Shown: in pieces, positions 1-64,000 of the stretch
Numbering within the stretch: position 1 is the first letter of the stretch
How the letters are laid out: each line of letters opens with the position of its first letter
NCBI GenBank assembly: GCA_030694265.1
Contig: JAUXYP010000002.1
Span: forward strand, 310,001-374,000
Direction: 5' to 3'
Length of the DNA: 64,000 bases
Origin: Sulfuricurvum sp.
Lineage (GTDB): Bacteria > Campylobacterota > Campylobacteria > Campylobacterales > Sulfurimonadaceae
Made by a program: the position numbers and the translations under genes
Notes under the pieces: model-generated
Told to the model about the DNA's origin: nothing
The model's input: the letters and a program-made list of their open reading frames with translations, nothing else
Database searches by the model: none

Positions 1-136
1 TCGAACAGTCGTCTTGAATAATGATTTCAAAGGGTTGAAGGCCTTGCGCTGCTATGGAGTCTAGCTGCTCTCGCAAATAATGCGATCCGTTATACGTAGC
101 GATGACGATAGAAATAGAATTACAAGAATTTTGCAT
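1..136 (-). CDS. Glycosyltransferase family 2, N-terminal fragment (runs off the window)
   Basis: The first 45 codons are in the window and start with ATG at 136. The reading contains ISIVIATYNG, then LREQLDSIAAQ and IIIQDDCS. This is the typical start of a GT-A fold family 2 glycosyltransferase: first beta strand, nucleotide-binding loop, and a DD before the second strand. It overlaps the end of the upstream gene by 17 bp, so it is the last visible gene of the polysaccharide operon. The acceptor and sugar cannot be told from this fragment. Confidence 0.75.
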   Translation of the reverse strand, partial: MQNSCNSISIVIATYNGSHYLREQLDSIAAQGLQPFEIIIQDDCS

Positions 137-902
137 GGAGGTAGTCGTAACGTTTTTTCAGGCTGACGATTATTTTTTTATTGCATATTAGATTAAGCCA
201 TTTGGAACTTGATAAAAATAAAGAGGTACAGGTGGTTCGGATAAACTTGGGTTGTAAAACGCGTTGATATTTACTAATGAGTCGTGATTTCGCAGTAAAA
301 AAACTTTCATTACAATTTCCGCCGCTTTTGTGATAAAGATGAAAGTCAATGACATAGGCATTGTAACCTAGAATATTGGCTATTATGCATAAATCAACAC
401 CGTAAAAATGAAAGCCTGTTAAATTATTAGAGATTGAAAGATTGGCATCTTTACGAATGAGTAAAAAATTTTCATCAAGACTTTGAACACGTGCGGGAAA
501 ACTTCCCTTTGATGCGTTCATTTCGTATGGATCACTGATTCGAATGGCTTTTTGAGTCAAGCCATTGTAGCCTGCATTTCCTGCTATAGCCCAATTTGGA
601 TCCAACCTATTGAGGTCTTCTATGCACTTCATCAGCGTATCGATTTTATCGTAAGAAAGAAGAATGTCTTGATGGCAAATAATGATATATTTTCCAGTTG
701 CTTTGGTTAAAAATGTTTTTACCCCTTGAAAACCGTCATATTTATTTCCATTGCTGTTGTCAGCATATAAAAATTCACTTATCTCTTCAGTAAAGCCAGC
801 AGCTTGGAAGGAATCAAGCATCTGAGCATATTCTTGTTTATCTGTGACAAGAGAACAGATACTAAACAGTTTTGCATCAGAGAGGGTGTCGATATCGATC
901 AT
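120..902 (-). CDS. Putative glycosyltransferase of the surface polysaccharide operon
   Basis: The protein has 260 residues if it starts at the ATG at 902, which overlaps the rmlB stop as ATGA. A longer version from 926 would overlap more. The segment KYIIICHQDILLSYDKID looks like the centre of a GT-A glycosyltransferase, with HQDI in the place of the usual DXD. There is also a GFHFYGVDLCIIA segment, common in LPS-type glycosyltransferases of this shape. No signal peptide or membrane segment is evident. Its place between rmlB and another glycosyltransferase gene suggests it adds a sugar, perhaps rhamnose, to the O-chain or outer core. The substrate is not known. Confidence 0.6.
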   Translation of the reverse strand: MIDIDTLSDAKLFSICSLVTDKQEYAQMLDSFQAAGFTEEISEFLYADNSNGNKYDGFQGVKTFLTKATGKYIIICHQDILLSYDKIDTLMKCIEDLNRLDPNWAIAGNAGYNGLTQKAIRISDPYEMNASKGSFPARVQSLDENFLLIRKDANLSISNNLTGFHFYGVDLCIIANILGYNAYVIDFHLYHKSGGNCNESFFTAKSRLISKYQRVLQPKFIRTTCTSLFLSSSKWLNLICNKKIIVSLKKRYDYLHAKFL

Positions 903-1915
903 TTTTGATATTTTTCCAAATACCATTCAATCGTTTTCACGATTCCGGTATCAAAATTTTCATCAGCTTTCCAGCCAAGCTCCGTTTCGATTTTGGTAGC
1001 ATCGATTGCATATCGTCGATCATGTCCGGCGCGGTCTTCTACATAGGTGATAAGACTATTGTAGCTCTTTGCGTTAGATTTAGGTTTCATGGTATCAAGT
1101 AGGGTACAAATACGTTCTGCAATCTGATTGTTGTTACGCTCATTACGTCCGCCGATATTGTACACTTCTCCACTTCGCCCGCTATGGTAGACTAGATCAA
1201 TTCCTTTGCAGTGATCCAGAACATAGAGCCAGTCACGAATATTTTTGCCATCACCGTAGATAGGAATATTCTCACCTGAAAGAGCTTTGCGGATGATGGT
1301 CGGGATCAGTTTTTCATCATGTTGTTTTGGCCCGTAGTTGTTTGAGCAGTTGGTGATAACGGTATCCATCCCATAGGTATGATGATAGGAACGTACAATC
1401 ATATCGCTTCCTGCTTTGGAAGCACTATACGGGCTATTAGGTGCGTATGAAGTTTCTTCAGTAAATAACCCTGTTTGACCCAAAGTTCCATACACTTCGT
1501 CGGTTGAGATGTGATGAAAGCGGCATCCTTCATATCCGGTTTTAAACATGAATGGTTTTTCCATCCATGATTTATAGGCAACATCAATTAGAGTGAAGCT
1601 ACCGTTAACATTGGTTTGCATAAAGACACCCGGATTTTTGATGGAGTTGTCGACATGGCTTTCCGCGGCAAAGTGGATAACACCGCGGATATCATATCGG
1701 GCAAAGAGCGATTCAACGAGAGGACGATTACAGATATCCCCTTGTACAAAAACATGACGGTCAGTATCGGTGACATCTGATAGGTTTGCCATATCTCCGG
1801 CATAGGTGAGTAGATCAAGATTGATAAGACGGACATCTGAATATTTGTTTAAAAAGTAAGGAACAAAGTTGCTCCCGATAAATCCGGCACATCCGGTGAC
1901 TAAAATGGTTTTCAT
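899..1915 (-). CDS. rmlB: dTDP-glucose 4,6-dehydratase
   Basis: A 338-residue protein of the extended short-chain dehydrogenase family and normal length for RmlB. It catalyses the second step of dTDP-L-rhamnose synthesis, dTDP-glucose to dTDP-4-keto-6-deoxyglucose. The NAD-binding GCAGFIGSNF lies at the N terminus. The catalytic YSASKAGSD (YxxxK) and the STDEVYG segment with the dehydratase Asp-Glu pair are present, and GDGKNIRDWLYV is the usual nucleotide-sugar-binding segment. The start overlaps the rmlD stop by 4 bp (ATGA), as expected for translational coupling. Cytoplasmic. Confidence 0.95.
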   Translation of the reverse strand: MKTILVTGCAGFIGSNFVPYFLNKYSDVRLINLDLLTYAGDMANLSDVTDTDRHVFVQGDICNRPLVESLFARYDIRGVIHFAAESHVDNSIKNPGVFMQTNVNGSFTLIDVAYKSWMEKPFMFKTGYEGCRFHHISTDEVYGTLGQTGLFTEETSYAPNSPYSASKAGSDMIVRSYHHTYGMDTVITNCSNNYGPKQHDEKLIPTIIRKALSGENIPIYGDGKNIRDWLYVLDHCKGIDLVYHSGRSGEVYNIGGRNERNNNQIAERICTLLDTMKPKSNAKSYNSLITYVEDRAGHDRRYAIDATKIETELGWKADENFDTGIVKTIEWYLEKYQK

Positions 1916-2781
1916 GCTTTTTCTCCTAGGTGCTCAAGACATTGTTTTAGACTGTTTTTCCAATATGGTATGGTAATGCCGAAGTCGTTTTTTATTTTTG
2001 CTTTATTCAGTAAACTGTAGTGAGGTCGTGGTGCAGGAAGAGGGTATTCTTCTGCGGTAATAGCATTAACACTGCAATCGATTTTTGAAAGCTCAAAAAT
2101 TGATTGCGTAAAGTCATACCAGCTAGCAACGCCTTCATTACTATAATGGTAAATTTCAGGTGTTTCATTTTTTATTTGAGGAAGAATATCTAAAATTGTC
2201 TTTGCTAAATCTCGTGCATAGGTTGGAGTGCCCACCTGATCAAAAATTACGCTTAAACTATCACGTTCTTTTCCTAAGCGGAGCATTGTTTTAACGAAGT
2301 TATTGCCGAAGGAGGAATAAACCCATGATGTGCGTATGATAATACTGTTTTTAGGAGATGCTTCGAGAATGGCATTTTCTCCATCACGTTTTGTGCGGCC
2401 ATAAATCCCTTGTGGATCGGTGGGATCAGTTTCGATATAGGGGCGGTAGTTTTGGCCATTAAAAACATAATCCGTAGAGATGTGGATGAGTGAAATGTTC
2501 TTCTTTTTTGCAATTTTTGCAAGCAACGAAACGGCACGATGGTTAATTGTATTAGCAAGATCACTTTCACTTTCGGCTTTATCCACAGCAGTATAGGCAG
2601 CACAGTTGATGATGACATCAAATGTTTTATTGTCAAAGTAGTCTTCTAATTTACAAAGATTGCTGAAATCAAGAGTATTACGGTCAACGAAGGTAAATTC
2701 ATACTGCGTGTAAAAACTACTTAACTCTTTAAGCTCACTTCCTAATTGTCCGTTTTCCCCAGTGATAAGAATTTTATACAT
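1912..2781 (-). CDS. rmlD: dTDP-4-dehydrorhamnose reductase
   Basis: The last enzyme of dTDP-L-rhamnose synthesis reduces the 4-keto group with NAD(P)H. I place the start at the ATG at 2781 ([14 protein letters not shown]), giving 289 residues. An upstream in-frame start at 2814 would add residues unlike the family. The N-terminal GENGQLGSEL is the Rossmann dinucleotide motif. STDYVFNG and YGRTKRDGE carry the catalytic Thr and the YxxxK pair. It overlaps the 3' end of rmlC by 8 bp and rmlB by 4 bp, so the four rml genes form one unit. Confidence 0.93.
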   Translation of the reverse strand: MYKILITGENGQLGSELKELSSFYTQYEFTFVDRNTLDFSNLCKLEDYFDNKTFDVIINCAAYTAVDKAESESDLANTINHRAVSLLAKIAKKKNISLIHISTDYVFNGQNYRPYIETDPTDPQGIYGRTKRDGENAILEASPKNSIIIRTSWVYSSFGNNFVKTMLRLGKERDSLSVIFDQVGTPTYARDLAKTILDILPQIKNETPEIYHYSNEGVASWYDFTQSIFELSKIDCSVNAITAEEYPLPAPRPHYSLLNKAKIKNDFGITIPYWKNSLKQCLEHLGEKA

Positions 2782-3346
2782 AGAGGTTTTCACTGAAATC
2801 AAAGTGGTCGGCATTTATAAAGAGAGGTTGATTGGTGTCTTTGGCAGAAAGTTGTAATTTAGAGCTCTCGGCGATCCAATCGATATTTAAAGCAGGATCA
2901 TCAAACGCGATTCCACGGTCACATTGGGGAGAGTAATAATTATCCACTTTGTAGGCGAATGTACATGTTTCACTTAGGACAATAAAGCCATGAGCAAAAC
3001 CTCGTGGTATAAACATCTGACGTTTGTTCTCACCGCTTAAACGTACGGCGACATGTTGGCCAAAGGTCGGGGAACCTTCTCTTATATCAACCGCTACATC
3101 CAGTACTTCTCCCTCGATAATACGCACCAATTTACTCTGAGCAAATGGAGGAAGTTGATAGTGTAATCCTCTAAGAACTCCATACGAGCTTTTACTTTCG
3201 TTATCTTGACAGAAAGGAACACTGAATCCTAAAAATGCTTCGAGCTTGTCGGCACGAAAGGTTTCGACGAAGTAGCCTCTCTCGTCTCCATGAATCTTTG
3301 GATCAATGAGTACAACATCTGGAATGGATGTACGGGTGAATATCAT
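2774..3346 (-). CDS. rmlC: dTDP-4-dehydrorhamnose 3,5-epimerase
   Basis: A 190-residue cupin-fold epimerase, the usual length. Family marks are [11 protein letters not shown] near the N terminus, GVLRGLHYQ with the catalytic His, [16 protein letters not shown], and [14 protein letters not shown]. It converts dTDP-4-keto-6-deoxyglucose to the L-lyxo form for RmlD. The start overlaps the rmlA stop by 4 bp. Confidence 0.95.
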
Positions 3347-4233
3347 TCGCCTATTTTCCCTTCATTAGCTCTGCGGATCAAATACTGACCGTATTGGTTC
3401 TTTGACAATGGTTTAGCTAATTCGAGCAATTTTTCTTTAGTAATATATCCCATCTCAAAAGCGATTTCCTCAAGACATGCGACCTTAAGGCCCTGGCGAT
3501 TTTCAATCGTTTGAATAAACATACTAGCTTCCAGTAAGCTCTCGTGTGTGCCGGTATCGAGCCATGCATAGCCACGACCCATGAGCTCGACTTTGAGAGC
3601 GTTTTGCGCTAAATACTCTTGATTGACAGTCGTAATCTCAAGTTCTCCGCGATCAGACGGCTTAATATTCTTTGCGATTTCGACGACGCTGTTTGGATAA
3701 AAATAAAGCCCGATAACGGCATACGAACTTTTAGGTTTGAGAGGTTTTTCTTCGATGGAGAGGACATTACCTTCTTTGTCAAATTCGGCAACACCATAGC
3801 GCTCAGGATCTTTGACCCAATAGCCAAATACGGTCGCCTTTTTCTCTTCAGTGACATTACGAACAGATTGAGCCAGTAATTTGGTTAGACCATGACCGTG
3901 GAAGATGTTATCTCCTAATACCAAACATACATCATCATTACCGATAAAATCTGCACCAAGAATAAAGGCTTGAGCAAGACCATCAGGGCTAGGCTGTACA
4001 CAATATTCGAAACGCATTCCGATGTCACTTCCATCCCCTAAAAGTTCTTCAAAGCGGGGTAAATCAGTAGGTGTAGAGATGATAAGCACTTCCGTAATGC
4101 CTGCAAGCATTAAAACGGATAGAGGGTAGTAAACCATCGGTTTATCATAAATGGGGACGAGTTGCTTACTAACCCCTTTTGTGATTGGGTAGAGTCGTGT
4201 GCCGCTTCCTCCGGCTAAAATAATACCTTTCAT
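3343..4233 (-). CDS. rmlA: Glucose-1-phosphate thymidylyltransferase
   Basis: A 296-residue nucleotidyltransferase that makes dTDP-glucose from dTTP and glucose-1-phosphate, the first step of the rhamnose pathway. The N terminus has [14 protein letters not shown], the signature activation loop, followed by [27 protein letters not shown] and [13 protein letters not shown] are the metal- and sugar-binding segments. Length and sequence fit the short RmlA type. It begins with TAATG on the stop codon of the preceding glycosyltransferase, so coupling is likely. Confidence 0.95.
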
Positions 4234-5075
4234 TATTCATTCTCCTTCGGGTGTTGTTCAAGTCCATTACGGCATACATAGCGATTTGCATCAAAATTAC
4301 GTTTTAAAATTGCATCATTCTCTTTGAGGGTATCAGCATTAAAGTTTTTTTTGTGGTATAAATGATAAATATTTGCACTATTTCGGCATGATTTTAGTTC
4401 AATCCCTAACCCTCTAAACCGCCATCCAAGATCAATATCTTCTCCAACCGAAGGCTTCGTATAATCTTCATCTAAGCCATTGATGGCAAGCATGTCTTGT
4501 TTGTAGCAAGAATAATTGCATCCAATCATATAGCGAACATGGCGGTTTTTAAGAAGGCGTGCCATCCACCCTGTGTAAGGAAGATAGATTCCTTCTTCAT
4601 AGTGTCGTGTTCCCGCACGGTGATGAGAGATAGCATTAAATAGGTAGTTTTTTGTGAGATTTTGAATAGATAACGTATGGTCGTAGATTTCTTTGGTGAT
4701 TTTTTCACCCAGTTCAGAGCGTTTTCCGCAACACACTTTACCAGGTTCACTGCAAGCAATATGACCCTCAACGAACCGTGGATGGGGTATACAATCCCCA
4801 TCAATAATTATAAGATAATCACCGGAAGCTTTTTTGATAGCATTATTAAGAGAGCGAGCCTTGCGCCATCCAGTATCTTCTTGCGTAAGATGAATTACCC
4901 CTGGCAGTGTTTCAGATGCCATGAGTTGAGCCATTTCCACACAATTACCATCTTCCGCGATAATGATCTCATCTGCTTTAACACTTTGCTTTCGAATAGC
5001 GTCAAATAAAATTTTTAATGCTGCCGTATTTTTATAAACTGCAATAATTAGTGATATTCTCTTTGGTTTAATCAT
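4233..5075 (-). CDS. Glycosyltransferase family 2 protein
   Basis: A 280-residue GT-A glycosyltransferase. The first segment is [18 protein letters not shown] follows, and [13 protein letters not shown] contains the DGD form of the metal-binding DXD. A C-terminal segment, [19 protein letters not shown], has the ED pair expected for the catalytic base in family 2 enzymes with a galactosyltransferase-like C-terminal part. Its stop overlaps the rmlA start by one base. It probably adds a sugar during LPS core or O-antigen assembly at the inner face of the cytoplasmic membrane. The sugar is not known. Confidence 0.85.
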
Positions 5076-5123
5076 GACGTTATTATATCCTATTTACGTT
5101 ATTGCATGAAATGCTGGGGTGCA

Positions 5124-6137
5124 CTATTTTGGAGTAATAAACGGCTTAATCGCATTTGCTACCATCGATGGCAGTATTTGTTTCATGCATTGATTATCGT
5201 TGCACGATTTTATTCGACGGGTAGCATTGCATGGACTGCATTCTAAGTTCATAGATATAATATGTATGTTATTAAAAGGAGTAGGGTATGGGCCTGTTCC
5301 TTTTGAATTTGAAGGTCCAAATAAAGCAAAAGTTCGTGTATTGACTGCTGATGCAATATGGGATGGACCAGTGTCAGCTGTAATAATAATTTCTGCGTTA
5401 CGGATAATGGTGATTAATTCCGGAAGAGTTGATTTACCAACTAGGTCAATAACCGATGAGGAAAAAGGACGTAAGGAATCGAAAAACGCCTCTTCACCCT
5501 TTCCTCCGATGATAACAACATTATAGATTGGTGCAAGATATTCAATCAGTTCTTTCCAATGATTGATTGGCCATGCACGATGTGTAAATTTCCTATGATG
5601 ACTGGTACTGGCATTGATGACAATGTAGTGTTTGGGTAGAGCAAATCTTTGCTCTACGGCGGAAGTCTCTTCGCCAAATAGCTCAGGATAAGAATTTTGC
5701 ATGATGACAGGGTCTATGATACTTTCATACATTGTCTTGAGACTGTCGATAACATGTGGATTTGGCATACCTCTGATTTGATTATAGGGCATTCCTAATT
5801 TATGGGTTGCAACTATTTTTTTTACTAAAGGGTAAAAAATATGGCCTGATTCTAGATTAATTAATAGATCATAAGGGTGTTTTTTGGAGTGCTCAATAAT
5901 TTTTCTTTTTTCTTTGCTAAAAATAATAGGAAAACGGCGGTGCTTTAAATGAAAAATACGATTAATTCGTTGGTCAAGTTTAAAGAGAGCCGAAGCTGCA
6001 GGTGTGCCGACCCAATCTATTTCTATATTTTCACCGTACTGCTGTTTTAATGCTTCTACAACCGGTAAAGCGAATATTGTTTCACCCAGTGCTCCACATC
6101 GTATGATAAGTACACGTTTTATATTTTCTAAAATCAT
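5124..6137 (-). CDS. Family 9 glycosyltransferase (ADP-heptose:LPS heptosyltransferase type)
   Basis: A 337-residue GT-B fold protein. The start VLIIRCGALGETIFALPVVEAL is the classic GT9 N terminus, and IIITADTGPSHIASAV followed by ALFGPSN is the family's donor-binding segment. The C-terminal part has a CSPCN...C...CMKQI cluster seen in many heptosyltransferases. It is the first gene of the operon leading to the rml cassette, separated from the next gene by 48 bp. I cannot tell whether it is the heptosyltransferase I, II or III type. Confidence 0.88.
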   Translation of the reverse strand: MILENIKRVLIIRCGALGETIFALPVVEALKQQYGENIEIDWVGTPAASALFKLDQRINRIFHLKHRRFPIIFSKEKRKIIEHSKKHPYDLLINLESGHIFYPLVKKIVATHKLGMPYNQIRGMPNPHVIDSLKTMYESIIDPVIMQNSYPELFGEETSAVEQRFALPKHYIVINASTSHHRKFTHRAWPINHWKELIEYLAPIYNVVIIGGKGEEAFFDSLRPFSSSVIDLVGKSTLPELITIIRNAEIIITADTGPSHIASAVNTRTFALFGPSNSKGTGPYPTPFNNIHIISMNLECSPCNATRRIKSCNDNQCMKQILPSMVANAIKPFITPK

Positions 6138-6161
6138 TTTTTATGAACTTTCATTTTTTTT

Positions 6162-6167
6162 ATTATA
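6162..6167 (-). promoter_or_regulatory. -10 box for the polysaccharide operon
   Basis: A TATAAT hexamer (read on the minus strand) lies 24 bp upstream of the heptosyltransferase start in an AT-rich stretch. No good -35 hexamer is visible at 17 bp, which is usual in Campylobacterota. It lies outside the left end of the genomic island, so the island did not separate it from its gene. Confidence 0.45.
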
Positions 6168-6231
6168 ACAAAAATAACGTTGTTGCACTAGATGGTTGAA
6201 TGAGCGGATTTATGGGAGTTTTTTGTGATTT

Positions 6232-6259
6232 ATTTAAAAGGGTGGCTCCGGATACTGGA
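6232..6259. repeat. Left attachment site of the Dnd island (tRNA-Asn 3' end copy)
   Basis: These 28 bases are identical to 27634-27661. The shared block includes GGCTCCGGATACTGGA, the reverse complement of the tRNA-Asn 3' end with its CCA. Weaker similarity runs about 30 bp further left (TTTATGGG... in both). This is the pattern left by a tyrosine recombinase that integrates into a tRNA gene and rebuilds its 3' end. Confidence 0.85.
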
Positions 6260-6391
6260 GACAATAAAAGTGATTCTGAAATTATAATAATTAGTCTATT
6301 AAAATAAGATAAATCGCCTAATATAGGGATTTTCAAGGATTTTCCGCTCTGTTTATTCGCGTATAGTAATATCAGTTCGTATCAAAACTAT

Positions 6392-6411
6392 CGGAAAATA
6401 GCCGGAAAAAA
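6392..6411. repeat. Island end repeat, left copy
   Basis: CGGAAAATAGCCGGAAAAAA, a perfect 20 bp match in the same orientation to 27531-27550. It lies 132 bp inside the left attachment site, and its partner lies 83 bp inside the right one. An arm-type recombinase binding site is one explanation. An older nested attachment site is another. Confidence 0.6.
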
Positions 6412-6666
6412 TCAGGTTGAAGCCTTTATTTTTTGAGTATTATTCCAAGCTCTTAATCTCTTTTTAGACACACTCCTTCAAATATTGATTGATATTCTGT
6501 TCCAGATACTCTCCCTTTTCATTTCCTAAATTTATTGGTAATTTTTTTTCAGTCTATCAGATTATTATCATTCCATACAAGAGGCTTATTCAGTTCTTAT
6601 TGTAATTTTTTTATAAAGGCTACATATTTGACTGCTAATAAAATAGAAATCTTTTACTTAACTAGA

Positions 6667-6672
6667 TATAAT
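6667..6672 (+). promoter_or_regulatory. -10 box of the dndCDE operon
   Basis: TATAAT within ACTAGATATAATCGC, 27 bp upstream of the chosen dndC start. A weak AAAGG Shine-Dalgarno lies between. No clear -35 box is seen, as is common in this phylum. Confidence 0.5.
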
Positions 6673-6699
6673 CGCACTAATAGTAAAGGTATAAATTAT

Positions 6700-8022
6700 A
6701 TGAGTGAACTATCCAATAAAATAGAAATTGTTAAAGCTCGTCTCAAAGAAGAGTTTCTTTCGGATACTCGTCCATGGGTAGTAACTTTTTCTGGGGGTAA
6801 AGATTCTACTACTGTTTTACATTTGGTTGTTGACATGCTTCTTGAAATGAAAAATGAAGGTGTGAAACAATCGAAAAAAGTTTATGTCGTTTCTTCGGAT
6901 ACGGGTGTAGAAATGCCGTTGATTGAAGATTACGTTGGCAACAAACTTAATCAAATTCGTGAATTTTCCAAAAATGAGCATCTAGATATCCATGTGGAAA
7001 AGCTTTCTCCTAAAGTAACAGAGAGCTTTTGGACTTTACTTTTGGGAAAAGGATATCCATCTCCCAACCAAACTTTTAGATGGTGTACCGATAGGATGAA
7101 AATTCGTCCTGCTACTTATTTTTTAAAAAGCTTATCAGATAAAAATGAATCTATTCTAATGCTGTTAGGGGTTAGAAGCGATGAGTCCGTTTCTCGTGCA
7201 GCATCTATTGAAAGACGTACGGATAATCATCGTGGTTTTTCGATGCATCCAGACATCCCTAATGCATTTATTTATTCACCGATTAAAGATTGGACTAATC
7301 CTGAAGTATGGGCTTTTTTAAGTACACATCCTGCCCCATGGGGAAAACACGAAGATATGATGGTTCTCTATGATAAAGGTTCAGGAGAAGGGGATTGTAA
7401 TGTTGCTTTAAATCCTGAATCTTCTTCTTGTGGAAAGACACGTTTTGGTTGTTGGGTTTGTACTGTTGTAGGCAAAGACAAATCCATGGATAATATGCTT
7501 AAAAATCCGGAAGATATGTGGATGAAACCGCTTCATGAGTTTAGAAACCTTTTAGAGGAGTATCGAGATCCTGATAGTGGAAAGCGTCAGCCTCGTCGAC
7601 GTAATGGGCAAAAATCCATTGGACCTTTTAAGCTTGAAACACGTAAAGAGCTACTCGAAAAGCTTTTATCTACGGAGAAAGATCTTAAAGCAGAACTTGC
7701 AGGTAAAACACTAATAAGTGATGATGAGATTGTTCAGCTTCAAGTAGAATGGCTCAACGATGGCGACTTCTTTGAAAGTGCTATAAATTTAGCAAAAAAA
7801 TATGGTCGTAATGTTAACTATGAGTCAGTTAAAGCTTTTAATGAGGATGAACAAGACTATATCGATGGTATATGTAAAGAAAATGATATAAACAAAGAAC
7901 TTATTGATCATATTATGCAGTGCGAACATTCTTATCGGCACCATAGTATTCGATCTAAAGCTTTTAGTGAGTTTGAGACTATTGTTGAACGTTTTGCAAA
8001 AGGACAACTCAATGAAGTTTAA
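6700..8022 (+). CDS. dndC: DNA phosphorothioation protein DndC (PAPS-reductase-like sulphurtransferase)
   Basis: DndC activates the DNA backbone for sulphur insertion, using ATP pyrophosphatase chemistry and an iron-sulphur cluster. The ATG at 6700 gives 440 residues; the reading frame extends to 6535, but that part is AT-rich and unlike the family. The PP-loop VTFSGGKDSTTVLHLV lies near residue 30. Cysteines suited to a 4Fe-4S cluster are in RWCTDRMK and in SSSCGKTRFGCWVC. It is the first gene of dndCDE and overlaps dndD by 11 bp. No dndA desulfurase gene is nearby, so sulphur probably comes from a chromosomal IscS/NifS. Confidence 0.93.
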   Translation: MSELSNKIEIVKARLKEEFLSDTRPWVVTFSGGKDSTTVLHLVVDMLLEMKNEGVKQSKKVYVVSSDTGVEMPLIEDYVGNKLNQIREFSKNEHLDIHVEKLSPKVTESFWTLLLGKGYPSPNQTFRWCTDRMKIRPATYFLKSLSDKNESILMLLGVRSDESVSRAASIERRTDNHRGFSMHPDIPNAFIYSPIKDWTNPEVWAFLSTHPAPWGKHEDMMVLYDKGSGEGDCNVALNPESSSCGKTRFGCWVCTVVGKDKSMDNMLKNPEDMWMKPLHEFRNLLEEYRDPDSGKRQPRRRNGQKSIGPFKLETRKELLEKLLSTEKDLKAELAGKTLISDDEIVQLQVEWLNDGDFFESAINLAKKYGRNVNYESVKAFNEDEQDYIDGICKENDINKELIDHIMQCEHSYRHHSIRSKAFSEFETIVERFAKGQLNEV

Positions 8023-9991
8023 ATCCATAGCGATACAAAATCTTTTCTCTTATCATGGGAAAATTATTTTTGAATTCAACAACGATAAGCTACCTATAAC
8101 TATTATTATCGGGGAAAATGGTTTTGGTAAAACTTCGTTTATAAATGCTATTAAATTGGCTCTTCATGGAATCTCTAAAGATCTACTACAAATTGGAGCA
8201 CAAAGTCTTACGAAGTCGGAGTTTGTTTTAGGAAGTAAAGATAAAAACTTTAGTGGTATGCTCAATCGTAATGCGAAGTTAGCTGGTGAAAATACGGCTA
8301 AAGTCGTCATAGAAATTGATGAGGGTGATATTTTTAAAGTAGAGCGTTCTTTTCATTTTGAAGGGAAAAATTATACAGAAACTCTATCGCTTATAGATGA
8401 AGATGGTACAGTCTTTGCGCAAGATAGTGATGCACAAGATATTATTAACTCTAAGCTCTCTCCAACTATGGCAAAGTTTTTTTTCTTTGATGGTGAAAAG
8501 GTACAAACCATTGCTGACTTCTCGCATGAAGAATTCACAAAAATGCTTGAAGATGTACTCGAACTGGATATTTATGATCAGATGATTAAAGATTCGGAAT
8601 CTATCATTCGTAAGATTACAAAAAATGAGCTAGGTGCTGATCTGCAAAAAGAAGTAGAAGAAAAATTTAAAAAACTCCAAGAGCTTGAAGCAGAAATTGA
8701 TGATAGTAAAGAGAAGCTAAAGCATGAACAAAAAACTGTGCTAAAAGAGTTAAACACTTCTTTATCACGAGTTGAAAATAAACTAAGTAAACTCAAAAGT
8801 AAGTTTACTAGCTCCATAGCTAGAATAAAAGAAAACCATAAAGAGCAAAACGAAGAAAAAAAGAGATTGACTGAGCTGTTAAAGCAAGCGACTCTCGTTC
8901 AGCTACCTCTATTGCTTAACCCAAAACTAGCCAAAAAAGTATCGACTGATATCGATACCAACTATAGAGGTAAAATTCAAATTGATACTGATCTTTTAGC
9001 CCAAAAAAAAGCCGATCTATTAGCACTTTTGAATGTAGATAGTGCATCTGTAGCAAATGCTTTTGATAAAGTATTTTCTGCTTCTAGTGAAAAGCAAAGT
9101 GTTCCTTTCGCTGACCCATATCGTATTGAAAAACAGTTTGATTCACTGCCTCGGATTGATCTTCCAAATCTATTGAAATCATTATCAGAAAATAGACTAT
9201 GTTTAATAGAGACGCAGCAAGAGTTACATTTACTCGAAGCTCAACAAGACAACGAACTCAAAGATGCTGAAGCTGATAGAGCTATAGAGAAAGAGCTACT
9301 TAAAAATATAGGTCACCAAGAAGCTATATGTGAAGCTTTAGAAGCCAAGATTATTGAGCTTATGAATGAGCATAAAAGTCTCAATAGTGAATATTCGAAG
9401 CTAACCATTGTAGAGCACAAGCATGACCTTACGCAAAAGAAGATTGATACACTTCACTCGGTTATAAAAGTGGCTGGGCAGATGAAAAGTAAGATCAAAA
9501 AAGATAAACGCCTTTCGCTTGAAAAAACGATCAATGAAAAATTTACTAGACTTAAAAAAGAAGGTTATGAAGCAGATAGCATTTGCTTAGATGAAGACTT
9601 CAATATCAACATCTACGATAAAGAAAATATAGCTATGGATATCCTCTCAAGCTCGTCAGGACAAAAACAGATCATTGCTACAGCATTGATATGGGGAATC
9701 TCGGAATACATCCCTGAAGAGATCCCTATGATCATCGATACACCACTAGGTCGTCTGGATGAAAAGAATCAAACGCGCATACTCAATGAGTTCTATCCTA
9801 ACGCCTCAAATCAGGTCATTATCCTGCCGACACCTAGTGAGCTAAGGCATGAGGGCTTTACGCAGTTAAAAGCGCATATAGAGCAAGTATACGAGCTTAA
9901 AAATGCTGGTTCCGCTACAACGGTACGAGAAGTGTCAGCAGATAGTGTTATCCACGCTAAATCACCACAATTAAGTCTGGAGTTAGTCTAA
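8012..9991 (+). CDS. dndD: DNA phosphorothioation ATPase DndD
   Basis: A 659-residue SMC/Rad50-like ATPase of the Dnd complex. The ATG at 8012 follows an AAGGA site inside the end of dndC. The Walker A is GENGFGKTS near residue 35. A long charged coiled-coil region fills the middle (KLQELEAEIDDSKEKLKHE and later blocks). The ABC signature SSSGQKQ and Walker B IPMIIDTPLGRLDE lie near the C terminus. No CxxC zinc hook is apparent. DndD is thought to provide ATP-driven DNA opening or nicking during phosphorothioation. The stop overlaps dndE as TAATG. Confidence 0.93.
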   Translation: MKFKSIAIQNLFSYHGKIIFEFNNDKLPITIIIGENGFGKTSFINAIKLALHGISKDLLQIGAQSLTKSEFVLGSKDKNFSGMLNRNAKLAGENTAKVVIEIDEGDIFKVERSFHFEGKNYTETLSLIDEDGTVFAQDSDAQDIINSKLSPTMAKFFFFDGEKVQTIADFSHEEFTKMLEDVLELDIYDQMIKDSESIIRKITKNELGADLQKEVEEKFKKLQELEAEIDDSKEKLKHEQKTVLKELNTSLSRVENKLSKLKSKFTSSIARIKENHKEQNEEKKRLTELLKQATLVQLPLLLNPKLAKKVSTDIDTNYRGKIQIDTDLLAQKKADLLALLNVDSASVANAFDKVFSASSEKQSVPFADPYRIEKQFDSLPRIDLPNLLKSLSENRLCLIETQQELHLLEAQQDNELKDAEADRAIEKELLKNIGHQEAICEALEAKIIELMNEHKSLNSEYSKLTIVEHKHDLTQKKIDTLHSVIKVAGQMKSKIKKDKRLSLEKTINEKFTRLKKEGYEADSICLDEDFNINIYDKENIAMDILSSSSGQKQIIATALIWGISEYIPEEIPMIIDTPLGRLDEKNQTRILNEFYPNASNQVIILPTPSELRHEGFTQLKAHIEQVYELKNAGSATTVREVSADSVIHAKSPQLSLELV

Positions 9992-10392
9992 TGAGAACGA
10001 CTTTATATTCAGAAGAAAACTTACATCGTATTGCTAAATACCTTGGTTTTGAAAATGAGCCAAAATGGCTTACGATTCGTTTTGCAATTTCTACTTCATT
10101 AGCTCTTGATGAAGCGATCAAGCATAATGATAAGATAGACTTTACAGGCGGTAAAGTTTATGCTTGGGATGTTATTACAGGTAAAGGTAAAAATGAGTTT
10201 CATGGAGAGCAAGCAGACTATCATGACTTGATTGCACTTATAGTTGCCAATAGTGATACTACACAGATGACTGGTGATAAAGATCTTGAAAAAGCTTTAG
10301 AGTATCACTGCGAAAGAGGCTTTAATATTTTAGCCTCTTCATGGAAAGATAAGAGTGATGTGTTTGAATGGTTGGGGCAAGAGTTTAATTAA
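9991..10392 (+). CDS. dndE: DNA phosphorothioation protein DndE
   Basis: A 133-residue protein with the start RTTLYSEENLHRIAKYLGFENEPKWLTIR, typical of DndE in having a small helical fold with conserved basic residues. DndE binds DNA, with reported preference for nicked DNA, and completes the DndCDE modification complex. It starts at the last base of the dndD stop codon. Its 3' end overlaps the convergent dndB-like gene by 4 bp, leaving no room for a terminator between the two operons. Confidence 0.92.
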   Translation: MRTTLYSEENLHRIAKYLGFENEPKWLTIRFAISTSLALDEAIKHNDKIDFTGGKVYAWDVITGKGKNEFHGEQADYHDLIALIVANSDTTQMTGDKDLEKALEYHCERGFNILASSWKDKSDVFEWLGQEFN

Positions 10393-11747
10393 TCTTTTTC
10401 TTTTTTAACATAGTTTGAAACTATCCACATTATTTTTTCATTGATGATATATTGCTTTGTTATATAGTCAACTTGCAATATGTTCATTAATTCTTTTTTC
10501 AATTTTCCTAATGAACCCAAACTTCCGGCTCCTTGGTAATTTTCATAGTTAACGCTATTAATTAATTTTAATTGATTATAAAAATCATCAACTGTAATGT
10601 TTTTAATATTTTCATAATTATCAATTTGATCTTTGTTTTTCAAAATTAAAATAATCAAACTTGGTAAAACCTGCAATATAGCAACAATCCCTATCGCTTT
10701 TGTGAAAACTGTTTTTTCATTTTTCCATAGATTTTTTTCTTTAAATTCATTATCTAACACCTTACTAAATGCTATGACGTAATTCAACAAGTTCTGTAAA
10801 ACAATATACTGTTTATCTTCAGTCTTAAATAACTCAGCATAAATTGGTATTCTCTGAGAAAAATTACCATGTTGTTGTACAAGAATCTCTAATTCTTGTT
10901 GTAAATAGGCTAAAGAAATATACTTTTTAACTTTATTTTTATCTGTCTTTCCATCCGGAAGTATCTTAATTCTACTCTGCAATGGACTATGATCACTAAT
11001 ATTAAGAAAATTAATGTATTCGTAAATTATTCGGCTATTAGTAATATTTTCCAAAAAAGTATTCTTTAAATGTACTAATACTGATTTGTCAACACTTTTT
11101 TGTGTAAAATTTACAGTATAAAAAGTTTCAGCCATTAAATCTGATTTAAATCCAAGTAAAAAAGTGATAGGCACTTCATACAATTTTTTTTCATCAGTTA
11201 ATCCTTTTAAGCCCAAAAATCTATGCTGACCATCTATTACGATTAAACTACCAAATTCGTATGGAATATAAACAACATCTTTACTTATATAAGCACCATC
11301 AAAACTATTAAATCCATTAATCCAATCATTATCTTTGCATTCTTCAATACAAGTACAATTTTCTGGTAAATCTAAATTAAAATCATCAATTTTTTCAGGA
11401 ATGGTTTTTATCTTTCCTCCAACAATAATAGTACTGGGAAGAATTGCATTACTCTCAGTTTTTACGTATTTAGTGATTTCATCTGCTCTTTGCAAATCTG
11501 CAGGTCGGTTGAATGCTTTCTCTTCAATATCATCTTTTTTAGAGAATAAATTTAATACCTTATCAAGTGTCATATCTTGATGATATTTTTTTCTTACTTC
11601 ATCATAATTTACAGGTCTTAGCCTAGCCATAACTTCTAAATTTTCTACAGTCAACTTTCCAATATAAAAAATCTTATCATTTTGATTTATGCTCATAATT
11701 GGCACTTTAATATATTGTTTTTCACCAATATTTATTACATTATTCAT
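10389..11747 (-). CDS. dndB: DGQHR-domain protein, DndB-like
   Basis: A 452-residue protein with the diagnostic IVIDGQHRFLGL motif near the middle and the downstream segment TVNFTQKSVDKS (FTQK-type) found in DndB and related DGQHR proteins. Known DndB proteins regulate the dnd operon and bind phosphorothioated regions. This one is longer than the usual ~360 residues and is not in its usual place before dndC. It is the last gene of the opposite operon, behind dptFGH and a membrane protein, and starts 4 bp inside that gene. A different DGQHR subfamily with another role is possible. Confidence 0.75.
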   Translation of the reverse strand: MNNVINIGEKQYIKVPIMSINQNDKIFYIGKLTVENLEVMARLRPVNYDEVRKKYHQDMTLDKVLNLFSKKDDIEEKAFNRPADLQRADEITKYVKTESNAILPSTIIVGGKIKTIPEKIDDFNLDLPENCTCIEECKDNDWINGFNSFDGAYISKDVVYIPYEFGSLIVIDGQHRFLGLKGLTDEKKLYEVPITFLLGFKSDLMAETFYTVNFTQKSVDKSVLVHLKNTFLENITNSRIIYEYINFLNISDHSPLQSRIKILPDGKTDKNKVKKYISLAYLQQELEILVQQHGNFSQRIPIYAELFKTEDKQYIVLQNLLNYVIAFSKVLDNEFKEKNLWKNEKTVFTKAIGIVAILQVLPSLIILILKNKDQIDNYENIKNITVDDFYNQLKLINSVNYENYQGAGSLGSLGKLKKELMNILQVDYITKQYIINEKIMWIVSNYVKKEKD

Positions 11748-12079
11748 GGTTTTACCCCTTCGATTTTACTAATAGCAACTTTTGCTATTTTAGTTCCTTT
11801 AGTATTAGCATCTTTTTCATCTTTCTTTATGATTTTGATTCCATCTCTTTCATATACAAGTAAAAATTTAAAAAATAATCCAAAAATAATTAACAAAATA
11901 ATTGTGTAAACAGCAAAAATTACATAAAATTTTTGTTCAGAAATATATTGATTTTCGCTTGGAAAAAGAATCTTATCAACTTGCACATAGTATCCACGTG
12001 TAATTATAATAGTTCCGATAACAAAAAGAGTATTACTTTTCAATCCTTTCCATTGAGCAGGGTTGAACCAATCAAGCAT
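11744..12079 (-). CDS. Small membrane protein within the dpt operon, unknown function
   Basis: A 111-residue protein with two predicted membrane helices, around NTLFVIGTIIITRGYY and FYVIFAVYTIILLIIFGLFF, joined by a short polar loop. A basic tail follows (RDGIKIIKKDEK). I do not recognise a family. The start overlaps the dptH stop by 8 bp and the stop overlaps dndB by 4 bp, so it is translated as part of dptF-dptG-dptH-X-dndB. The standard dptFGH set has no membrane protein, so it may be an accessory that places the restriction complex at the membrane; that role is inferred. Confidence 0.7.
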   Translation of the reverse strand: MLDWFNPAQWKGLKSNTLFVIGTIIITRGYYVQVDKILFPSENQYISEQKFYVIFAVYTIILLIIFGLFFKFLLVYERDGIKIIKKDEKDANTKGTKIAKVAISKIEGVKP

Positions 12080-15000
12080 TCTTATCCTTTTCTAGTTCCC
12101 AAAATGCTAAGTCTCGCATTTTATTCATATTCTTCTTTCCATCAACATATATACTAAAATGTTCTTCTAATTGCCTGATTTGGTCCATTAAATTTTCCGC
12201 TTCTGCTTTATTACTTATGTTAAATATTGAACTTACATCTTGAGACTTTATTTTGTCTACCTTGTGAATGATCCATGAAAGAATGTACTCGGTATAGTCA
12301 TTATCTGATGTTTTGAAATGACTAAGTTGTTGCGTAGATAAAATCGTACCTACTCCAAACTCACGACCCTCTTTTAGTATCTTTCTAAGGCTTTCAAAGT
12401 CTTGAGACATAAAGTTGTCTGCTTCATCAACCAGGAGCATCTTTGTCATTTGACGATATCCATTCATCTGAGCAGAAGCTCCTTTTGTTTGCATCTGGGT
12501 ATAGAAGATGTCTAACGTAATAGCAACGATAAGGTTTTGAATATCTGGATCATAGCCTGCAATGTTAATAACCGTCATGCCATCTAACATATCAAATAGA
12601 GATGTGGTATTTCTTGAATCGGGTTCAAAAATTTCAAACGAATTGAGTTTCTCTAGTGCTGCATAAAGTGAGTCGTATGCTACTTTATCTTCATTCGAGT
12701 AAATCTCCCAAATATCGTGAATCGTTGGTGCTGGTTTTGTCCACGTGGATGGATCACTTTTACTAATCCCTTTTTGCTCATACGCTTCCATGATAATACG
12801 ATTTAAATTCGACTGCTGTACTGGCCCCAATCCAAAAGCTTTGGATAGAGTTGTTTTGAATAAGTTCGCAGTATGTACTGGCAATAATGGGCGCGAGCCA
12901 AACAATGAAAGTGGGTTAAAGGGCAGGTGATATGGCTCATGTACTTTCGCATTAGTTGTAGTAACAAATTGATCATCAAGATAATCTTTTGCTTTGTAGT
13001 TGAAAATTAAAATATCAATTGGCAATGAATCAATGTTATTAGACGAATTCTGGATTATTTGAGTAATTACTGATTTGGTGAATTGAGTTTTACCAGTCCC
13101 CATAGTCCCAATGATGGCAGTGTTGGTATTGAGTGTTTTACTACTATCAGTCGGATACCAAAGGATCTCTTTTTTGTTTTCAACATTAGTACCAAACCGT
13201 ATTTGCATCGGAGTGATTGGTTGGCTTATTGTTATAGCTGTTTGGACAGGCAGTTGATTTTGTTCGATTTCTTGCATTGTTGGAATATTATCTACAAATT
13301 GAGGCTTTTCATTTTGCAAGTCTTCAGCGCTATTAAAAGCTACAAAGCTTGCATCTTTTAAAATATAATCCTCATTCGTGCCATACTCACCATTACGCAT
13401 TTTTATTTTTAAACTTTCGTAAGTTTCTTCGAGCATTAATTCTTGATATGAAGAAGGAAGAATGCATTCTAAAATATTTTCTTTTTTACTAAAACTACTC
13501 CATGTTTGCGCGTCTAGGTAAGCAATAACGGCACCTTCACTATAATCGTTTAGCTCAACTAATGGATAGGTCCCTTTTAGAAGTTCTTCTCGATTGGCAT
13601 GTAATGGTTTGAAGTAGTCACTATCAAATACATCATAAAGCTCATACTTTTCTACTTGCATAAATACTTGTCGAATAAAGAGACCTTTTAGCAAGTTGGA
13701 TTTGAATGAGTCTCCATAAAAAAGAAAATCGTAGAAAAATGATTTAAGAGATTTTGCTTGCTGTATAGCCTTGGATAAGCTAGCACTACCTGATTTTACT
13801 TCGACAGGATAGAGGACGACTCCATCCTTTGTAAAACCAACGAGTAATATATCGTCAGAGATGTAACCGATATGTTTTTCATCATTTGTTTGATTTGCAT
13901 TGTAGCGTGAGAAATCACCTTTTGACATGCTAAGACCTACATTGCCAGCAACTCTGATCATTTCAGCTACAGAGAGGGGAACCCATGTGATATTAGGAGC
14001 ATCTACTAGTGCAGTCATATATTTATATGCAGCTATGATACCTCTCTTCTCGCGCTTATTTCTTTCATCTTTTTCGGAAATCATTTTAATGAGCCATTCA
14101 CCATTAAAAGCATTAAATTCTCGAATAATATTTGCACCATCAATACTAGATGAGCTGCTGTTTTTTGAGTTACTATTTCTTACTACATTGGCATAGAGCT
14201 CTTTTTGTGCTGTAACGGTAATGGCATCATAGTTTGCTGATGAGCTGTACTGATCTGAATAATGGATGAGGATAAGATCTTTTTCGTTACTAAAAAAGTC
14301 TAGGGTAACTTTGGGATCAATGATCACTGTCCATAGAGCATTTTCATACGACTGTTTGAGAAGCTCTTTAAAGCGATCGCTGATCATTAGAGAGATTACT
14401 TCGTCTTCGTCACAAGGGGTACCTGATTCAAAGGCAGCTCTTTGAAGGGCATTATAGATTTTTGCTACTTTTAGATGTTTCTCCTCTGATATATCAATAT
14501 GTTTTAGACCAAAGCCACTGTAATAATAACTATCCTCTTTTTCAGAGCTTTCTCCAGAGATAAGACCATTACAAACCAATCCCGATTTACGATCATTTAC
14601 TTTAGGTGTTTTGACTTGAACTTTTTCGTTGTTTTTAAATAGGGACAGATGACAATAACTTTGTTTTTCATTTAGTAAGTGCTTGCTATAGGTGATATGG
14701 GTTCGCATCACATCGATAATTGTTTCTGCGTTTTGATTGAGTTTGTATTTATTTTTTAACTCTTCATAACTATTAGTATCTGCAAAGATATCAAAAGCAG
14801 TTTCTTGATACTTTTTATCATAGAGGTTGATAATAATCTTTTTTGGGTTAGTCTCAAAGGTGTTTTTATAGTAGTCTAGGAGTCCTTTAAAAACTTCGCT
14901 ATTTGAACTGTTGTTGATACTGTTGATGATAAGTGGAGCATCATGTCTGAATTCAAAGAGTTGTTCAAAAGCTTTGATAAACTCTAAAATCTTTTCTGTT

Positions 15001-17132
15001 GTCAACTTAGCAACATACCCAAATTCATTCTCTTCGTTAGGTATAAATTCCAGCCATAATTGATCATGTGTAACTACTTTTGTATAGGCATATTGATCGT
15101 TTCCTTTATAGAGGTATGGAAAAAGACCTTTAGGATTTAATCGTTCGAGGGTGACATCTGCTAAATCTTTATAACTATTACTTGTATCACTTACTACAGT
15201 GTTTCGTAGGTGTAATACATAGGCGAGTATTAAAGGAGAGAAGGGGGAGAGATACTCTTTGCCTTCGATATCTACTTTTCCTATGTTAAACATATGCTTT
15301 TGCTGGTCTGTGAAAGCTTTATGATTTTGAACTTTTTGCATGTAATGATGGAAACTATCTACAAACTTCGATGCTATTTCACACAAGCCATCATCCCATG
15401 CACATAGAGATGGGGTCGTCTTATTAACTTTAAAGTACTCTAGGAGTGATAAAAAGTTTACATGAATATCTTTATCTATATCCACTAGTAGTGAAACTTC
15501 CAGAGGGTTCTGTTTTTTATAAAAGATAGTTTCATTGATGAATGATTGCTCTAGCTCTACAAAAGTGAGTCGTTCAGCTATTAATGGGGATTCGCGATTA
15601 TCTAAAATAGCTTTATTTGAGTTTTGCTTGAACTCGGCATTAATACCCTGTGTAAATAGCTGATCCAATCTATCTTGATTAAAAATAAGAGGAATTGAAA
15701 AACCCTCCTTCTCTTTTTCCCCTTCAACTTTAAGCTTAAGAGCATCCGTACCATTGGTTATAGAAAACGCTACTTCATCATTAGCATTGTAAAAATTCTC
15801 TATGTCTATGCGAGGGTGCTTGATAATATCAATAACATCATCATCATTTGTAAGTTCATATTTTTCTTGATCAGAGTTTGAAAAGTTTAAATCAAAGTGA
15901 TTGAGTTGCAGCAAGATCTCTTGCTTATTTGTATTAACTATAAAATGGTTTTTGATGGTATCTAAGTTAAATGAATCTTTTTTTAGTATAAGAATTTTAA
16001 ACGTATGTGTATCTGCTGACTTGGCTCCATTGAGCTTTAATTTGAAATATAATGGTTTGTAGTCAAAAGGAATATTAACCTCTAATGTTCTAGAAATTCC
16101 CATGTATTTAAACGGTGTAGCTTTTTCCAACTCTTTATTATCAAGGATTTTGAATTGCTCTTGTTGAATACGATCACCTTTAAATTTAAAAAAGAGTGAT
16201 AGATTATTTTCATCTGTAAAAATAATGATATTTTTTATACGTTTTCCACTAGCTGTATCACTTTCACTTCTTATTTCTTTTTCACTATAGTTAACATTCA
16301 GATACTCAAAAGAGATTGTTTCACCGCGATTTTTATCAAGTTCTTTAGTAAGCTTATTGTAAGTGACATCTTCCCAGTCGTTCATAATGAAATGTTTATC
16401 TATAAACTCAGGTGAATATTGTTTGAGTTTATCTTCTAATTCAGATGAAAAGTTTATAACATTTGTTTCTATTTCATCGTGCAGTTTTTGATTATTTTCG
16501 AGGCGTTTTTTTATAACTTCAGACTTATCTTCTTTAAGAAGATCAATATCATCAAAAAGTCCTAGTTCTTTAAAAACAATTCTGTCGTTGATTATGGAGT
16601 TATAAATCGAATAGTAGCCAAATGCTGATTGTTGCTCTTCTTTGATGATATTTGTTTGGATTTTCATCAATTCTTTAAAGAGTGTGCGATTAGATGTTTT
16701 GGAAGTTATTAAATCATTGAGATATTTTTCGACAGAAGAAGCATGAAACGGTCCTCCACTAGAAGCCAAATCAGTTGCACTGTTAAGCACAGTATCTAGA
16801 CGACTTTTATGTAACACTAAAAGAGCGCACCCATGAAAGACCTCTTCAGGGCGAGATACTGCATCTCTTAGACCTGATATGAAATTTTCATTCATTGTAT
16901 TTTCAACGTCATTAACGTAAACAAGTTTTATTGAATTAATCTCAATATAGGGAAGTAAAGTTTTCTCATAAATAATTGTTCCTGATTGGGAAACGTTTAG
17001 TGCTTCAATGAGTGAAGTTATATTTGTTGAATCATCCGAATGAAACCTATATCTATAGCCAGATTTTATTCTATCGCCAAGCCAAGCCTCTAAACGCTCT
17101 ACTAAGAAAATATTAAATTGTTGGTTTGACAT
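12072..17132 (-). CDS. dptH: Phosphorothioation-dependent restriction protein DptH (DndH), HerA/FtsK-like ATPase
   Basis: A very large protein (1686 residues from the ATG at 17132). I prefer this start over 17165 because GGAG lies 9 bp upstream. The C-terminal third carries a RecA-type motor domain: Walker A TAIIGTMGTGKTQFTKSV and Walker B KMLLVDEADNFM, then STQQLSHFK (sensor). A segment near the middle, VGFTKDGVVLYPVEVKSGSAS, has the D...E-V-K order of a PD-(D/E)xK nuclease. DptFGH restricts DNA that lacks phosphorothioate. The size and order after dptG match the known system. Confidence 0.9.
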   Translation of the reverse strand: MSNQQFNIFLVERLEAWLGDRIKSGYRYRFHSDDSTNITSLIEALNVSQSGTIIYEKTLLPYIEINSIKLVYVNDVENTMNENFISGLRDAVSRPEEVFHGCALLVLHKSRLDTVLNSATDLASSGGPFHASSVEKYLNDLITSKTSNRTLFKELMKIQTNIIKEEQQSAFGYYSIYNSIINDRIVFKELGLFDDIDLLKEDKSEVIKKRLENNQKLHDEIETNVINFSSELEDKLKQYSPEFIDKHFIMNDWEDVTYNKLTKELDKNRGETISFEYLNVNYSEKEIRSESDTASGKRIKNIIIFTDENNLSLFFKFKGDRIQQEQFKILDNKELEKATPFKYMGISRTLEVNIPFDYKPLYFKLKLNGAKSADTHTFKILILKKDSFNLDTIKNHFIVNTNKQEILLQLNHFDLNFSNSDQEKYELTNDDDVIDIIKHPRIDIENFYNANDEVAFSITNGTDALKLKVEGEKEKEGFSIPLIFNQDRLDQLFTQGINAEFKQNSNKAILDNRESPLIAERLTFVELEQSFINETIFYKKQNPLEVSLLVDIDKDIHVNFLSLLEYFKVNKTTPSLCAWDDGLCEIASKFVDSFHHYMQKVQNHKAFTDQQKHMFNIGKVDIEGKEYLSPFSPLILAYVLHLRNTVVSDTSNSYKDLADVTLERLNPKGLFPYLYKGNDQYAYTKVVTHDQLWLEFIPNEENEFGYVAKLTTEKILEFIKAFEQLFEFRHDAPLIINSINNSSNSEVFKGLLDYYKNTFETNPKKIIINLYDKKYQETAFDIFADTNSYEELKNKYKLNQNAETIIDVMRTHITYSKHLLNEKQSYCHLSLFKNNEKVQVKTPKVNDRKSGLVCNGLISGESSEKEDSYYYSGFGLKHIDISEEKHLKVAKIYNALQRAAFESGTPCDEDEVISLMISDRFKELLKQSYENALWTVIIDPKVTLDFFSNEKDLILIHYSDQYSSSANYDAITVTAQKELYANVVRNSNSKNSSSSSIDGANIIREFNAFNGEWLIKMISEKDERNKREKRGIIAAYKYMTALVDAPNITWVPLSVAEMIRVAGNVGLSMSKGDFSRYNANQTNDEKHIGYISDDILLVGFTKDGVVLYPVEVKSGSASLSKAIQQAKSLKSFFYDFLFYGDSFKSNLLKGLFIRQVFMQVEKYELYDVFDSDYFKPLHANREELLKGTYPLVELNDYSEGAVIAYLDAQTWSSFSKKENILECILPSSYQELMLEETYESLKIKMRNGEYGTNEDYILKDASFVAFNSAEDLQNEKPQFVDNIPTMQEIEQNQLPVQTAITISQPITPMQIRFGTNVENKKEILWYPTDSSKTLNTNTAIIGTMGTGKTQFTKSVITQIIQNSSNNIDSLPIDILIFNYKAKDYLDDQFVTTTNAKVHEPYHLPFNPLSLFGSRPLLPVHTANLFKTTLSKAFGLGPVQQSNLNRIIMEAYEQKGISKSDPSTWTKPAPTIHDIWEIYSNEDKVAYDSLYAALEKLNSFEIFEPDSRNTTSLFDMLDGMTVINIAGYDPDIQNLIVAITLDIFYTQMQTKGASAQMNGYRQMTKMLLVDEADNFMSQDFESLRKILKEGREFGVGTILSTQQLSHFKTSDNDYTEYILSWIIHKVDKIKSQDVSSIFNISNKAEAENLMDQIRQLEEHFSIYVDGKKNMNKMRDLAFWELEKDKNA

Positions 17133-18420
17133 ATACTGCGTCTCCACTATCACTTTTTCTATCAATATTCCCTACGCGTTCAAACAGCTCTAATAGTGCA
17201 TCTTGTGATTTTGCATCGAAGTACACTCCGCGATCTTTAAACTCAGCTATAAGGTCTTGAAAACGTAGATGTAGTTTATCTGCTATAGATAAGTTGGTGA
17301 GTAGCAAGATAGTGTCTTGATCCATAACCAGTACTTTGCCTGAGCGACCTCGGACTTGAAAAAAGAATCTAGCTATTTGGTTCTCAAAAGCTGTTAAAAA
17401 TCTATCAAGTACAGCTTTCTTGTCTGTTCGAAACTGCTCAACTGTGGTGTTGAGTAAATTTTGTAAAGCATCTTTAATGCTACTTGATAAAGATAAGTCT
17501 GCAATCATAGATTTTGCTTGTCTATAACTTCTGCGGAGATCATCTAAAGCCTTTACATTATCCTCACTGAGTTCAATGTCTTTAAAGTTAAAATATTTAA
17601 GTGACTCGTCTTCTATTACTGTGGATAAATTTTCAAGTAAAGACAGATAAGGAAATAAATTTCTTACTTTTGCTGCTAATAGCTTATAGCCATGATTCGT
17701 TAGATTTTTTCGCTCTGAACTTGCTTTTTCATGATTTAAAATAAAGTATACTTTTTGTGGTGATGGTTTTTCTATTGCATTATCATGTAGATTTAATGCT
17801 AATTGAGATGAATAGGTAAACATATAAAATTTTAAAAACCTGTCAATTTGAGCATGAAAATAGTGTTGGTTTTTTAATAAATAGTTAAAGTCTTGAGTAA
17901 AAGTGTCATCCAAAAACTCAATATAGGAACTAGTCTGTAGGTCATGCTTTTTATCAATGGTATATGTATTGAAGAGATTGAAAATATCTTGTTCGATAAA
18001 ATTTAATTGTTGCGTTTGGCTTATGCTTGTCTCGACTGGTTGAAGCATTTGAGAAAAGAGTGAAAAGGCTTTTTTTGTTTTGGTGTCTATTTTAGGAGTG
18101 GAAAGATACATGAGCGGAGTAAGTGGAGTAAGCTTGTCCTTTGCAAAGTAGATATTTTTGACAATTTCAACATGCTTTTTTTTATCTATTTTTTCTTCAA
18201 AATGGATCAGTACTTTCTCAATAAAGTCTTCTGAAGAAAAATCTTTTGCTAATTGTTTGTTGAACTTGAGTCCAACGAGTTGACCTGTCAAATCATTTGT
18301 ATCAAAGGCATTTTGAATATTAGCATTTTCATTAGTAGTTAATGGAAAATATTTGGGTGCAGTTTTATTGTCTTTGTGAATATGATTCACATTGATTGCT
18401 TTAAGCTTATCAATTAACAT
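17113..18420 (-). CDS. dptG: Phosphorothioation-dependent restriction protein DptG (DndG)
   Basis: A 435-residue protein starting at the ATG at 18420, which has GAGG 9 bp upstream; the reading frame also allows a TTG at 18429. Sequence features are modest: mixed helical composition, many lysines and aspartates, and no recognisable catalytic motif. I identify it as DptG from its place between dptF and dptH, its length and the overlap pattern (11 bp with dptF, 20 bp with dptH). In the known system DptG is required together with F and H for restriction. Confidence 0.85.
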   Translation of the reverse strand: MLIDKLKAINVNHIHKDNKTAPKYFPLTTNENANIQNAFDTNDLTGQLVGLKFNKQLAKDFSSEDFIEKVLIHFEEKIDKKKHVEIVKNIYFAKDKLTPLTPLMYLSTPKIDTKTKKAFSLFSQMLQPVETSISQTQQLNFIEQDIFNLFNTYTIDKKHDLQTSSYIEFLDDTFTQDFNYLLKNQHYFHAQIDRFLKFYMFTYSSQLALNLHDNAIEKPSPQKVYFILNHEKASSERKNLTNHGYKLLAAKVRNLFPYLSLLENLSTVIEDESLKYFNFKDIELSEDNVKALDDLRRSYRQAKSMIADLSLSSSIKDALQNLLNTTVEQFRTDKKAVLDRFLTAFENQIARFFFQVRGRSGKVLVMDQDTILLLTNLSIADKLHLRFQDLIAEFKDRGVYFDAKSQDALLELFERVGNIDRKSDSGDAVYVKPTI

Positions 18421-20005
18421 GTTCAACAACCTCTATTTCATCGGTATTATTTGTAAATGTGATCTCGTTTTGTTCTTTCATAAATACCAAAACATCTGTG
18501 CTTTTTATCTTGTCGGATATCTTTTCCAAAAGTTCTTCAAAAATAATTATGCTATTCCTATCATGTTTATTGGGACGATATCCCTGATTGATGGATAAAA
18601 CCATTTTATACATACTAAGAGAAATTGTGATTGTATCGATAGGATGATCATTAACTTTTAAAGCACATTTAAAACTATTGATTGAAGTATCAGTTATCTT
18701 TTTTAAGGCCTCAGAGTCCTGTTGAATTTTAATCTGAGTACAGATGTGGTAACTGTTTAAATATGAAAAAGTAAAAAGATTTTTCTCTGTTAGTTGTGGA
18801 GCATGTTTATTCGCATAAGAAAATATTGCTTTTCTCATTTCTTTGTAAAAATTATTGATTATTAATTTATTGTCACTACGACTATTATTCGCTGATATTA
18901 AGCGAATAAATTCTAAAGTAGCTTCATCATTATAATCTTCTGAAAATTTTTTATGATAGTTGCTTGAGCATTCTGATTTTCTAAAAAGAAAAAATGTTCT
19001 AATTAGGGTGTGAGGATCGTTAGACCTAAGCATAGGCTCTTTGCATACAGTATTAAACTGTTCTATAAATGTTTCTAACTCAATATCGTTCTTTTTACTT
19101 GAACGTTCCAATATGAATGTATCAAGTTGTTTCGTGCGATAGAGTATAGGGTCTTCTTTCCTTATGTTCTGAATGATTGCATTAGTATCATCTTCAAAGA
19201 GCTGATCTATTAAAAGCTTAGGACCCTTCAGTACAGTATAGATAAAATCAATAATGCCTCGTGTTGTTAAGAACTGATCATATTTTAGATGTATAGTAAC
19301 GAGCAGTTCAACAATGGAAGATTGTATAGCTTCAATACCAAGAAGTTTGAAATTTTGATGAACAGTGGTGTGGATATTGTTTTTTAAGTCTTCATCAAAG
19401 GCACTATAGAAAGGATTATTACTTGATTGTAATGTGATTTTATTTAGTAAATTATGTATGAATGATGAGCTTATAGCATTGTCAGTCATCTCAAATTTTG
19501 GATAATCCTCAAAATTTATAAATGTTATTTTTTCCGATTGCTCTTTATCATTAATATAGATAGTGATTGCATTTTTAATGTCATAGTGCTCGTCACTACC
19601 TTCTCGAGAGAAATTGAGTAAGATACCTATGTTAATACCGACTACTAAAGACTTGTTGCCGTTTTTAAAGTGAGTAAAAACTTCATCTAAAGCTTCGATT
19701 GCTGTTTGATCAGGTCGAAAACTATGTGTTGCGTCAATGTGAGTATCGTAGTTGTCTTTGTAAGTCTTTTGATTATTTCCAATGATGGCAGACTTACCAT
19801 CTCCACTACTACCAGATAAAAATATTATTGTTTTTGATTCTTTTTTTTCTTCAAGTAGCTTTCTGTAATCTTTTTCAATATCAGTTTCTATGTATAGGTA
19901 ATCAAAAATATTTTTAGATTCTAAGTCAAGTGCTAACTTAGGAGTATAGACCGCATCGGGTGATGACTTGGATAGTTTTTCAATGATAGTGATTAATTGA
20001 CTCAT
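18410..20005 (-). CDS. dptF: Phosphorothioation-dependent restriction protein DptF (DndF)
   Basis: A 531-residue P-loop ATPase. The Walker A IIFLSGSSGDGKSAIIG lies around residue 60, followed by the THSFRPDQTAIEALDEVF segment typical of DptF. The start ATG at 20005 has AGGA 6 bp upstream. It is the first gene of the minus-strand operon dptF-dptG-dptH-X-dndB. The 198 bp upstream, to the recombinase gene, is AT-rich; a TATAAA-like box is present but no confident promoter can be called. Confidence 0.9.
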   Translation of the reverse strand: MSQLITIIEKLSKSSPDAVYTPKLALDLESKNIFDYLYIETDIEKDYRKLLEEKKESKTIIFLSGSSGDGKSAIIGNNQKTYKDNYDTHIDATHSFRPDQTAIEALDEVFTHFKNGNKSLVVGINIGILLNFSREGSDEHYDIKNAITIYINDKEQSEKITFINFEDYPKFEMTDNAISSSFIHNLLNKITLQSSNNPFYSAFDEDLKNNIHTTVHQNFKLLGIEAIQSSIVELLVTIHLKYDQFLTTRGIIDFIYTVLKGPKLLIDQLFEDDTNAIIQNIRKEDPILYRTKQLDTFILERSSKKNDIELETFIEQFNTVCKEPMLRSNDPHTLIRTFFLFRKSECSSNYHKKFSEDYNDEATLEFIRLISANNSRSDNKLIINNFYKEMRKAIFSYANKHAPQLTEKNLFTFSYLNSYHICTQIKIQQDSEALKKITDTSINSFKCALKVNDHPIDTITISLSMYKMVLSINQGYRPNKHDRNSIIIFEELLEKISDKIKSTDVLVFMKEQNEITFTNNTDEIEVVEHVN

Positions 20006-20203
20006 GATTTCCTATAGGTCCAAAAATAGTAGTAATGTGGCATTCTAATCATTTTTATATTTAAAGAAGTTTGTACGTGATAATTTTGAACAAGTTGTGA
20101 ATATATAAAATATTTTTGTTACCAATTGTTATTTAATGAGGATAATTTTGGAGAGAAACATGATGATATGATAGGAGGGTATAAAAAAGATTTACAAACT
20201 AAA

Positions 20204-20797
20204 TTACCGTACTAATGCACCTCGTATATCATTTTCTGTGGGGCGAATATAGCGCATAGTTGTTTTGCTATCCCGATGACCGATGAACATCTGAATTATT
20301 CTCGTATTGACCCCTCTGCTCGCGTATTCGGTAATTAATCCTTGGCGAAAGCTATGTGAAGTGTAACCGCTGTCTCCTAATGCTTTTTGCATATGCTTGT
20401 TGATCGTATTGATCATATTCACGTTACTTAGTGAGGCATACGGCTTATTGAGCTTGCGAATGAGCTTAACATCATCATCCAATAACAAATCCGAGGCAAA
20501 CAGTTTTTTTATAGCTTGTATCGCGTTTTGTGAAAAATAAAGTTTTCGTTCCATATTCTGCTTATGGGTAACAATTTTGACTTCACCGTTGTTAATAATG
20601 CTTTTTAAATCTTCCACTCTTAACTGCGAGATTTCATTGATGCGGATACCTGTATAAAATAATATGGCATATATCTTCAAAAAACGCTCTTTGGTGAAGT
20701 CTTTGATCTCATCATCCCGTTTTGTAAAATTAATGAGCCGTTTGTACTCCACTTCCGTGATGCTTTCTTTGATACGTTGTGTTTTTGAATTTTTCAT
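20204..20797 (-). CDS. Small tyrosine recombinase, catalytic domain only
   Basis: A 197-residue protein with all catalytic residues of the tyrosine recombinase family: Arg in YTGIRINEIS, HSFRQG (His-x-x-Arg), GHRDS, and the nucleophile in TMRYIRP. The N-terminal core-binding (SAM-like) domain of normal integrases, about 100 residues, is missing. Such single-domain forms occur as accessory recombinases of integrative elements. It lies mid-island rather than beside either attachment site, so it may not be the enzyme that inserted the island. Repeats of AACCTAA flank its start. Confidence 0.85.
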   Translation of the reverse strand: MKNSKTQRIKESITEVEYKRLINFTKRDDEIKDFTKERFLKIYAILFYTGIRINEISQLRVEDLKSIINNGEVKIVTHKQNMERKLYFSQNAIQAIKKLFASDLLLDDDVKLIRKLNKPYASLSNVNMINTINKHMQKALGDSGYTSHSFRQGLITEYASRGVNTRIIQMFIGHRDSKTTMRYIRPTENDIRGALVR

Positions 20798-20800
20798 ATA

Positions 20801-20924
20801 AACCTAACCTTTTACCCCTTGATACGGATATTTTATTAGGTTGAATATGCAAAGCAACTGCAACTAGCGTGTCAACCGCCCATAAACAGGGGAAACCTAA
20901 TAAATTAGATGAAAACGTTAGGTT
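20801..20924. repeat. Four AACCTAA/TTAGGTT heptamers upstream of the small recombinase
   Basis: AACCTAA at 20801-20807 and 20894-20900, and TTAGGTT at 20836-20842 and 20918-20924. They form two inverted pairs within 124 bp. The first lies only 3 bp upstream of the recombinase start codon, over the likely ribosome binding site. This fits an operator or a set of recombinase binding sites, probably with autoregulation. Confidence 0.5.
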
Positions 20925-20985
20925 TTTTATACATGATGATTGAAGCCAATGAAATTTGCCTCAAGAAAGGTATGTGCCCAAGCTA

Positions 20986-21156
20986 TTACCTAGCTGGACA
21001 CATTTTTTCATATCGGATTCCGTAACTCTCAAAGAGTTCTTTACTATCGTATTTAAAATCAGGGTCGAATATAGTTTCACATAGCCCCTTTTTCTTCTTT
21101 GGCATCAGTTTCCTGAACGCCATTATTACCTCTTCTATCAGTACCTTATGTTTCAT
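20986..21156 (-). CDS. Small basic protein, unknown function
   Basis: A 56-residue reading frame on the minus strand, starting MKHKVLIEEVIMAFRKLMP and ending ...YEKMCPAR. AGGA lies 9 bp before the ATG. A lysine run (PKKKKG) is followed by DPDFKYDSKELFESYGIRYE. I do not recognise it. Composition and start look like a real gene, but there is no family support. The stretch to the next gene (21157-21507) has no gene; it holds an inverted repeat GATAAAAGT/ACTTTTATC at 21251-21289 and AT-rich promoter-like DNA. Confidence 0.5.
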   Translation of the reverse strand: MKHKVLIEEVIMAFRKLMPKKKKGLCETIFDPDFKYDSKELFESYGIRYEKMCPAR

Positions 21157-21507
21157 ATTATGTTCCTATATTTTTTATTTTTGTATTATTGAAGCACTCG
21201 TTCCGCCCATTCCATGATCAAATTACACACCAAGAGTGTTCTCTTGTCTCGATAAAAGTTTTGGAAGTCTGTTAGTGTTTACTTTTATCAATATTGATTG
21301 CCACTGATACAATTGAATAATTTTCATTTTGCACCGCTCAATTTCTTCCTTAAATATAATAATTTGTTATTTGTATTGATATCTTTCACACAGCTAATAA
21401 AGCGTTTGGCAAATTATTCAGCCTAGCACCTATCCAAACATTTTTAGAAATACAAATCATTCCCATAGAAATAAATATATCAATATAAAATAAAAGGAGA
21501 ATTACAA

Positions 21508-21804
21508 ATGGAACTGATGACCGAGGAGTTGCAAAAAAACTTGCCCAAGCTATACGATACCGAGGATACGAAAATAGAGGATAAGATCGTTTATATTCGA
21601 TACTATGAGATCAATAGCGGCTGGCAATGGTTCATTACTGAATATAGCTCTAGCGATAGACTGTGTTTTGGCTATGTATGTGGCTTTGAAAATGAATGGG
21701 GTTATTTTAGTCTAGAAGAGATGGAGCAGATCGATTCGATTATTCGAGACGAAATGTTTAGACCAATTAAGTTCAGCGAATTAAACAAGTCGACGGAGAA
21801 ATAA
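21508..21804 (+). CDS. DUF2958-like protein
   Basis: A 98-residue acidic protein with a strong AAAGGAG site before the ATG. The order LPKLYDTEDTKIEDKIV, GWQWFITEYSS, FGYVCGFENEWGYFSLEEME and a closing RPIKFSEL is that of the DUF2958 family. These are small proteins common on plasmids, ICEs and genomic islands, with no assigned function. It is coupled to the next gene (1 bp gap), and a terminator follows that gene. Confidence 0.7.
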   Translation: MELMTEELQKNLPKLYDTEDTKIEDKIVYIRYYEINSGWQWFITEYSSSDRLCFGYVCGFENEWGYFSLEEMEQIDSIIRDEMFRPIKFSELNKSTEK

Positions 21805-21805
21805 G

Positions 21806-21997
21806 ATGAAAGATTATGAAGATTTAGAAGACGAGGTTAAGCAGGAACTTGAAGCCATTTCGGATAATGATCCGTATGGGCTCAGTCCAAAAACGCTTTT
21901 CAAAAATATCCTGTGTTCAACAGGAGATGATGAAACACTATCAAAAATATTTGAGGTGCCGTTATCACTGGTGAAGAGGATTAAGGAGAGAGAATAA
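21806..21997 (+). CDS. Small hypothetical protein coupled to the DUF2958 gene
   Basis: A 63-residue acidic protein. The C-terminal half, LCSTGDDETLSKIFEVPLSLVKRIKERE, reads like a short helix-turn-helix of the kind in which an LSKIFEVP-type turn precedes the recognition helix. Function unknown. It begins one base after the preceding stop and ends just before a hairpin terminator, so the two genes form a bicistronic unit. Confidence 0.55.
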   Translation: MKDYEDLEDEVKQELEAISDNDPYGLSPKTLFKNILCSTGDDETLSKIFEVPLSLVKRIKERE

Positions 21998-22024
21998 ATA
22001 TGGGGCGGAAGCTCCATATTTTTT
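21998..22024 (+). terminator. Rho-independent terminator
   Basis: ATATGGGGC, loop GGAA, GCTCCATAT (9 bp stem with one G-U pair) followed by five T. It lies one base after the stop of the small gene. Confidence 0.8.
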
Positions 22025-22119
22025 AGAGATAGTAGAAATTACTAGTATGCAAATTCAATTTTAATAAATTACAGCTATACTCGGACATATTAAAAAAATA
22101 CACTGTGAGGAATGATACC

Positions 22120-23979
22120 TTGGAGCCAGTAGAAATAAAAAAATATCCATTAAGTCTAAATACATTCAAGTTTACTGTAAACACGACTGATCGAACATTT
22201 CAAGAAAGTTTATTTGATTTTCTTCGTACTCAAAATTTATTGGAAGTATTTAGTAACACAAAAATAAAAATGTATTCCTATACATTGAATAGGGTCAAAG
22301 CTATAGAAGCATTGGCTACTGGTAGGGATGAGAAATATCTTTTAGACATTAAAGAGAAGGGCAGCGTTTTTTTTACTTTAAAAATTACCAATAAACACGA
22401 TTATAGCTTTTCATTTGATGGACTATCAGAATTAATACCTTTTGATTTACCTGTGAGTATATTGGGTGAAAAATCAGATGTTGCTTATGCTAATCAAACG
22501 ATTTATTCCGATGAAGGTTTGATTGCCGAGAGAACATCAATATTACAAAATTGTTTAAAATTTATAAAAGAAAAAGGGTTGTATGCTAATAGTAAAATCA
22601 AATCTTTTGGACTATCAACTACACCTGAACAGGTTGAATATTATGAAAAAATCAGGTTAATCAAGTTTAATACGGATAAGAAGAATGGTGCATACAGCTC
22701 TTGGGGATATAAAAAATCAAGTGATATATATACATCCAAAATAAATTATTATAAAGCGTATATAAAATATCCACAAGATATTGTTGAAAATTTTAAAGAA
22801 TTATCATCCGATAAAATTATCAAAAAACTTCACAAGGTATTGGATAAAAAATTAAAAACTTGTGAAGATATAGTTATTCAAAAAGAATCCCAAGATAGAT
22901 ACTGTGTGAAAGTCAATGCAAGTTGTTCCATGAAATTTGATTCACCAATAGTGATTTCAGAAAGGAATCATCTTGAATTTAAGCTTGATATTGATAGTAA
23001 ATCGGATATATTTAAAATTTCACACACTAGTAGAAAAGGTGTTAAGCAAAATTTGTATAGAACAACGAAAGAATCAACAAATAGCACATCGGATCAAGTG
23101 CATTCAACACATGAAGCGACATATACAGATTTTAACGTATATCAAGAGATTGAAACCTTTCAGCAACAAGTTTATTCATTATTCAATGTAGCAAAAAAAT
23201 GTATTTCAATTTCATTGGATAATCAGGGGAAATTGAAAAAATGCGTGAGTCAAATAAGTAAAGACACGCAAAAAGAGTTATCAATGTTTCATAAGTATTC
23301 ATCTATCAACCTTTTCAGGAAAGATTTGAAACTTTATGTCAATACATTTGAGGAAGCGATCAAAAGCTACAATGATTCGGCACTGAATATAATCGAAGAT
23401 TTTTCTTTAAAGGTAAAGAAAATCAGTGCATTATCTAAAAATAAAAAGAATGTGGGTAATTCGCATGAAATGATAGAGTTGAAAGATGAATTTTCTTCTG
23501 AAATGACTAAGATTATGGATGATTATTTACAAGCATTTGAAAAGTTCCTGTCTGAATTAACTTCAGATGATGAGATAAAGAATGGCTATTACATAAAAAG
23601 TGAAACAGTATATACAGAAGAAAATTCATTTACATTAAATACAAAAGAGCAACTTACTTGTAGCTTTTATGTGAATAGATGGGATACAAAACATAAAGAG
23701 ATATTAGAGAAGTATGATGAGGATAAAAAGCATTATTACACACTCGATGATGATTTGAGCGATATTGTAAATCACCTCATGAGTTTTACCTCAAAATACA
23801 AATTGCTAGTAATAAATGATGATGCGTTGCTGAATCAAGTCTCAGATGAAAATGCAGAGCATTTCAAAACAAAAAAGAAATTTCAAGATATGGTTTTAAA
23901 TGATTCAAATGTCACTGAGCTTATGGATTTAAGCGAGGCGAAGCTAACGCAATACCTAAAAAAATTATTGGATAAATAG
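22120..23979 (+). CDS. Unrecognised 619-residue island protein
   Basis: The most likely start is the TTG at 22120, with GTGAGG 9 bp upstream; the GTG at 22105 has no ribosome binding site. The protein is rich in Lys, Asn, Ser and Ile, with no membrane helix and no motif I recognise. The N-terminal half has many beta-type segments (SVFFTLKITNKHDYSFSFDG). Residues around 340-480 look helical (QQQVYSLFNVAKKCISIS, LKLYVNTFEEAIKSYNDS). The C terminus is charged and ends KLTQYLKKLLDK. It stands alone between the DUF2958 pair and an interrupted gene. A defence role is possible by location only. Confidence 0.7.
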   Translation: MEPVEIKKYPLSLNTFKFTVNTTDRTFQESLFDFLRTQNLLEVFSNTKIKMYSYTLNRVKAIEALATGRDEKYLLDIKEKGSVFFTLKITNKHDYSFSFDGLSELIPFDLPVSILGEKSDVAYANQTIYSDEGLIAERTSILQNCLKFIKEKGLYANSKIKSFGLSTTPEQVEYYEKIRLIKFNTDKKNGAYSSWGYKKSSDIYTSKINYYKAYIKYPQDIVENFKELSSDKIIKKLHKVLDKKLKTCEDIVIQKESQDRYCVKVNASCSMKFDSPIVISERNHLEFKLDIDSKSDIFKISHTSRKGVKQNLYRTTKESTNSTSDQVHSTHEATYTDFNVYQEIETFQQQVYSLFNVAKKCISISLDNQGKLKKCVSQISKDTQKELSMFHKYSSINLFRKDLKLYVNTFEEAIKSYNDSALNIIEDFSLKVKKISALSKNKKNVGNSHEMIELKDEFSSEMTKIMDDYLQAFEKFLSELTSDDEIKNGYYIKSETVYTEENSFTLNTKEQLTCSFYVNRWDTKHKEILEKYDEDKKHYYTLDDDLSDIVNHLMSFTSKYKLLVINDDALLNQVSDENAEHFKTKKKFQDMVLNDSNVTELMDLSEAKLTQYLKKLLDK

Positions 23980-24335
23980 TAAGAAATATAATTTTACATA
24001 CTAATAAATAGTATTAAAAGTATAGGAGGGAGCACTCTCTATTGTTAAATCTCCAAGTGTAGTATGTACTCTACTTGGATCAATCCTCATGTGATCATTT
24101 CTTTGATCATAACAGCCAGATGAATATTTATTAGTATGTAAAATCTGAATATTTGCCACAATTCGATCAACTCCAAGATTTTCTTCAATCACCTTCAAGA
24201 CTTACGTGTGCTGTGGGCGTCATTCGATTTTTTTATCTTTATGGATAACAAACCTAATACCATAGAAATTATCCCGTGAGCATGTGATTTACGCTAGTAA
24301 TAACATCGCTACAAAACACATAAAAGGATAAAAAA

Positions 24336-25166
24336 ATGATTGAAAATAATCATTCTATTAATAGCGTTTTTGACGTTATGAAATATTGTACCAAGGAGTA
24401 TCAATTGGATGCAAGAATGGGGCCAAAAGCCATCATTCAAACGTTTTCACGACGTCCAGTTACCAAACAGGATATTAGTACCATGAAGTCGATTCTTGAA
24501 GAAGAAGGGCTAATCCCCTTTAATTCTGGAGAATTTGGAGTAACTTCATTATTAGAAAAGAAAAAGTTTTTATCATATGTTGATTTTAATGATGATTTTA
24601 CCGACTATACAATGGTAGAAAAAGATGAATCCATGTTTTCAAATAAAGAAGTTTTTGAACAGTACGTTAAAGAGTATAAAATTTATATTGAAAAAGAGAA
24701 CGCAGACCTCTTAGGTAAAAAATTACAGGAGTTTGGACATACGTTAAGAGAACCAAGTATGTATGACATAATGCATGACCTTAGAGGTGAACCATTGAAT
24801 AACTTAGATGATTATATACTTGATATCCCCGAGATTAATGATTTCTTGGCAGAAGGTTCTTATTTGATTTTCTACGATGGCCTCGTTAGATATTACGTAA
24901 ACAGTCCGTGTGATATGAGACTAGCCATTGATGCAGGCATGAAAACAGAATATGAAATTTTCCCACTGTTCTATAAAACATATTATCCATTCGCTATGGA
25001 TAACGGTCCTTGTGAACGTTTACCAAGCAATTGTTGGTTTGAAAAAATCGATGGTGATCAATACCTAACCGTTAATGATACCAATGCGTATATCAAAGTG
25101 ATGGAAAGAGTGTCAACGGCGGAGTTAAATTCGGCAGATTTTCGTAAAAAATATTACGAATTGTAA
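24336..25166 (+). pseudogene. Hypothetical gene whose 3' end was replaced by the IS21-type element
   Basis: An open frame of 276 codons with AAAGGA before the ATG. The IS left end starts at 25111, so the last 18 codons (from about SVSTAELN) are read from the IS inverted repeat and the original C terminus is lost. The N-terminal part, residues 15-60, looks like a winged helix (DVMKYCTKEYQLDARMGPKAIIQTF). The later part has IFYDGLVRYYVNS and PFAMDNGPCERLPSNCWFEK. I do not recognise the family. The missing 3' part is not found on the other side of the IS. Confidence 0.65.
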
Positions 25167-25183
25167 CCTTAAGCGACGATGGT

Positions 25184-25990
25184 TTAATCTACTCCTTGTC
25201 CTGATTTTTCCTCTTGAAACTTATATAAGTCTGAATTGACTATTCCCTCATCTTTTTTCTCTTTTAAACGATACGAATCCCCAAGTATATTTATGACATG
25301 TGAATGGTGTAGTAGTCTATCGAGTATGGCTGTAGTCACTACCTTGTCGTTTGCAAATATACCGCTCCATTGACTAAACACTAAATTGGACGTAACTATG
25401 GTTGCTCCTCTTTCGTATCGCTTGGAGATTACTTGAAAGAAATGGTGAGCGTCCTCTTTGCTCATTGGGAAATAGCCTATTTCGTCAATTACAAGGAGTG
25501 ATGGTGCCATAATAGCTTGACGAATAAAAGAGTCGTAGCGCTTCTCTTTTTTGGCATTACTCATCTGCATAATAAGATCAGAAATGGTGATAAACCGAGC
25601 TTTAACCCGTTTTTGCACTGCACCGTAGGCAAGAGCAATAGCTAAGTGGGTTTTACCCACACCTGATTGCCCAAGAAGGATAATATTCTCGTTTCGTTTT
25701 ACAAACTCAAGCGTAAAAAGCTCTTCCACTTGTCTTCGATTAACTCCTACGGTAAAGTTAAAATCAAACTGTTCGAGCGTTTTTATCGTGGGAAACCCAG
25801 CCATTTTTGTGAGGGTAACTCGAGAACGTTTAGCTCTATTATCAGATTCAAATTTGAGCATCTCATACAGATACTCACTGTATTTCCAATTCTCTTTTGC
25901 AGCACGATTACTAAGCTCATGGTGCATCTCCCCAAAGGTATTTAATTGTAGCTCACGACAAAGCGTTTCAATCTTAGTGATTAGTTCCAT
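25184..25990 (-). CDS. istB: IS21-family helper ATPase IstB
   Basis: A 268-residue AAA+ protein, close to usual length. Walker A ILLGQSGVGKTHLAIALAYGA is near residue 100 and Walker B PSLLVIDEIGYFPMS follows. TSNLVFSQWSGIF is the sensor region typical of DnaC/IstB proteins. It works with IstA to select target DNA. Its start overlaps the end of istA. Confidence 0.95.
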   Translation of the reverse strand: MELITKIETLCRELQLNTFGEMHHELSNRAAKENWKYSEYLYEMLKFESDNRAKRSRVTLTKMAGFPTIKTLEQFDFNFTVGVNRRQVEELFTLEFVKRNENIILLGQSGVGKTHLAIALAYGAVQKRVKARFITISDLIMQMSNAKKEKRYDSFIRQAIMAPSLLVIDEIGYFPMSKEDAHHFFQVISKRYERGATIVTSNLVFSQWSGIFANDKVVTTAILDRLLHHSHVINILGDSYRLKEKKDEGIVNSDLYKFQEEKSGQGVD

Positions 25991-27087
25991 AGGGTTCCCC
26001 CTATAGCGTATGCAGGCACCACAAGATAGGCAACGGCAGGTATAAACTCATCATAGCGTTGCAAGTCACGGTTGGGAATATGAATGGTAATTCTATTGGA
26101 TGTTTGGCTATTTTTTGATACACTCATACCTGTAGCTTTTGTTGGGTGGACACCGCAATAAGGCTTAGGTAGAGGATGCAGCGCCAACTGCTCTTCTGCC
26201 AACAAGTCAAATGGTTTATGCAAAGTTGTTTGATGTATTCTGGAGTTAGCCGTAAAATCCAACCAATCCATAACTGCCGCATTGGCGTTCTCTAAACTCA
26301 TTTTATACCCCATCATCGAGAGCCTGACTTTAAAAATATTGTGAAAACTGTATCTAAAATAGTGGTTAAATCTCTCTACTTTCCCTTTGGTTTGAGCACG
26401 ATAAGGTTTGCAAACTTTAAGTTGCATCCCGCAGTGTTTTTGGGCAAAGTCACGAAACTGTTCGTTGAATTTATGTTTACCAAATCCATAAGCGTTACGC
26501 TTAGTGATAACGGTCTTCATATTGTCATAGAGACCTTCATGGGGCACTCCGCCAAAGTAGCTAAAGGCGTTCATATGGCACTTGATAAGCGTCTCTACTT
26601 TCTCATCACTCACATATTCAACATACGATGCTCTGGAATATCCCATAGTAGCTACAAATGCGGATAAGCCATCTTTTGGAAATTCAACCCAATCGACTTG
26701 CATCTGTTGGGCTTTTTTCGTCTCAAACCTCACCAACGGTTCTTCGTCTTTGACTTTTTGACGAAGATCATGTCTGCGCATAATGTCTTTCATCCAACGT
26801 AAAGAGCCTCTATACCCTAGCTTCTGAATCTCTTGATAGATGGAGGTGTTGGGAATCTCAACACCCAGAGTATGCGCTTCTTCGAGCATTCTTGCAATAT
26901 TGGGCAAATAGGAATCTACGGTTGTTTCAACTGTCTCTCGCTTGATAGCAGGAATATACCCCTCAGGCAACTTAGCATATTTGGCAACAGTGTCTCTGTT
27001 CATACCCAACTTGCGTGCTATTGCACTTTTGCTAAGACCATCTTTTAGCATCTGATGTATCATTTTTACTTCACCTTTTTTAAGCAT
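25981..27087 (-). CDS. istA: IS21-family transposase IstA
   Basis: A 368-residue transposase, on the short side for IstA. The N-terminal helix-turn-helix is KDGLSKSAIARKLGMNRDTVAKY. The DDE triad is visible: QVDWVEF, LYDNMKTV and KGKVERFNHYF. No frameshift is seen, so the element may still be active. Confidence 0.95.
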   Translation of the reverse strand: MLKKGEVKMIHQMLKDGLSKSAIARKLGMNRDTVAKYAKLPEGYIPAIKRETVETTVDSYLPNIARMLEEAHTLGVEIPNTSIYQEIQKLGYRGSLRWMKDIMRRHDLRQKVKDEEPLVRFETKKAQQMQVDWVEFPKDGLSAFVATMGYSRASYVEYVSDEKVETLIKCHMNAFSYFGGVPHEGLYDNMKTVITKRNAYGFGKHKFNEQFRDFAQKHCGMQLKVCKPYRAQTKGKVERFNHYFRYSFHNIFKVRLSMMGYKMSLENANAAVMDWLDFTANSRIHQTTLHKPFDLLAEEQLALHPLPKPYCGVHPTKATGMSVSKNSQTSNRITIHIPNRDLQRYDEFIPAVAYLVVPAYAIGGTLWN

Positions 27088-27210
27088 ACGCCCCCTTTCT
27101 AAATCAGAAAAAGGACTTTAGCGAATTTAATCCGCTTCTTTAAGCTTTTGGTTGTAAAAACTACTTTTTAGCAGCTTTTTATACTGCCCATTTTAACTCC
27201 GCCGTTGACA

Positions 27211-27323
27211 CCCCCATCTATACGGTAATGAAAATGATGAATCATTCTTCAATCGACATGACTATGCGTTACGCCAAACATGCTCCGGATGCAGGTAAAC
27301 GCGAGGTCGATAATCTCATCTAA
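27211..27323 (+). pseudogene. C-terminal relic of a tyrosine integrase
   Basis: Directly after the IS right end the plus strand reads IYTVMKMMNHSSIDMTMRYAK, then APDAGKREVDNLI and a stop. This is the last ~35 residues of a phage-type integrase, including the box with the conserved His (MNHSS) and the Tyr nucleophile (MRY). The rest of the gene is missing from the window. A hairpin AACTCCAA/TTGGAGTT (27330-27351) follows the stop. The place next to the tRNA attachment site suggests this was the island's own integrase. Confidence 0.8.
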
Positions 27324-27530
27324 ACTATTAACTCCAAAATATATTGGAGTTAATTCAGTAAACATTAGCACTGTAGTATCAAATGGTATCACTTGTATAA
27401 GGGGATTTCCACTAAAAACCGCAATAACCCCAAAAGTGGCGGAACATAGGTGGAAAAAATAGACATGGTTCAAACCAAAGGATAAGGGCTATTAGCGAGG
27501 ATATTGCAACAAATATTTTTTAAATAGTAC

Positions 27531-27550
27531 CGGAAAATAGCCGGAAAAAA
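27531..27550. repeat. Island end repeat, right copy
   Basis: A perfect 20 bp match to 6392-6411 (CGGAAAATAGCCGGAAAAAA), same orientation, 83 bp from the right attachment site. The 27324-27644 stretch around it has no gene that I can support. Confidence 0.6.
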
Positions 27551-27633
27551 GGTTTTTATCCATTAGCCTGAAATGGCAAAAAAGCATTTTTTATGCAATG
27601 AAACAAAGGGTTTATGGGGATTTTTGATGATTG

Positions 27634-27661
27634 ATTTAAAAGGGTGGCTCCGGATACTGGA
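27634..27661. repeat. Right attachment site of the Dnd island (within tRNA-Asn)
   Basis: Identical over 28 bases to 6232-6259 and overlaps the 3' end of tRNA-Asn, which starts at 27645 on this side. The crossover therefore lies in the acceptor/T-arm part of the tRNA gene. Confidence 0.85.
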
Positions 27662-27719
27662 TTCGAACCAGTGACCAAGTGATTAACAGTCACCTACTCT
27701 ACCGCTGAGCTAATCCGGA
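27645..27719 (-). tRNA. tRNA-Asn (GTT)
   Basis: A 75 nt cloverleaf with encoded CCA. The acceptor stem TCCGGAT/ATCCGGA is perfect, the anticodon loop is CTGTTAA with anticodon GTT, and the T arm is ACTGG TTCGAAT CCAGT. It is the integration target of the Dnd island. Confidence 0.96.
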
Positions 27720-27761
27720 ATGTTTAAGAGGTCGTAATTATAGTGAGCTTTATCTTAATTG

Positions 27762-28715
27762 TCAAGATTTTTGAGCTGTTTTTGGTCGTTTTCGCTCTTT
27801 GTTTTGTGATGGGAGGTAAAAAATGACATTTGAGCGTTCAATTGAGGTTATCTTTCCTTCATTAAGCAGATCTTGAAACCGTTTTTTGGACTTTTCATCG
27901 AAAAGGGCGTTGATGTCATCTTCGGTTAACGGACGTTTATCAAGCGTTGTAATAATATCATTATGAGAGAAAGTGGATGGGATGGCTTGAGCATGGGTAC
28001 GAGAAACAATATGAATGGGTAACGTGGTATCAAAATGGTGTGATAGATCAAAGAGCTCATTAAAACTCAGTCCTTCTACAGGGTAGGCTGGAGGTCTATC
28101 AATAGTACCAATATCTATGCGCTCACAGGGTATTGCTAATAATGCTTGATTGAGCGCTGCTATTTCTTCGTGTGTGTCATTAAGGCCTCGTACAAAAAGA
28201 ATCTCAATAAAGAGTTTTCCATGATAAACGTGTGAAAATTGCTGAATGGAATTTATGATGTCTACAATGTTGATTCCCTCTGCAGGGCGATCTATTTTAC
28301 GAAAAACTTCCGATGTAGCCGCATCAAGTGAAAGTTTGACTTGATCAAGTTTGAGCAGTGTATGAAACACTTTTGGATCGCTTAAATAAGCGCTGTTAGA
28401 GAGAATGAGCGTTTGTTTATTCCCTTTAATAGTGTCAATTTGAGCGATGAGTTCCTCAAGATAGGGATACATAGTTGGCTCACCATTGGCAGTAAGGGTA
28501 ATGACATCAATGTTGGGATGTTGAGTCAGTGCATGTTTTAAATCTACGATGATTGTTTCGACGGGGGTAATATCGTGTTGCTTGGTGATGGCCGGCAGTG
28601 GTGCTAATTCACAGTAAAGACAGTCGAAATTGCATTGTTTAGTAGAGGCGGAGAGATCGATCCCAAGTGACACGCCAAAGCGACGTGAATGGATAGGACC
28701 GAATATGGTGCTCAT
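27762..28715 (-). CDS. Radical SAM protein (Fe-S oxidoreductase, COG0731-like)
   Basis: A 317-residue protein. The radical SAM cluster motif CNFDCLYCE (CxxxCxxC) is near residue 28, preceded by GPIHSRRFGVSLGIDL. Downstream are LTANGEPTMYPYLEELI, SLDAATSEVFRKIDRP and LFVRGLNDTHEEI, the strands of the barrel in the subgroup with the wyosine-type TYW1-like C-terminal region. The actual reaction is unknown. It lies one base after hemE and probably shares its transcript. Confidence 0.85.
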   Translation of the reverse strand: MSTIFGPIHSRRFGVSLGIDLSASTKQCNFDCLYCELAPLPAITKQHDITPVETIIVDLKHALTQHPNIDVITLTANGEPTMYPYLEELIAQIDTIKGNKQTLILSNSAYLSDPKVFHTLLKLDQVKLSLDAATSEVFRKIDRPAEGINIVDIINSIQQFSHVYHGKLFIEILFVRGLNDTHEEIAALNQALLAIPCERIDIGTIDRPPAYPVEGLSFNELFDLSHHFDTTLPIHIVSRTHAQAIPSTFSHNDIITTLDKRPLTEDDINALFDEKSKKRFQDLLNEGKITSIERSNVIFYLPSQNKERKRPKTAQKS

Positions 28716-28716
28716 G

Positions 28717-29760
28717 TTAGTTTTTTTTACTTACTCTTTGACATTCACTGACAAAGTGCTGCGCATGTTTGACAGGAACATCCGGGAGAATCCCATGACC
28801 TAGATTGAAAATGTGACGTTTGCCACCCATAATTTTTTGAATCTCTTCTACAGATGATGTCGTCTCTTCTTTGGAATATAAACGGCATGGTTCCATATTT
28901 CCTTGAAGAACGTAGCGGTCACCGAGTTTTTCTTTTGCAAGAGCCATTGGTGTGCTCCAATCGACGCCAAAAACGTCAAAGTTTCCATAGACATGATCTA
29001 AGAATGCGGGAATCCCTTTTGGAAACATAATAACAGGGATATGCGGGTATTTTTCTTTTAAATACTCGGCGATTTCTACCATATAGCTCCATGAAAATTC
29101 ATCGTACTTTGATGGTTCGATTGCTGCCGCCCAGCTATCAAAAATTTGTACGACATCAATACCGGATTGAATTTGTTTTTCCATGTAAAGCTTGACAACA
29201 TCGGTCACTTTACGAAGGATTTTATGGAGAAGTTCTGGATTGGAATACATCATTTTTTTACAAACATTATATGTTTTTGTCCCATGTCCTTCTATCATGT
29301 AGGTCGCAAGCGTCCACGGTGCTCCTGTAAATCCGATCAATGCTTTGTTATCACTACGTGCATCAAGCTGTGAACGTAAAAGTTTGATGGTATCGTAAAC
29401 GTAGGTAAGTTTTGAAGCGGCTTCATCTCCGCCAATGAGAGCATTTAAATCCTCTTCAGTTTTGACAGGTTTTTCAAAAACAGGCCCTTCGCCATTGACA
29501 AAATCAAGTTTCATACCCATCTCATTGGGAACGACCAAAATGTCACTGAACAAAATGGCAGCGTCAACGCCGACGATATCAAGTGGCTGAATGGTTACTT
29601 CGGCAGCCATTTCGGGAGCATGGCAAAGGTTTAAAAAGTTTCCTGCACGGCGACGTACGGCCATGTACTCAGGTAAATAACGTCCAGCTTGACGCATCAT
29701 CCAGACGGGGGTATATGGGGTCTCTTTGCCAAAACAAGCGTCTACAAAAATTTTACTCAT
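28717..29760 (-). CDS. hemE: Uroporphyrinogen decarboxylase
   Basis: A 347-residue enzyme of usual length that removes four carboxyl groups from uroporphyrinogen III to give coproporphyrinogen III in haem synthesis. The N-terminal [15 protein letters not shown] is the signature with the catalytic Arg, and [15 protein letters not shown] and [10 protein letters not shown] are further family segments. I use the ATG at 29760, which overlaps the upstream membrane protein gene by 8 bp. Confidence 0.96.
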
Positions 29761-30277
29761 GATGACCAACTTTACTTAAAAAATAAAGACCAACAGCCAC
29801 TGCCGTGATCGAGAGAGCGAGGTATAAAAGCTCTAGTGCTCCGGTGAAGACAGTATGTCCTACTTTTTGGAAAAAACCGACAACCAAAACCATGACGATA
29901 ACTTTAGAAATTTTATCTTTAAGCTGATCAAGTGAATGAACGGCTAAAAGTTGATTTTCTTTTCCATTTTCATCTTTGGCTGCATCGATATCGGAGATAA
30001 AAAGCTCATATAAACCAAAGGAGAAGATGATCATTACGACACCGATGAGATACAGGTCAACAGCACCGATGATGCCTCCTACGACTTCTTCATGAAAGTG
30101 CAGCGGATGCGCATGAGTAGCATAGGTGTTAACAACATATATCATTGTATTATAAATGTCAAAACTGGCAATAGCAAAGAGTAATACAGCCCCAAGGAGA
30201 CCAAAAATTACGGCTAAGATAATTATAAAGCGTGAACTCCAAAGGCCGTGTTCAAACAATTTTTCAATTAAACCCAT
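29753..30277 (-). CDS. YqhA-family (UPF0114) membrane protein
   Basis: A 174-residue protein starting at the ATG at 30277, with AAGGAG before it. It has four membrane segments: [60 protein letters not shown] and [18 protein letters not shown]. The LFISDID segment after the second helix is typical of this family. Function unknown. A His-rich loop ([11 protein letters not shown]) might bind a metal. It is in an operon between asd and hemE. Confidence 0.8.
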
Positions 30278-30279
30278 AA

Positions 30280-31308
30280 TTATACTCCTTGCATCTCTAC
30301 CCATTTCTGGGCAATTCGTACGGCATTGGTGGCAGCACCTACTCGAAGGTTATCGGCAACAACCCATAGGTGAAGAACATTTTCGCGATAAAGATCGCTG
30401 CGAATACGTCCGACAAAAGTTTCGTTTTGATCCATGCACAAAGATGGCATTGGGTAAAGACTTTCATTGGGTTCATCTAGAACAATAATATTCGGTGACT
30501 TACGCAATAGCTCACGGGCCTCATTGGCATCCACTGCTCCGTCAAATGTTAGGGTGAGTGTTTCTGCGTGACCGCGTAGCGTAGGCACACGTACGCATGT
30601 TGCACTCACTTCAATCTCTTTGTGCATGATTTTTTGGGTTTCATTGACCATTTTGAGCTCTTCTTTTGTGTAACCGGTATCAGTAAAAGAGTCGATTTGG
30701 GGAATAACGTTGAGTGCTATACGGTGAGGGAATTTTTTTGGTTCTGCATCATCAAGTGTAAATGCGAAGAATGCCTGCATTTGTTCAACGAGTTCTTCCA
30801 TGGCAGATTTTCCGGCACCCGAGGTTGCTTGATAGGTACTAACATCGATACGTACGAGATCGTAGGCAGTATCGAGCGGTTTGAGTGCTTGTACCATTTG
30901 AATAGTCGAGCAGTTAGGGTTTGCAATAATCCCACGATTACGCCATTGTGCGATATCTTCAGGATTTACTTCAGGAACAACCAATGGAACATCGTCGTAC
31001 ATTCGAAAGTGACTGGTATTATCAATAACAACAGCACCTGCTTCTGCAGCATAAGGAGCAAATTCGGCAGATATACTTCCACCAGCACTAAAAAGGGCAA
31101 TATCAATTTTTTCTTCAGCAAATACAGTTGATGTGAGCTCTTGAATAACGATTTCTTGGTCGTTGAAACTAACCGTATTTCCTGCACTTCGTGCACTTGC
31201 AAGGGGAATGAGTTTGGCAAGAGGGAAATCGATTTCTTCAAGTACACGTAAAATCTCTTCACCTACGGCACCGGTCGCACCGACAATAGCAACATTATAA
31301 AGTTTCAT
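30280..31308 (-). CDS. asd: Aspartate-semialdehyde dehydrogenase
   Basis: A 342-residue enzyme making aspartate-4-semialdehyde for Lys, Thr, Met and diaminopimelate synthesis. The ATG at 31308 has AGGAA before it; the longer frame from 31380 overlaps flgR. NADP-binding VAIVGATGAVGEEIL opens the protein. The active-site Cys is in NPNCSTIQM and the general-base His is in LRGHAETL. It follows flgR, as in Campylobacter. Confidence 0.96.
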   Translation of the reverse strand: MKLYNVAIVGATGAVGEEILRVLEEIDFPLAKLIPLASARSAGNTVSFNDQEIVIQELTSTVFAEEKIDIALFSAGGSISAEFAPYAAEAGAVVIDNTSHFRMYDDVPLVVPEVNPEDIAQWRNRGIIANPNCSTIQMVQALKPLDTAYDLVRIDVSTYQATSGAGKSAMEELVEQMQAFFAFTLDDAEPKKFPHRIALNVIPQIDSFTDTGYTKEELKMVNETQKIMHKEIEVSATCVRVPTLRGHAETLTLTFDGAVDANEARELLRKSPNIIVLDEPNESLYPMPSLCMDQNETFVGRIRSDLYRENVLHLWVVADNLRVGAATNAVRIAQKWVEMQGV

Positions 31309-31366
31309 GAAAAATTCCTCAGGGTTAATGGAAATGCGATTATATCCAATGGGGACTTTGAACTGT

Positions 31367-32521
31367 TTAAACTCTTCCAAACCCTCTGGCTTCTAAGAAT
31401 AGATCGTCTACACCAATAATATCTGTATCGCTTAAAATAGCGGAACGCTCAACAACGGAGATAAGTTCTCGAATGTTGCCGGGCCATGTATACAGTTCTA
31501 AAGCTTCTATCGCATTGATATCGAACACTTTGGAAGAAAATCCGTACTGGCTGCAGTTTTGGTGCAATATGGCGGTTGCAATGGGGATAATTTCCGTACG
31601 TCTTTCCCGTAATGGAGGGATACTCAGTGGAATGGTATTGAGCCTATAATAAAGATCTTCTCTAAATTTTCCATCCGTAATATTTTGTTGTAAATTGGCA
31701 TTGGTAGCCGTGATAATACGAACATCAATCTTAGTACTTTTTGAAGAACCAAGACGTCGGATTTCACGCTCTTGCAGAACACGTAAGAGTTTGGCTTGGA
31801 GGGAATAGGGCATTTCTGCGATTTCATCCAAGAAAAGTGTTCCGCCATTGGCGAGTTCAAATTGACCAATTTTACCCTCTGTAGCATCCGTAAATGACCC
31901 TTTTTCAAATCCAAAAAGTTCACTTTCTATCAAATTTTCAGGAATAGCAGCCATATTAATAGCGATAAAGGGTTTGTCATTGCGAAGCGACTTTTCATGT
32001 ACATGGCAGGCAAAAACTTCCTTACCAACGCCACTTTCCCCTAACAGCATGATATTGGCATCGGTTTTGGCTGCTTTATCAATGTAGGTAAGTAGTTTTT
32101 CCAAGGCGGGAGAAGTACCTAGAAAGCTACTTGTTTTGAGTGTGCATTTAGGAGTATTTTTTTTAACTTTTTGCTGTACATTGGCACTACGTTGTATCGC
32201 GGCAATCAGCGTTTCAATTTCAAAAGGTTTGAGTAAAAAATCTTTGACCCCAAGTTGTATGGATTCAATTGCGCGTGTCAGAGTGGCATTCCCTGTTATA
32301 AAGATAACTTCAAATCTTCCATTCAAGCTTTTAACAAATTCAATACCATCCATTCCGGGCATATTGATATCACTGATGATTAGGTCAAAGGTATCATCAA
32401 GTTTTTTGAGAGCATCTTTAGGGCTTTTAAAAGTGTGAACGTCGTATTCGCTGTAGTCACTCATAGCAATTTCAAGTGATTTACGCATATTGATATCATC
32501 TTCGACTATCGCAATTTTCAT
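31367..32521 (-). CDS. flgR: Sigma-54-dependent response regulator FlgR (no DNA-binding domain)
   Basis: A 384-residue protein: receiver domain (residues 1-115, IVEDD, phospho-Asp in LIISDINMPGMDG, Lys in FLLKPF) and AAA+ sigma-54 domain (GESGVGKEVFA Walker A, ESELFGFEKGSFTDA GAFTGA-type loop, GGTLFLDEIAEM Walker B). It ends right after WPGNIRELISVVERSAILS, so the C-terminal Fis-type helix-turn-helix is absent, as in the FlgR of Helicobacter pylori. With the kinase FlgS it turns on RpoN-dependent flagellar genes. AAGGG before the ATG at 32521 supports this start. The flgP-flgQ-flgR order also matches Campylobacter. Confidence 0.88.
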   Translation of the reverse strand: MKIAIVEDDINMRKSLEIAMSDYSEYDVHTFKSPKDALKKLDDTFDLIISDINMPGMDGIEFVKSLNGRFEVIFITGNATLTRAIESIQLGVKDFLLKPFEIETLIAAIQRSANVQQKVKKNTPKCTLKTSSFLGTSPALEKLLTYIDKAAKTDANIMLLGESGVGKEVFACHVHEKSLRNDKPFIAINMAAIPENLIESELFGFEKGSFTDATEGKIGQFELANGGTLFLDEIAEMPYSLQAKLLRVLQEREIRRLGSSKSTKIDVRIITATNANLQQNITDGKFREDLYYRLNTIPLSIPPLRERRTEIIPIATAILHQNCSQYGFSSKVFDINAIEALELYTWPGNIRELISVVERSAILSDTDIIGVDDLFLEARGFGRV

Positions 32522-32534
32522 TCGCACCCTTGAG

Positions 32535-32939
32535 CTATTTTAATAGCGAAATTGTAACAGAATCATCATTAAAATCGACAACATAACACCGAGTAGGAAG
32601 AGTCATGGAATCGCTTGATACATGTCCAGAATTAGAAATATTTTGGTGACTTTGAAGTTTGATAGTTTGTTGTGTTGCAAATTCAATAAATTCATCCTCA
32701 TTGCTATTGATAAGGGCTTGAAGTGTTTGGGAAGGTTTACGTGGAAGAACTAAGCTCTCTTGTTTTATTCCAAGACAAGGGGTCATGGATTTAGAAACAC
32801 TTACTCGATCGGAAATTAATGTTGAGTTTTGAGTTATAAGACGGTATCCAATCAGATATTCATCGCCCATAAGGGCAGATGTACTGATTACTGCGAAAAC
32901 TGTGAGTAAGAAAGGACGATTTCGAGTTCCACTTCGCAT
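32535..32939 (-). CDS. flgQ: Flagellar motility protein FlgQ-like
   Basis: A 134-residue protein with an N-terminal export signal (RNRPFLLTVFAVISTSALMG) and no other clear motif. I call it FlgQ from its position between flgP and flgR, its size and the signal peptide. In Campylobacter FlgQ is needed for stability of FlgP and for motility. The start overlaps flgP by 52 bp in another frame. Confidence 0.65.
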   Translation of the reverse strand: MRSGTRNRPFLLTVFAVISTSALMGDEYLIGYRLITQNSTLISDRVSVSKSMTPCLGIKQESLVLPRKPSQTLQALINSNEDEFIEFATQQTIKLQSHQNISNSGHVSSDSMTLPTRCYVVDFNDDSVTISLLK

Positions 32940-33343
32940 AAACCATCTTTGAATGTTGTATCCATGACATTGGCACCGCGTACCATCGCGTCAACAGAGG
33001 TACGTACTATTGAGCGCTGTAGCATCATGTTTTTGATTGAATCTTGTCCTTCTATGTGGACACCTTTGATTCTCTCAGCAATCTGACGGTAGCCATCAGC
33101 GAGAGCTGCACGTTTAGCAAGCGCATAGGCCTGTGCAGGTGATGCAGTAACCGTTGGAGCAACGCCCTGGCCAAAGACAGTGATGACAAGCTGATGTGAA
33201 GAATCAAGGGCAGGCTCAACACAGTTGCCTTCCGTGCCACTGTAAACACATCGGACTTTTCCTCCTGATGTATCAGGGCTTAAAATCCCTGCTTGTAGAG
33301 TAGATATACTTAAAAGCAAGGCAAGAGCTGCTGAGTACTTCAT
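32888..33343 (-). CDS. flgP: LPP20-family flagellar basal-disk protein FlgP-like
   Basis: A 151-residue exported protein with the signal MKYSAALALLLSISTLQAG. The LPP20-type segment is AKRAALADGYRQIAERIKGV followed by SIVRTSVDAMVRGANVMD and CEVELEIVL. In Campylobacter FlgP forms concentric disks at the base of the flagellar motor. No lipobox cysteine is seen right after the signal. It sits downstream of gyrA on the same strand, matching the Campylobacter gene order. Confidence 0.75.
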   Translation of the reverse strand: MKYSAALALLLSISTLQAGILSPDTSGGKVRCVYSGTEGNCVEPALDSSHQLVITVFGQGVAPTVTASPAQAYALAKRAALADGYRQIAERIKGVHIEGQDSIKNMMLQRSIVRTSVDAMVRGANVMDTTFKDGLCEVELEIVLSYSQFSQ

Positions 33344-33392
33344 GGTTAATTTCCTTCAATAGGCTAAAATAGTATCTAACCTAAAGCAAGTA

Positions 33393-35885
33393 CTATTCCA
33401 GATTTAACGTTCCTTCGTTTTCTTCTGTAATTTCACCCTCTTCATCTTCTTCAGCTTCTGTTTTTGGACATCGTGAAATACTCTTAACGTCATCCCCTTT
33501 GATGATATAGACACCGCTGGTATTACGTCCGGATTTTGCAATGGTTTGCATATCAACGCGGATCATCTTGCCCGCTTTTGTAAGTGCCATCATGTCCATG
33601 GTTTCATCGACCATGAGACATCCTACAACCGTTGTTCCTGTTTTTGCATTGAGCTTCATTGCGATTACGCCGGAGCCTGCACGGTTGGTAAGACGGTATT
33701 CTTCTGCTGTTGTACGCTTACCAATCCCTTTTTCACTCACCATCAAGATTTCTTGCTCATCATTTTTAATGATGTTGGCATCAACGACAACGTCACCTTC
33801 GACTTTGAATTTGATACCGCGAACACCGCGAGTACTTCGACCTTGGTCACGGGTTTTTTCGATTTCGAATTTGATACACTGGGCAAATTTAGTAACAATA
33901 AAGAGGTATTTTGTCTCTTCATTGGCAATGTGTGCTGTAATCAATGCATCATCATCATCAAGTACAATTGCTCGTACTCCATTACTGCGTACATTCGAGA
34001 ATTCACTCAAGGCTGTTCGTTTAACGATACCATTTTGAGTAAAGAATACGAGTGATTTATTGTCATCAAAGTCAGTCGTAGGAATGATGGATCGGATTTT
34101 TTCATCGGCCTCGAGATTAATGAGGTTAACAACTGCCTTCCCTTTGGCCGTACGTGAGCCCTCAGGGATCTTGTACACTTTCAGCCAGTGTAGCTGCCCG
34201 CGATCAGTGACAAACATCAACGTATCATGGGTATTACAGGTATAGAATTTTTCAATGAAGTCATCATCATAAGTGGTAACGGCAACTTTGCCTTTTCCAC
34301 CACGACGTTGTTTTTCATACGATGCGAGTGGAACACGTTTGATATAACCGCGGTGACTGATGGTTACAACCATTGGCTCATTGGGGATCAAATCTTCGAT
34401 GTTGATGTCGTCGTAATTGTCTTCGATATCCGTAACACGTGGGATATTGAATTGTTCTACCAGTTCGATGAACTCATCTTTGATAATGCCTTTGAGTACT
34501 TCTTCACTGCGAAGAATAGACTCTAAATATTCAACATGGGCCAAAATCTCTTTAAGCTCATTTTCGATTTTGTCACGCTCAAGACCGGTAAGGCGCTGAA
34601 GGCGCATGTCCAAGATGGCCTGTGCTTGAATAGGAGAAAATCCAAATTCGCTTATAAGTCCTTCTTTGGCACTTTCTCCATCTTTACTTGCACGGATGAG
34701 TTTGATGATCGCTTCGATATGATCGAGTGCTTTTTTCAAACCTTCCAAAATATGGGCACGTGCTTTTGCTTTTTCAAGATCAAAAATAGTACGACGGATG
34801 ATAACGGTTTTGCGGTGATTGATAAAATGACCCAACATCTCTAATAGAGTAAAAATACGAGGCTCTTGGTTGAAGACCGAGAGCATAATAATCCCGAAGG
34901 TTGTTTCCATATTCGTCGATTTATAAAGGTTATTAAGGACGATTTCGCTCATTGCATCACGTTTTAGTTCAATAACAACACGGATACCTTCACGATCAGA
35001 TTCATCACGTATTTCGCTGATGCCTTCTAGAAATTTGTCTTTGACTAAATCGGCAATGGTTTCGATAAGACGTGCTTTATTTACTTGGTACGGAAGCTCA
35101 TCGATAACGATAACGTCTTTGTTTGCTTTTTTCTCGATGTGTGTTTTAGCACGAACACGGATACGGCCTCTGCCTGTTTCGTATGCGTCTAAAATACCCT
35201 TTTTACCATAAATAGTTCCACCTGTTGGAAAATCAGGAGCTTTGATGAACTGCATGATTTCAATGAGAGAGGCATCAGGGTTATCCATAAGATGTACCAG
35301 TGCGCTGAGAACTTCATTAGGATTATGAGGAGGGATGTTTGTTGCCATACCGACAGCAATACCGCTTGAACCATTAATAAGGAGATTGGGAACACGTGTA
35401 GGGAGGACGACAGGTTCTTGTGTGGTACCATCATAGTTATCGACCATGTTGACCGTGTCTTTTTCAAGATCTTTGAGCAACTCTCCTGCATAACGGGTCA
35501 TACGCGCTTCCGTATAACGCATTGCTGCCGCGTTGTCTCCATCCACGGAACCAAAGTTTCCTTGACCGTCAACCAGCGGTACGCGCATGGCGAATGGTTG
35601 TGCCATACGAACCAATGCATCATAAACGGACGTGTCACCGTGCGGGTGATACTGTCCAATGACATCCCCGATGATACGAGCTGATTTTTTGTATTTTGCA
35701 CCCGCAGATAAATTAAGCTTATCCATCGCGTAAAGAATACGACGGTGAACCGGCTTAAGTCCATCGCGTACATCTGGAAGTGCTCGTCCAATGATAACGC
35801 TCATGGAATAGTCAAGATAACTGCTCTTGAGTGTGTCTTCTATATTAATATCGTGAATTTCGCTGTTGTCTAGCAGATCGTTCAT
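33393..35885 (-). CDS. gyrA: DNA gyrase subunit A
   Basis: An 830-residue type II topoisomerase subunit that cuts and rejoins DNA. The N terminus has [33 protein letters not shown]. The quinolone-resistance region reads [19 protein letters not shown], with Thr and Asp at the key positions as in quinolone-sensitive Campylobacter. The catalytic Tyr is in [10 protein letters not shown]. Six-bladed C-terminal repeats follow, with a GyrA box-like QRRGGKGK. The acidic tail ends in [12 protein letters not shown]. Confidence 0.97.
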
Positions 35886-35966
35886 GCAGTCCCCGAAAAG
35901 TGAAGATTAAGTCGCCGATTATAACCCAATGAGGCTTAAGTGATGATTTGAAATGAAAAATGGCAG

Positions 35967-35989
35967 TGATTAAATTTTAATCATATAAT
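35967..35989 (+). promoter_or_regulatory. 17 bp dyad abutting a -10 box, upstream of amt
   Basis: TGATTAAATTTTAATCA (35967-35983) is an 8+1+8 perfect dyad that directly precedes TATAAT (35984-35989). A 17-mer of the same arms lies before the second amt gene (37744-37760). In this place a bound regulator would cover the promoter spacer, fitting a repressor of ammonium transport genes. The regulator is not known. Confidence 0.5.
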
Positions 35990-36058
35990 TGTAACAAATC
36001 GGTTTATTGCTCCTGTAGAATGATGGCTGAGTTTTATAACACACTTAAAGGAGTAGAG

Positions 36059-37736
<1,678 letters not shown>

Positions 37737-37743
37737 CCCTAAT

Positions 37744-37769
37744 TGATTAAAATTTAATCAGTTTTTTTT
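37744..37769 (+). terminator. Hairpin with T run after glnB, same arms as the dyad upstream of amt
   Basis: TGATTAAA-A-TTTAATCA followed by GTTTTTTTTC. As RNA it is a weak AU-only hairpin with eight U, so it can act as a terminator. The arms are the same as in the dyad at 35967-35983, so it may instead, or also, be an operator for the second amt gene. Confidence 0.55.
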
Positions 37770-37796
37770 CCAAATTCTTTAATTTGGAGCTATAAT
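37770..37796 (+). promoter_or_regulatory. Promoter region of the second amt gene
   Basis: TATAAT at 37791-37796, 33 bp before the start codon. The inverted repeat CCAAATT-CTTT-AATTTGG (37770-37787) covers the spacer just upstream and may be a second operator. Confidence 0.5.
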
Positions 37797-37829
37797 GCAC
37801 ACCTTTATCTCAAATTAAAGGTGATGCTT

Positions 37830-39008
37830 ATGGATACTGCCTACGTTATCGACACCCTCTTTACCCTTTTCTCTATTACGCTGATTATTTTAATGGTTCC
37901 AGGCTTTGCAATGCTAGAAGCAGGACTAGTGCGAACAAAAAATGTTTCGAGCGTATTGACCGTAAATGTGATGATTTATGCGGTAGCTTCCATGGCATTT
38001 ATTTTGGTGGGATATACACTTGCTTTTGGTGAATTACAAAGTGTAACAATGAGTAAATGGGCATTTTTTATGTTTCAGATGGCGTTTGTCGGTAAAGCGA
38101 TCAACATTATGAGCGGTGGTGTCGGTGAGCGGGCAAAGCTTTTTCCTCTTACTATTTTTACGATTATCATGGGAGCATTTATTTATCCGACAGCGGTCAA
38201 TATCAGCTGGGGAAGCGATTGGTTAAAAGGTACCTTGTTTGATTTGAATATGGTAGATTTAGCGGGCTCTACCGTCATTCACTCTACGGGTGGATGGGCA
38301 TTACTCGCAGCAATCATTATTATTGGATCACGTAAAGGGCGATATGTGCACAATCAAATGAGGGTTATTCCTGCCTCGAATATTCCTTTGGTTGTTTTGG
38401 GCGCAATGCTGTTGTGGATTGGATGGTTTGGTTTTAACGGTGGATCTGTTGGCGGTATTTCGACCAAAGAATTGGCGGACAGTGTGGCATTGACGATATT
38501 TAATACGAACATTGCAGGTTTAGCTGGAGCAATTTCCGCAGGAATTTTGATTTATGTCCGTTATAAACTTTTTGATATTACGATGATTCTCAATGGGGCT
38601 CTTGGCGGATTGGTCGCGGTAACGGCAGGGGCGCATTTATTTAGTATGTATGATGCCCTTGCAATAGGATTTATTGGCGGTATTTTGGTCGTGGTTGCCA
38701 TTCCACTCTTTGACAAAGTTCGTATTGATGATCCTGTTGGTGCCCTTTCGGTTCATTTGGTGAACGGCATTTGGGGAACATTGGCGGTAGGGATTTTTGC
38801 GGCTGACAGTGCGAAAAATATCACTTTTTTGAATCAACTTAAAGGTGTTGCAGAAATTGCAGTTTTTGTTTTTACGGTTTCATTTGCGATTATCTATTTT
38901 ATTAATAAAGTGTTTCCATTTAGAGCAACGGATGAGGAGCAGCAGCAAGGGCTTGACGTCAGTGAATGCGGACTTGAAGCCTACCCTGAGTTTAAAAGGG
39001 CTATTTAG
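37830..39008 (+). CDS. amt: Second ammonium transporter, without signal peptide
   Basis: A 392-residue Amt protein. Three in-frame starts lie close together (GTG 37821, ATG 37824, ATG 37830); AAAGG is best spaced for 37830. It begins directly with the first membrane helix (IDTLFTLFSITLIILMVPGFAMLEAGLVR) and lacks the cleavable signal of the first Amt. Pore residues are in AGSTVIHSTGGW and SVHLVNGIWGTLAVG. The C-terminal tail is short. It differs clearly from the first Amt, so it is not a recent duplication. Confidence 0.92.
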   Translation: MDTAYVIDTLFTLFSITLIILMVPGFAMLEAGLVRTKNVSSVLTVNVMIYAVASMAFILVGYTLAFGELQSVTMSKWAFFMFQMAFVGKAINIMSGGVGERAKLFPLTIFTIIMGAFIYPTAVNISWGSDWLKGTLFDLNMVDLAGSTVIHSTGGWALLAAIIIIGSRKGRYVHNQMRVIPASNIPLVVLGAMLLWIGWFGFNGGSVGGISTKELADSVALTIFNTNIAGLAGAISAGILIYVRYKLFDITMILNGALGGLVAVTAGAHLFSMYDALAIGFIGGILVVVAIPLFDKVRIDDPVGALSVHLVNGIWGTLAVGIFAADSAKNITFLNQLKGVAEIAVFVFTVSFAIIYFINKVFPFRATDEEQQQGLDVSECGLEAYPEFKRAI

Positions 39009-39053
39009 CAATCTCACGATATAATTTTCTGAAGTTTTAGTAAAAGGGAAATT

Positions 39054-40424
39054 ATGAGCATTTATCGAGAGTACGACATCCGAGGTATTTTTGAAAAAGA
39101 GCTCAACGAAGCAACGATCACTCGATTGGGTGAAGCGTTGGCAGAGGAGATGAAGCCCTTTGGCAATGTTGTTGCAGTCGGATACGATGCGCGAAGTCAC
39201 TCTCCTATTTTATTTGAATATTTGACTGCGGGTTTGAATGCCGGCGGTATGACCGTACTGGGGATGGGGATGGTGCTTACTCCTGTCAACTATTTTTGCA
39301 ACTATCAAACTTTCGATGGTATTACCCCCTGCGCCTCTGTTATGATAACGGGGTCTCACAATCCTAGTGAATACAACGGTTTTAAAATAACCATCAACAA
39401 AACCCCTTTCTTCGGTGAATCCATCTATGCCATCGGTCGTAAAATTGATGCGATGCCCTTTCCAAAAAAATGTGAACGTAATGTGATTGAAATAGACGCT
39501 TTGAGCCGTTATAAAGAATATATGATTAGTGCCTTTTCCCATTTAAAAGGGATGAAAGAACGTATTGTATACGACTGTGGAAACGGGGTTGCAGGACTCG
39601 CAATTGAGGAAATTTTTAACAAGCTTGAGCTTAATGCAAAAGGGATCTATATCGATCCTGATGGCACTTTCCCAAACCATCACCCTGATCCTAGCGAAGA
39701 GCATAACCTTGAAGATATCAAAAAACTCTTAGAAAAAGAGGGAGATATTGCCTTTGCCTACGATGGAGATGCGGATCGTATTGCAGTCTTGACCCATAAG
39801 AACAATATTAAAGGGGACATTATGGCCCTTTTGTACGCATTGAAAATGGATAAACCGACGGTTATCGGTGAGGTGAAATGTTCGCAAGTGATGTATGATA
39901 CTCTACGCGAGCGCGGTGCAACTGCCGTAATGTACAAAACAGGGCATTCTAATCTAAAAGTCAAGATGAAAGAGCTTGGGGCAGATTTAGCGTGTGAAGT
40001 GAGCGGGCACGTCTTTTTCGCTGATCGCTATTTTGGATATGACGATGCAATCTATGCCACGTTGCGCATGTTAGAACTGATTTACCAAGGTGTTGATCTT
40101 GATGCCGAGATTGCGAAATTGCCACAAGTATTTTCAACGGAAGAGATTAAAGTGGCAACCACTGAGAGCGAAAAGTTTGTATTAATTGATAAGCTCAAAG
40201 AGTTACTTAAAAATCCGCCGGCGGATTTTCCTGCCATTCGCGAGATTATTCAAGTTGACGGTGTCCGTGTGATTTTTGATAAGGGGTGGGGTTTGGTGCG
40301 TGCGAGTAATACGACTCCGGTACTAGTTACCCGCTTTGAATCAACGGATCAAAATGAGGCTTTTCGGTATGAAGAAGCCCTCAATGCCCTCATCGTAGAA
40401 GCACAAAATCAACTTAAGGTCTAA
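39054..40424 (+). CDS. Phosphomannomutase/phosphoglucomutase
   Basis: A 456-residue alpha-D-phosphohexomutase. YREYDIRGIF starts the protein. The phosphoserine loop is MITGSHNPSEYNGFK, the metal-binding loop AYDGDADRIAV, the sugar-binding loop CEVSGHVFF, and the phosphate-binding loop RASNTTPVLVTRFE. It interconverts hexose 1- and 6-phosphates for surface polysaccharide and rhamnose synthesis. ManB/AlgC/Pgm cannot be separated by eye. The next gene, pyrC, starts 4 bp later. Confidence 0.92.
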   Translation: MSIYREYDIRGIFEKELNEATITRLGEALAEEMKPFGNVVAVGYDARSHSPILFEYLTAGLNAGGMTVLGMGMVLTPVNYFCNYQTFDGITPCASVMITGSHNPSEYNGFKITINKTPFFGESIYAIGRKIDAMPFPKKCERNVIEIDALSRYKEYMISAFSHLKGMKERIVYDCGNGVAGLAIEEIFNKLELNAKGIYIDPDGTFPNHHPDPSEEHNLEDIKKLLEKEGDIAFAYDGDADRIAVLTHKNNIKGDIMALLYALKMDKPTVIGEVKCSQVMYDTLRERGATAVMYKTGHSNLKVKMKELGADLACEVSGHVFFADRYFGYDDAIYATLRMLELIYQGVDLDAEIAKLPQVFSTEEIKVATTESEKFVLIDKLKELLKNPPADFPAIREIIQVDGVRVIFDKGWGLVRASNTTPVLVTRFESTDQNEAFRYEEALNALIVEAQNQLKV

Positions 40425-40427
40425 TCC

Positions 40428-41435
40428 ATGAAAACCGTCACTTTGACAATGCCGCTGGATATGCATGTCCATCTTCGTGATGGAGATATGCTCAAAATCG
40501 TAGCACCTCTCACTTCGTATACGTTTAGCGGTGCATTGGTTATGCCCAATTTAGTTCCTCCGGTAACGACCAAAGAGATGGTAAAAGAATATCGTCACCG
40601 TATTAAAGAGGCAATGGAATCGGATGATTTCGAGCCGTATATGACTCTTTTTTATCAAAATTACAGTCGTGAATTTTTAGAAAGTGTTCAAGATGATATC
40701 ACGGCTATCAAAATTTATCCCAGCGGGGCAACAACGAATTCTGAGGGTGGCGTTGTAAGTTTTGATATAGAACCCATGCGTGTAACACTAAGTGCAATGA
40801 GTGACTTAGGAATCGTCCTCTCGGTACATGGCGAGACGCAGGGTTTTGTGATGGATCGTGAAGCAGAGTTTATGAGTGTCTATGAGAAACTTGCTATTAA
40901 TTTCCCAAAACTCAAAATTATCATGGAGCATATCACGACGCGTGAAGCGGTAGAGATGCTTGATAAATACGAAAATCTTTATGCTACCGTTACGGTGCAC
41001 CATTTGATGATTACACTGGATGATGTTGCGGGTGGTATGCTGCGTCCGCATTTATTTTGTAAACCTATTGCCAAACGACCGCATGATCGGGATGCGCTTT
41101 TAAAAATTGCTCTTAAAGCGCATCCAAAAGTGATGTTCGGCTCGGATTCAGCACCACACCCTAAACATGCTAAAGAATCGTGCGGATGCGGAGCAGGAGT
41201 ATTTACAGCTCCCATCGCTTTGCAATTACTCTGTGAGATATTTGAGGAACATAATGCTCTTGATAATCTTCAAGCGTTTGTGAGCGACAATGCACAGCGT
41301 ATATACGGTATTTGTGCCGAGTATAAGGAAGTAGTGCTTGTTAAGCGTGATTTTGTAGTTCCCGAAATGTACGGTGAAGTTGTCCCAATGCGAGCGGGTG
41401 AAACTTTAGCATGGTCTATTGAGCGTGTCGATTAG
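40428..41435 (+). CDS. pyrC: Dihydroorotase
   Basis: A 335-residue type II dihydroorotase of pyrimidine synthesis. Metal ligands are visible: DMHVHLRDGD (HxH), IKIYPSG (Lys for carbamylation), HGE, EHITT, TVHHLMIT and FGSDSAPHPKHAKES with the catalytic Asp. Length is normal. The following response regulator gene overlaps its 3' end. Confidence 0.95.
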   Translation: MKTVTLTMPLDMHVHLRDGDMLKIVAPLTSYTFSGALVMPNLVPPVTTKEMVKEYRHRIKEAMESDDFEPYMTLFYQNYSREFLESVQDDITAIKIYPSGATTNSEGGVVSFDIEPMRVTLSAMSDLGIVLSVHGETQGFVMDREAEFMSVYEKLAINFPKLKIIMEHITTREAVEMLDKYENLYATVTVHHLMITLDDVAGGMLRPHLFCKPIAKRPHDRDALLKIALKAHPKVMFGSDSAPHPKHAKESCGCGAGVFTAPIALQLLCEIFEEHNALDNLQAFVSDNAQRIYGICAEYKEVVLVKRDFVVPEMYGEVVPMRAGETLAWSIERVD

Positions 41436-42084
41436 GCTTCTACTCTTGGAGGATGATCTTCTTTTTGGAGAATCGATCCAAGATGTTCTTGAGGAAGAAG
41501 GGTATGCCGTAACGTTATGTCGTAATGGGCATGAAGCCCTGGAAGCTACCTATAGAGGAAGATTTGATGGATATCTTCTGGACATTAACGTTCCTTTAAT
41601 GGATGGCTTATCCCTATTACGTTCATTACGCACAGCAGACGATCAAACACCTGCAATGTTTCTCACTTCACACTGTGATATGGAAACCCTCTCAATCGCG
41701 TATGAAAATGGGGCAGACGATTATCTCAAAAAACCGTTTGAGATTCAAGAACTTATTATGAGGCTAGGTGTACTTTTACGCCGAGGGAAGGCAAAGGGTC
41801 AATACCAGTCTTTAGGTGCATTGGTATTGGATGAATCTCATAAGCGTATTTTAGTGGATGAAAATGAGATTATCCTTACCCCTAAAGAGTATCAATTAAT
41901 GGCTTTGTTAATACGTAATGCGGGTGAAGTGGTTACCAAAGAGATGATGATCGAAGAACTTTGGAGTGCTTCAGAAATGATGAGTGAAGGCGCCATTCGC
42001 GTTTATATTAATCGACTCAAACATTTAATAGGAAGTGCGCAAATACTCAATGTGCGCGGATTCGGGTATCGACTTGTTCCGTAA
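41425..42084 (+). CDS. OmpR-family response regulator
   Basis: About 219 residues from a GTG at 41425; a TTG at 41419 is also possible. Receiver domain: LLLEDDLLFG acidic pair, DGYLLDINVPLMDG with the phospho-Asp, FLTSHCD, DYLKKPFEI with the conserved Lys. The C-terminal winged helix has LTPKEYQLMALLIRNAGEVVTKEMM and GAIRVYINRLKHLIG. It is paired with the histidine kinase that follows. Its target may be the exbBD genes next door, but this is inference. Confidence 0.88.
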   Translation: MSIRLLLLEDDLLFGESIQDVLEEEGYAVTLCRNGHEALEATYRGRFDGYLLDINVPLMDGLSLLRSLRTADDQTPAMFLTSHCDMETLSIAYENGADDYLKKPFEIQELIMRLGVLLRRGKAKGQYQSLGALVLDESHKRILVDENEIILTPKEYQLMALLIRNAGEVVTKEMMIEELWSASEMMSEGAIRVYINRLKHLIGSAQILNVRGFGYRLVP

Positions 42085-42916
42085 TGTAGAGATTGCACTG
42101 ATCACTTTGCATGTTATGAGTGTGGCCATTATTGTTGGAAGTATTTATGTTGTTTATGAGATATTAGAAGTTCATCAGTGGGGTATCATCGCATTATTGG
42201 CCTTGATCATAGGTGTTGGAATGGGTAAAGCGGTTTCAAAAGTAGCTATGGAACCGCTCAAAGAGTACTTTAAGCATTTGGATCGTTTTTCAAAAGAAAC
42301 GCTGCATGAACTTAATTTACCCATCAATACGATTACCGCCAATCTCTCTATGTTACGTAAAACGCATGAGGATGAAAAAAGTATTAAGCGCCTTGAACGT
42401 ATCGAAATGGCTACAGTGATGTTAAAAGAACGGTATAATGAGCTTGATTATTTAATCAAGAAACAAATGGAGAAAGAGAGTATTGAAACGTTCGAGATAC
42501 GTGATCTTATTTACGAAAGGCTTTCTTTTCTAAAGCCTCTGTATCCTCATGCCCAATGGGAGATTATAGATGAGCCGTGTCTGGTTACACTTGATCGAAA
42601 GGGTTTTGCCAAAGTTATTGATAATCTTGTAGATAATGGGGTGAAATATTCCCCATCTTCTGCTTCGATTACTATTTTATTGAACGATAACAAGTTGTCT
42701 ATTCGTGATGAAGGAGTGGGGATGGATGAGATGACTTTGGTCCGTATTTTTGACCGTTATTATCAAAGCGATAGTACAATGGCGGGTTATGGAATAGGGC
42801 TTGGTCTTGTTAAGCGGTATTGCGATCGTTACAAAATTGGTTTGCATGTTCACTCGCAACTGGGTGAGGGGACATGCGTTACACTTGAACTAAACAGAGG
42901 GAAACATGGAAAATAA
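42050..42916 (+). CDS. Sensor histidine kinase
   Basis: About 288 residues. The start is uncertain: ATG at 42050 is used here, but TTG at 42074 (LFRNVEIAL) or a later ATG are possible, since the regulator gene overlaps. Two membrane helices near the N terminus (LHVMSVAIIVGSIYVVYEI and WGIIALLALIIGVGMGKAV) are joined by only a few residues, so there is no real periplasmic sensor domain. H-box KETLHELNLPINTI, N-box KVIDNLVDNGVKYS, G1 IRDEGVGMDE, F-box IFDRYYQ and G2 GYGIGLGLVKRY are all present. Confidence 0.85.
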   Translation: MCADSGIDLFRNVEIALITLHVMSVAIIVGSIYVVYEILEVHQWGIIALLALIIGVGMGKAVSKVAMEPLKEYFKHLDRFSKETLHELNLPINTITANLSMLRKTHEDEKSIKRLERIEMATVMLKERYNELDYLIKKQMEKESIETFEIRDLIYERLSFLKPLYPHAQWEIIDEPCLVTLDRKGFAKVIDNLVDNGVKYSPSSASITILLNDNKLSIRDEGVGMDEMTLVRIFDRYYQSDSTMAGYGIGLGLVKRYCDRYKIGLHVHSQLGEGTCVTLELNRGKHGK

Positions 42917-43358
42917 CAGTTGGTTGGTATTGGCGGAGCAGACGCTCAATTACGGAGTGATGGGTATATTGGTATTGATGAGTATTGTCTCTTTATGGCT
43001 TTTTATTGAGCGTCTTATGTATTTTGGCAATCTTCGTGTTAGTGATTATGAGACCAAAGATGAACTGGAACTCGATCTTGGTGACAACGTCTCTACGATT
43101 GCAACCATTGGTTCCAATGCTCCCTATGTCGGATTGCTCGGAACAGTTTTGGGGATCATGATCACATTCTATTCTTTAGGGGACGTGGGTGCTGTTGATC
43201 CTAAAAAGATCATGACAGGTCTTGCTTTGGCTCTAAAAGCGACTGCTCTTGGGCTTGTTGTTGCTATTCCTTCAATTGTTTTTTACAATATCTTGTTGCG
43301 TAAAATGGAACGTATTTTGACCCAATGGGAAATAAATTCCCATAAAAAACGAGGCTAG
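42906..43358 (+). CDS. exbB: ExbB/TolQ-type proton channel protein
   Basis: A 150-residue, three-helix protein. Family segments are IGSNAPYVGLLGTVLGIMITFYSLG and KKIMTGLALALKATALGLVVAIPSIVFYN. It is shorter than ExbB of enterobacteria, as is common in this phylum. It pairs with ExbD to energise TonB. No tonB gene lies next to it in this window. The start overlaps the kinase gene by 11 bp. Confidence 0.88.
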   Translation: MENNSWLVLAEQTLNYGVMGILVLMSIVSLWLFIERLMYFGNLRVSDYETKDELELDLGDNVSTIATIGSNAPYVGLLGTVLGIMITFYSLGDVGAVDPKKIMTGLALALKATALGLVVAIPSIVFYNILLRKMERILTQWEINSHKKRG

Positions 43359-43362
43359 CACT

Positions 43363-43746
43363 ATGAAAATGAAACGGATCGATTCGATTAACGTTATTCC
43401 GTTTATCGACATCATGCTGGTTTTATTGGTGATGGTGCTTACGACGGCGACTTTTGTCAAAACAGGACTGATCCCTGTGGATTTGCCTGAAGCAAAAGGT
43501 TCCGCCACTGAACATAAGCCAAGCGAACTCAAACTGACAATTAAAAAAGACGGGACGTTATGGCTTGGGGATAACGAGCAAGTAAGCCTAGAACAGTTTG
43601 AACAAAAGGTGGTTTCCGGAGGCCGTGAAATGACAGTCGTTCTCTACAGTGACAAAGAGGCAGCATTTCAAAACTTTGTAGGGGTGATGGACGTCCTTAA
43701 ACGTCTTGGTCATGAACAGCTCTACATCGTGACGGACAAGCAATAA
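43363..43746 (+). CDS. exbD: ExbD/TolR-type protein
   Basis: A 127-residue protein with one N-terminal membrane helix containing the essential Asp: INVIPFIDIMLVLLVMVLTTA. The periplasmic part includes VDLPEAKGS, the usual segment after the helix, and ends in a compact domain (VLKRLGHEQLYIVTD). It works with ExbB as the proton-driven motor for TonB-dependent uptake. Confidence 0.9.
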   Translation: MKMKRIDSINVIPFIDIMLVLLVMVLTTATFVKTGLIPVDLPEAKGSATEHKPSELKLTIKKDGTLWLGDNEQVSLEQFEQKVVSGGREMTVVLYSDKEAAFQNFVGVMDVLKRLGHEQLYIVTDKQ

Positions 43747-43752
43747 CGTTTA

Positions 43753-44421
43753 ATGCATCAGATCAGTAACTACGTTTACGCACTTGATAATCTTCTGGAG
43801 TGGGAGATTCCCACCAAACGACTTCCCAACCCTTATCACGACTTTCCCTACATACTCATTAGAGGTGTTTTAACACCTCAAGAGTGCAAAGCAATTACAT
43901 CGTTCGTGTTGGATGCCTCAGAGATACATACGGCTTCCTTGCGGGGAGGTAACGTGAACTCACACATACGAAAAACGGATATTTATACGCTTCCTCTTGA
44001 ATACACCTCTTTGTATCAAACACGATTTAATGCCTTGCGCACGGATATCGAAACTTTTTTTTCTCTTTCAATAACATGTTCTACCCCCTTACAGGTACTG
44101 GGTTATAACGAAGGGGCATTTTACGTAAAACATGCAGATGACTCCAGTGAACTGCGTGATCGTGAGGGAAATACTGTAGGGTATGTAAGCGTTGCCCCCG
44201 AGCGTAAACTCTCTACCGTACTTTTTGCCAATGATGATTTTGAGGGGGGCGAGCTTCTTTTTAATTATTTGTATGATGACCAAGGTTACTCCATTAAGGT
44301 TCAGCCCAAAGCGGGTGACATGCTTGTCTTTTTGAGCAATCCTTATTTCGCGCATGAAGTATTGCCCGTTACTAAAGGATTTCGTTTATCTCTTGTTCAA
44401 TGGCATGATGCACTCCTTTAA
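43753..44421 (+). CDS. 2OG-Fe(II) oxygenase (prolyl-4-hydroxylase-like)
   Basis: A 222-residue protein. YNEGAFYVKHADDSSE contains the HxD iron pair, FAHEVLPVTKGFRLSLVQW has the distal His and the 2-oxoglutarate-binding Arg, and STVLFANDDFEGGELLF is the central strand pair. The family hydroxylates protein or small-molecule substrates; here the substrate is unknown. PKHD-type hydroxylases often sit with TonB-dependent iron uptake genes, and its place directly after exbBD fits this. Confidence 0.8.
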   Translation: MHQISNYVYALDNLLEWEIPTKRLPNPYHDFPYILIRGVLTPQECKAITSFVLDASEIHTASLRGGNVNSHIRKTDIYTLPLEYTSLYQTRFNALRTDIETFFSLSITCSTPLQVLGYNEGAFYVKHADDSSELRDREGNTVGYVSVAPERKLSTVLFANDDFEGGELLFNYLYDDQGYSIKVQPKAGDMLVFLSNPYFAHEVLPVTKGFRLSLVQWHDALL

Positions 44422-44504
44422 TCCCTAACCCCTTCTTTTTAAACCACCCCTTTACCTTATTCCCATCAGTAAAAATTTCGCCTCCCTTTTTTTATTGTAC
44501 GGTA

Positions 44505-44588
44505 TTACGTATATTTAATACATATTAAATGCTTTATATAGCAATTTTGTGAATTAAACAATACGATAAACGATATAAACATACGTAA
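44505..44588. promoter_or_regulatory. Inverted TTACGTAT/ATACGTAA pair upstream of the XRE regulator
   Basis: TTACGTAT at 44505-44512 and its reverse complement ATACGTAA at 44581-44588 lie in a very AT-rich region (44422-44668) with no gene. A related AACGTATA overlaps the -10 region at 44653-44660. This is a plausible operator for the regulator that follows. Confidence 0.35.
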
Positions 44589-44668
44589 AAGCAAATATTA
44601 TATTAATTATAAATAACATTTGATTGTATTTAATGGTCATTTTATGTTATAAAACGTATAATATTCCA

Positions 44669-44908
44669 ATGGAAACAAATGATCTTTTTAATCTCTTGCA
44701 CAATGCGGTGGAAGCACAGCGAAATGGGAAAAAGATTTCTCAAAAAGAGATGGCAGATCAGCTTGGATTGTCCATGCGAACGTATCAAGATTGGAGATTG
44801 GGAAATACGAAGCCCCAGTCGGCAAAAGCGGTTATTGAGATGTTGGGCATACTGGAGGATGATGAGATCATCAGAGTTGTACGAAAAATAAATAAATTGA
44901 AGGGGTAA
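44669..44908 (+). CDS. XRE-type helix-turn-helix regulator
   Basis: A 79-residue protein; the helix-turn-helix is KISQKEMADQLGLSMRTYQDWRLGNTKPQ. The ATG at 44669 is preceded by TATAAT at 44657-44662 with only 6 bp between, so the transcript probably starts at or near the A of the ATG (leaderless), and no Shine-Dalgarno is seen. Longer starts at 44624/44633 would cross that promoter. It is followed by an unknown 84-residue protein 4 bp later. Confidence 0.7.
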   Translation: METNDLFNLLHNAVEAQRNGKKISQKEMADQLGLSMRTYQDWRLGNTKPQSAKAVIEMLGILEDDEIIRVVRKINKLKG

Positions 44909-44912
44909 AAGT

Positions 44913-45167
44913 ATGAGCTGCTTAACACAAGAAGAGAGAATGGGATTAGACGAGATTTTTTTATCGATGGGCGTTACGCCATCGCCGTTTGAGAAATGCA
45001 AAAACTTTTATGCGCATTACACCCCACTATTTCGAGAAAGAGCAAAAGCATTGAGTTCGTATGCACCATCACGTAAACATCTAAAAACCTATGCGCAAGC
45101 AAAGCTTTTTTTACGTACTAAAAAAGAAAAATTAGGAAAACAACTCCGCTTGTCTCGTCATAAGTAA
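44913..45167 (+). CDS. Small basic protein paired with the XRE regulator
   Basis: An 84-residue protein with AAGGGG before the ATG. The sequence includes LDEIFLSMGVTPSPFEKCKNFYAHYTPLFRERA in overlapping short segments and a strongly basic C terminus (TKKEKLGKQLRLSRHK). I do not recognise it. Its coupling to an XRE gene could suggest a toxin-antitoxin-like pair, but nothing in the sequence shows toxicity. Confidence 0.55.
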   Translation: MSCLTQEERMGLDEIFLSMGVTPSPFEKCKNFYAHYTPLFRERAKALSSYAPSRKHLKTYAQAKLFLRTKKEKLGKQLRLSRHK

Positions 45168-45224
45168 ATTTTTTTAATGGGCTAAATTGTCTATAATGTT
45201 GCATCTATTTTAATAAGGTGTTGA

Positions 45225-46205
45225 ATGCGCTATTTCTACTCTTCTTTCGTGATTATGGCACTGGGTCTGATTGCTTCTTTTTACCTCGGCGGACTCGCCG
45301 CTATCTACATTACTTTTCTTTTGATTGTTCTTGAAATTTCACTCTCTTTTGATAATGCGGTTGTCAATGCCAAAGTGTTGGAAACGATGGATCCAATTTG
45401 GCAGAAGCGGTTTATCGTTTTCGGTATGCCGATTGCAGTATTTGGGATGCGTTTGGTGTTTCCTCTAGCCATTGTTTCGATTGTGACAGGTATGGGATTG
45501 ATGGAAACATTGCAAGTGGCGATGAATCAGCCTGCAGAATACGAAAAAGTGCTTAAAGCCACCGAATCGACAATCTTCGCATTCGGGGGAGCTTTTTTGT
45601 TGATGGTCTTTTTGGACTTTTTCTTTGAAGAGCGGGATGTTAAATGGGTGACTTTTGTTGAGGGTTCCAAAATGATGGAAACCTTCTCAGGCGTTGCTAA
45701 CATCGAGTTAATTACCGCGATTATGGTCGGAATCGGGTTAGGACACGTTACGCAGGATTTTGGTGTTGTTCTGGCATTTATGTATGGTGTTTTACTTCAC
45801 TCATTGCTGGGGATGCTGGATCATTTTCTCTCCTCGGATACGGTCAAAAGCGGAATAGCCGGATTTATCTATCTGGAAGTTCTCGATGCGAGTTTCAGTT
45901 TTGACGGTGTAATAGGAGCGTTTGCCCTGACGAGCAATATCTTTATCATCATGATAGGGCTTGGTGTGGGAGCGATGTTTGTTCGGAGTATTACCCTCTA
46001 TTTCGTTGAGCATAAAACACTCTCTGCATTTCGTTATCTCGAACACGGTGCTCACTATGCGATTGGGATTTTGGCGATTATCATGTTGATGAAAATTACT
46101 ACCCATATCAGTGAAATGGTGACAGGTACCATCGGTATCGGTCTGATCACTATCGCGTTTGCTCATTCGGTATGGGAAAACAGACAGGCAAATCTACAGG
46201 CCTAA
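45225..46205 (+). CDS. TerC/DUF475-type integral membrane protein
   Basis: A 326-residue protein with about eight membrane helices. FLLIVLEISLSFDNAVVNA is the N-terminal signature with the conserved SFDNA. A second copy later, EVLDASFSFDGVIGAFAL, marks the internal repeat of the TerC-like fold. Acidic residues in helices fit ion (for example manganese) export, as in some TerC relatives. TATAAT at 45192-45197 and AAGG before the ATG support its own promoter. Confidence 0.82.
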   Translation: MRYFYSSFVIMALGLIASFYLGGLAAIYITFLLIVLEISLSFDNAVVNAKVLETMDPIWQKRFIVFGMPIAVFGMRLVFPLAIVSIVTGMGLMETLQVAMNQPAEYEKVLKATESTIFAFGGAFLLMVFLDFFFEERDVKWVTFVEGSKMMETFSGVANIELITAIMVGIGLGHVTQDFGVVLAFMYGVLLHSLLGMLDHFLSSDTVKSGIAGFIYLEVLDASFSFDGVIGAFALTSNIFIIMIGLGVGAMFVRSITLYFVEHKTLSAFRYLEHGAHYAIGILAIIMLMKITTHISEMVTGTIGIGLITIAFAHSVWENRQANLQA

Positions 46206-46489
46206 CCTTCTTCGCCGTCATCTTTGACGGCATTGTCTTCTCTCTTTTTCAGTTTATAATATTTGAGCATCCCATACAAACTGATTAGCATCCAAATCGA
46301 TTCCATCAAAAACGACGCAAGATTCCAAGCATAAAGCAATGAAATGATGATCAGGAATGCTCCCAGAGTATTTAAAATGGAGAAGCTTAAATCTTTCGCA
46401 TCCATTTTTTCAAGTTGCAAAAGCATATAGGCAACAATGATAATAAAGACGCCGATAATTCCGATGAGGTCGGTTAGTGATAATTGCAT
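46202..46489 (-). CDS. Small membrane protein (CBU_0592-like)
   Basis: A 95-residue protein with three hydrophobic segments (LIGIIGVFIIIVAYMLLQL, LSFSILNTLGAFLIIISLLYAW, FLMESIWMLISLYGMLKYY) and a charged tail. The NTLGAFLIIIS and ESIWMLISLYG segments fit the CBU_0592 family of unknown function. It overlaps the convergent TerC-like gene by 4 bp. Confidence 0.65.
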   Translation of the reverse strand: MQLSLTDLIGIIGVFIIIVAYMLLQLEKMDAKDLSFSILNTLGAFLIIISLLYAWNLASFLMESIWMLISLYGMLKYYKLKKREDNAVKDDGEEG

Positions 46490-46560
46490 ATGGTTTATTC
46501 CGTTGTAGGTTTAGTTAGGAAGTGTATCGAAGAAGGGTTAAAAAGAGAGGGATAGTTCGC

Positions 46561-46586
46561 CGAAACGCCAAGTGATTGACGTTTCG
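46561..46586 (-). other. Stem-loop after groEL
   Basis: CGAAACG and CGTTTCG form a 7 bp stem with a 12 nt loop, 9 bp after the groEL stop. There is no T run directly behind it, so it may be a weak or Rho-dependent termination region or an mRNA end structure. Confidence 0.35.
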
Positions 46587-46594
46587 TAGACGAA

Positions 46595-48223
46595 TTACAT
46601 CATCCCTGGCATTCCGCCCATTCCACCCATGTCTGGCATTGACGGTTTCTCGTCTTTTATTTCGTGGATTGTAGCTTCAGTAGTTAGAAGCATACTTGAG
46701 ACGGATGTGGCATTTGTAAGTGCAACACGTTCTACTTTGAGAGGATCAATGATCCCTGCTTCGTACATATCAACGTATTCACCGGTAGCGGCATTAAATC
46801 CGATATTTTCATTGGTTGCTGATACGATGGTATTTACCACTACACCTGCGTCATACCCTGCGTTTTCAGCAATTTGTTTGACGGGAGCCGTGATCGCACG
46901 TAGGATGATTTCCCATCCGATTTTTTGATCGCCGCTTAGGTCATGTTTTACTTTTGCCGCTGCACGGATAAGCGCTGCGCCCCCACCGATAACAATTCCC
47001 TCTTCAACAGCCGCTTTGGTTGCTGAAAGAGCATCGTCAACACGGTCTTTTTTCTCTTTCATTTCTGTTTCAGTTGCAGCACCTACCTTGATAACGGCAA
47101 CACCGCCTGCAAGTTTTGCAAGACGCTCTTGAAGTTTTTCTTTGTCGTATTCACTGGTAGTACTTTCGATCTGAGTACGAATTTCTTTGATACGTGAAGT
47201 TACCGCTTCTTTATCACCGGCACCATCAACGATAGTTGTGTTATCTTTAGTGATAACAACACGAGATGCTTGACCGAGGTCTGCAACGGTTGCGCTCTCG
47301 AGTGTACGTCCGATCTCTTCGCTGATGAGTTGTGCGCGAGTGAGTACTGCGATGTCTTGAAGCATTGCTTTACGACGATCACCGAATCCCGGAGCTTTGA
47401 CCGCTGTGATGTTCAAAACGCCGCGTAGTTTGTTAACAACCAAGGTTGCTAACGCTTCACCGTCAACGTCTTCTGCGATGATAAGAAGAGGGCGTGAACT
47501 TTTTTGAACCTGCTCTAATACTGGGAGTAAATCTTTGAGATTCGAGATTTTTTGATCAAAAAGGAGGATAAATGGGTGGTCCAATTCAACGGTCATTTTC
47601 TCGCTGTTGGTGATGAAATAAGGGCTCAGATAACCACGGTCAAACTGCATCCCCTCAACGACATCAAGCTCATCATTGATCCCTTTTGCCTCTTCAACAG
47701 TGATAACACCGTCACGGCCTACTTTATCCATAGCTTCTGCGATCATGGCGCCGATACGTTCATCTGAATTTGCAGAGATAGTTGCTACTTGCGCGATCTC
47801 TTTTTTATCGTTGATAATACGTGAAGCCGCTTTTAGTTCTGCCAAAATCGCTTCTGTTGCTTTGTCCATACCGCGTTTGACTTCGATTGGATTGGCACCT
47901 GCTGTGATATTACGAAGACCCTCTTTGAAAATAGCATTAGCAAGGATAGTCGCCGTTGTTGTACCGTCACCCGCTTCATCAGCTGTGTTGGAAGCCACTT
48001 CTTTAACAAGCTGTGCTCCCATGTTTTCGAGTGGATCTTTGAGTTCTACTTCTTTGGCTACCGATACACCATCTTTGGTGATCATTGGAGCGCCGTAGCT
48101 TCTTTGGATAAGAACGTTACGACCACGTGGCCCCATAGTTACTTTTACGGCATCCGTGAGCTTTTGTACACCCGCTGCTAATTTGTTACGTGCGTCGTCT
48201 GAATAATGAATTTCTTTTGCCAT
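46595..48223 (-). CDS. groEL: Chaperonin GroEL
   Basis: A 542-residue 60 kDa chaperonin subunit. [19 protein letters not shown] and [13 protein letters not shown] open the protein. Key segments are the ATP-binding [10 protein letters not shown] with catalytic Asp, and [18 protein letters not shown]. The C terminus is the flexible [10 protein letters not shown] tail. It folds cytoplasmic proteins in ATP-driven rings with GroES, encoded just upstream. Confidence 0.98.
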
Positions 48224-48250
48224 TGTGATTCCTTTAATATGATTGGTTAA

Positions 48251-48511
48251 TTATTTAATAATTCCGAATAAATCATCGGTTTCGATGACCAAGTACGTTT
48301 TACCCTCGAATGAGAGTTCGTTTCCAGCGTATTTACCAAATACGACCGTATCGCCTGTATTTACATTTTCAACTTCAGTACTGACAGAAATGACGGTACC
48401 TTGAGAAGGTTTTTCTTTTGCATTGTCTGGGATAATAATACCTGATGCAGTTGTGGTAGCCTCTTCGAGACGTTGGACCAATACGCGTTTTCCAAGCGGT
48501 TGAAAGTTCAT
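48251..48511 (-). CDS. groES: Co-chaperonin GroES
   Basis: An 86-residue co-chaperonin. The ATG at 48511 with AAAGGAAA before it is used; the frame from 48535 lacks support. [15 protein letters not shown] is the conserved start, [19 protein letters not shown] the mobile loop, and [11 protein letters not shown] the roof-hairpin segment. First gene of the groES-groEL operon. Confidence 0.97.
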
Positions 48512-48549
48512 AGCATTTCCTTTAATTGTAATCAATTTTTATGTCCGCG

Positions 48550-48578
48550 ATTGTACACGAGAACACATTAATTGTCAA
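48550..48578 (-). promoter_or_regulatory. Sigma-70 promoter of groES-groEL
   Basis: Read on the minus strand: TTGACA (48573-48578), 17 bp spacer, TACAAT (48550-48555), 38 bp before the groES start. This is close to consensus and unusual for the phylum. No CIRCE dyad (TTAGCACTC...GAGTGCTAA) is visible around it, so HrcA control is not supported here. Confidence 0.8.
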
Positions 48579-48730
48579 TAACTTTAGTCACATGGACTCA
48601 ATTAGTATGAGTTATTTTGAAGTAGTATTTTTTAGCATACGTAGATTGTTTAAAAAAGATTTATGTTTTAGCTAATAATAAGTTATATGTTACTATAATT
48701 TCGACCTTGTTAAACTATTCAAGAATAGAT

Positions 48731-48807
48731 GGCTAGGTAGCTCAGCTGGTTAGAGCGCTGGTCTCATAAGCCGGAGGTCGAGGGTTCGAGTCCCTCTCTC
48801 GCCACCA
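48731..48807 (+). tRNA. tRNA-Met type (anticodon CAT)
   Basis: A 77 nt cloverleaf with encoded CCA. Anticodon loop CTCATAA (CAT), T arm GAGGG TTCGAGT CCCTC. The acceptor stem GGCTAGG/TCTCGCC has a T-C mismatch at 4:69 and a G-T at 7:66. The GGCTAGGTAGCTCAG start resembles elongator tRNA-Met; a tRNA-Ile2 with modified C34 cannot be excluded. It is the attachment site of the mobilizable element that follows. Confidence 0.92.
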
Positions 48808-48812
48808 TCTAT
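48794..48812. repeat. attL of the mobilizable element
   Basis: CTCTCTCGCCACCATCTAT, a perfect copy of 61089-61107, overlapping the tRNA 3' end (acceptor strand and CCA). Confidence 0.88.
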
Positions 48813-48931
48813 TAATTCAACTCCCTTCAAATTCATTCAAAAAATCCTTTTAAGCTCCACAAAATAGCCGTTTATATTCCTTCTTATCCTCCGATGTCCG
48901 TTTATGCACTTCATATAAAACTAAGATTTTT

Positions 48932-49010
48932 AGGGGTAGGATTAGGGGTAGTTTGCTTTAGGGGTATCTAAACTCCTAAAAAGATACCCCTAAAAAGTGA
49001 GAATACCCCT
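48932..49010. repeat. AGGGGTA arm-type sites, left end
   Basis: AGGGGTA at 48932, 48944 and 48960, and the reverse TACCCCT at 48985 and 49004, the last directly abutting the integrase ATG. Two more copies at the other end (61019, 61031) have the same 12 bp spacing as 48932/48944. This fits integrase arm-binding sites with autoregulation of int. Confidence 0.65.
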
Positions 49011-50306
49011 ATGGCGCGTAAAGCAGTACCCCTAACCGATACAGAAATAAAGAAGGCAAAATCAGCCGAGAAAGATTATAAACTCTTTGACGGTGGCGGG
49101 CTATTTTTACTGATTAAACCGACTGGTGGTAAATTGTGGCGTTTGAAATATCTCTTTGAGGGTAAAGAAAAGCTAATTTCATTAGGCACATATCCCGAAA
49201 CGACATTACTTGAAGCAAGAGCAAAACGAGACGAATTTAAACGAGAGATCACCAAGGGGATAAACCCATCTGCAGAGCGTAAAGAATCCAAAGCAAAAAT
49301 AGAGGCAAAAGAGATCGAAGAACAAGCGGCGGTAGAAGGACAGTTTCACCTTGTAGCGTATGAATGGCTTAACTCACTTAACAATGACGAGAGTACGCAT
49401 AATAAGCGCGTTTCATCGTTTGAAAAAGACATTTTTCCCTATCTGTGCACTTACAATGAACGGCACGCCATTATCTCCTCAAAGCACATTAAAGACATTA
49501 CTCATCCCGAATTATTGAAAATTATTAAAATAAAAGAGAATACGGCTCCCGAAGTAGCAATTCGCCGGTTTAGAGATTGTAACCGTCTTTGGAAATATGC
49601 TATTAATCATGGTCATACGGAAATCAATATTAGCGATCGAATTAGTAGCGATGCATTTGTTCTCCGGAAAGAGAAACATATCCCTAAGATCACGGACGAA
49701 AAAATATTAGGAGAGCTTTTAAGAGCTATAGACAATTATAAAGGCGAAGGCGGGATCATTCTACGAAATATTCTCCGTTTTGTTTCTATCATACCTTTAC
49801 GTGCCGATAATCTATGTAAATTAAGATGGAATCAAGTTGATTTTGATAAAGCAATCATCAAGATACCACGATGTGAGATGAAAGTTAAAGATGATAATCT
49901 ACCCGACTTTGTAGTACCGCTTCCGATACAAGCGTTAAATATACTCAAAGAAGTAAGAGAAATTACGGGATGGGGGCAATGGGTATTTCATGGGGTACGA
50001 AATAATCTTACTCATGCAAATAAAGAGAGCGGCAATAAAGCATTGCGATCATTGGGATTTATTGACGAAGCAAACGGACGTAAACAAACACTACATAGTT
50101 TTAGAGGTACATTTCGATCACTCAGTGAAACATACGCTAAAGAGCATGGGGTGAGTTTTGAAGTTCGAGAGCGTGCATTGGATCACCATGAGCAAAATAA
50201 GGTTGTCAGAGCTTATACCCATAAAGCGGATTACACTGAGCAGATGCGAGAACTGATGCAATGGTGGGCAGATTTTTTAGACAGGCTAATGCTACGCCGC
50301 TCTTAA
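49011..50306 (+). CDS. int: Tyrosine integrase, P4 type with DUF4102 arm-binding domain
   Basis: A 431-residue integrase. The N-terminal LTDTEIKKAKSAEKDYKLFD and GGLFLLIKPTGGKLWRLKY form the DUF4102 arm-binding domain. Catalytic residues: Arg in IPLRADNLCKLRW, HSFRGTFRSL, the DHHEQN box and the Tyr in VRAYTHKADY. The C terminus RELMQWWADFLD is typical of the family. It lies 204 bp from the tRNA. No good ribosome binding site precedes the ATG; a TACCCCT repeat occupies that place. Confidence 0.95.
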   Translation: MARKAVPLTDTEIKKAKSAEKDYKLFDGGGLFLLIKPTGGKLWRLKYLFEGKEKLISLGTYPETTLLEARAKRDEFKREITKGINPSAERKESKAKIEAKEIEEQAAVEGQFHLVAYEWLNSLNNDESTHNKRVSSFEKDIFPYLCTYNERHAIISSKHIKDITHPELLKIIKIKENTAPEVAIRRFRDCNRLWKYAINHGHTEINISDRISSDAFVLRKEKHIPKITDEKILGELLRAIDNYKGEGGIILRNILRFVSIIPLRADNLCKLRWNQVDFDKAIIKIPRCEMKVKDDNLPDFVVPLPIQALNILKEVREITGWGQWVFHGVRNNLTHANKESGNKALRSLGFIDEANGRKQTLHSFRGTFRSLSETYAKEHGVSFEVRERALDHHEQNKVVRAYTHKADYTEQMRELMQWWADFLDRLMLRRS

Positions 50307-50463
50307 TTTTTCATCATCAATTTTGATAAATTTAACTTGTGATTGAATACCTATTTTGGCTTCATTTCCACGCCCGACCGCTACTAAGTGCCTCAAAAAA
50401 TGGGGCTTATTTAGCTAATTATTTATTAGCTACAAAATCCCTTCCCTTCTTTTCCCTCCATTT

Positions 50464-50565
50464 GAGCTTGCGAAAAAAGGAGCGCAATATAACCGTTAGG
50501 GTTGATAGTGCGCACTATCAACCCTAACGGATTAATCGTGCTATAATTCTCTACTTCGCAAGCTC
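50464..50565. other. Nested inverted repeats before the relaxase gene, candidate oriT
   Basis: An outer 11 bp inverted repeat (GAGCTTGCGAA 50464-50474, TTCGCAAGCTC 50555-50565) encloses a perfect 38 bp palindrome at 50493-50530 centred on GATAGTGC/GCACTATC. The relaxase gene starts 15 bp after the outer repeat. Mob/Pre (MobV) plasmids have oriT in this position, overlapping the mob promoter, and their nick site contains TAGTG. The exact nick site is inferred. The stretch 50307-50463 before it has no gene. Confidence 0.55.
50542..50547 (+). promoter_or_regulatory. -10 box of the relaxase gene
   Basis: TATAAT between the 38 bp palindrome and the right outer repeat, 32 bp before the ATG. Binding of the relaxase or a regulator to the palindrome would cover the -35 region, so autoregulation is plausible. 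Confidence 0.5.
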
Positions 50566-50579
50566 AGGAGAATTACAAA

Positions 50580-52259
50580 ATGGCAATCTCATCGATCAAC
50601 TTCGCCAAATCTTCCGGCGGTTCATTTGCTCATAATGACCGATCAGAAAAAGAGCCGGACTATCTTCTTCCGGTTGAACATCGATTAGAAAATGAGTGCA
50701 ACCGATCTGCACCGGAAGCGCAAAAAATGCTAGAGAATTTGTTTGAGAACGCCAAAGAAAATTACTCTAAAACCTACGGTCAAAAGTTCCAAACCAAATT
50801 TGAAAATGCGCACTGGGAAGCTGTCATAAATCTCAACAAAGAGCATACGATCAAAGACGTTGAACGTCTCGTTCGAGAGATCGAAAAAGAGACGGGATTT
50901 ACAGAGGTACAAATTGCTATCCATCGGGACGAGGGGCGCATTAACGAGAAAACGGCTCATCCGATTTATAACCTACACGCCCACGTCAATTTTTCTACTC
51001 TCGACAAAGAAACGGGGAGACAGTTGTACCGTAGATCGATCAGCAATTCAGAACGGGAGAAGATACGCAAAGAGAACGGTATCCCCGACGGGGAGAAGAT
51101 ACCGAAACATTTAACCGCTGTTATGGACAAAGCGAAGCTCTCAAAGCTCCAAGACATTACCGCCCGTGAATTGGGAATGGAACGGGGGCAAAAAGGCTCT
51201 GAGAAAGTGCGTTTAGGGCATAAGCAGTACCGAGCCGTAGAGCAAGAGAAAGAGAAGCTTTTAGAGAAGATCGATGAACTCCAAAAAGAGAACACAGAGC
51301 TACGCTACAGCTTCCGAGATATGCAAAAACAGATCACCGCCATAGAGGCTCCGACCGAAGATAAAAAAGAGCTTCATAGGCTCAATACCGAGATCAACAA
51401 AATGAAGATCGAGGGAGCTACCAAAGACCTCAAAATTTCAGAGCTTGAAGCGAAGATGAGAGAGATCGAGGAGAAGAACACCGATTTATCAAAGAGCCTT
51501 GAAACGGTGCGATCACTCAACCGCTATGCGGAGAGTGAGAAAGCAGAGCTTAGAGCGCAGAATATCGCCAAAGATCAAACGATAGATCAACTTAAAAACG
51601 ATTCAGAAAATACGCTTAAAATAACTCAACCGATACACGAGCCTATAAACGCCTCAAAAATTGCCAAGCTCCTAGAAGAAAACGAGATATTGCAGATCAC
51701 GAACAAAGCTCTTGAAACTGAAGTTTCAGAGCTGAAAGAAAATCGTGCTGTAGGTGATATCTCCAAGGAGATTGAGGAGGCGCATTCGAAAATCGGGGAA
51801 ATGGCGAGAATAGCTACTTCCAACGCTGAAGCCATCGAAGAGCTAGAAAAAGAGCTACCAAATCGTGACCCAAAAAAAGTAGCAATAGCCGTTTATAACT
51901 CTCATATCGTCGCTGATACGGGGATAATGGGGAAATTTGGCGGTGAGAAAAAAGATACCGATTTGCTCATTGCGAATATGGCGAAAGAGATCGAAAAGCG
52001 AGACAAACTGCTCAAAAGAGCTGTTGATATGCTCAAAAATTCAGAGATTACGAGAAAGAGGGTTACAGACTCAATAAAAAATGTTGTAGAAAGCTCAAAA
52101 AAGCACCTAGAAGCGATTTTTAGCAAAATTACGGGTAAATCATTACCCGAAGTAAAAAAAGAGCGTGAGGAGCTTGTGAACGCTAAACCGAGAGGACTAC
52201 GTGAAGCGGTCGATGAGCTAAACAAGCAGAAAGAGCCTGAAAAGGGGATAGAGAGATGA
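50580..52259 (+). CDS. mob: Mobilization relaxase of the Mob/Pre type
   Basis: A 559-residue protein with AGGAG before the ATG. Residues 1-220 form the relaxase-like part: SSINFAKSSGGSFAHNDRSE, VQIAIHRDEGRINEK and NLHAHVNFSTLDKETG, whose HxH with the upstream His fits an HUH metal site. Residues 220-560 are long coiled coils (EKEKLLEKIDELQKENTELR and similar). It should nick oriT and lead the strand during transfer. The motif spacing differs from classical MobV (an insert between HRDE and HAH), so it may be a distinct subfamily. Confidence 0.8.
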   Translation: MAISSINFAKSSGGSFAHNDRSEKEPDYLLPVEHRLENECNRSAPEAQKMLENLFENAKENYSKTYGQKFQTKFENAHWEAVINLNKEHTIKDVERLVREIEKETGFTEVQIAIHRDEGRINEKTAHPIYNLHAHVNFSTLDKETGRQLYRRSISNSEREKIRKENGIPDGEKIPKHLTAVMDKAKLSKLQDITARELGMERGQKGSEKVRLGHKQYRAVEQEKEKLLEKIDELQKENTELRYSFRDMQKQITAIEAPTEDKKELHRLNTEINKMKIEGATKDLKISELEAKMREIEEKNTDLSKSLETVRSLNRYAESEKAELRAQNIAKDQTIDQLKNDSENTLKITQPIHEPINASKIAKLLEENEILQITNKALETEVSELKENRAVGDISKEIEEAHSKIGEMARIATSNAEAIEELEKELPNRDPKKVAIAVYNSHIVADTGIMGKFGGEKKDTDLLIANMAKEIEKRDKLLKRAVDMLKNSEITRKRVTDSIKNVVESSKKHLEAIFSKITGKSLPEVKKEREELVNAKPRGLREAVDELNKQKEPEKGIER

Positions 52260-52417
52260 TTATCTTCATGAAAGCCGTTAAGTCCTTTTTTTTAGAGTCT
52301 CAAAAAGTGCGCTAAAAAGAGAAAAAAATAGTTTGTTTTTTTATCAAACTATAGGAAAAGCACTCGGTATAGATGGGAAAAATATAGCCTATTGGCTATT
52401 TGATTTGTCAAGGCTTT

Positions 52418-52529
52418 TTACGAAATTATTTACCAATAAATAAATAATAATTAATTTCGTAACTTATTAGTAATTTACTAATTAATTATTAGCTCGTTTT
52501 TGTACCAAATAGATTGACCTATTTAGTAC
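52418..52529. other. AT-rich region with two inverted repeats between convergent operons
   Basis: TTACGAAATTA (52418-52428) and TAATTTCGTAA (52452-52462) form a perfect 11 bp inverted repeat; GTACCAAATAG/CTATTTAGTAC (52502-52529) forms a second, with one mismatch. The DNA between is nearly all A and T. It may be a bidirectional termination region or a replication origin; no T run supports a simple terminator. Confidence 0.4.
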
Positions 52530-52536
52530 AAATTGT

Positions 52537-52704
52537 TTAAAGCGTCCGTGGGTTCTCACCCGCACCACTATCCCATACAAAGGGCTTTTTCTCTGTTTTC
52601 AACCAAAAGGGCTTATGCCCCTCTTCGCCGATAGGTGGGTTAATTTCTGCCTCTTCGGGCGGTATAGTTTCCGCCTCCAGCTTTTCTTCTTTTTCCTCAT
52701 CCAT
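52537..52704 (-). CDS. Small acidic protein after trbL
   Basis: A 55-residue frame starting MDEEKEEKLEAETIPPEEAE, with AGGAG 9 bp before the ATG. It is rich in Glu and Pro, ending with FVWDSGAGENPRTL. It starts 14 bp after the trbL stop on the same strand, so it belongs to the same operon. No family recognised. Confidence 0.55.
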   Translation of the reverse strand: MDEEKEEKLEAETIPPEEAEINPPIGEEGHKPFWLKTEKKPFVWDSGAGENPRTL

Positions 52705-52718
52705 TTGTTCGGATCTCC

Positions 52719-53744
52719 TTATTTTTTATTCTTCCCTCTAATGGTGTCGGCAATCCCACCGCCCATTGATCGTGCAAAGTGACCCATTGCAGAGCCTCCA
52801 CTATTCGCCGCCGCTTGTTTCGCTGACTTAGCAGCATCGTATAATCCCATACCGCCTTTACCTGCTGCTGCAGCTCCTGCAACTGCTCCACCCGCTACAC
52901 TCGCCGCCACGCCTAAGCCAGACGTTGAATTACCACCAAGCGTTCCCGACAATAGGCTATTTACTATACCGTTGATCATATTCACTACAGAGGCTAGGAT
53001 GATAGATATTACAATGACCGCCACGTATGAACCAACGTCATTGTCTACAGTTGTTTGCAGCTGCTCAATGGTGTCTATTGTCAGCGCAAGAACCAGCTTA
53101 ATGAACATCAATTCCAATCCTGCTGCAAAGAGAGCTTTTATTGGACTGATAGCCATTGAACGGGTATAAGCCAATCCGCCCAATGAAAGAACGATATACG
53201 TTCCTGAAATCAACATTTGAATTTTAACTAATGTCATAAACAGCTGCGCTGCCATCAGACTAAAGGCAATCAAACAAATCGCCCCTGCAAAAACTGCGGC
53301 AAGGCTTCGCCCTATATCGGTTATAGTCATACCCTCCCATATTGCAATGACTAGCTCCATTGCTGCTTCAAGAATGGTATCGGGTTGAATATCTCTACTT
53401 GTGGCGTTTGTCGCTATTTGTGCGAACGATTCGGGGATCATTGTCAAATAACCAACAGAATTGAAGATCATCAAAAAAAAGCCAATCCAAAGGATTTTTT
53501 CAATCAATTTATAAAAAAGGGCATTTATTTCTATACCTTGGATAGCCATAGCTCCAAACGTCAAAACAAAGTCAATGACGATGAAAGAGAAGAACAAGTA
53601 CATCCCTGCTGGTTTGATAGCGGCTACCCATTGGGCGGAAGCGGCGGAAATTATCCCCAACACGCCTGCAGCATTGTTGTCAATTTCCGCTGCACCGAAT
53701 AACATCGAGGGAATAAAAAACCCCAATAAAAAAATGAGCTTCAT
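52719..53744 (-). CDS. trbL: TrbL/VirB6-type conjugation membrane protein
   Basis: A 341-residue protein with a signal peptide (MKLIFLLGFFIPSMLFGAAE) and about six membrane helices, then a Gly/Ala/Ser-rich tail (VAASVAGGAVAGAAAAGKGG). This layout is that of TrbL, the inner-membrane channel part of P-type secretion systems. It follows a TrbK-like and a TrbJ-like gene in the same order as trbJ-trbK-trbL of IncP plasmids. Confidence 0.8.
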   Translation of the reverse strand: MKLIFLLGFFIPSMLFGAAEIDNNAAGVLGIISAASAQWVAAIKPAGMYLFFSFIVIDFVLTFGAMAIQGIEINALFYKLIEKILWIGFFLMIFNSVGYLTMIPESFAQIATNATSRDIQPDTILEAAMELVIAIWEGMTITDIGRSLAAVFAGAICLIAFSLMAAQLFMTLVKIQMLISGTYIVLSLGGLAYTRSMAISPIKALFAAGLELMFIKLVLALTIDTIEQLQTTVDNDVGSYVAVIVISIILASVVNMINGIVNSLLSGTLGGNSTSGLGVAASVAGGAVAGAAAAGKGGMGLYDAAKSAKQAAANSGGSAMGHFARSMGGGIADTIRGKNKK

Positions 53745-53749
53745 CTAAA

Positions 53750-54007
53750 TCACCACGTTTTGATATTGGGTTCATTACCCTTGATAGAATGTTTTCTTTC
53801 CGATGCTGATACGGCCCGCTCTGCGCTTGCACATTCAACTCTCTCGTTCCCGGTCATTGACTCAAGTGTTTTACACTCTTGAACCAAGTCTTTTGCCTCA
53901 TCGAGGTGAGTTTTATAATATTCGATCGTTTCGGCTTCATCTTTTGGTTCACTGCACCCAGTGAGCAAGATTATTGTGATTGTTGCAATTGTAAATATTA
54001 TCTTCAT
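53750..54007 (-). CDS. trbK: TrbK/EexN-type entry-exclusion lipoprotein
   Basis: An 85-residue lipoprotein. The ATG at 54007 has AAGGA 7 bp upstream. The signal MKIIFTIATITIILLTGCSE ends in a lipobox with Cys. EYYKTHLDEAKDLVQECK followed by RVECASAERAV is the entry-exclusion protein pattern. The last 12 residues, SIKGNEPNIKTW, are identical to those of the upstream TrbJ-like protein. Confidence 0.75.
   Translation of the reverse strand: MKIIFTIATITIILLTGCSEPKDEAETIEYYKTHLDEAKDLVQECKTLESMTGNERVECASAERAVSASERKHSIKGNEPNIKTW
53753..53788. repeat. 36 bp direct repeat at the 3' end of the trbK-like gene
   Basis: Perfect copy of 54024-54059. It covers exactly the last 12 sense codons (SIKGNEPNIKTW) of both genes; the stop codons differ (TGA here, TAA there). 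Confidence 0.85.
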
Positions 54008-54020
54008 TTTGGTGTCCTTT

Positions 54021-54800
54021 TTACCACGTTTTGATATTGGGTTCATTACCCTTGATAGACTTTTTGCTTTTTGCTATCCACGCATCACGAGATGCTTGTG
54101 TCGCCGCCTTCTCTTCATTCTGTTGTGCCGATGCTTGCGCCATAAGGTTCGTTTGCATCAACATAGAGGAATGGAGCTTTTTGAGGGTATCCGTTTGGTG
54201 CATAGCGATTTCATTGGCCGCTTGAATTGCCGCTTTGTTCCCGACCGCATTACGGCTCTGGAGCTTGAGCATATTCATATTCAAAGCGTCGTCTTGTAAA
54301 TCCTTATTGACCGCTTTTAGGTTGCGGAGAGTACCGAGAGCCGTTCCACGGTTCTGATCGGTCAAGGATTTATAGTATTGAGAGAATGACGAGGCTTGAT
54401 CTTTGATCGAACCGGTTGTTCCTCTTTTCATGTGTTCATCGTATCCGGGGAACGTCGCTGAGAATTTATCATCGAGGTTCGCCATGTTGTAGGCTATGCC
54501 GTTTGTCGAAACCATCATGCTTGAGAGCTGATTGATGTAACTGTTAAAGTTCGATACATCCATTGCACTCAAAGCTTCTAAATTCTGCTGTGCCATCTGC
54601 ACCGCTTGAATGTTCTGCTGTAAGTTGTTTGTAGCAAGAGTGATCTGCTCAATCTGCTTCGCTTGGCTCACAGCATTGCCGACTTCTGCGGTCGCCCATT
54701 GGATTGATTGTAACGCTTGTGAAGCGTCACCTGCAGCATAACTATTTGAACCAATTAAACACGCCAATAATAGGCTAATTTTTGCTGTTTCTTTTAGCAT
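54021..54800 (-). CDS. trbJ: TrbJ/VirB5-type conjugation protein
   Basis: A 259-residue exported protein with signal ISLLLACLIGSNSYAAG and long amphipathic helices (NNLQQNIQAVQMAQQNLEAL). This is the usual look of TrbJ/VirB5 minor pilus or secretion proteins. GGAG precedes the ATG at 54800. The segment QASAQQNEEKAATQASRDAW near the C terminus is typical. Its last 12 residues are shared with the next gene. Confidence 0.78.
   Translation of the reverse strand: MLKETAKISLLLACLIGSNSYAAGDASQALQSIQWATAEVGNAVSQAKQIEQITLATNNLQQNIQAVQMAQQNLEALSAMDVSNFNSYINQLSSMMVSTNGIAYNMANLDDKFSATFPGYDEHMKRGTTGSIKDQASSFSQYYKSLTDQNRGTALGTLRNLKAVNKDLQDDALNMNMLKLQSRNAVGNKAAIQAANEIAMHQTDTLKKLHSSMLMQTNLMAQASAQQNEEKAATQASRDAWIAKSKKSIKGNEPNIKTW
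54024..54059. repeat. 36 bp direct repeat at the 3' end of the trbJ-like gene
   Basis: Second copy of 53753-53788, see there. Confidence 0.85.
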
Positions 54801-54969
54801 TTAGCAGCTCCAAATATTCTTCTTGTGTGGTTTTTGGTGGCATCGGTTCACCGCGCAAAGAACATTTAAACTCTCTCCACTTATCCCCTAAAGTGAGTTT
54901 GGTTAAAAGTACAAAATCAAACTCTTTCCATAGGTTTTTAAAATACTCTTTAAAAGGTTTTCTTTCCAT
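54775..54969 (-). CDS. Small hypothetical protein of the mobilization operon
   Basis: A 64-residue protein if it starts at the ATG at 54969, which has AAGGA 7 bp before it. A start at 54993 overlapping the previous stop (TGATG) would give 72 residues. The sequence MERKPFKEYFKNLWKEF is basic and helical. Function unknown. It overlaps the TrbJ-like gene by 26 bp. Confidence 0.55.
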   Translation of the reverse strand: MERKPFKEYFKNLWKEFDFVLLTKLTLGDKWREFKCSLRGEPMPPKTTQEEYLELLNAKRNSKN

Positions 54970-54992
54970 CACATTGTCCTTATTGTTTTTCA

Positions 54993-55178
54993 TCACGCTG
55001 CCGCTATTTCTTCAATCAGTGCTTCTCTCAATGACGGGCTATCCGCCAACGGAAGCAGCTCCAAAATCTGATTAAACAGTACCTCTATTTTTGCAATCGC
55101 AACCATTTTTGGATATTCCTCTTTGATTACCCGTTCTACTCTCTCTTTTTTTGTTTCTTGTGGCATTTTATTTCTCAT
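54993..55178 (-). CDS. Small hypothetical protein
   Basis: A 61-residue protein with GGAG before the ATG. Basic N terminus (KKERVERVIKEEYPK) and a helical C terminus (LLPLADSPSLREALIEEIAAA). No family recognised. It overlaps its neighbours, as do all genes in this operon. Confidence 0.55.
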   Translation of the reverse strand: MRNKMPQETKKERVERVIKEEYPKMVAIAKIEVLFNQILELLPLADSPSLREALIEEIAAA

Positions 55179-55407
55179 CTTTTTCTCCTTTCGTTAGTGA
55201 ATATGTAATCGAGAAAGATTGACTATGCTGAAATTTGATCTCAGGGAGGTTTTGTGCTCTCATGTAATCGAAAATCATTTTTGTATTCTTAGCTTGGATA
55301 GCTTTTAGTAGGTTCGCGTCTTCGGTTTCGCCTATACTTTCAAGCAACTCTATTGGTTTTTTCAAATAGCTTTCTATTTGGCTGTTTATTTTGAGTTTTT
55401 TACGCAT
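55168..55407 (-). CDS. Small hypothetical protein
   Basis: A 79-residue protein with a basic start (MRKKLKINSQIESYLKKP) and the helical segment GETEDANLLKAIQAKNTKM. Function unknown. It overlaps the Rep-like gene by 8 bp and the next gene by 11 bp. Confidence 0.55.
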   Translation of the reverse strand: MRKKLKINSQIESYLKKPIELLESIGETEDANLLKAIQAKNTKMIFDYMRAQNLPEIKFQHSQSFSITYSLTKGEKDEK

Positions 55408-56242
55408 GATGTTCCTTGTTCTTCAAATAATCAAAAATACTATCATGTCCGCTTGCACGTAAAGCAGCTGACAATTCCTCACCTTCTTCTCGTTTCAACC
55501 GATTGGCAACAACCCATGGTTTCTCGTTGGTCAAATTCATGCGTGTTATTCGAGCGCGAATATTCGCAAGTGTCCGCCCTTTGCCGGAACGAACTTCTCG
55601 GATCAGTGAATCTCGATATTTCTCAAAATCACCTCCTCGCTCTGTAGCGATCGTATTAATTCCATCAATAACCATTTCGCGGGGCAATTCCTCGATATAT
55701 TCAGAAAGTTCCGAATAAGGATCAGGCGTTGTAACAATCTCACAACCTAGCAACTCATTTTCATCTTCTTCCGAAATTGGAGGAGATGAAGAGGAGGAAG
55801 AATTGTCTTTTTTATTTCTCTCTTCTTCTTTCTTTTGTGTACCCCGATTTAAGGTGGTACCTTTTTTTGGGGTAGGTGTTACCCCGTTTTGTGGGGGTGC
55901 CCCTTTTTTCGGGGTATCCCTATTTTTGGGATGGGTTAAGACTTTAAAAAGAGTCGGTTTGCCCGGTACGGATACGTCCTCAATCAAACTTAACGCTTTT
56001 AATTCACCAAGAGCCACCCAAACGGTATCACTCTTTTTGATTCCAGTTTTCTCCATAAATTTCGATGCTGAAATTGCATCAAATTCTTTCCCCCATCCAA
56101 GAGTACTTCGGACGATGACGAGATAGCATTTGAGGGCGTTAGGACTCATTTGCGACAGTAACTTATCTACTAAATCATTCGGTATTTGAAAGCTATTGAC
56201 TAAAAAACTCACGGTTTCCCTCTTTCCGGCGGGATACACCAT
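55400..56242 (-). CDS. Replication-initiation-like protein with N-terminal winged helix
   Basis: A 280-residue protein. Residues 15-110 form a winged helix (LSQMSPNALKCYLVIVRSTLGWGKEFDAI in part, then TGIKKSDTVWVALGELKALSLIED), as in phage replication protein O and plasmid Rep proteins. A low-complexity linker follows with two TPKKG units, several Gly-Thr stretches and a run of Ser. The C-terminal helical domain may bind a helicase or loader. The exact role, replication or regulation, is inferred from position after two AlpA-like genes. Confidence 0.6.
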   Translation of the reverse strand: MVYPAGKRETVSFLVNSFQIPNDLVDKLLSQMSPNALKCYLVIVRSTLGWGKEFDAISASKFMEKTGIKKSDTVWVALGELKALSLIEDVSVPGKPTLFKVLTHPKNRDTPKKGAPPQNGVTPTPKKGTTLNRGTQKKEEERNKKDNSSSSSSPPISEEDENELLGCEIVTTPDPYSELSEYIEELPREMVIDGINTIATERGGDFEKYRDSLIREVRSGKGRTLANIRARITRMNLTNEKPWVVANRLKREEGEELSAALRASGHDSIFDYLKNKEHHA

Positions 56243-56243
56243 T

Positions 56244-56447
56244 TCATGCCGTTTTTACTCTTGGATCATTCAAAGCATCATTCTGACTTTGTACAAATGC
56301 ACGAATATCCGATTCTCTCCACACCGTTACCTTTGGCGATAATTTAGTTGATTTCAATTTGCCTTGTCTTGTATAAAGCCATACTGTTGACTGGGAAAGT
56401 TGGCCCAGCATCTCAGCGACCTTAGCTACACGATAGAACTGTTCCAT
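56244..56447 (-). CDS. AlpA/excisionase-type DNA-binding protein
   Basis: A 67-residue MerR-like helix-turn-helix protein; the ATG at 56447 has AAAAGGA before it. FYRVAKVAEMLGQLSQSTVWLYTRQGKL and VTVWRESDIRAFV are the two family segments. Likely an excisionase or a regulator of the integrase. It ends 1 bp before the Rep-like gene start. Confidence 0.75.
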   Translation of the reverse strand: MEQFYRVAKVAEMLGQLSQSTVWLYTRQGKLKSTKLSPKVTVWRESDIRAFVQSQNDALNDPRVKTA

Positions 56448-56643
56448 GCGTATCCTTTTCGGTTTTTGCAAGTCGAATATTGGAATTTAAATAATCCTCG
56501 ATCCATTCTTTTTTGTAGTAGACATCGCGACCAATTTTGGTGTATTGAATCCTCTTTTTAGTCCTTAAATTATTTTGGGTAACTATAGGAATTTGAGGAA
56601 AACTAAAAATTCCACTGGCCAACTCTTTAGTTGTTATCCACAT
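56422..56643 (-). CDS. Helix-turn-helix excisionase-like protein
   Basis: A 73-residue protein beginning WITTKELASGIFSF and continuing IQYTKIGRDVYYKKEWIEDYL, a MerR/excisionase-type DNA-binding fold. AAAGG precedes the ATG. It is the first gene of the minus-strand operon and overlaps the AlpA-like gene. The 158 bp between it and the divergent gene at 56802 holds the promoters. Confidence 0.65.
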   Translation of the reverse strand: MWITTKELASGIFSFPQIPIVTQNNLRTKKRIQYTKIGRDVYYKKEWIEDYLNSNIRLAKTEKDTHGTVLSCS

Positions 56644-56801
56644 ATCACATCCCTTTGTATAGAATTATTTTCTACTTAATGATTTAATATAGCAATTGTT
56701 GCTACTTTATACTTAAAAAATTATTAAATATATAGATATTATTTCTAAATCATTATCTTTTTGCTATACTTTTAGAATTATTTTCCATATGAGAGGATTT
56801 T

Positions 56802-57332
56802 GTGCTTAAAACATATTCATTGTTATTTCAAAATACAATCAGAACTATTTCAAATTGGAAAGTTGAAAAACGTCCAATTATTTCATTGCTTGAAAAGTAC
56901 TTTTCAAAAGAAGATTTAGAAGAATTTTTAGAAACAGGGAAAATTTCTAGATTAGAAAATAATATGGTGTACACCGATGATCTTGATCTCATCAAATCCC
57001 TCAATATAGATAATGCTATTTTTTCTGCAAAAGCCAAATTACAAAATCTAGAAAATAAAGCTAGCGATTGGCTTCATAATAAAGGTGCAATAGGTATTTT
57101 AAAAGATGTCTTAGCATCAATGGAACCAAACGCATTTACTATAGAAAATGCGAAAGATATTCTTATCGAGAGAATTAAAGGATACGAAACAAAATTATTT
57201 TCATTGAAATTAAAAAATTCAAGCCAACAAAAACTACTTAATATCTACATCCAAAAGTATTTTTCAAAATTAGAATGTTATGCGATCTGCAAGTATAGTG
57301 ATGAAGTTTTTAATTACAAAGGCTATTTTTAA
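56802..57332 (+). CDS. Putative regulator with N-terminal HTH-like part
   Basis: A 176-residue protein starting with GTG, with GAGAGG before it. The N-terminal LLFQNTIRTISNWKVEKRPIISLLEKYF in part reads like a short helix-turn-helix in which NTIRTISNWKVEKRP is the recognition region. The rest is helical and rich in Lys and Asn. It lies divergent from the excisionase gene and ahead of the OLD-type nuclease gene (about 97 bp gap). It may regulate that gene. Not recognised as a family. Confidence 0.55.
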   Translation: MLKTYSLLFQNTIRTISNWKVEKRPIISLLEKYFSKEDLEEFLETGKISRLENNMVYTDDLDLIKSLNIDNAIFSAKAKLQNLENKASDWLHNKGAIGILKDVLASMEPNAFTIENAKDILIERIKGYETKLFSLKLKNSSQQKLLNIYIQKYFSKLECYAICKYSDEVFNYKGYF

Positions 57333-57429
57333 ACTTTTCACTTTGGTGTTGATGATTGGAGTGGGAGTTTTCTTAGGCTGTGAGCATATATAGAGTTTTT
57401 AAGGACCTAGTTTTTATCAAGGAATGAGA

Positions 57430-59250
57430 ATGTATTTCAAAAGTTTAGAAATCGAAAATGTTGGACCGATTGACCATATTAAAATCGAGTTTCCGAAAAA
57501 TGGAACTGCTCCAAAACCTTTGATAATTGTTGGTGAGAATGGTACCGGGAAAAGTATTTTACTTTCTCATCTTGTAAATAGTTTGATCGTTGGAAAGCAA
57601 GAAGTATTTGATAATATCGAGGTTGAGAAAGGCAAGGTATATAAATATAGAAGCGCTGATTATATAAAAAATGAAAAGAACTATGCGTTTTCATCTGTGC
57701 AGTTTGAGTCAGGGATTAAGGTTGAAGAATGGCAGTTACGGAGAATAAAATCAGACTTTGAAGAACAACTAGGGTATTCATCTATTCGTACAGAATGGAG
57801 CGAGATAAAACCTAATGAAAACTCAAATTTCGTATCAACATTTTCGACTTATCCGGATCAAAATAAAGAGTTTTTTAAAAAACAATGTAATCTCTATTTT
57901 CCTGTCAATAGGTTTGAAGACCCTGCATGGCTAAATATTGATAATTTAACAGCAAAAGCCAACTATAGTGATTTGAAACGTATATCTGGCTATTCGAATA
58001 GAGATATGATCTGTACATCTCCATTGAAAAATAACAAAAATTGGCTTCTTGATCTCATTTTTGATCGACAAGCTTTTGAAATTAAAACACTACCATTCTC
58101 TTATAGACCTAATGCTGACGTACCTGTAACGACGTTAACAGTATTTACTGGCTATGCGGGTCAGAGCACAGATATTTATAGTGCTGTGCTTAATGTGTTA
58201 AAAGTTGTTTTAAGAGAAAGTGGCAACGTTAGACTTGGAGCAGGCACAAGAAAAAATCGTGTAATTTCAATTATGAAAGATGAAAAGAATTTGGTTCCAA
58301 ATCTTTTTCAGCTATCGACAGGTGAAATTCAGTTATTAAATCTATTTCTTTCTATTGTCAGAGATTATGATCTATCTGATGGTGAGTTTAATAATTTAAA
58401 TGACATCAAAGGCATTGTGATAATAGATGAAATAGATTCACATCTTCATACAATACACCAAAAAGAAGTCTTGCCTGAACTGATAGCATCTTTTCCCAAT
58501 ATTCAGTTTATCATAACAACACACTCACCTCTATTTCTTATTGGTATGGAAGAAAAATTTGGTAGTGATGGCTTTGAAATCATTGATATGCCTCTTGGAG
58601 AAAAAGTTGTTGCAAGTGATTTTTCTGAATTTACAGCTGCATATGAAGCTTTCAAAGAAACGACCAAATATAGAGAAGGAATAAGAGAAGAGTTGGAGCG
58701 ACATTCAAAGCCAATAGTCTTTGTTGAGGGTGATTATGATATACGTTATTTAACTAAAGCGGCAGAATTACTTGGTAAAAATGATCTTCTTGAGCGTATC
58801 CAATTAAAAGATGGAGATGGCTTTGGTAATCTAGATAAAATTTGGAAAGCTTACAATAATTCTGTATCGGAAGTAATTCCAAGCAAGATAATTCTACTTT
58901 ATGACTGTGATACAAATAAGCAGGATTCGAATAAAAATTTAGTTTACAAGCGGATTATTCCTCTTGTGACTGAAAATCCAATTGCAATAGGTATTGAAAA
59001 TTTATTTTCAAATAATACTATTGAAAAAGTAGAAAGTGCTAACTACCATTATATAGACGTACATGAAGCATCTGTTACAAGGATTAGAGGAAATAATATC
59101 AACAAGCCTGCTTATAAGTCAGTTAATAAGGACGAGAAAGGCAACATGTGCGATTGGTTATGTGAAAATGGTGATTTAGAAGATTTTTCAGGGTTTCAAT
59201 CAGCTTTTGATATCATTGAAAATCTAATTAAGGTTCCTAACAAAGTGTGA
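57430..59250 (+). CDS. OLD-family ATP-dependent nuclease (AAA ATPase plus TOPRIM)
   Basis: A 606-residue protein; the ATG at 57430 is chosen because AAGGA sits 7 bp upstream, while the ATG at 57424 is too close to it. ABC-type ATPase: Walker A IIVGENGTGKSI (residues 35-42), signature LSTGEIQLLNLFLS, Walker B IVIIDEIDSHLH and ITTHSPLF. TOPRIM: PIVFVEGDYDIRYLTKA and ILLYDCDTN. The order matches class 1 OLD nucleases, which act in anti-phage defence. No UvrD-like helicase partner (Gabija) and no reverse transcriptase lies beside it, so it appears to act alone or with its small neighbours. Confidence 0.85.
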   Translation: MYFKSLEIENVGPIDHIKIEFPKNGTAPKPLIIVGENGTGKSILLSHLVNSLIVGKQEVFDNIEVEKGKVYKYRSADYIKNEKNYAFSSVQFESGIKVEEWQLRRIKSDFEEQLGYSSIRTEWSEIKPNENSNFVSTFSTYPDQNKEFFKKQCNLYFPVNRFEDPAWLNIDNLTAKANYSDLKRISGYSNRDMICTSPLKNNKNWLLDLIFDRQAFEIKTLPFSYRPNADVPVTTLTVFTGYAGQSTDIYSAVLNVLKVVLRESGNVRLGAGTRKNRVISIMKDEKNLVPNLFQLSTGEIQLLNLFLSIVRDYDLSDGEFNNLNDIKGIVIIDEIDSHLHTIHQKEVLPELIASFPNIQFIITTHSPLFLIGMEEKFGSDGFEIIDMPLGEKVVASDFSEFTAAYEAFKETTKYREGIREELERHSKPIVFVEGDYDIRYLTKAAELLGKNDLLERIQLKDGDGFGNLDKIWKAYNNSVSEVIPSKIILLYDCDTNKQDSNKNLVYKRIIPLVTENPIAIGIENLFSNNTIEKVESANYHYIDVHEASVTRIRGNNINKPAYKSVNKDEKGNMCDWLCENGDLEDFSGFQSAFDIIENLIKVPNKV

Positions 59251-59401
59251 AATAGAAATTATGTGCATAGAAGGTTACGCTTTCCTCACTTTTTCTGATG
59301 GTGGAAATATCAAATTTTCTAGTCTTTCTCGTTAAGGTGAGAGGAAGTAGAGTACAAGAAGATCATCGAAGCTATTAAGACATACTCTACTGGGAGAAAT
59401 C

Positions 59402-59488
59402 ATGACTGATTTTAAAATGAAATTGTATCTAGAACCTTTAATTCGAGATTTGCATATCCCGCTGGAAACAGTTGAAAAAGGGATTTAA
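59402..59488 (+). CDS. Possible 28-residue peptide
   Basis: ATG at 59402 with GGGAG 5 bp before it; starts MTDFKMKLYLEPLIRDLHI and ends in KGI. Could be a true small gene or a gene remnant. The rest of 59251-59510 has no gene I can support. Confidence 0.25.
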   Translation: MTDFKMKLYLEPLIRDLHIPLETVEKGI

Positions 59489-59510
59489 AATTTAAAACAT
59501 GAGTTGAATT

Positions 59511-60152
59511 ATGTCAAAAAAAGTCGATGTGAATTTGATCGTATTAAATATAGTTAAAGTCACTATTTTAATATATATGCTTTTTTTATTATGTTTTGGT
59601 TTATTTATCCCTTTTTCTAGGATGATGAGTATATTTATGTATACCGCAATCTTTTTTTTAATGGCTTCAATTGGTATTTACACATTTTTCACTAATGAAA
59701 AAGATAGTGAATTAATGATGAGCATGTGGAAACTATATTTTCCTGTCATTTCCCTCATGTTTATTTTTATGTATACGATGGATAATACTGCGCATCAAAT
59801 GAGAATAGATTATTATAAAACGAAAGTATTGATGGAGAGTAAAACAAACTCAACAGATATGAATGCAACATTTAAGACGTATACTCAAAGAGTTGATCAA
59901 TATTTGGATTCTTACAAAAATGAAGAGGTAAATCTTTCTGAAATACTGCATTCCACCAAAAAATCTGAGGTGGATAATACAAGAAACTTTTATGGTAACT
60001 TCGCACTTCTAGTTATTAATATGATGACTTCTTTTATGGTATTGTGGATGCTAAAAGAATTGTCTTTTTTCCAGAAAAAGAAATCTGTTACAAAACCAAT
60101 GAAGCATAAAGTTACAGGTTTTTTATCAATTCGTGGTTCGAATAAGGGATAA
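59511..60152 (+). CDS. Membrane protein of the mobilizable element
   Basis: A 213-residue protein with about four membrane helices: VTILIYMLFLLCFGLFIPF, IFMYTAIFFLMASIGIYTFF, LYFPVISLMFIFMYTM and a C-terminal FALLVINMMTSFMVLWML. A soluble loop of about 75 residues lies between helices three and four. Not recognised. It follows the OLD-type gene and may be its partner or separate cargo. Confidence 0.65.
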   Translation: MSKKVDVNLIVLNIVKVTILIYMLFLLCFGLFIPFSRMMSIFMYTAIFFLMASIGIYTFFTNEKDSELMMSMWKLYFPVISLMFIFMYTMDNTAHQMRIDYYKTKVLMESKTNSTDMNATFKTYTQRVDQYLDSYKNEEVNLSEILHSTKKSEVDNTRNFYGNFALLVINMMTSFMVLWMLKELSFFQKKKSVTKPMKHKVTGFLSIRGSNKG

Positions 60153-60429
60153 ATGCGTGATCGAGATAAATATCACGATTGGCATTTTATTTGATATAAT
60201 CATAAAATGTTAGAGTTGACTTTTGATGTTAATGTGTTGAATTTTCAAATTATTTTGGGGGTAGCCAAAGTAAAACTGAGCATCAATCCCGTAAGCCATA
60301 AGAACAATGCAATCCATCATTAACAACAATGATAGGTGTGGTGTTTATATAAAAGAATGTTTAATTTTAGTAGTCTATAAGAACTTTTTAATATAATTTA
60401 GTTAAACTTAGTAACTTAATTAAGCTTTT

Positions 60430-60552
60430 GCCGCCAAGTGTACTTTTGTATATTTGACGGCGAAAGCCATTAGTTTCCTTTAATTTGTGATTTGAGTCAT
60501 CAGGTGAGAGCGTTGACAAGAGGATCGTTTCGGGATTATTTTTTATGGTCAG
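60430..60552 (+). ncRNA. Candidate structured RNA upstream of a terminator
   Basis: GCCGCCAAGTGTAC (60430-60443) and GTATATTTGACGGC (60448-60461) pair over 14 positions with one mismatch and a TTTT loop. GGCGAAAGCC (60459-60468) could form an alternative GNRA hairpin. No protein-coding frame fits. A TTGACA at 60513 and a strong terminator at 60553-60587 follow. The region 60153-60429 before it holds no recognisable gene. The identity is unknown. Confidence 0.35.
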
Positions 60553-60587
60553 GGGTGGCAATCTTCGGATTGTTGCCCTTTTTTTTT
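60553..60587 (+). terminator. Strong terminator with UUCG loop
   Basis: GGGTGGCAATC, loop TTCG, GATTGTTGCCC (11 pairs, three of them G-U) followed by nine T. It sits directly before the 5S-like sequence, so it ends a transcript from the left and keeps the two RNAs apart. Confidence 0.85.
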
Positions 60588-60589
60588 GC

Positions 60590-60712
60590 CCGGTTTTTTG
60601 TGTTTAAAGAGGCGGGGAAACGCCCGGCCCCATTCCGAACCCGGAAGCTAAGGCCGCCTTCGCTCATAATACTGCATTTTTCAAGTGTGGAAACGTAGGA
60701 AAGCGCAACTAA
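60590..60712 (+). rRNA. Divergent 5S rRNA-like sequence
   Basis: Two segments are clearly 5S-derived: GGGGAAACGCCCGG followed by CCCATTCCGAACCCGGAAGC and TAAG, and ATAATACTGCATTTTTCAAG followed by TGTGGAAACGTAGG. The helix II partners GAGGCGG/CCGCCTT still pair. The terminal helix I (5' GCCCGG...; 3' AAGCGCAACTAA) does not pair well, unlike functional 5S genes. No 16S or 23S is near. It lies inside the mobile element. It could be a decayed 5S gene or an RNA that mimics 5S. The ends are approximate. Confidence 0.65.
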
Positions 60713-60775
60713 CCTCGGCTATGTCTAGGTGTAGTCGGTTATCAAGACCAAAAAAAATAATTTCGGAGTGTATAA

Positions 60776-60898
60776 ATGTATTATCTAACACAAATCTATA
60801 TAGATCCTCGTATTGTTGGCCTTATGGCTCATATTCTTCTAGCGATTGGGTACAGTCTTATGGCTGCTGTCTATTTCTCAGGAGTAGCAACCCATTAA
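60776..60898 (+). CDS. 40-residue single-span membrane protein
   Basis: ATG at 60776 with CGGAG 7 bp before it. The protein starts MYYLTQIYIDPRIVGLMAH and has one long hydrophobic helix (ILLAIGYSLMAAVYFSG) before the C-terminal VATH. Not recognised. It lies directly after the 5S-like sequence, and a bulged stem-loop (CAGGAAACGGAAAG/CTTTCGTTCCTG, 60909-60940) follows its stop. Confidence 0.5.
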   Translation: MYYLTQIYIDPRIVGLMAHILLAIGYSLMAAVYFSGVATH

Positions 60899-61018
60899 CT
60901 TGGATTCTCAGGAAACGGAAAGCTCTCACTTTCGTTCCTGGGCGTCATCAAGAGCTTTATATACAGTCTGCCGACTTACTTTGAACTCCGGCGTAATCAC
61001 AGCTAAGTAATGAATTAT

Positions 61019-61037
61019 AGGGGTATCTTTAGGGGTA
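61019..61037. repeat. AGGGGTA arm-type sites, right end
   Basis: AGGGGTA at 61019-61025 and 61031-61037, 12 bp apart as in the pair at 48932/48944 at the other end. Confidence 0.6.
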
Positions 61038-61088
61038 TATTTTTAATAAATGCTGCATAAATCCCTAAAATAGGCATTTAATAGTAGA

Positions 61089-61107
61089 CTCTCTCGCCAC
61101 CATCTAT
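61089..61107. repeat. attR of the mobilizable element
   Basis: CTCTCTCGCCACCATCTAT, a perfect copy of 48794-48812. The bases after it (AATTCAATTCC) also resemble those after attL (TAATTCAACTCC). Confidence 0.88.
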
Positions 61108-61291
61108 AATTCAATTCCTCTTAAAAATCAATCATAATTTCCACTATCAAAATATGAAAAATAAAAAGACACTTTGATTTCACTATTTCAAGTTAGATAT
61201 TTTGCTATGTAAAGTCCTGATTAGATCGAAAAGTTTATGGCCGTTACAGAGATCGATTATTAATCTCCTGTAAAGTACTTAATTTGGTAGT

Positions 61292-61408
61292 TTATACCTT
61301 TGCAGCTTTTGCTTTTGCAGCTTTCTCAGCGTTATCTTTCTCGAATTTTTCTCTCTCTGCTTTAAGCTTTTCTATATTTGCTTTGAATACTTGAGTATAT
61401 CCTATCAT
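61292..61408 (-). CDS. 38-residue Lys/Ala-rich protein
   Basis: Starts MIGYTQVFKANIEKLKAER and ends in a Lys/Ala-rich tail (EKAAKAKAAKV). AAGG lies about 10 bp before the ATG. The sequence is one amphipathic helix. It lies just outside the mobilizable element, between attR and tRNA-Arg. Unrecognised. Confidence 0.45.
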   Translation of the reverse strand: MIGYTQVFKANIEKLKAEREKFEKDNAEKAAKAKAAKV

Positions 61409-61623
61409 TATTTATGCCTTTTTGATTTGTTATTGATAAGGGATTCTAGCTATTCTAGAGTTTACTTTGTATAAATTAAAATAGCTAATGCAATTGTGCT
61501 ATATTTACTATATGGAAGAAGAATAGGGGTTGGAAATACTGAAATTATCATACATTTAATGCATACTTTTGCTTATTCATAGGTTATTGGCTAGAATTGC
61601 GGTTCTTTGTGAATAATTATAAT

Positions 61624-61700
61624 GCGCCCTTAGCTCAGCTGGATAGAGCAACGGCTTCCTAAGCTGTAGGTCGCAGGTTCGAATCCTGCATGGCGCACCA
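61624..61700 (+). tRNA. tRNA-Arg (CCT)
   Basis: A 77 nt cloverleaf with CCA. Anticodon loop TTCCTAA (CCT), T arm GCAGG TTCGAAT CCTGC, acceptor GCGCCCT/ATGGCGC with a C-T mismatch at 6:67. Confidence 0.93.
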
Positions 61701-61702
61701 TT

Positions 61703-62122
61703 CTACTTTACGTCTTCTTTTATTTCAGTATTTTCAGTAGATGTTGTTTCCATAGGTTTATACTTTAAAACACCTGCGAATAAAAGTACCGAGGCTACGA
61801 AGAAAAGATACGTTCCCTGACCTGCAAAACACAAATCAACGCCTTCAAAGGGTATTGTTTTCCATTCCATAAATACTACAGCTGCAACGGCGGCAGAAAT
61901 CGACGAAGCACTTCCCCACATAAGTGACAGTGGTTTATTTTTGATAACCTGGAATGCTGGATAAACATAAAACGCTAATAATACAAAAGCTAACTGCTGC
62001 CAACCGCTTGATGTGCTTATTGTTGTATCAATCCATGGCATAAAAATACTTATGATTGCAATAACAGTAGAAATGAGAATAACTTTACCGCCGAGATTGG
62101 TGTTGGACCATGAAAATGTCAT
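61703..62122 (-). CDS. Membrane protein, unknown
   Basis: A 139-residue protein with four hydrophobic segments (VILISTVIAIISIFMPWI, LAFVLLAFYVYPAFQVI, SISAAVAAVVFMEW, TYLFFVASVLLFAGVL) and an acidic tail. Not recognised. The stop lies 2 bp from the end of tRNA-Arg on the opposite strand. Confidence 0.65.
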   Translation of the reverse strand: MTFSWSNTNLGGKVILISTVIAIISIFMPWIDTTISTSSGWQQLAFVLLAFYVYPAFQVIKNKPLSLMWGSASSISAAVAAVVFMEWKTIPFEGVDLCFAGQGTYLFFVASVLLFAGVLKYKPMETTSTENTEIKEDVK

Positions 62123-62174
62123 AGAGTATTCCTTGTGTTGTTTCGCTATTCAAGCACAAACTATGCCTAAAGCG

Positions 62175-62951
62175 TTAAAATCGGATGATATCGCTGTCGT
62201 TGAGGACGCGTCCTCTGTTCTGGAGGAGCTTCATGGTTTTAAGTTCGTGGATGATAGTGGGGGCGAAGAGTGTTTTTAGATGCATTGCATAGATGGTAAA
62301 ATCATTGCGTTTACATTGTTTCAGTTCATTTTCTAAAAGTATTGGGGTGAGATGTTTGCTATCAGATGCAAGTTTATCGAAACTGGAAGGAAAGGATACT
62401 TCAGTGACGAGTGTATGAATGTGTGGATTTTGATCTAACAGTTCCCATATTTTAGGACATTTATAGGTATCGGCGGTAAAGAGTATCCCTGAATTATTTT
62501 TTTCAATGATATAGCCGCAGCTCCCATTGGTGTGGTTGGTTTTGAAGGGGGTAAGCGTGACGTCGTCTATGAGGTATGGTTGATCCAGCTGTATTTCAAT
62601 GAGTTCAATCGTTTTTTCGGCATGTCCAATGAGGTTTATTTCTTCAAAATTGGGCCATATTCGATGATTAAAAATAAATTGACGTAAATCTTCTAAAGTT
62701 TCTTTGAGCGCATAGATTTTAAGTGAAATGGCTTGTTGGGTAACAAAGAGGTCGGCTAGAAATGGGATATCGATAATATGATCGAGATGCGAATGGGTGA
62801 GAAAGATATGCTCAATGGTGAACACATCGTCTTTGAATGCATTAATTAGGTTCCCGGCATCAATGACACAATGTTTGGAAACACGTAGGCACGTTGTTCC
62901 CTGATTAGGAGTTCGTGTTCCGCTGGTTCCTAAAAACTCGATGTAGTCCAT
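62175..62951 (-). CDS. Metallo-beta-lactamase-fold hydrolase (class II cyclic-nucleotide phosphodiesterase-like)
   Basis: A 258-residue protein. HIFLTHSHLDHIIDIPFL carries the HxHxDH metal motif. Further ligands are probably in FKTNHTNGS, LFTADTYK (Asp) and the C-terminal AMHLKT. The GTSGTRTPNQGTTCLRV start is close to class II cAMP phosphodiesterases and related phosphorylases. The substrate is not known. Confidence 0.78.
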   Translation of the reverse strand: MDYIEFLGTSGTRTPNQGTTCLRVSKHCVIDAGNLINAFKDDVFTIEHIFLTHSHLDHIIDIPFLADLFVTQQAISLKIYALKETLEDLRQFIFNHRIWPNFEEINLIGHAEKTIELIEIQLDQPYLIDDVTLTPFKTNHTNGSCGYIIEKNNSGILFTADTYKCPKIWELLDQNPHIHTLVTEVSFPSSFDKLASDSKHLTPILLENELKQCKRNDFTIYAMHLKTLFAPTIIHELKTMKLLQNRGRVLNDSDIIRF

Positions 62952-63012
62952 ATTTTCTCACTCGCAATATTGTCGTAGACTGATTATAGTGTAACGAATA
63001 TTAATAGAGGTT

Positions 63013-63915
63013 TTAGCTCACTAGCCCATAAAATTGATTTTTATTATGGTACATTTTATCGTCGGCAATGAGGAGAAGCTGATCCTTGGTGAGACCGTCT
63101 TGAGGGAAAGATGCAATGCCGATACTGGCACTGACGCATAGATTTAATTCGCCAATAGGTGCCGTAATTTTTTTCTTCAGTCCTTCTGCCATCCGTGTGA
63201 GTTGCATATTGTCTTGGAGATGTTCCACGATGATGACAAATTCATCTCCTCCAAAGCGTGCAACTGTATCGTTGGTACGAAAATAGGCTTGAAGTCGCTT
63301 TGCGACCTCTGTGAGCACATAATCTCCGGTTGCGTGGCCGAATTCGTCATTGATTTGTTTAAACTCATTGAGATCACAATAGAGTATTCCAACACTGTTC
63401 CCAATACGAGCTGCGTTGGCAATGGCATGGGAAAGACGGTCCTCGAATAATGAACGATTTGCTAATCCAGTGTGCGGATCGTGATAAGCAAGATAGTGTT
63501 GTCTTTCTTGGAGTGTTACTTCTTTGGTTATATCAACATGAGTGCTAAGATAATAAAGGGTGTCTAAAGTGATAGGGGTAATGGTAGTGGAGTGTAAAGC
63601 ATCATAATCGTCTTTATGGCGATTCCAAATATTTCCATGAAAATTGTTTTCATTTAGAAGTTTTTCCCAAAAGTATTGAAAAAAATCAGGTTCATTTTTT
63701 GATGATTTCATCAAGGAGTGATTGTTCCCAATTAACTCTTTGGAAGTGTATCCTGTAAGCTCTATGAATGCTTGATTTACATACTGTATGATACCATTAG
63801 CATCGGTTACGCATAGTGCGGTTGGGGAGTTAATAAAAATTTGTTCAAAGAGGGCATTATGAGCATTGAAAATAGAAAGAAATGATTTAATATTAAACAG
63901 CTTACGAGAAAACAT
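63013..63915 (-). CDS. Diguanylate cyclase with PAS sensor domain
   Basis: A 300-residue protein. A PAS domain at about residues 25-130 (SPTALCVTDANGIIQYVNQAF, ELTGYTSKELIG) is followed by a GGDEF domain (residues ~140-300, HDPHTGLANRSLFEDRL, ARFGGDEFVIIVE). The RTND five residues before GGDEF is the RxxD inhibitory I-site, so product inhibition by c-di-GMP is likely. No membrane helix is seen. Confidence 0.92.
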   Translation of the reverse strand: MFSRKLFNIKSFLSIFNAHNALFEQIFINSPTALCVTDANGIIQYVNQAFIELTGYTSKELIGNNHSLMKSSKNEPDFFQYFWEKLLNENNFHGNIWNRHKDDYDALHSTTITPITLDTLYYLSTHVDITKEVTLQERQHYLAYHDPHTGLANRSLFEDRLSHAIANAARIGNSVGILYCDLNEFKQINDEFGHATGDYVLTEVAKRLQAYFRTNDTVARFGGDEFVIIVEHLQDNMQLTRMAEGLKKKITAPIGELNLCVSASIGIASFPQDGLTKDQLLLIADDKMYHNKNQFYGLVS

Positions 63916-64000
63916 TCGAGTAACTCCACACGTATACAGACTGGCATCATTGTAGTATTTTCGTGTGACAATAGTGTCACATTTCGCTATTTTATAGGAA

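Follow-up and report, generated by a model that had tools for sequence, protein, structure and literature searches.

A 5S rRNA-like domain with a conserved fold lies on a mobilizable element within the window, by which we mean the whole 64,000-nt stretch of Sulfuricurvum DNA that was analysed, and is placed between a leader segment and a micropeptide gene to whose Shine-Dalgarno (SD) region that leader is complementary. We propose, at a probability of about 0.45, that this 5S mimic is a domain of a riboregulated, type I toxin–antitoxin-like micropeptide module on the element, probably read by 5S-binding ribosomal proteins (r-proteins) or nucleases. Judged from the sequence, the surroundings of the domain point first to control of the micropeptide gene.

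The mobile element and its 5S domain

48731–48807, + strand: tRNA-Met (CAT), the integration site (ARAGORN, Rfam)
48794–48812, + strand: left attachment repeat CTCTCTCGCCACCATCTAT, at the tRNA end (direct repeat family D2)
49011–50306, + strand: tyrosine integrase (Pfam PF13356, PF00589)
50580–52259, + strand: relaxase-like protein, named from its position and weak similarity, with no Pfam family above cut-off
60592–60595, + strand: GGUU, outer extension of 5S helix I, pairing with AACC at 60712–60715 (minimum-energy fold of the read-through RNA)
60596–60711, + strand: 5S rRNA mimic domain (RF00001, 60.6 bits; compensated pairs)
61089–61107, + strand: right attachment repeat, the same 19 bases, at the right element end (direct repeat family D2)

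The attachment repeats at 48794 and 61089 are spaced 12,295 bp apart and delimit a 12.3-kb element integrated at the tRNA-Met gene, with the integrase beginning at 49011; the sequence-only reading had placed the 5S-like RNA inside an element of this size, and it does lie there, approximately 0.4 kb inside the right end. The element also encodes TrbL, TrbJ, a replication-O-like protein and a PtuA-like ATPase, and is mobilizable. A related element (G025:C48) has a relaxase N-terminus that is 95% identical and a different integrase. Three further observations concern the body of the element. A 62-bp near-perfect palindrome at 50481–50542, upstream of the relaxase gene and largely retained in the related element L101, is a candidate origin of transfer. 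At 53752–54070, near-identical 48-nt tails (KGNEPNIKTW) end a 98-aa ORF (53750–54046) and the TrbJ gene (54021–54800), a partial duplication that is present in L101 too. The cargo pair at 56802–59250 is probably a defence system: one member is a 608-aa AAA ATPase that resembles PtuA (Septu; retron Ec78 effector), the other a 176-aa protein with no family assignment.

An Rfam search of the 64-kb window returned a single 5S match, RF00001 at 60596–60711 (+), which spans model positions 1–120 at 60.6 bits (E 3e-10; gathering score 38 bits); the covariance search thus upholds a 5S-like RNA at 60590–60712, and the two near-identical 5S blocks seen by eye are real. The host genome contains a 5S gene directly behind a 23S gene (C20:1776–1891, 82.5 bits) and another that is cut by a contig end (C9:1–105), the element copy being the third and standing alone. 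No 16S or 23S gene was found by Rfam in the 64-kb window, and the domain is outside an rRNA-operon context, as had been supposed. Gap-free alignment with the host 5S gives identity at 93 of 116 positions, with loops C and E the same. When helix I is left out, 85/93 positions are identical to normal 5S genes, and a tree of these short sequences places the domain, with weak support, among Sulfuricurvum 5S genes. On these comparisons, its descent from a Sulfuricurvum 5S is clear.

Helix I, which had been read as failing to close, is closed: seven of its nine pairs form, some of them G-U, between UUGUGUU and its 3' partner (U3-A113, U4-A112, G5-C111, U6-G110, G7-C109, U8-G108 and U9-A107), an inner eighth pair, U10-A106, is gained, and the GGUU/AACC extension lengthens the stem on its outer side. 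The closure is present in the minimum-energy fold too. The five-helix 5S fold is thereby found with 27/34 standard pairs, compared with 31/34 in the host 5S. The losses are two outer helix I pairs, the hinge pair 67-105 and, relative to the host 5S, pair 33-43, which shows the identical change in the normal 5S of another genome, G036.

Seven pairs are doubly compensated relative to the host 5S, four in helix I (3-113, 4-112, 8-108 and 9-107), two in helix II (17-62 and 18-61), where the pairing had correctly been read as kept by compensation, and one in helix IV (83-89); in 100,000 random-mutation runs a total of seven never arose. The nearest normal 5S, that of the Sulfuricurvum genome G036, differs from the domain by 20 substitutions, with six doubly compensated pairs, a number reached in 0/200,000 random-mutation simulations and in 1/200,000 when the number of helix I changes was held fixed. 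In an alignment of ten 5S sequences, the window and phage contig L204 (described below) included, both sides changed in 12 pairs against 3.7 by shuffling. The thermodynamic z-score of the element 5S alone is only −0.9. From the compensated pairs and the simulations, random decay of the element 5S is therefore rejected; the substitution pattern indicates that its fold is kept by selection and that the domain evolved with the fold intact.

This outcome bears on the view, preferred as the simpler one in the sequence-only reading, that the domain is a decayed host 5S copy, a pseudogene picked up by the element and without function. Descent from a Sulfuricurvum 5S, with 85/93 positions identical when helix I is set aside, three to four broken pairs, the finding of no other copy in the genus search and the known 5S remnants behind terminators (PMC7812874) would all suit a pseudogene, but we consider it highly improbable given six to seven doubly compensated pairs, which the random-mutation runs do not reach, and given that L204 has a module of the same kind with another, unrelated 5S. 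Clear derivation from the host 5S with random mutations had been expected to tell against a mimic; the derivation from a Sulfuricurvum 5S stands, and the randomness does not. An element-borne 5S mimic is thus favoured both by the compensated pairs and by the apparently independent 5S in the similar L204 module.

Leader, terminator and micropeptide

60392–60397, + strand: exact TATAAT, candidate promoter element of the leader (read in the sequence)
60526–60550, + strand: leader segment complementary to the micropeptide SD region (shuffles; inverted repeat I6)
60551–60589, + strand: terminator hairpin with a UUCG loop, followed by a T run (terminator scan; similarity to plasmid-module terminators)
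60746–60770, + strand: leader target, including the SD sequence GGAG (complementarity, predicted fold, inverted repeat)
60776–60898, + strand: ORF of a 40-aa hydrophobic micropeptide, MYYLTQIYIDPRIVGLMAHILLAIGYSLMAAVYFSGVATH (open frame; 60776–60895 without the stop)

The module therefore runs in the order leader, terminator, 5S domain, ribosome-binding site (RBS) and 40-aa hydrophobic ORF. The strong terminator reported immediately upstream of the 5S is a stem of 13 pairs (60551–60580) with a T-run after it, according to the terminator scan, and it stands at the place required if the leader is to be released as an RNA of its own. Neither the leader/SD complementarity nor the micropeptide ORF had been described in the sequence-only reading. 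Segment 60526–60550 pairs with 60746–60770 at 24 of 25 positions, a score reached by none of 1000 dinucleotide shuffles, and the core of this pairing, which is A/T-rich, was listed independently as inverted repeat I6; the segment would thus provide an RNA complementary to the translation start of a putative toxin mRNA. The micropeptide has a GRAVY of 1.03 and a best 17-residue window of 2.01, as befits a small hydrophobic peptide with a transmembrane stretch, and no homologue was found among 250 related genomes. Matches to the RNA families L20_leader and ctRNA fell far below cut-off.

In the predicted fold of the read-through transcript, leader and SD form a long helix around the terminator hairpin and the 5S domain, with pair probabilities mostly near 1 across 60530–60550; helix I of the 5S has a pair probability of approximately 0.3 in this predicted long transcript, proteins left out. 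A promoter-like site at 60513–60542 overlaps the leader, and if this were the promoter used, the antisense segment would not be transcribed because of that overlap, which is the main sequence-level objection to the regulatory reading.

Related modules and a second 5S-bearing element

A second 5S-bearing module was found by scanning IMG/VR with 5S-core patterns. This phage contig, L204, comes from a record of 17,074 nt that encodes tape-measure and anti-repressor proteins, and its 5S suggests a host within the Campylobacterota. The L204 5S (7998–8112, 71.4 bits) has all 34 of 34 pairs standard and a helix I that is also U-rich, UUUUGUGAC with GUCGUUGCAAAA; it is preceded by a terminator-like hairpin and T9, and followed by GGAGG and the ORF of a 24-aa peptide, MFHFIAYLFIALIYLALAINSYLK. 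The L204 leader, 7898–7943, is complementary to 8115–8157 (0/1000 shuffles). Window and L204 thus present the same order of parts, each with its own 5S and its own leader/SD complementarity. With helix I left out, the two 5S domains are identical at 60/90 positions, and L204 matches normal 5S genes at 74/89, which suggests that modules of one kind acquired their 5S in two separate captures, and hence that mobile elements may twice have recruited the 5S fold as a control part.

The L204 placement also bears on whether the window domain could be a functional alternative 5S, processed out of the transcript and entering the 50S subunit to yield variant ribosomes or to tether the message, which is the kind of role that the sequence-only reading had in mind. 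Loops C and E identical to those of the host, the full-length model match and the compensated helices would be expected of such an RNA. It has, however, no rRNA-type context and no 23S gene nearby, its helix I is weak, and it sits between an anti-SD leader and a micropeptide SD, a placement equalled in L204; we regard a functional alternative 5S as distinctly unlikely.

The layout of the module, considered apart from its 5S, extends to Sulfuricurvum plasmids. The window terminator region is 81–85% identical over 46 nt to the terminators of two Sulfuricurvum plasmid-type contigs; matches outside the genus were judged to be chance. About 15 Sulfuricurvum plasmid or mobile-element modules share the layout and are without a 5S, running in the order promoter-like TATAAT, leader, terminator, T9, short GCC...GGC hairpin, RBS and peptide, the peptides being short and hydrophobic, roughly 19–25 aa, and mostly ending in ..P.LH. 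Since most related modules have no 5S, the role of the 5S is not essential to this layout. The 5S-less modules are candidates for a new type-I-like family carried by plasmids and elements of Sulfuricurvum. They are unannotated where they occur, in L046–L070 (several Sulfuricurvum genomes) and in L034, which matches the S. kujiense plasmid NC_014763.1.

Across 17 modules, a set that includes the window and L204, leaders pair better with their own RBS region than with those of others, the observed sum being reached in 0/20,000 permutations; by rank of own pairing the window is third, L070 eighth and L068 ninth, and the result accordingly holds for the set. These data bear on the suggestion that the leader/SD complementarity and the micropeptide ORF lie near the 5S by chance, the 5S being unrelated to them. 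Such a coincidence is made easier by an A/T-rich pairing core and by the commonness of small ORFs, and in the cross-pairing test the window's pairing with its own RBS region comes third among the 17 in that row, but it is very unlikely in view of the 0/1000 dinucleotide shuffles obtained for window and L204 separately, the same order of parts in both, and the family-wide match of leaders to their own RBS.

The short hairpin of the 5S-less modules raises another possibility, that the 5S serves passively, as a compact fold which insulates or stabilizes the micropeptide mRNA by protecting or spacing it and has no specific partner, for a slot that holds only a GCC...GGC hairpin in related modules evidently tolerates different folds. 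Against this, two independent recruitments of the same RNA and the unchanged loops C and E suggest that 5S identity matters, and we judge a merely passive role to be unlikely.

Searches for further examples point to rarity. Within the genus, RF00001 gave 52 matches, and those inspected, the window excepted, were rRNA operons or contig ends, where operons break assemblies. Among the best 150 RF00001 matches listed for 228 family genomes there was no further 5S-bearing module, with the window 5S itself scoring below these 150, such that a similar locus could lie lower. A U-rich 5S-start pattern searched in 399 genomes of the order yielded only the window locus, normal 5S genes and unrelated sequence. 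No 5S was found near homologues (L074–L076) of the neighbouring 213-aa protein, nor by blastn in relaxase neighbourhoods. On conservation in related elements, which the earlier account had named as a check, the outcome is divided: no other 5S-bearing module appeared among the genus matches inspected, among the best 150 matches listed for the family or, for the form with a U-rich helix I, in the 399 order genomes, and the layout recurs in L204, the only 5S-bearing module found besides the window.

Several other candidates were set aside. The 5S matches on plasmids (Rhodococcus p5, Aliarcobacter pACIB and Sulfurovum; 3/11 plasmid records inspected) were rRNA operons or an operon remnant. L137, which its A-rich helix I had made a candidate second mimic, carries a clostridial-type 5S of 38.8 bits that is probably cut at its 5' end; on this virus-classed contig an IS1182-like transposase gene (11740–13395) adjoins the 5S, which is apparently without its 5' part. 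L145 is the edge of a host rRNA operon, and in L215, L220, L251, L138 and L141 the match appears to be a host 5S located at the edge of a prophage or contig. L318 and L319 hold tandem truncated 5S copies in Arundinibacter roseus, separated by strong terminators and resembling the remnants of PMC7812874. Finally, L170 has a lone 5S in a Bacteroidetes-like element of different layout; this match (642–749 in IMGVR_UViG_3300006136_000010, a virus-classed contig) scores 71 bits and has a shortened helix IV and a TAnnTTTG-like promoter just upstream.

A possible control circuit and its relatives

The riboregulated module that we favour would operate as follows. Transcription from the upstream promoter would mostly end at the terminator, and the resulting short leader RNA, being antisense to the micropeptide SD region, could act in the manner of an antitoxin. 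Rare read-through would produce the micropeptide mRNA, whose own leader would fold onto the SD and keep the message silent; the loop closed in this way would contain the 5S fold. The hydrophobic peptide would probably be a type-I-like membrane toxin that helps to retain the element. We infer expression, the antitoxin role of the leader, self-repression of the message and peptide toxicity from the arrangement of these parts. The 5S mimic would be a captured host 5S in which helix I has been recoded to a weak A-U/G-U stem and loops C and E left unchanged, most likely serving as a docking or processing domain for uL18, uL5, bL25 or the 5S maturation nucleases. Their action on it could determine whether leader and message remain in one RNA, thereby coupling peptide output to ribosome assembly; this r-protein or nuclease step is less certain than the others.

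SD sequestration or pairing keeps type I toxins in check, and processing activates some of them (hok, zorO; PMC8309996). The window module resembles such systems (hok/Sok, zorO/OrzO, bsrG/SR4; PMC8309996) in its small hydrophobic peptide, its putative SD-pairing RNA and its predicted self-sequestering mRNA, but differs in that the pairing RNA would be a terminated leader encoded on the ORF's own strand, with a 5S fold between them. On these features it may be described as type-I-like with an rRNA-mimic domain; we do not claim membership of a type I family.

With regard to rRNA itself, the domain matches the whole RF00001 model and shares loops C and E with the host 5S, but lies outside an rRNA operon, has its helix I recoded to A-U and G-U pairs and is flanked by an antisense leader on one side and the RBS of a micropeptide on the other. 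The 5S-like remnants and displaced 5S sequences of Stepanov and Fox include some on plasmids and some behind terminators, and they lack terminal parts or bear insertions and are mostly at rRNA operons (PMC7812874). A 5S outside its normal place is common to these remnants and the window, whereas an antisense leader and a micropeptide accompany the window 5S and are not described for the remnants in that part of the report. Bacterial r-protein operon leaders imitate short protein-binding rRNA sites and control r-protein genes (PMC10931766). The window may resemble them in having an rRNA segment within the 5' region of a message, since its 5S fold stands upstream of an ORF, though behind a terminator that transcription would have to pass; it differs in placing a whole 5S fold before a mobile-element micropeptide, no whole 5S being described among r-protein leaders in the accessible part of that source. 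The plant 5S mimic P5SM, in the TFIIIA pre-mRNA, is read by r-protein L5 and directs exon skipping (PMC5972288). A 5S fold inside a messenger region, putative in the window, is common to both, but P5SM is eukaryotic, whereas the window domain is bacterial and lies in a putative 5' region on a mobile element.

We found no description of a bacterial mobile-element 5S mimic in the open-access literature, a scope outside which most subscription papers fall. Within it, a structurally selected 5S outside rRNA operons, in two unrelated elements and in the same module, appears to be undescribed, as does the Sulfuricurvum plasmid family of modules in which leader and micropeptide share a strand. A broader generalization, which we offer as rather doubtful, is that mobile elements repeatedly build host 5S into antisense-regulated membrane-peptide control, with free 5S-binding r-proteins, ribosome assembly or 5S maturation as the switch.

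Should the r-protein or nuclease step prove true, selfish elements would sense host ribosome assembly directly, by way of a 5S decoy attached to the message of a putative toxin, and plasmid or phage maintenance would be linked to growth state by a new route. Bacteria would then have an equivalent of the plant TFIIIA 5S mimic, and the domain would be a mobile-element sensor of host ribosome supply, for which we found no described bacterial counterpart.
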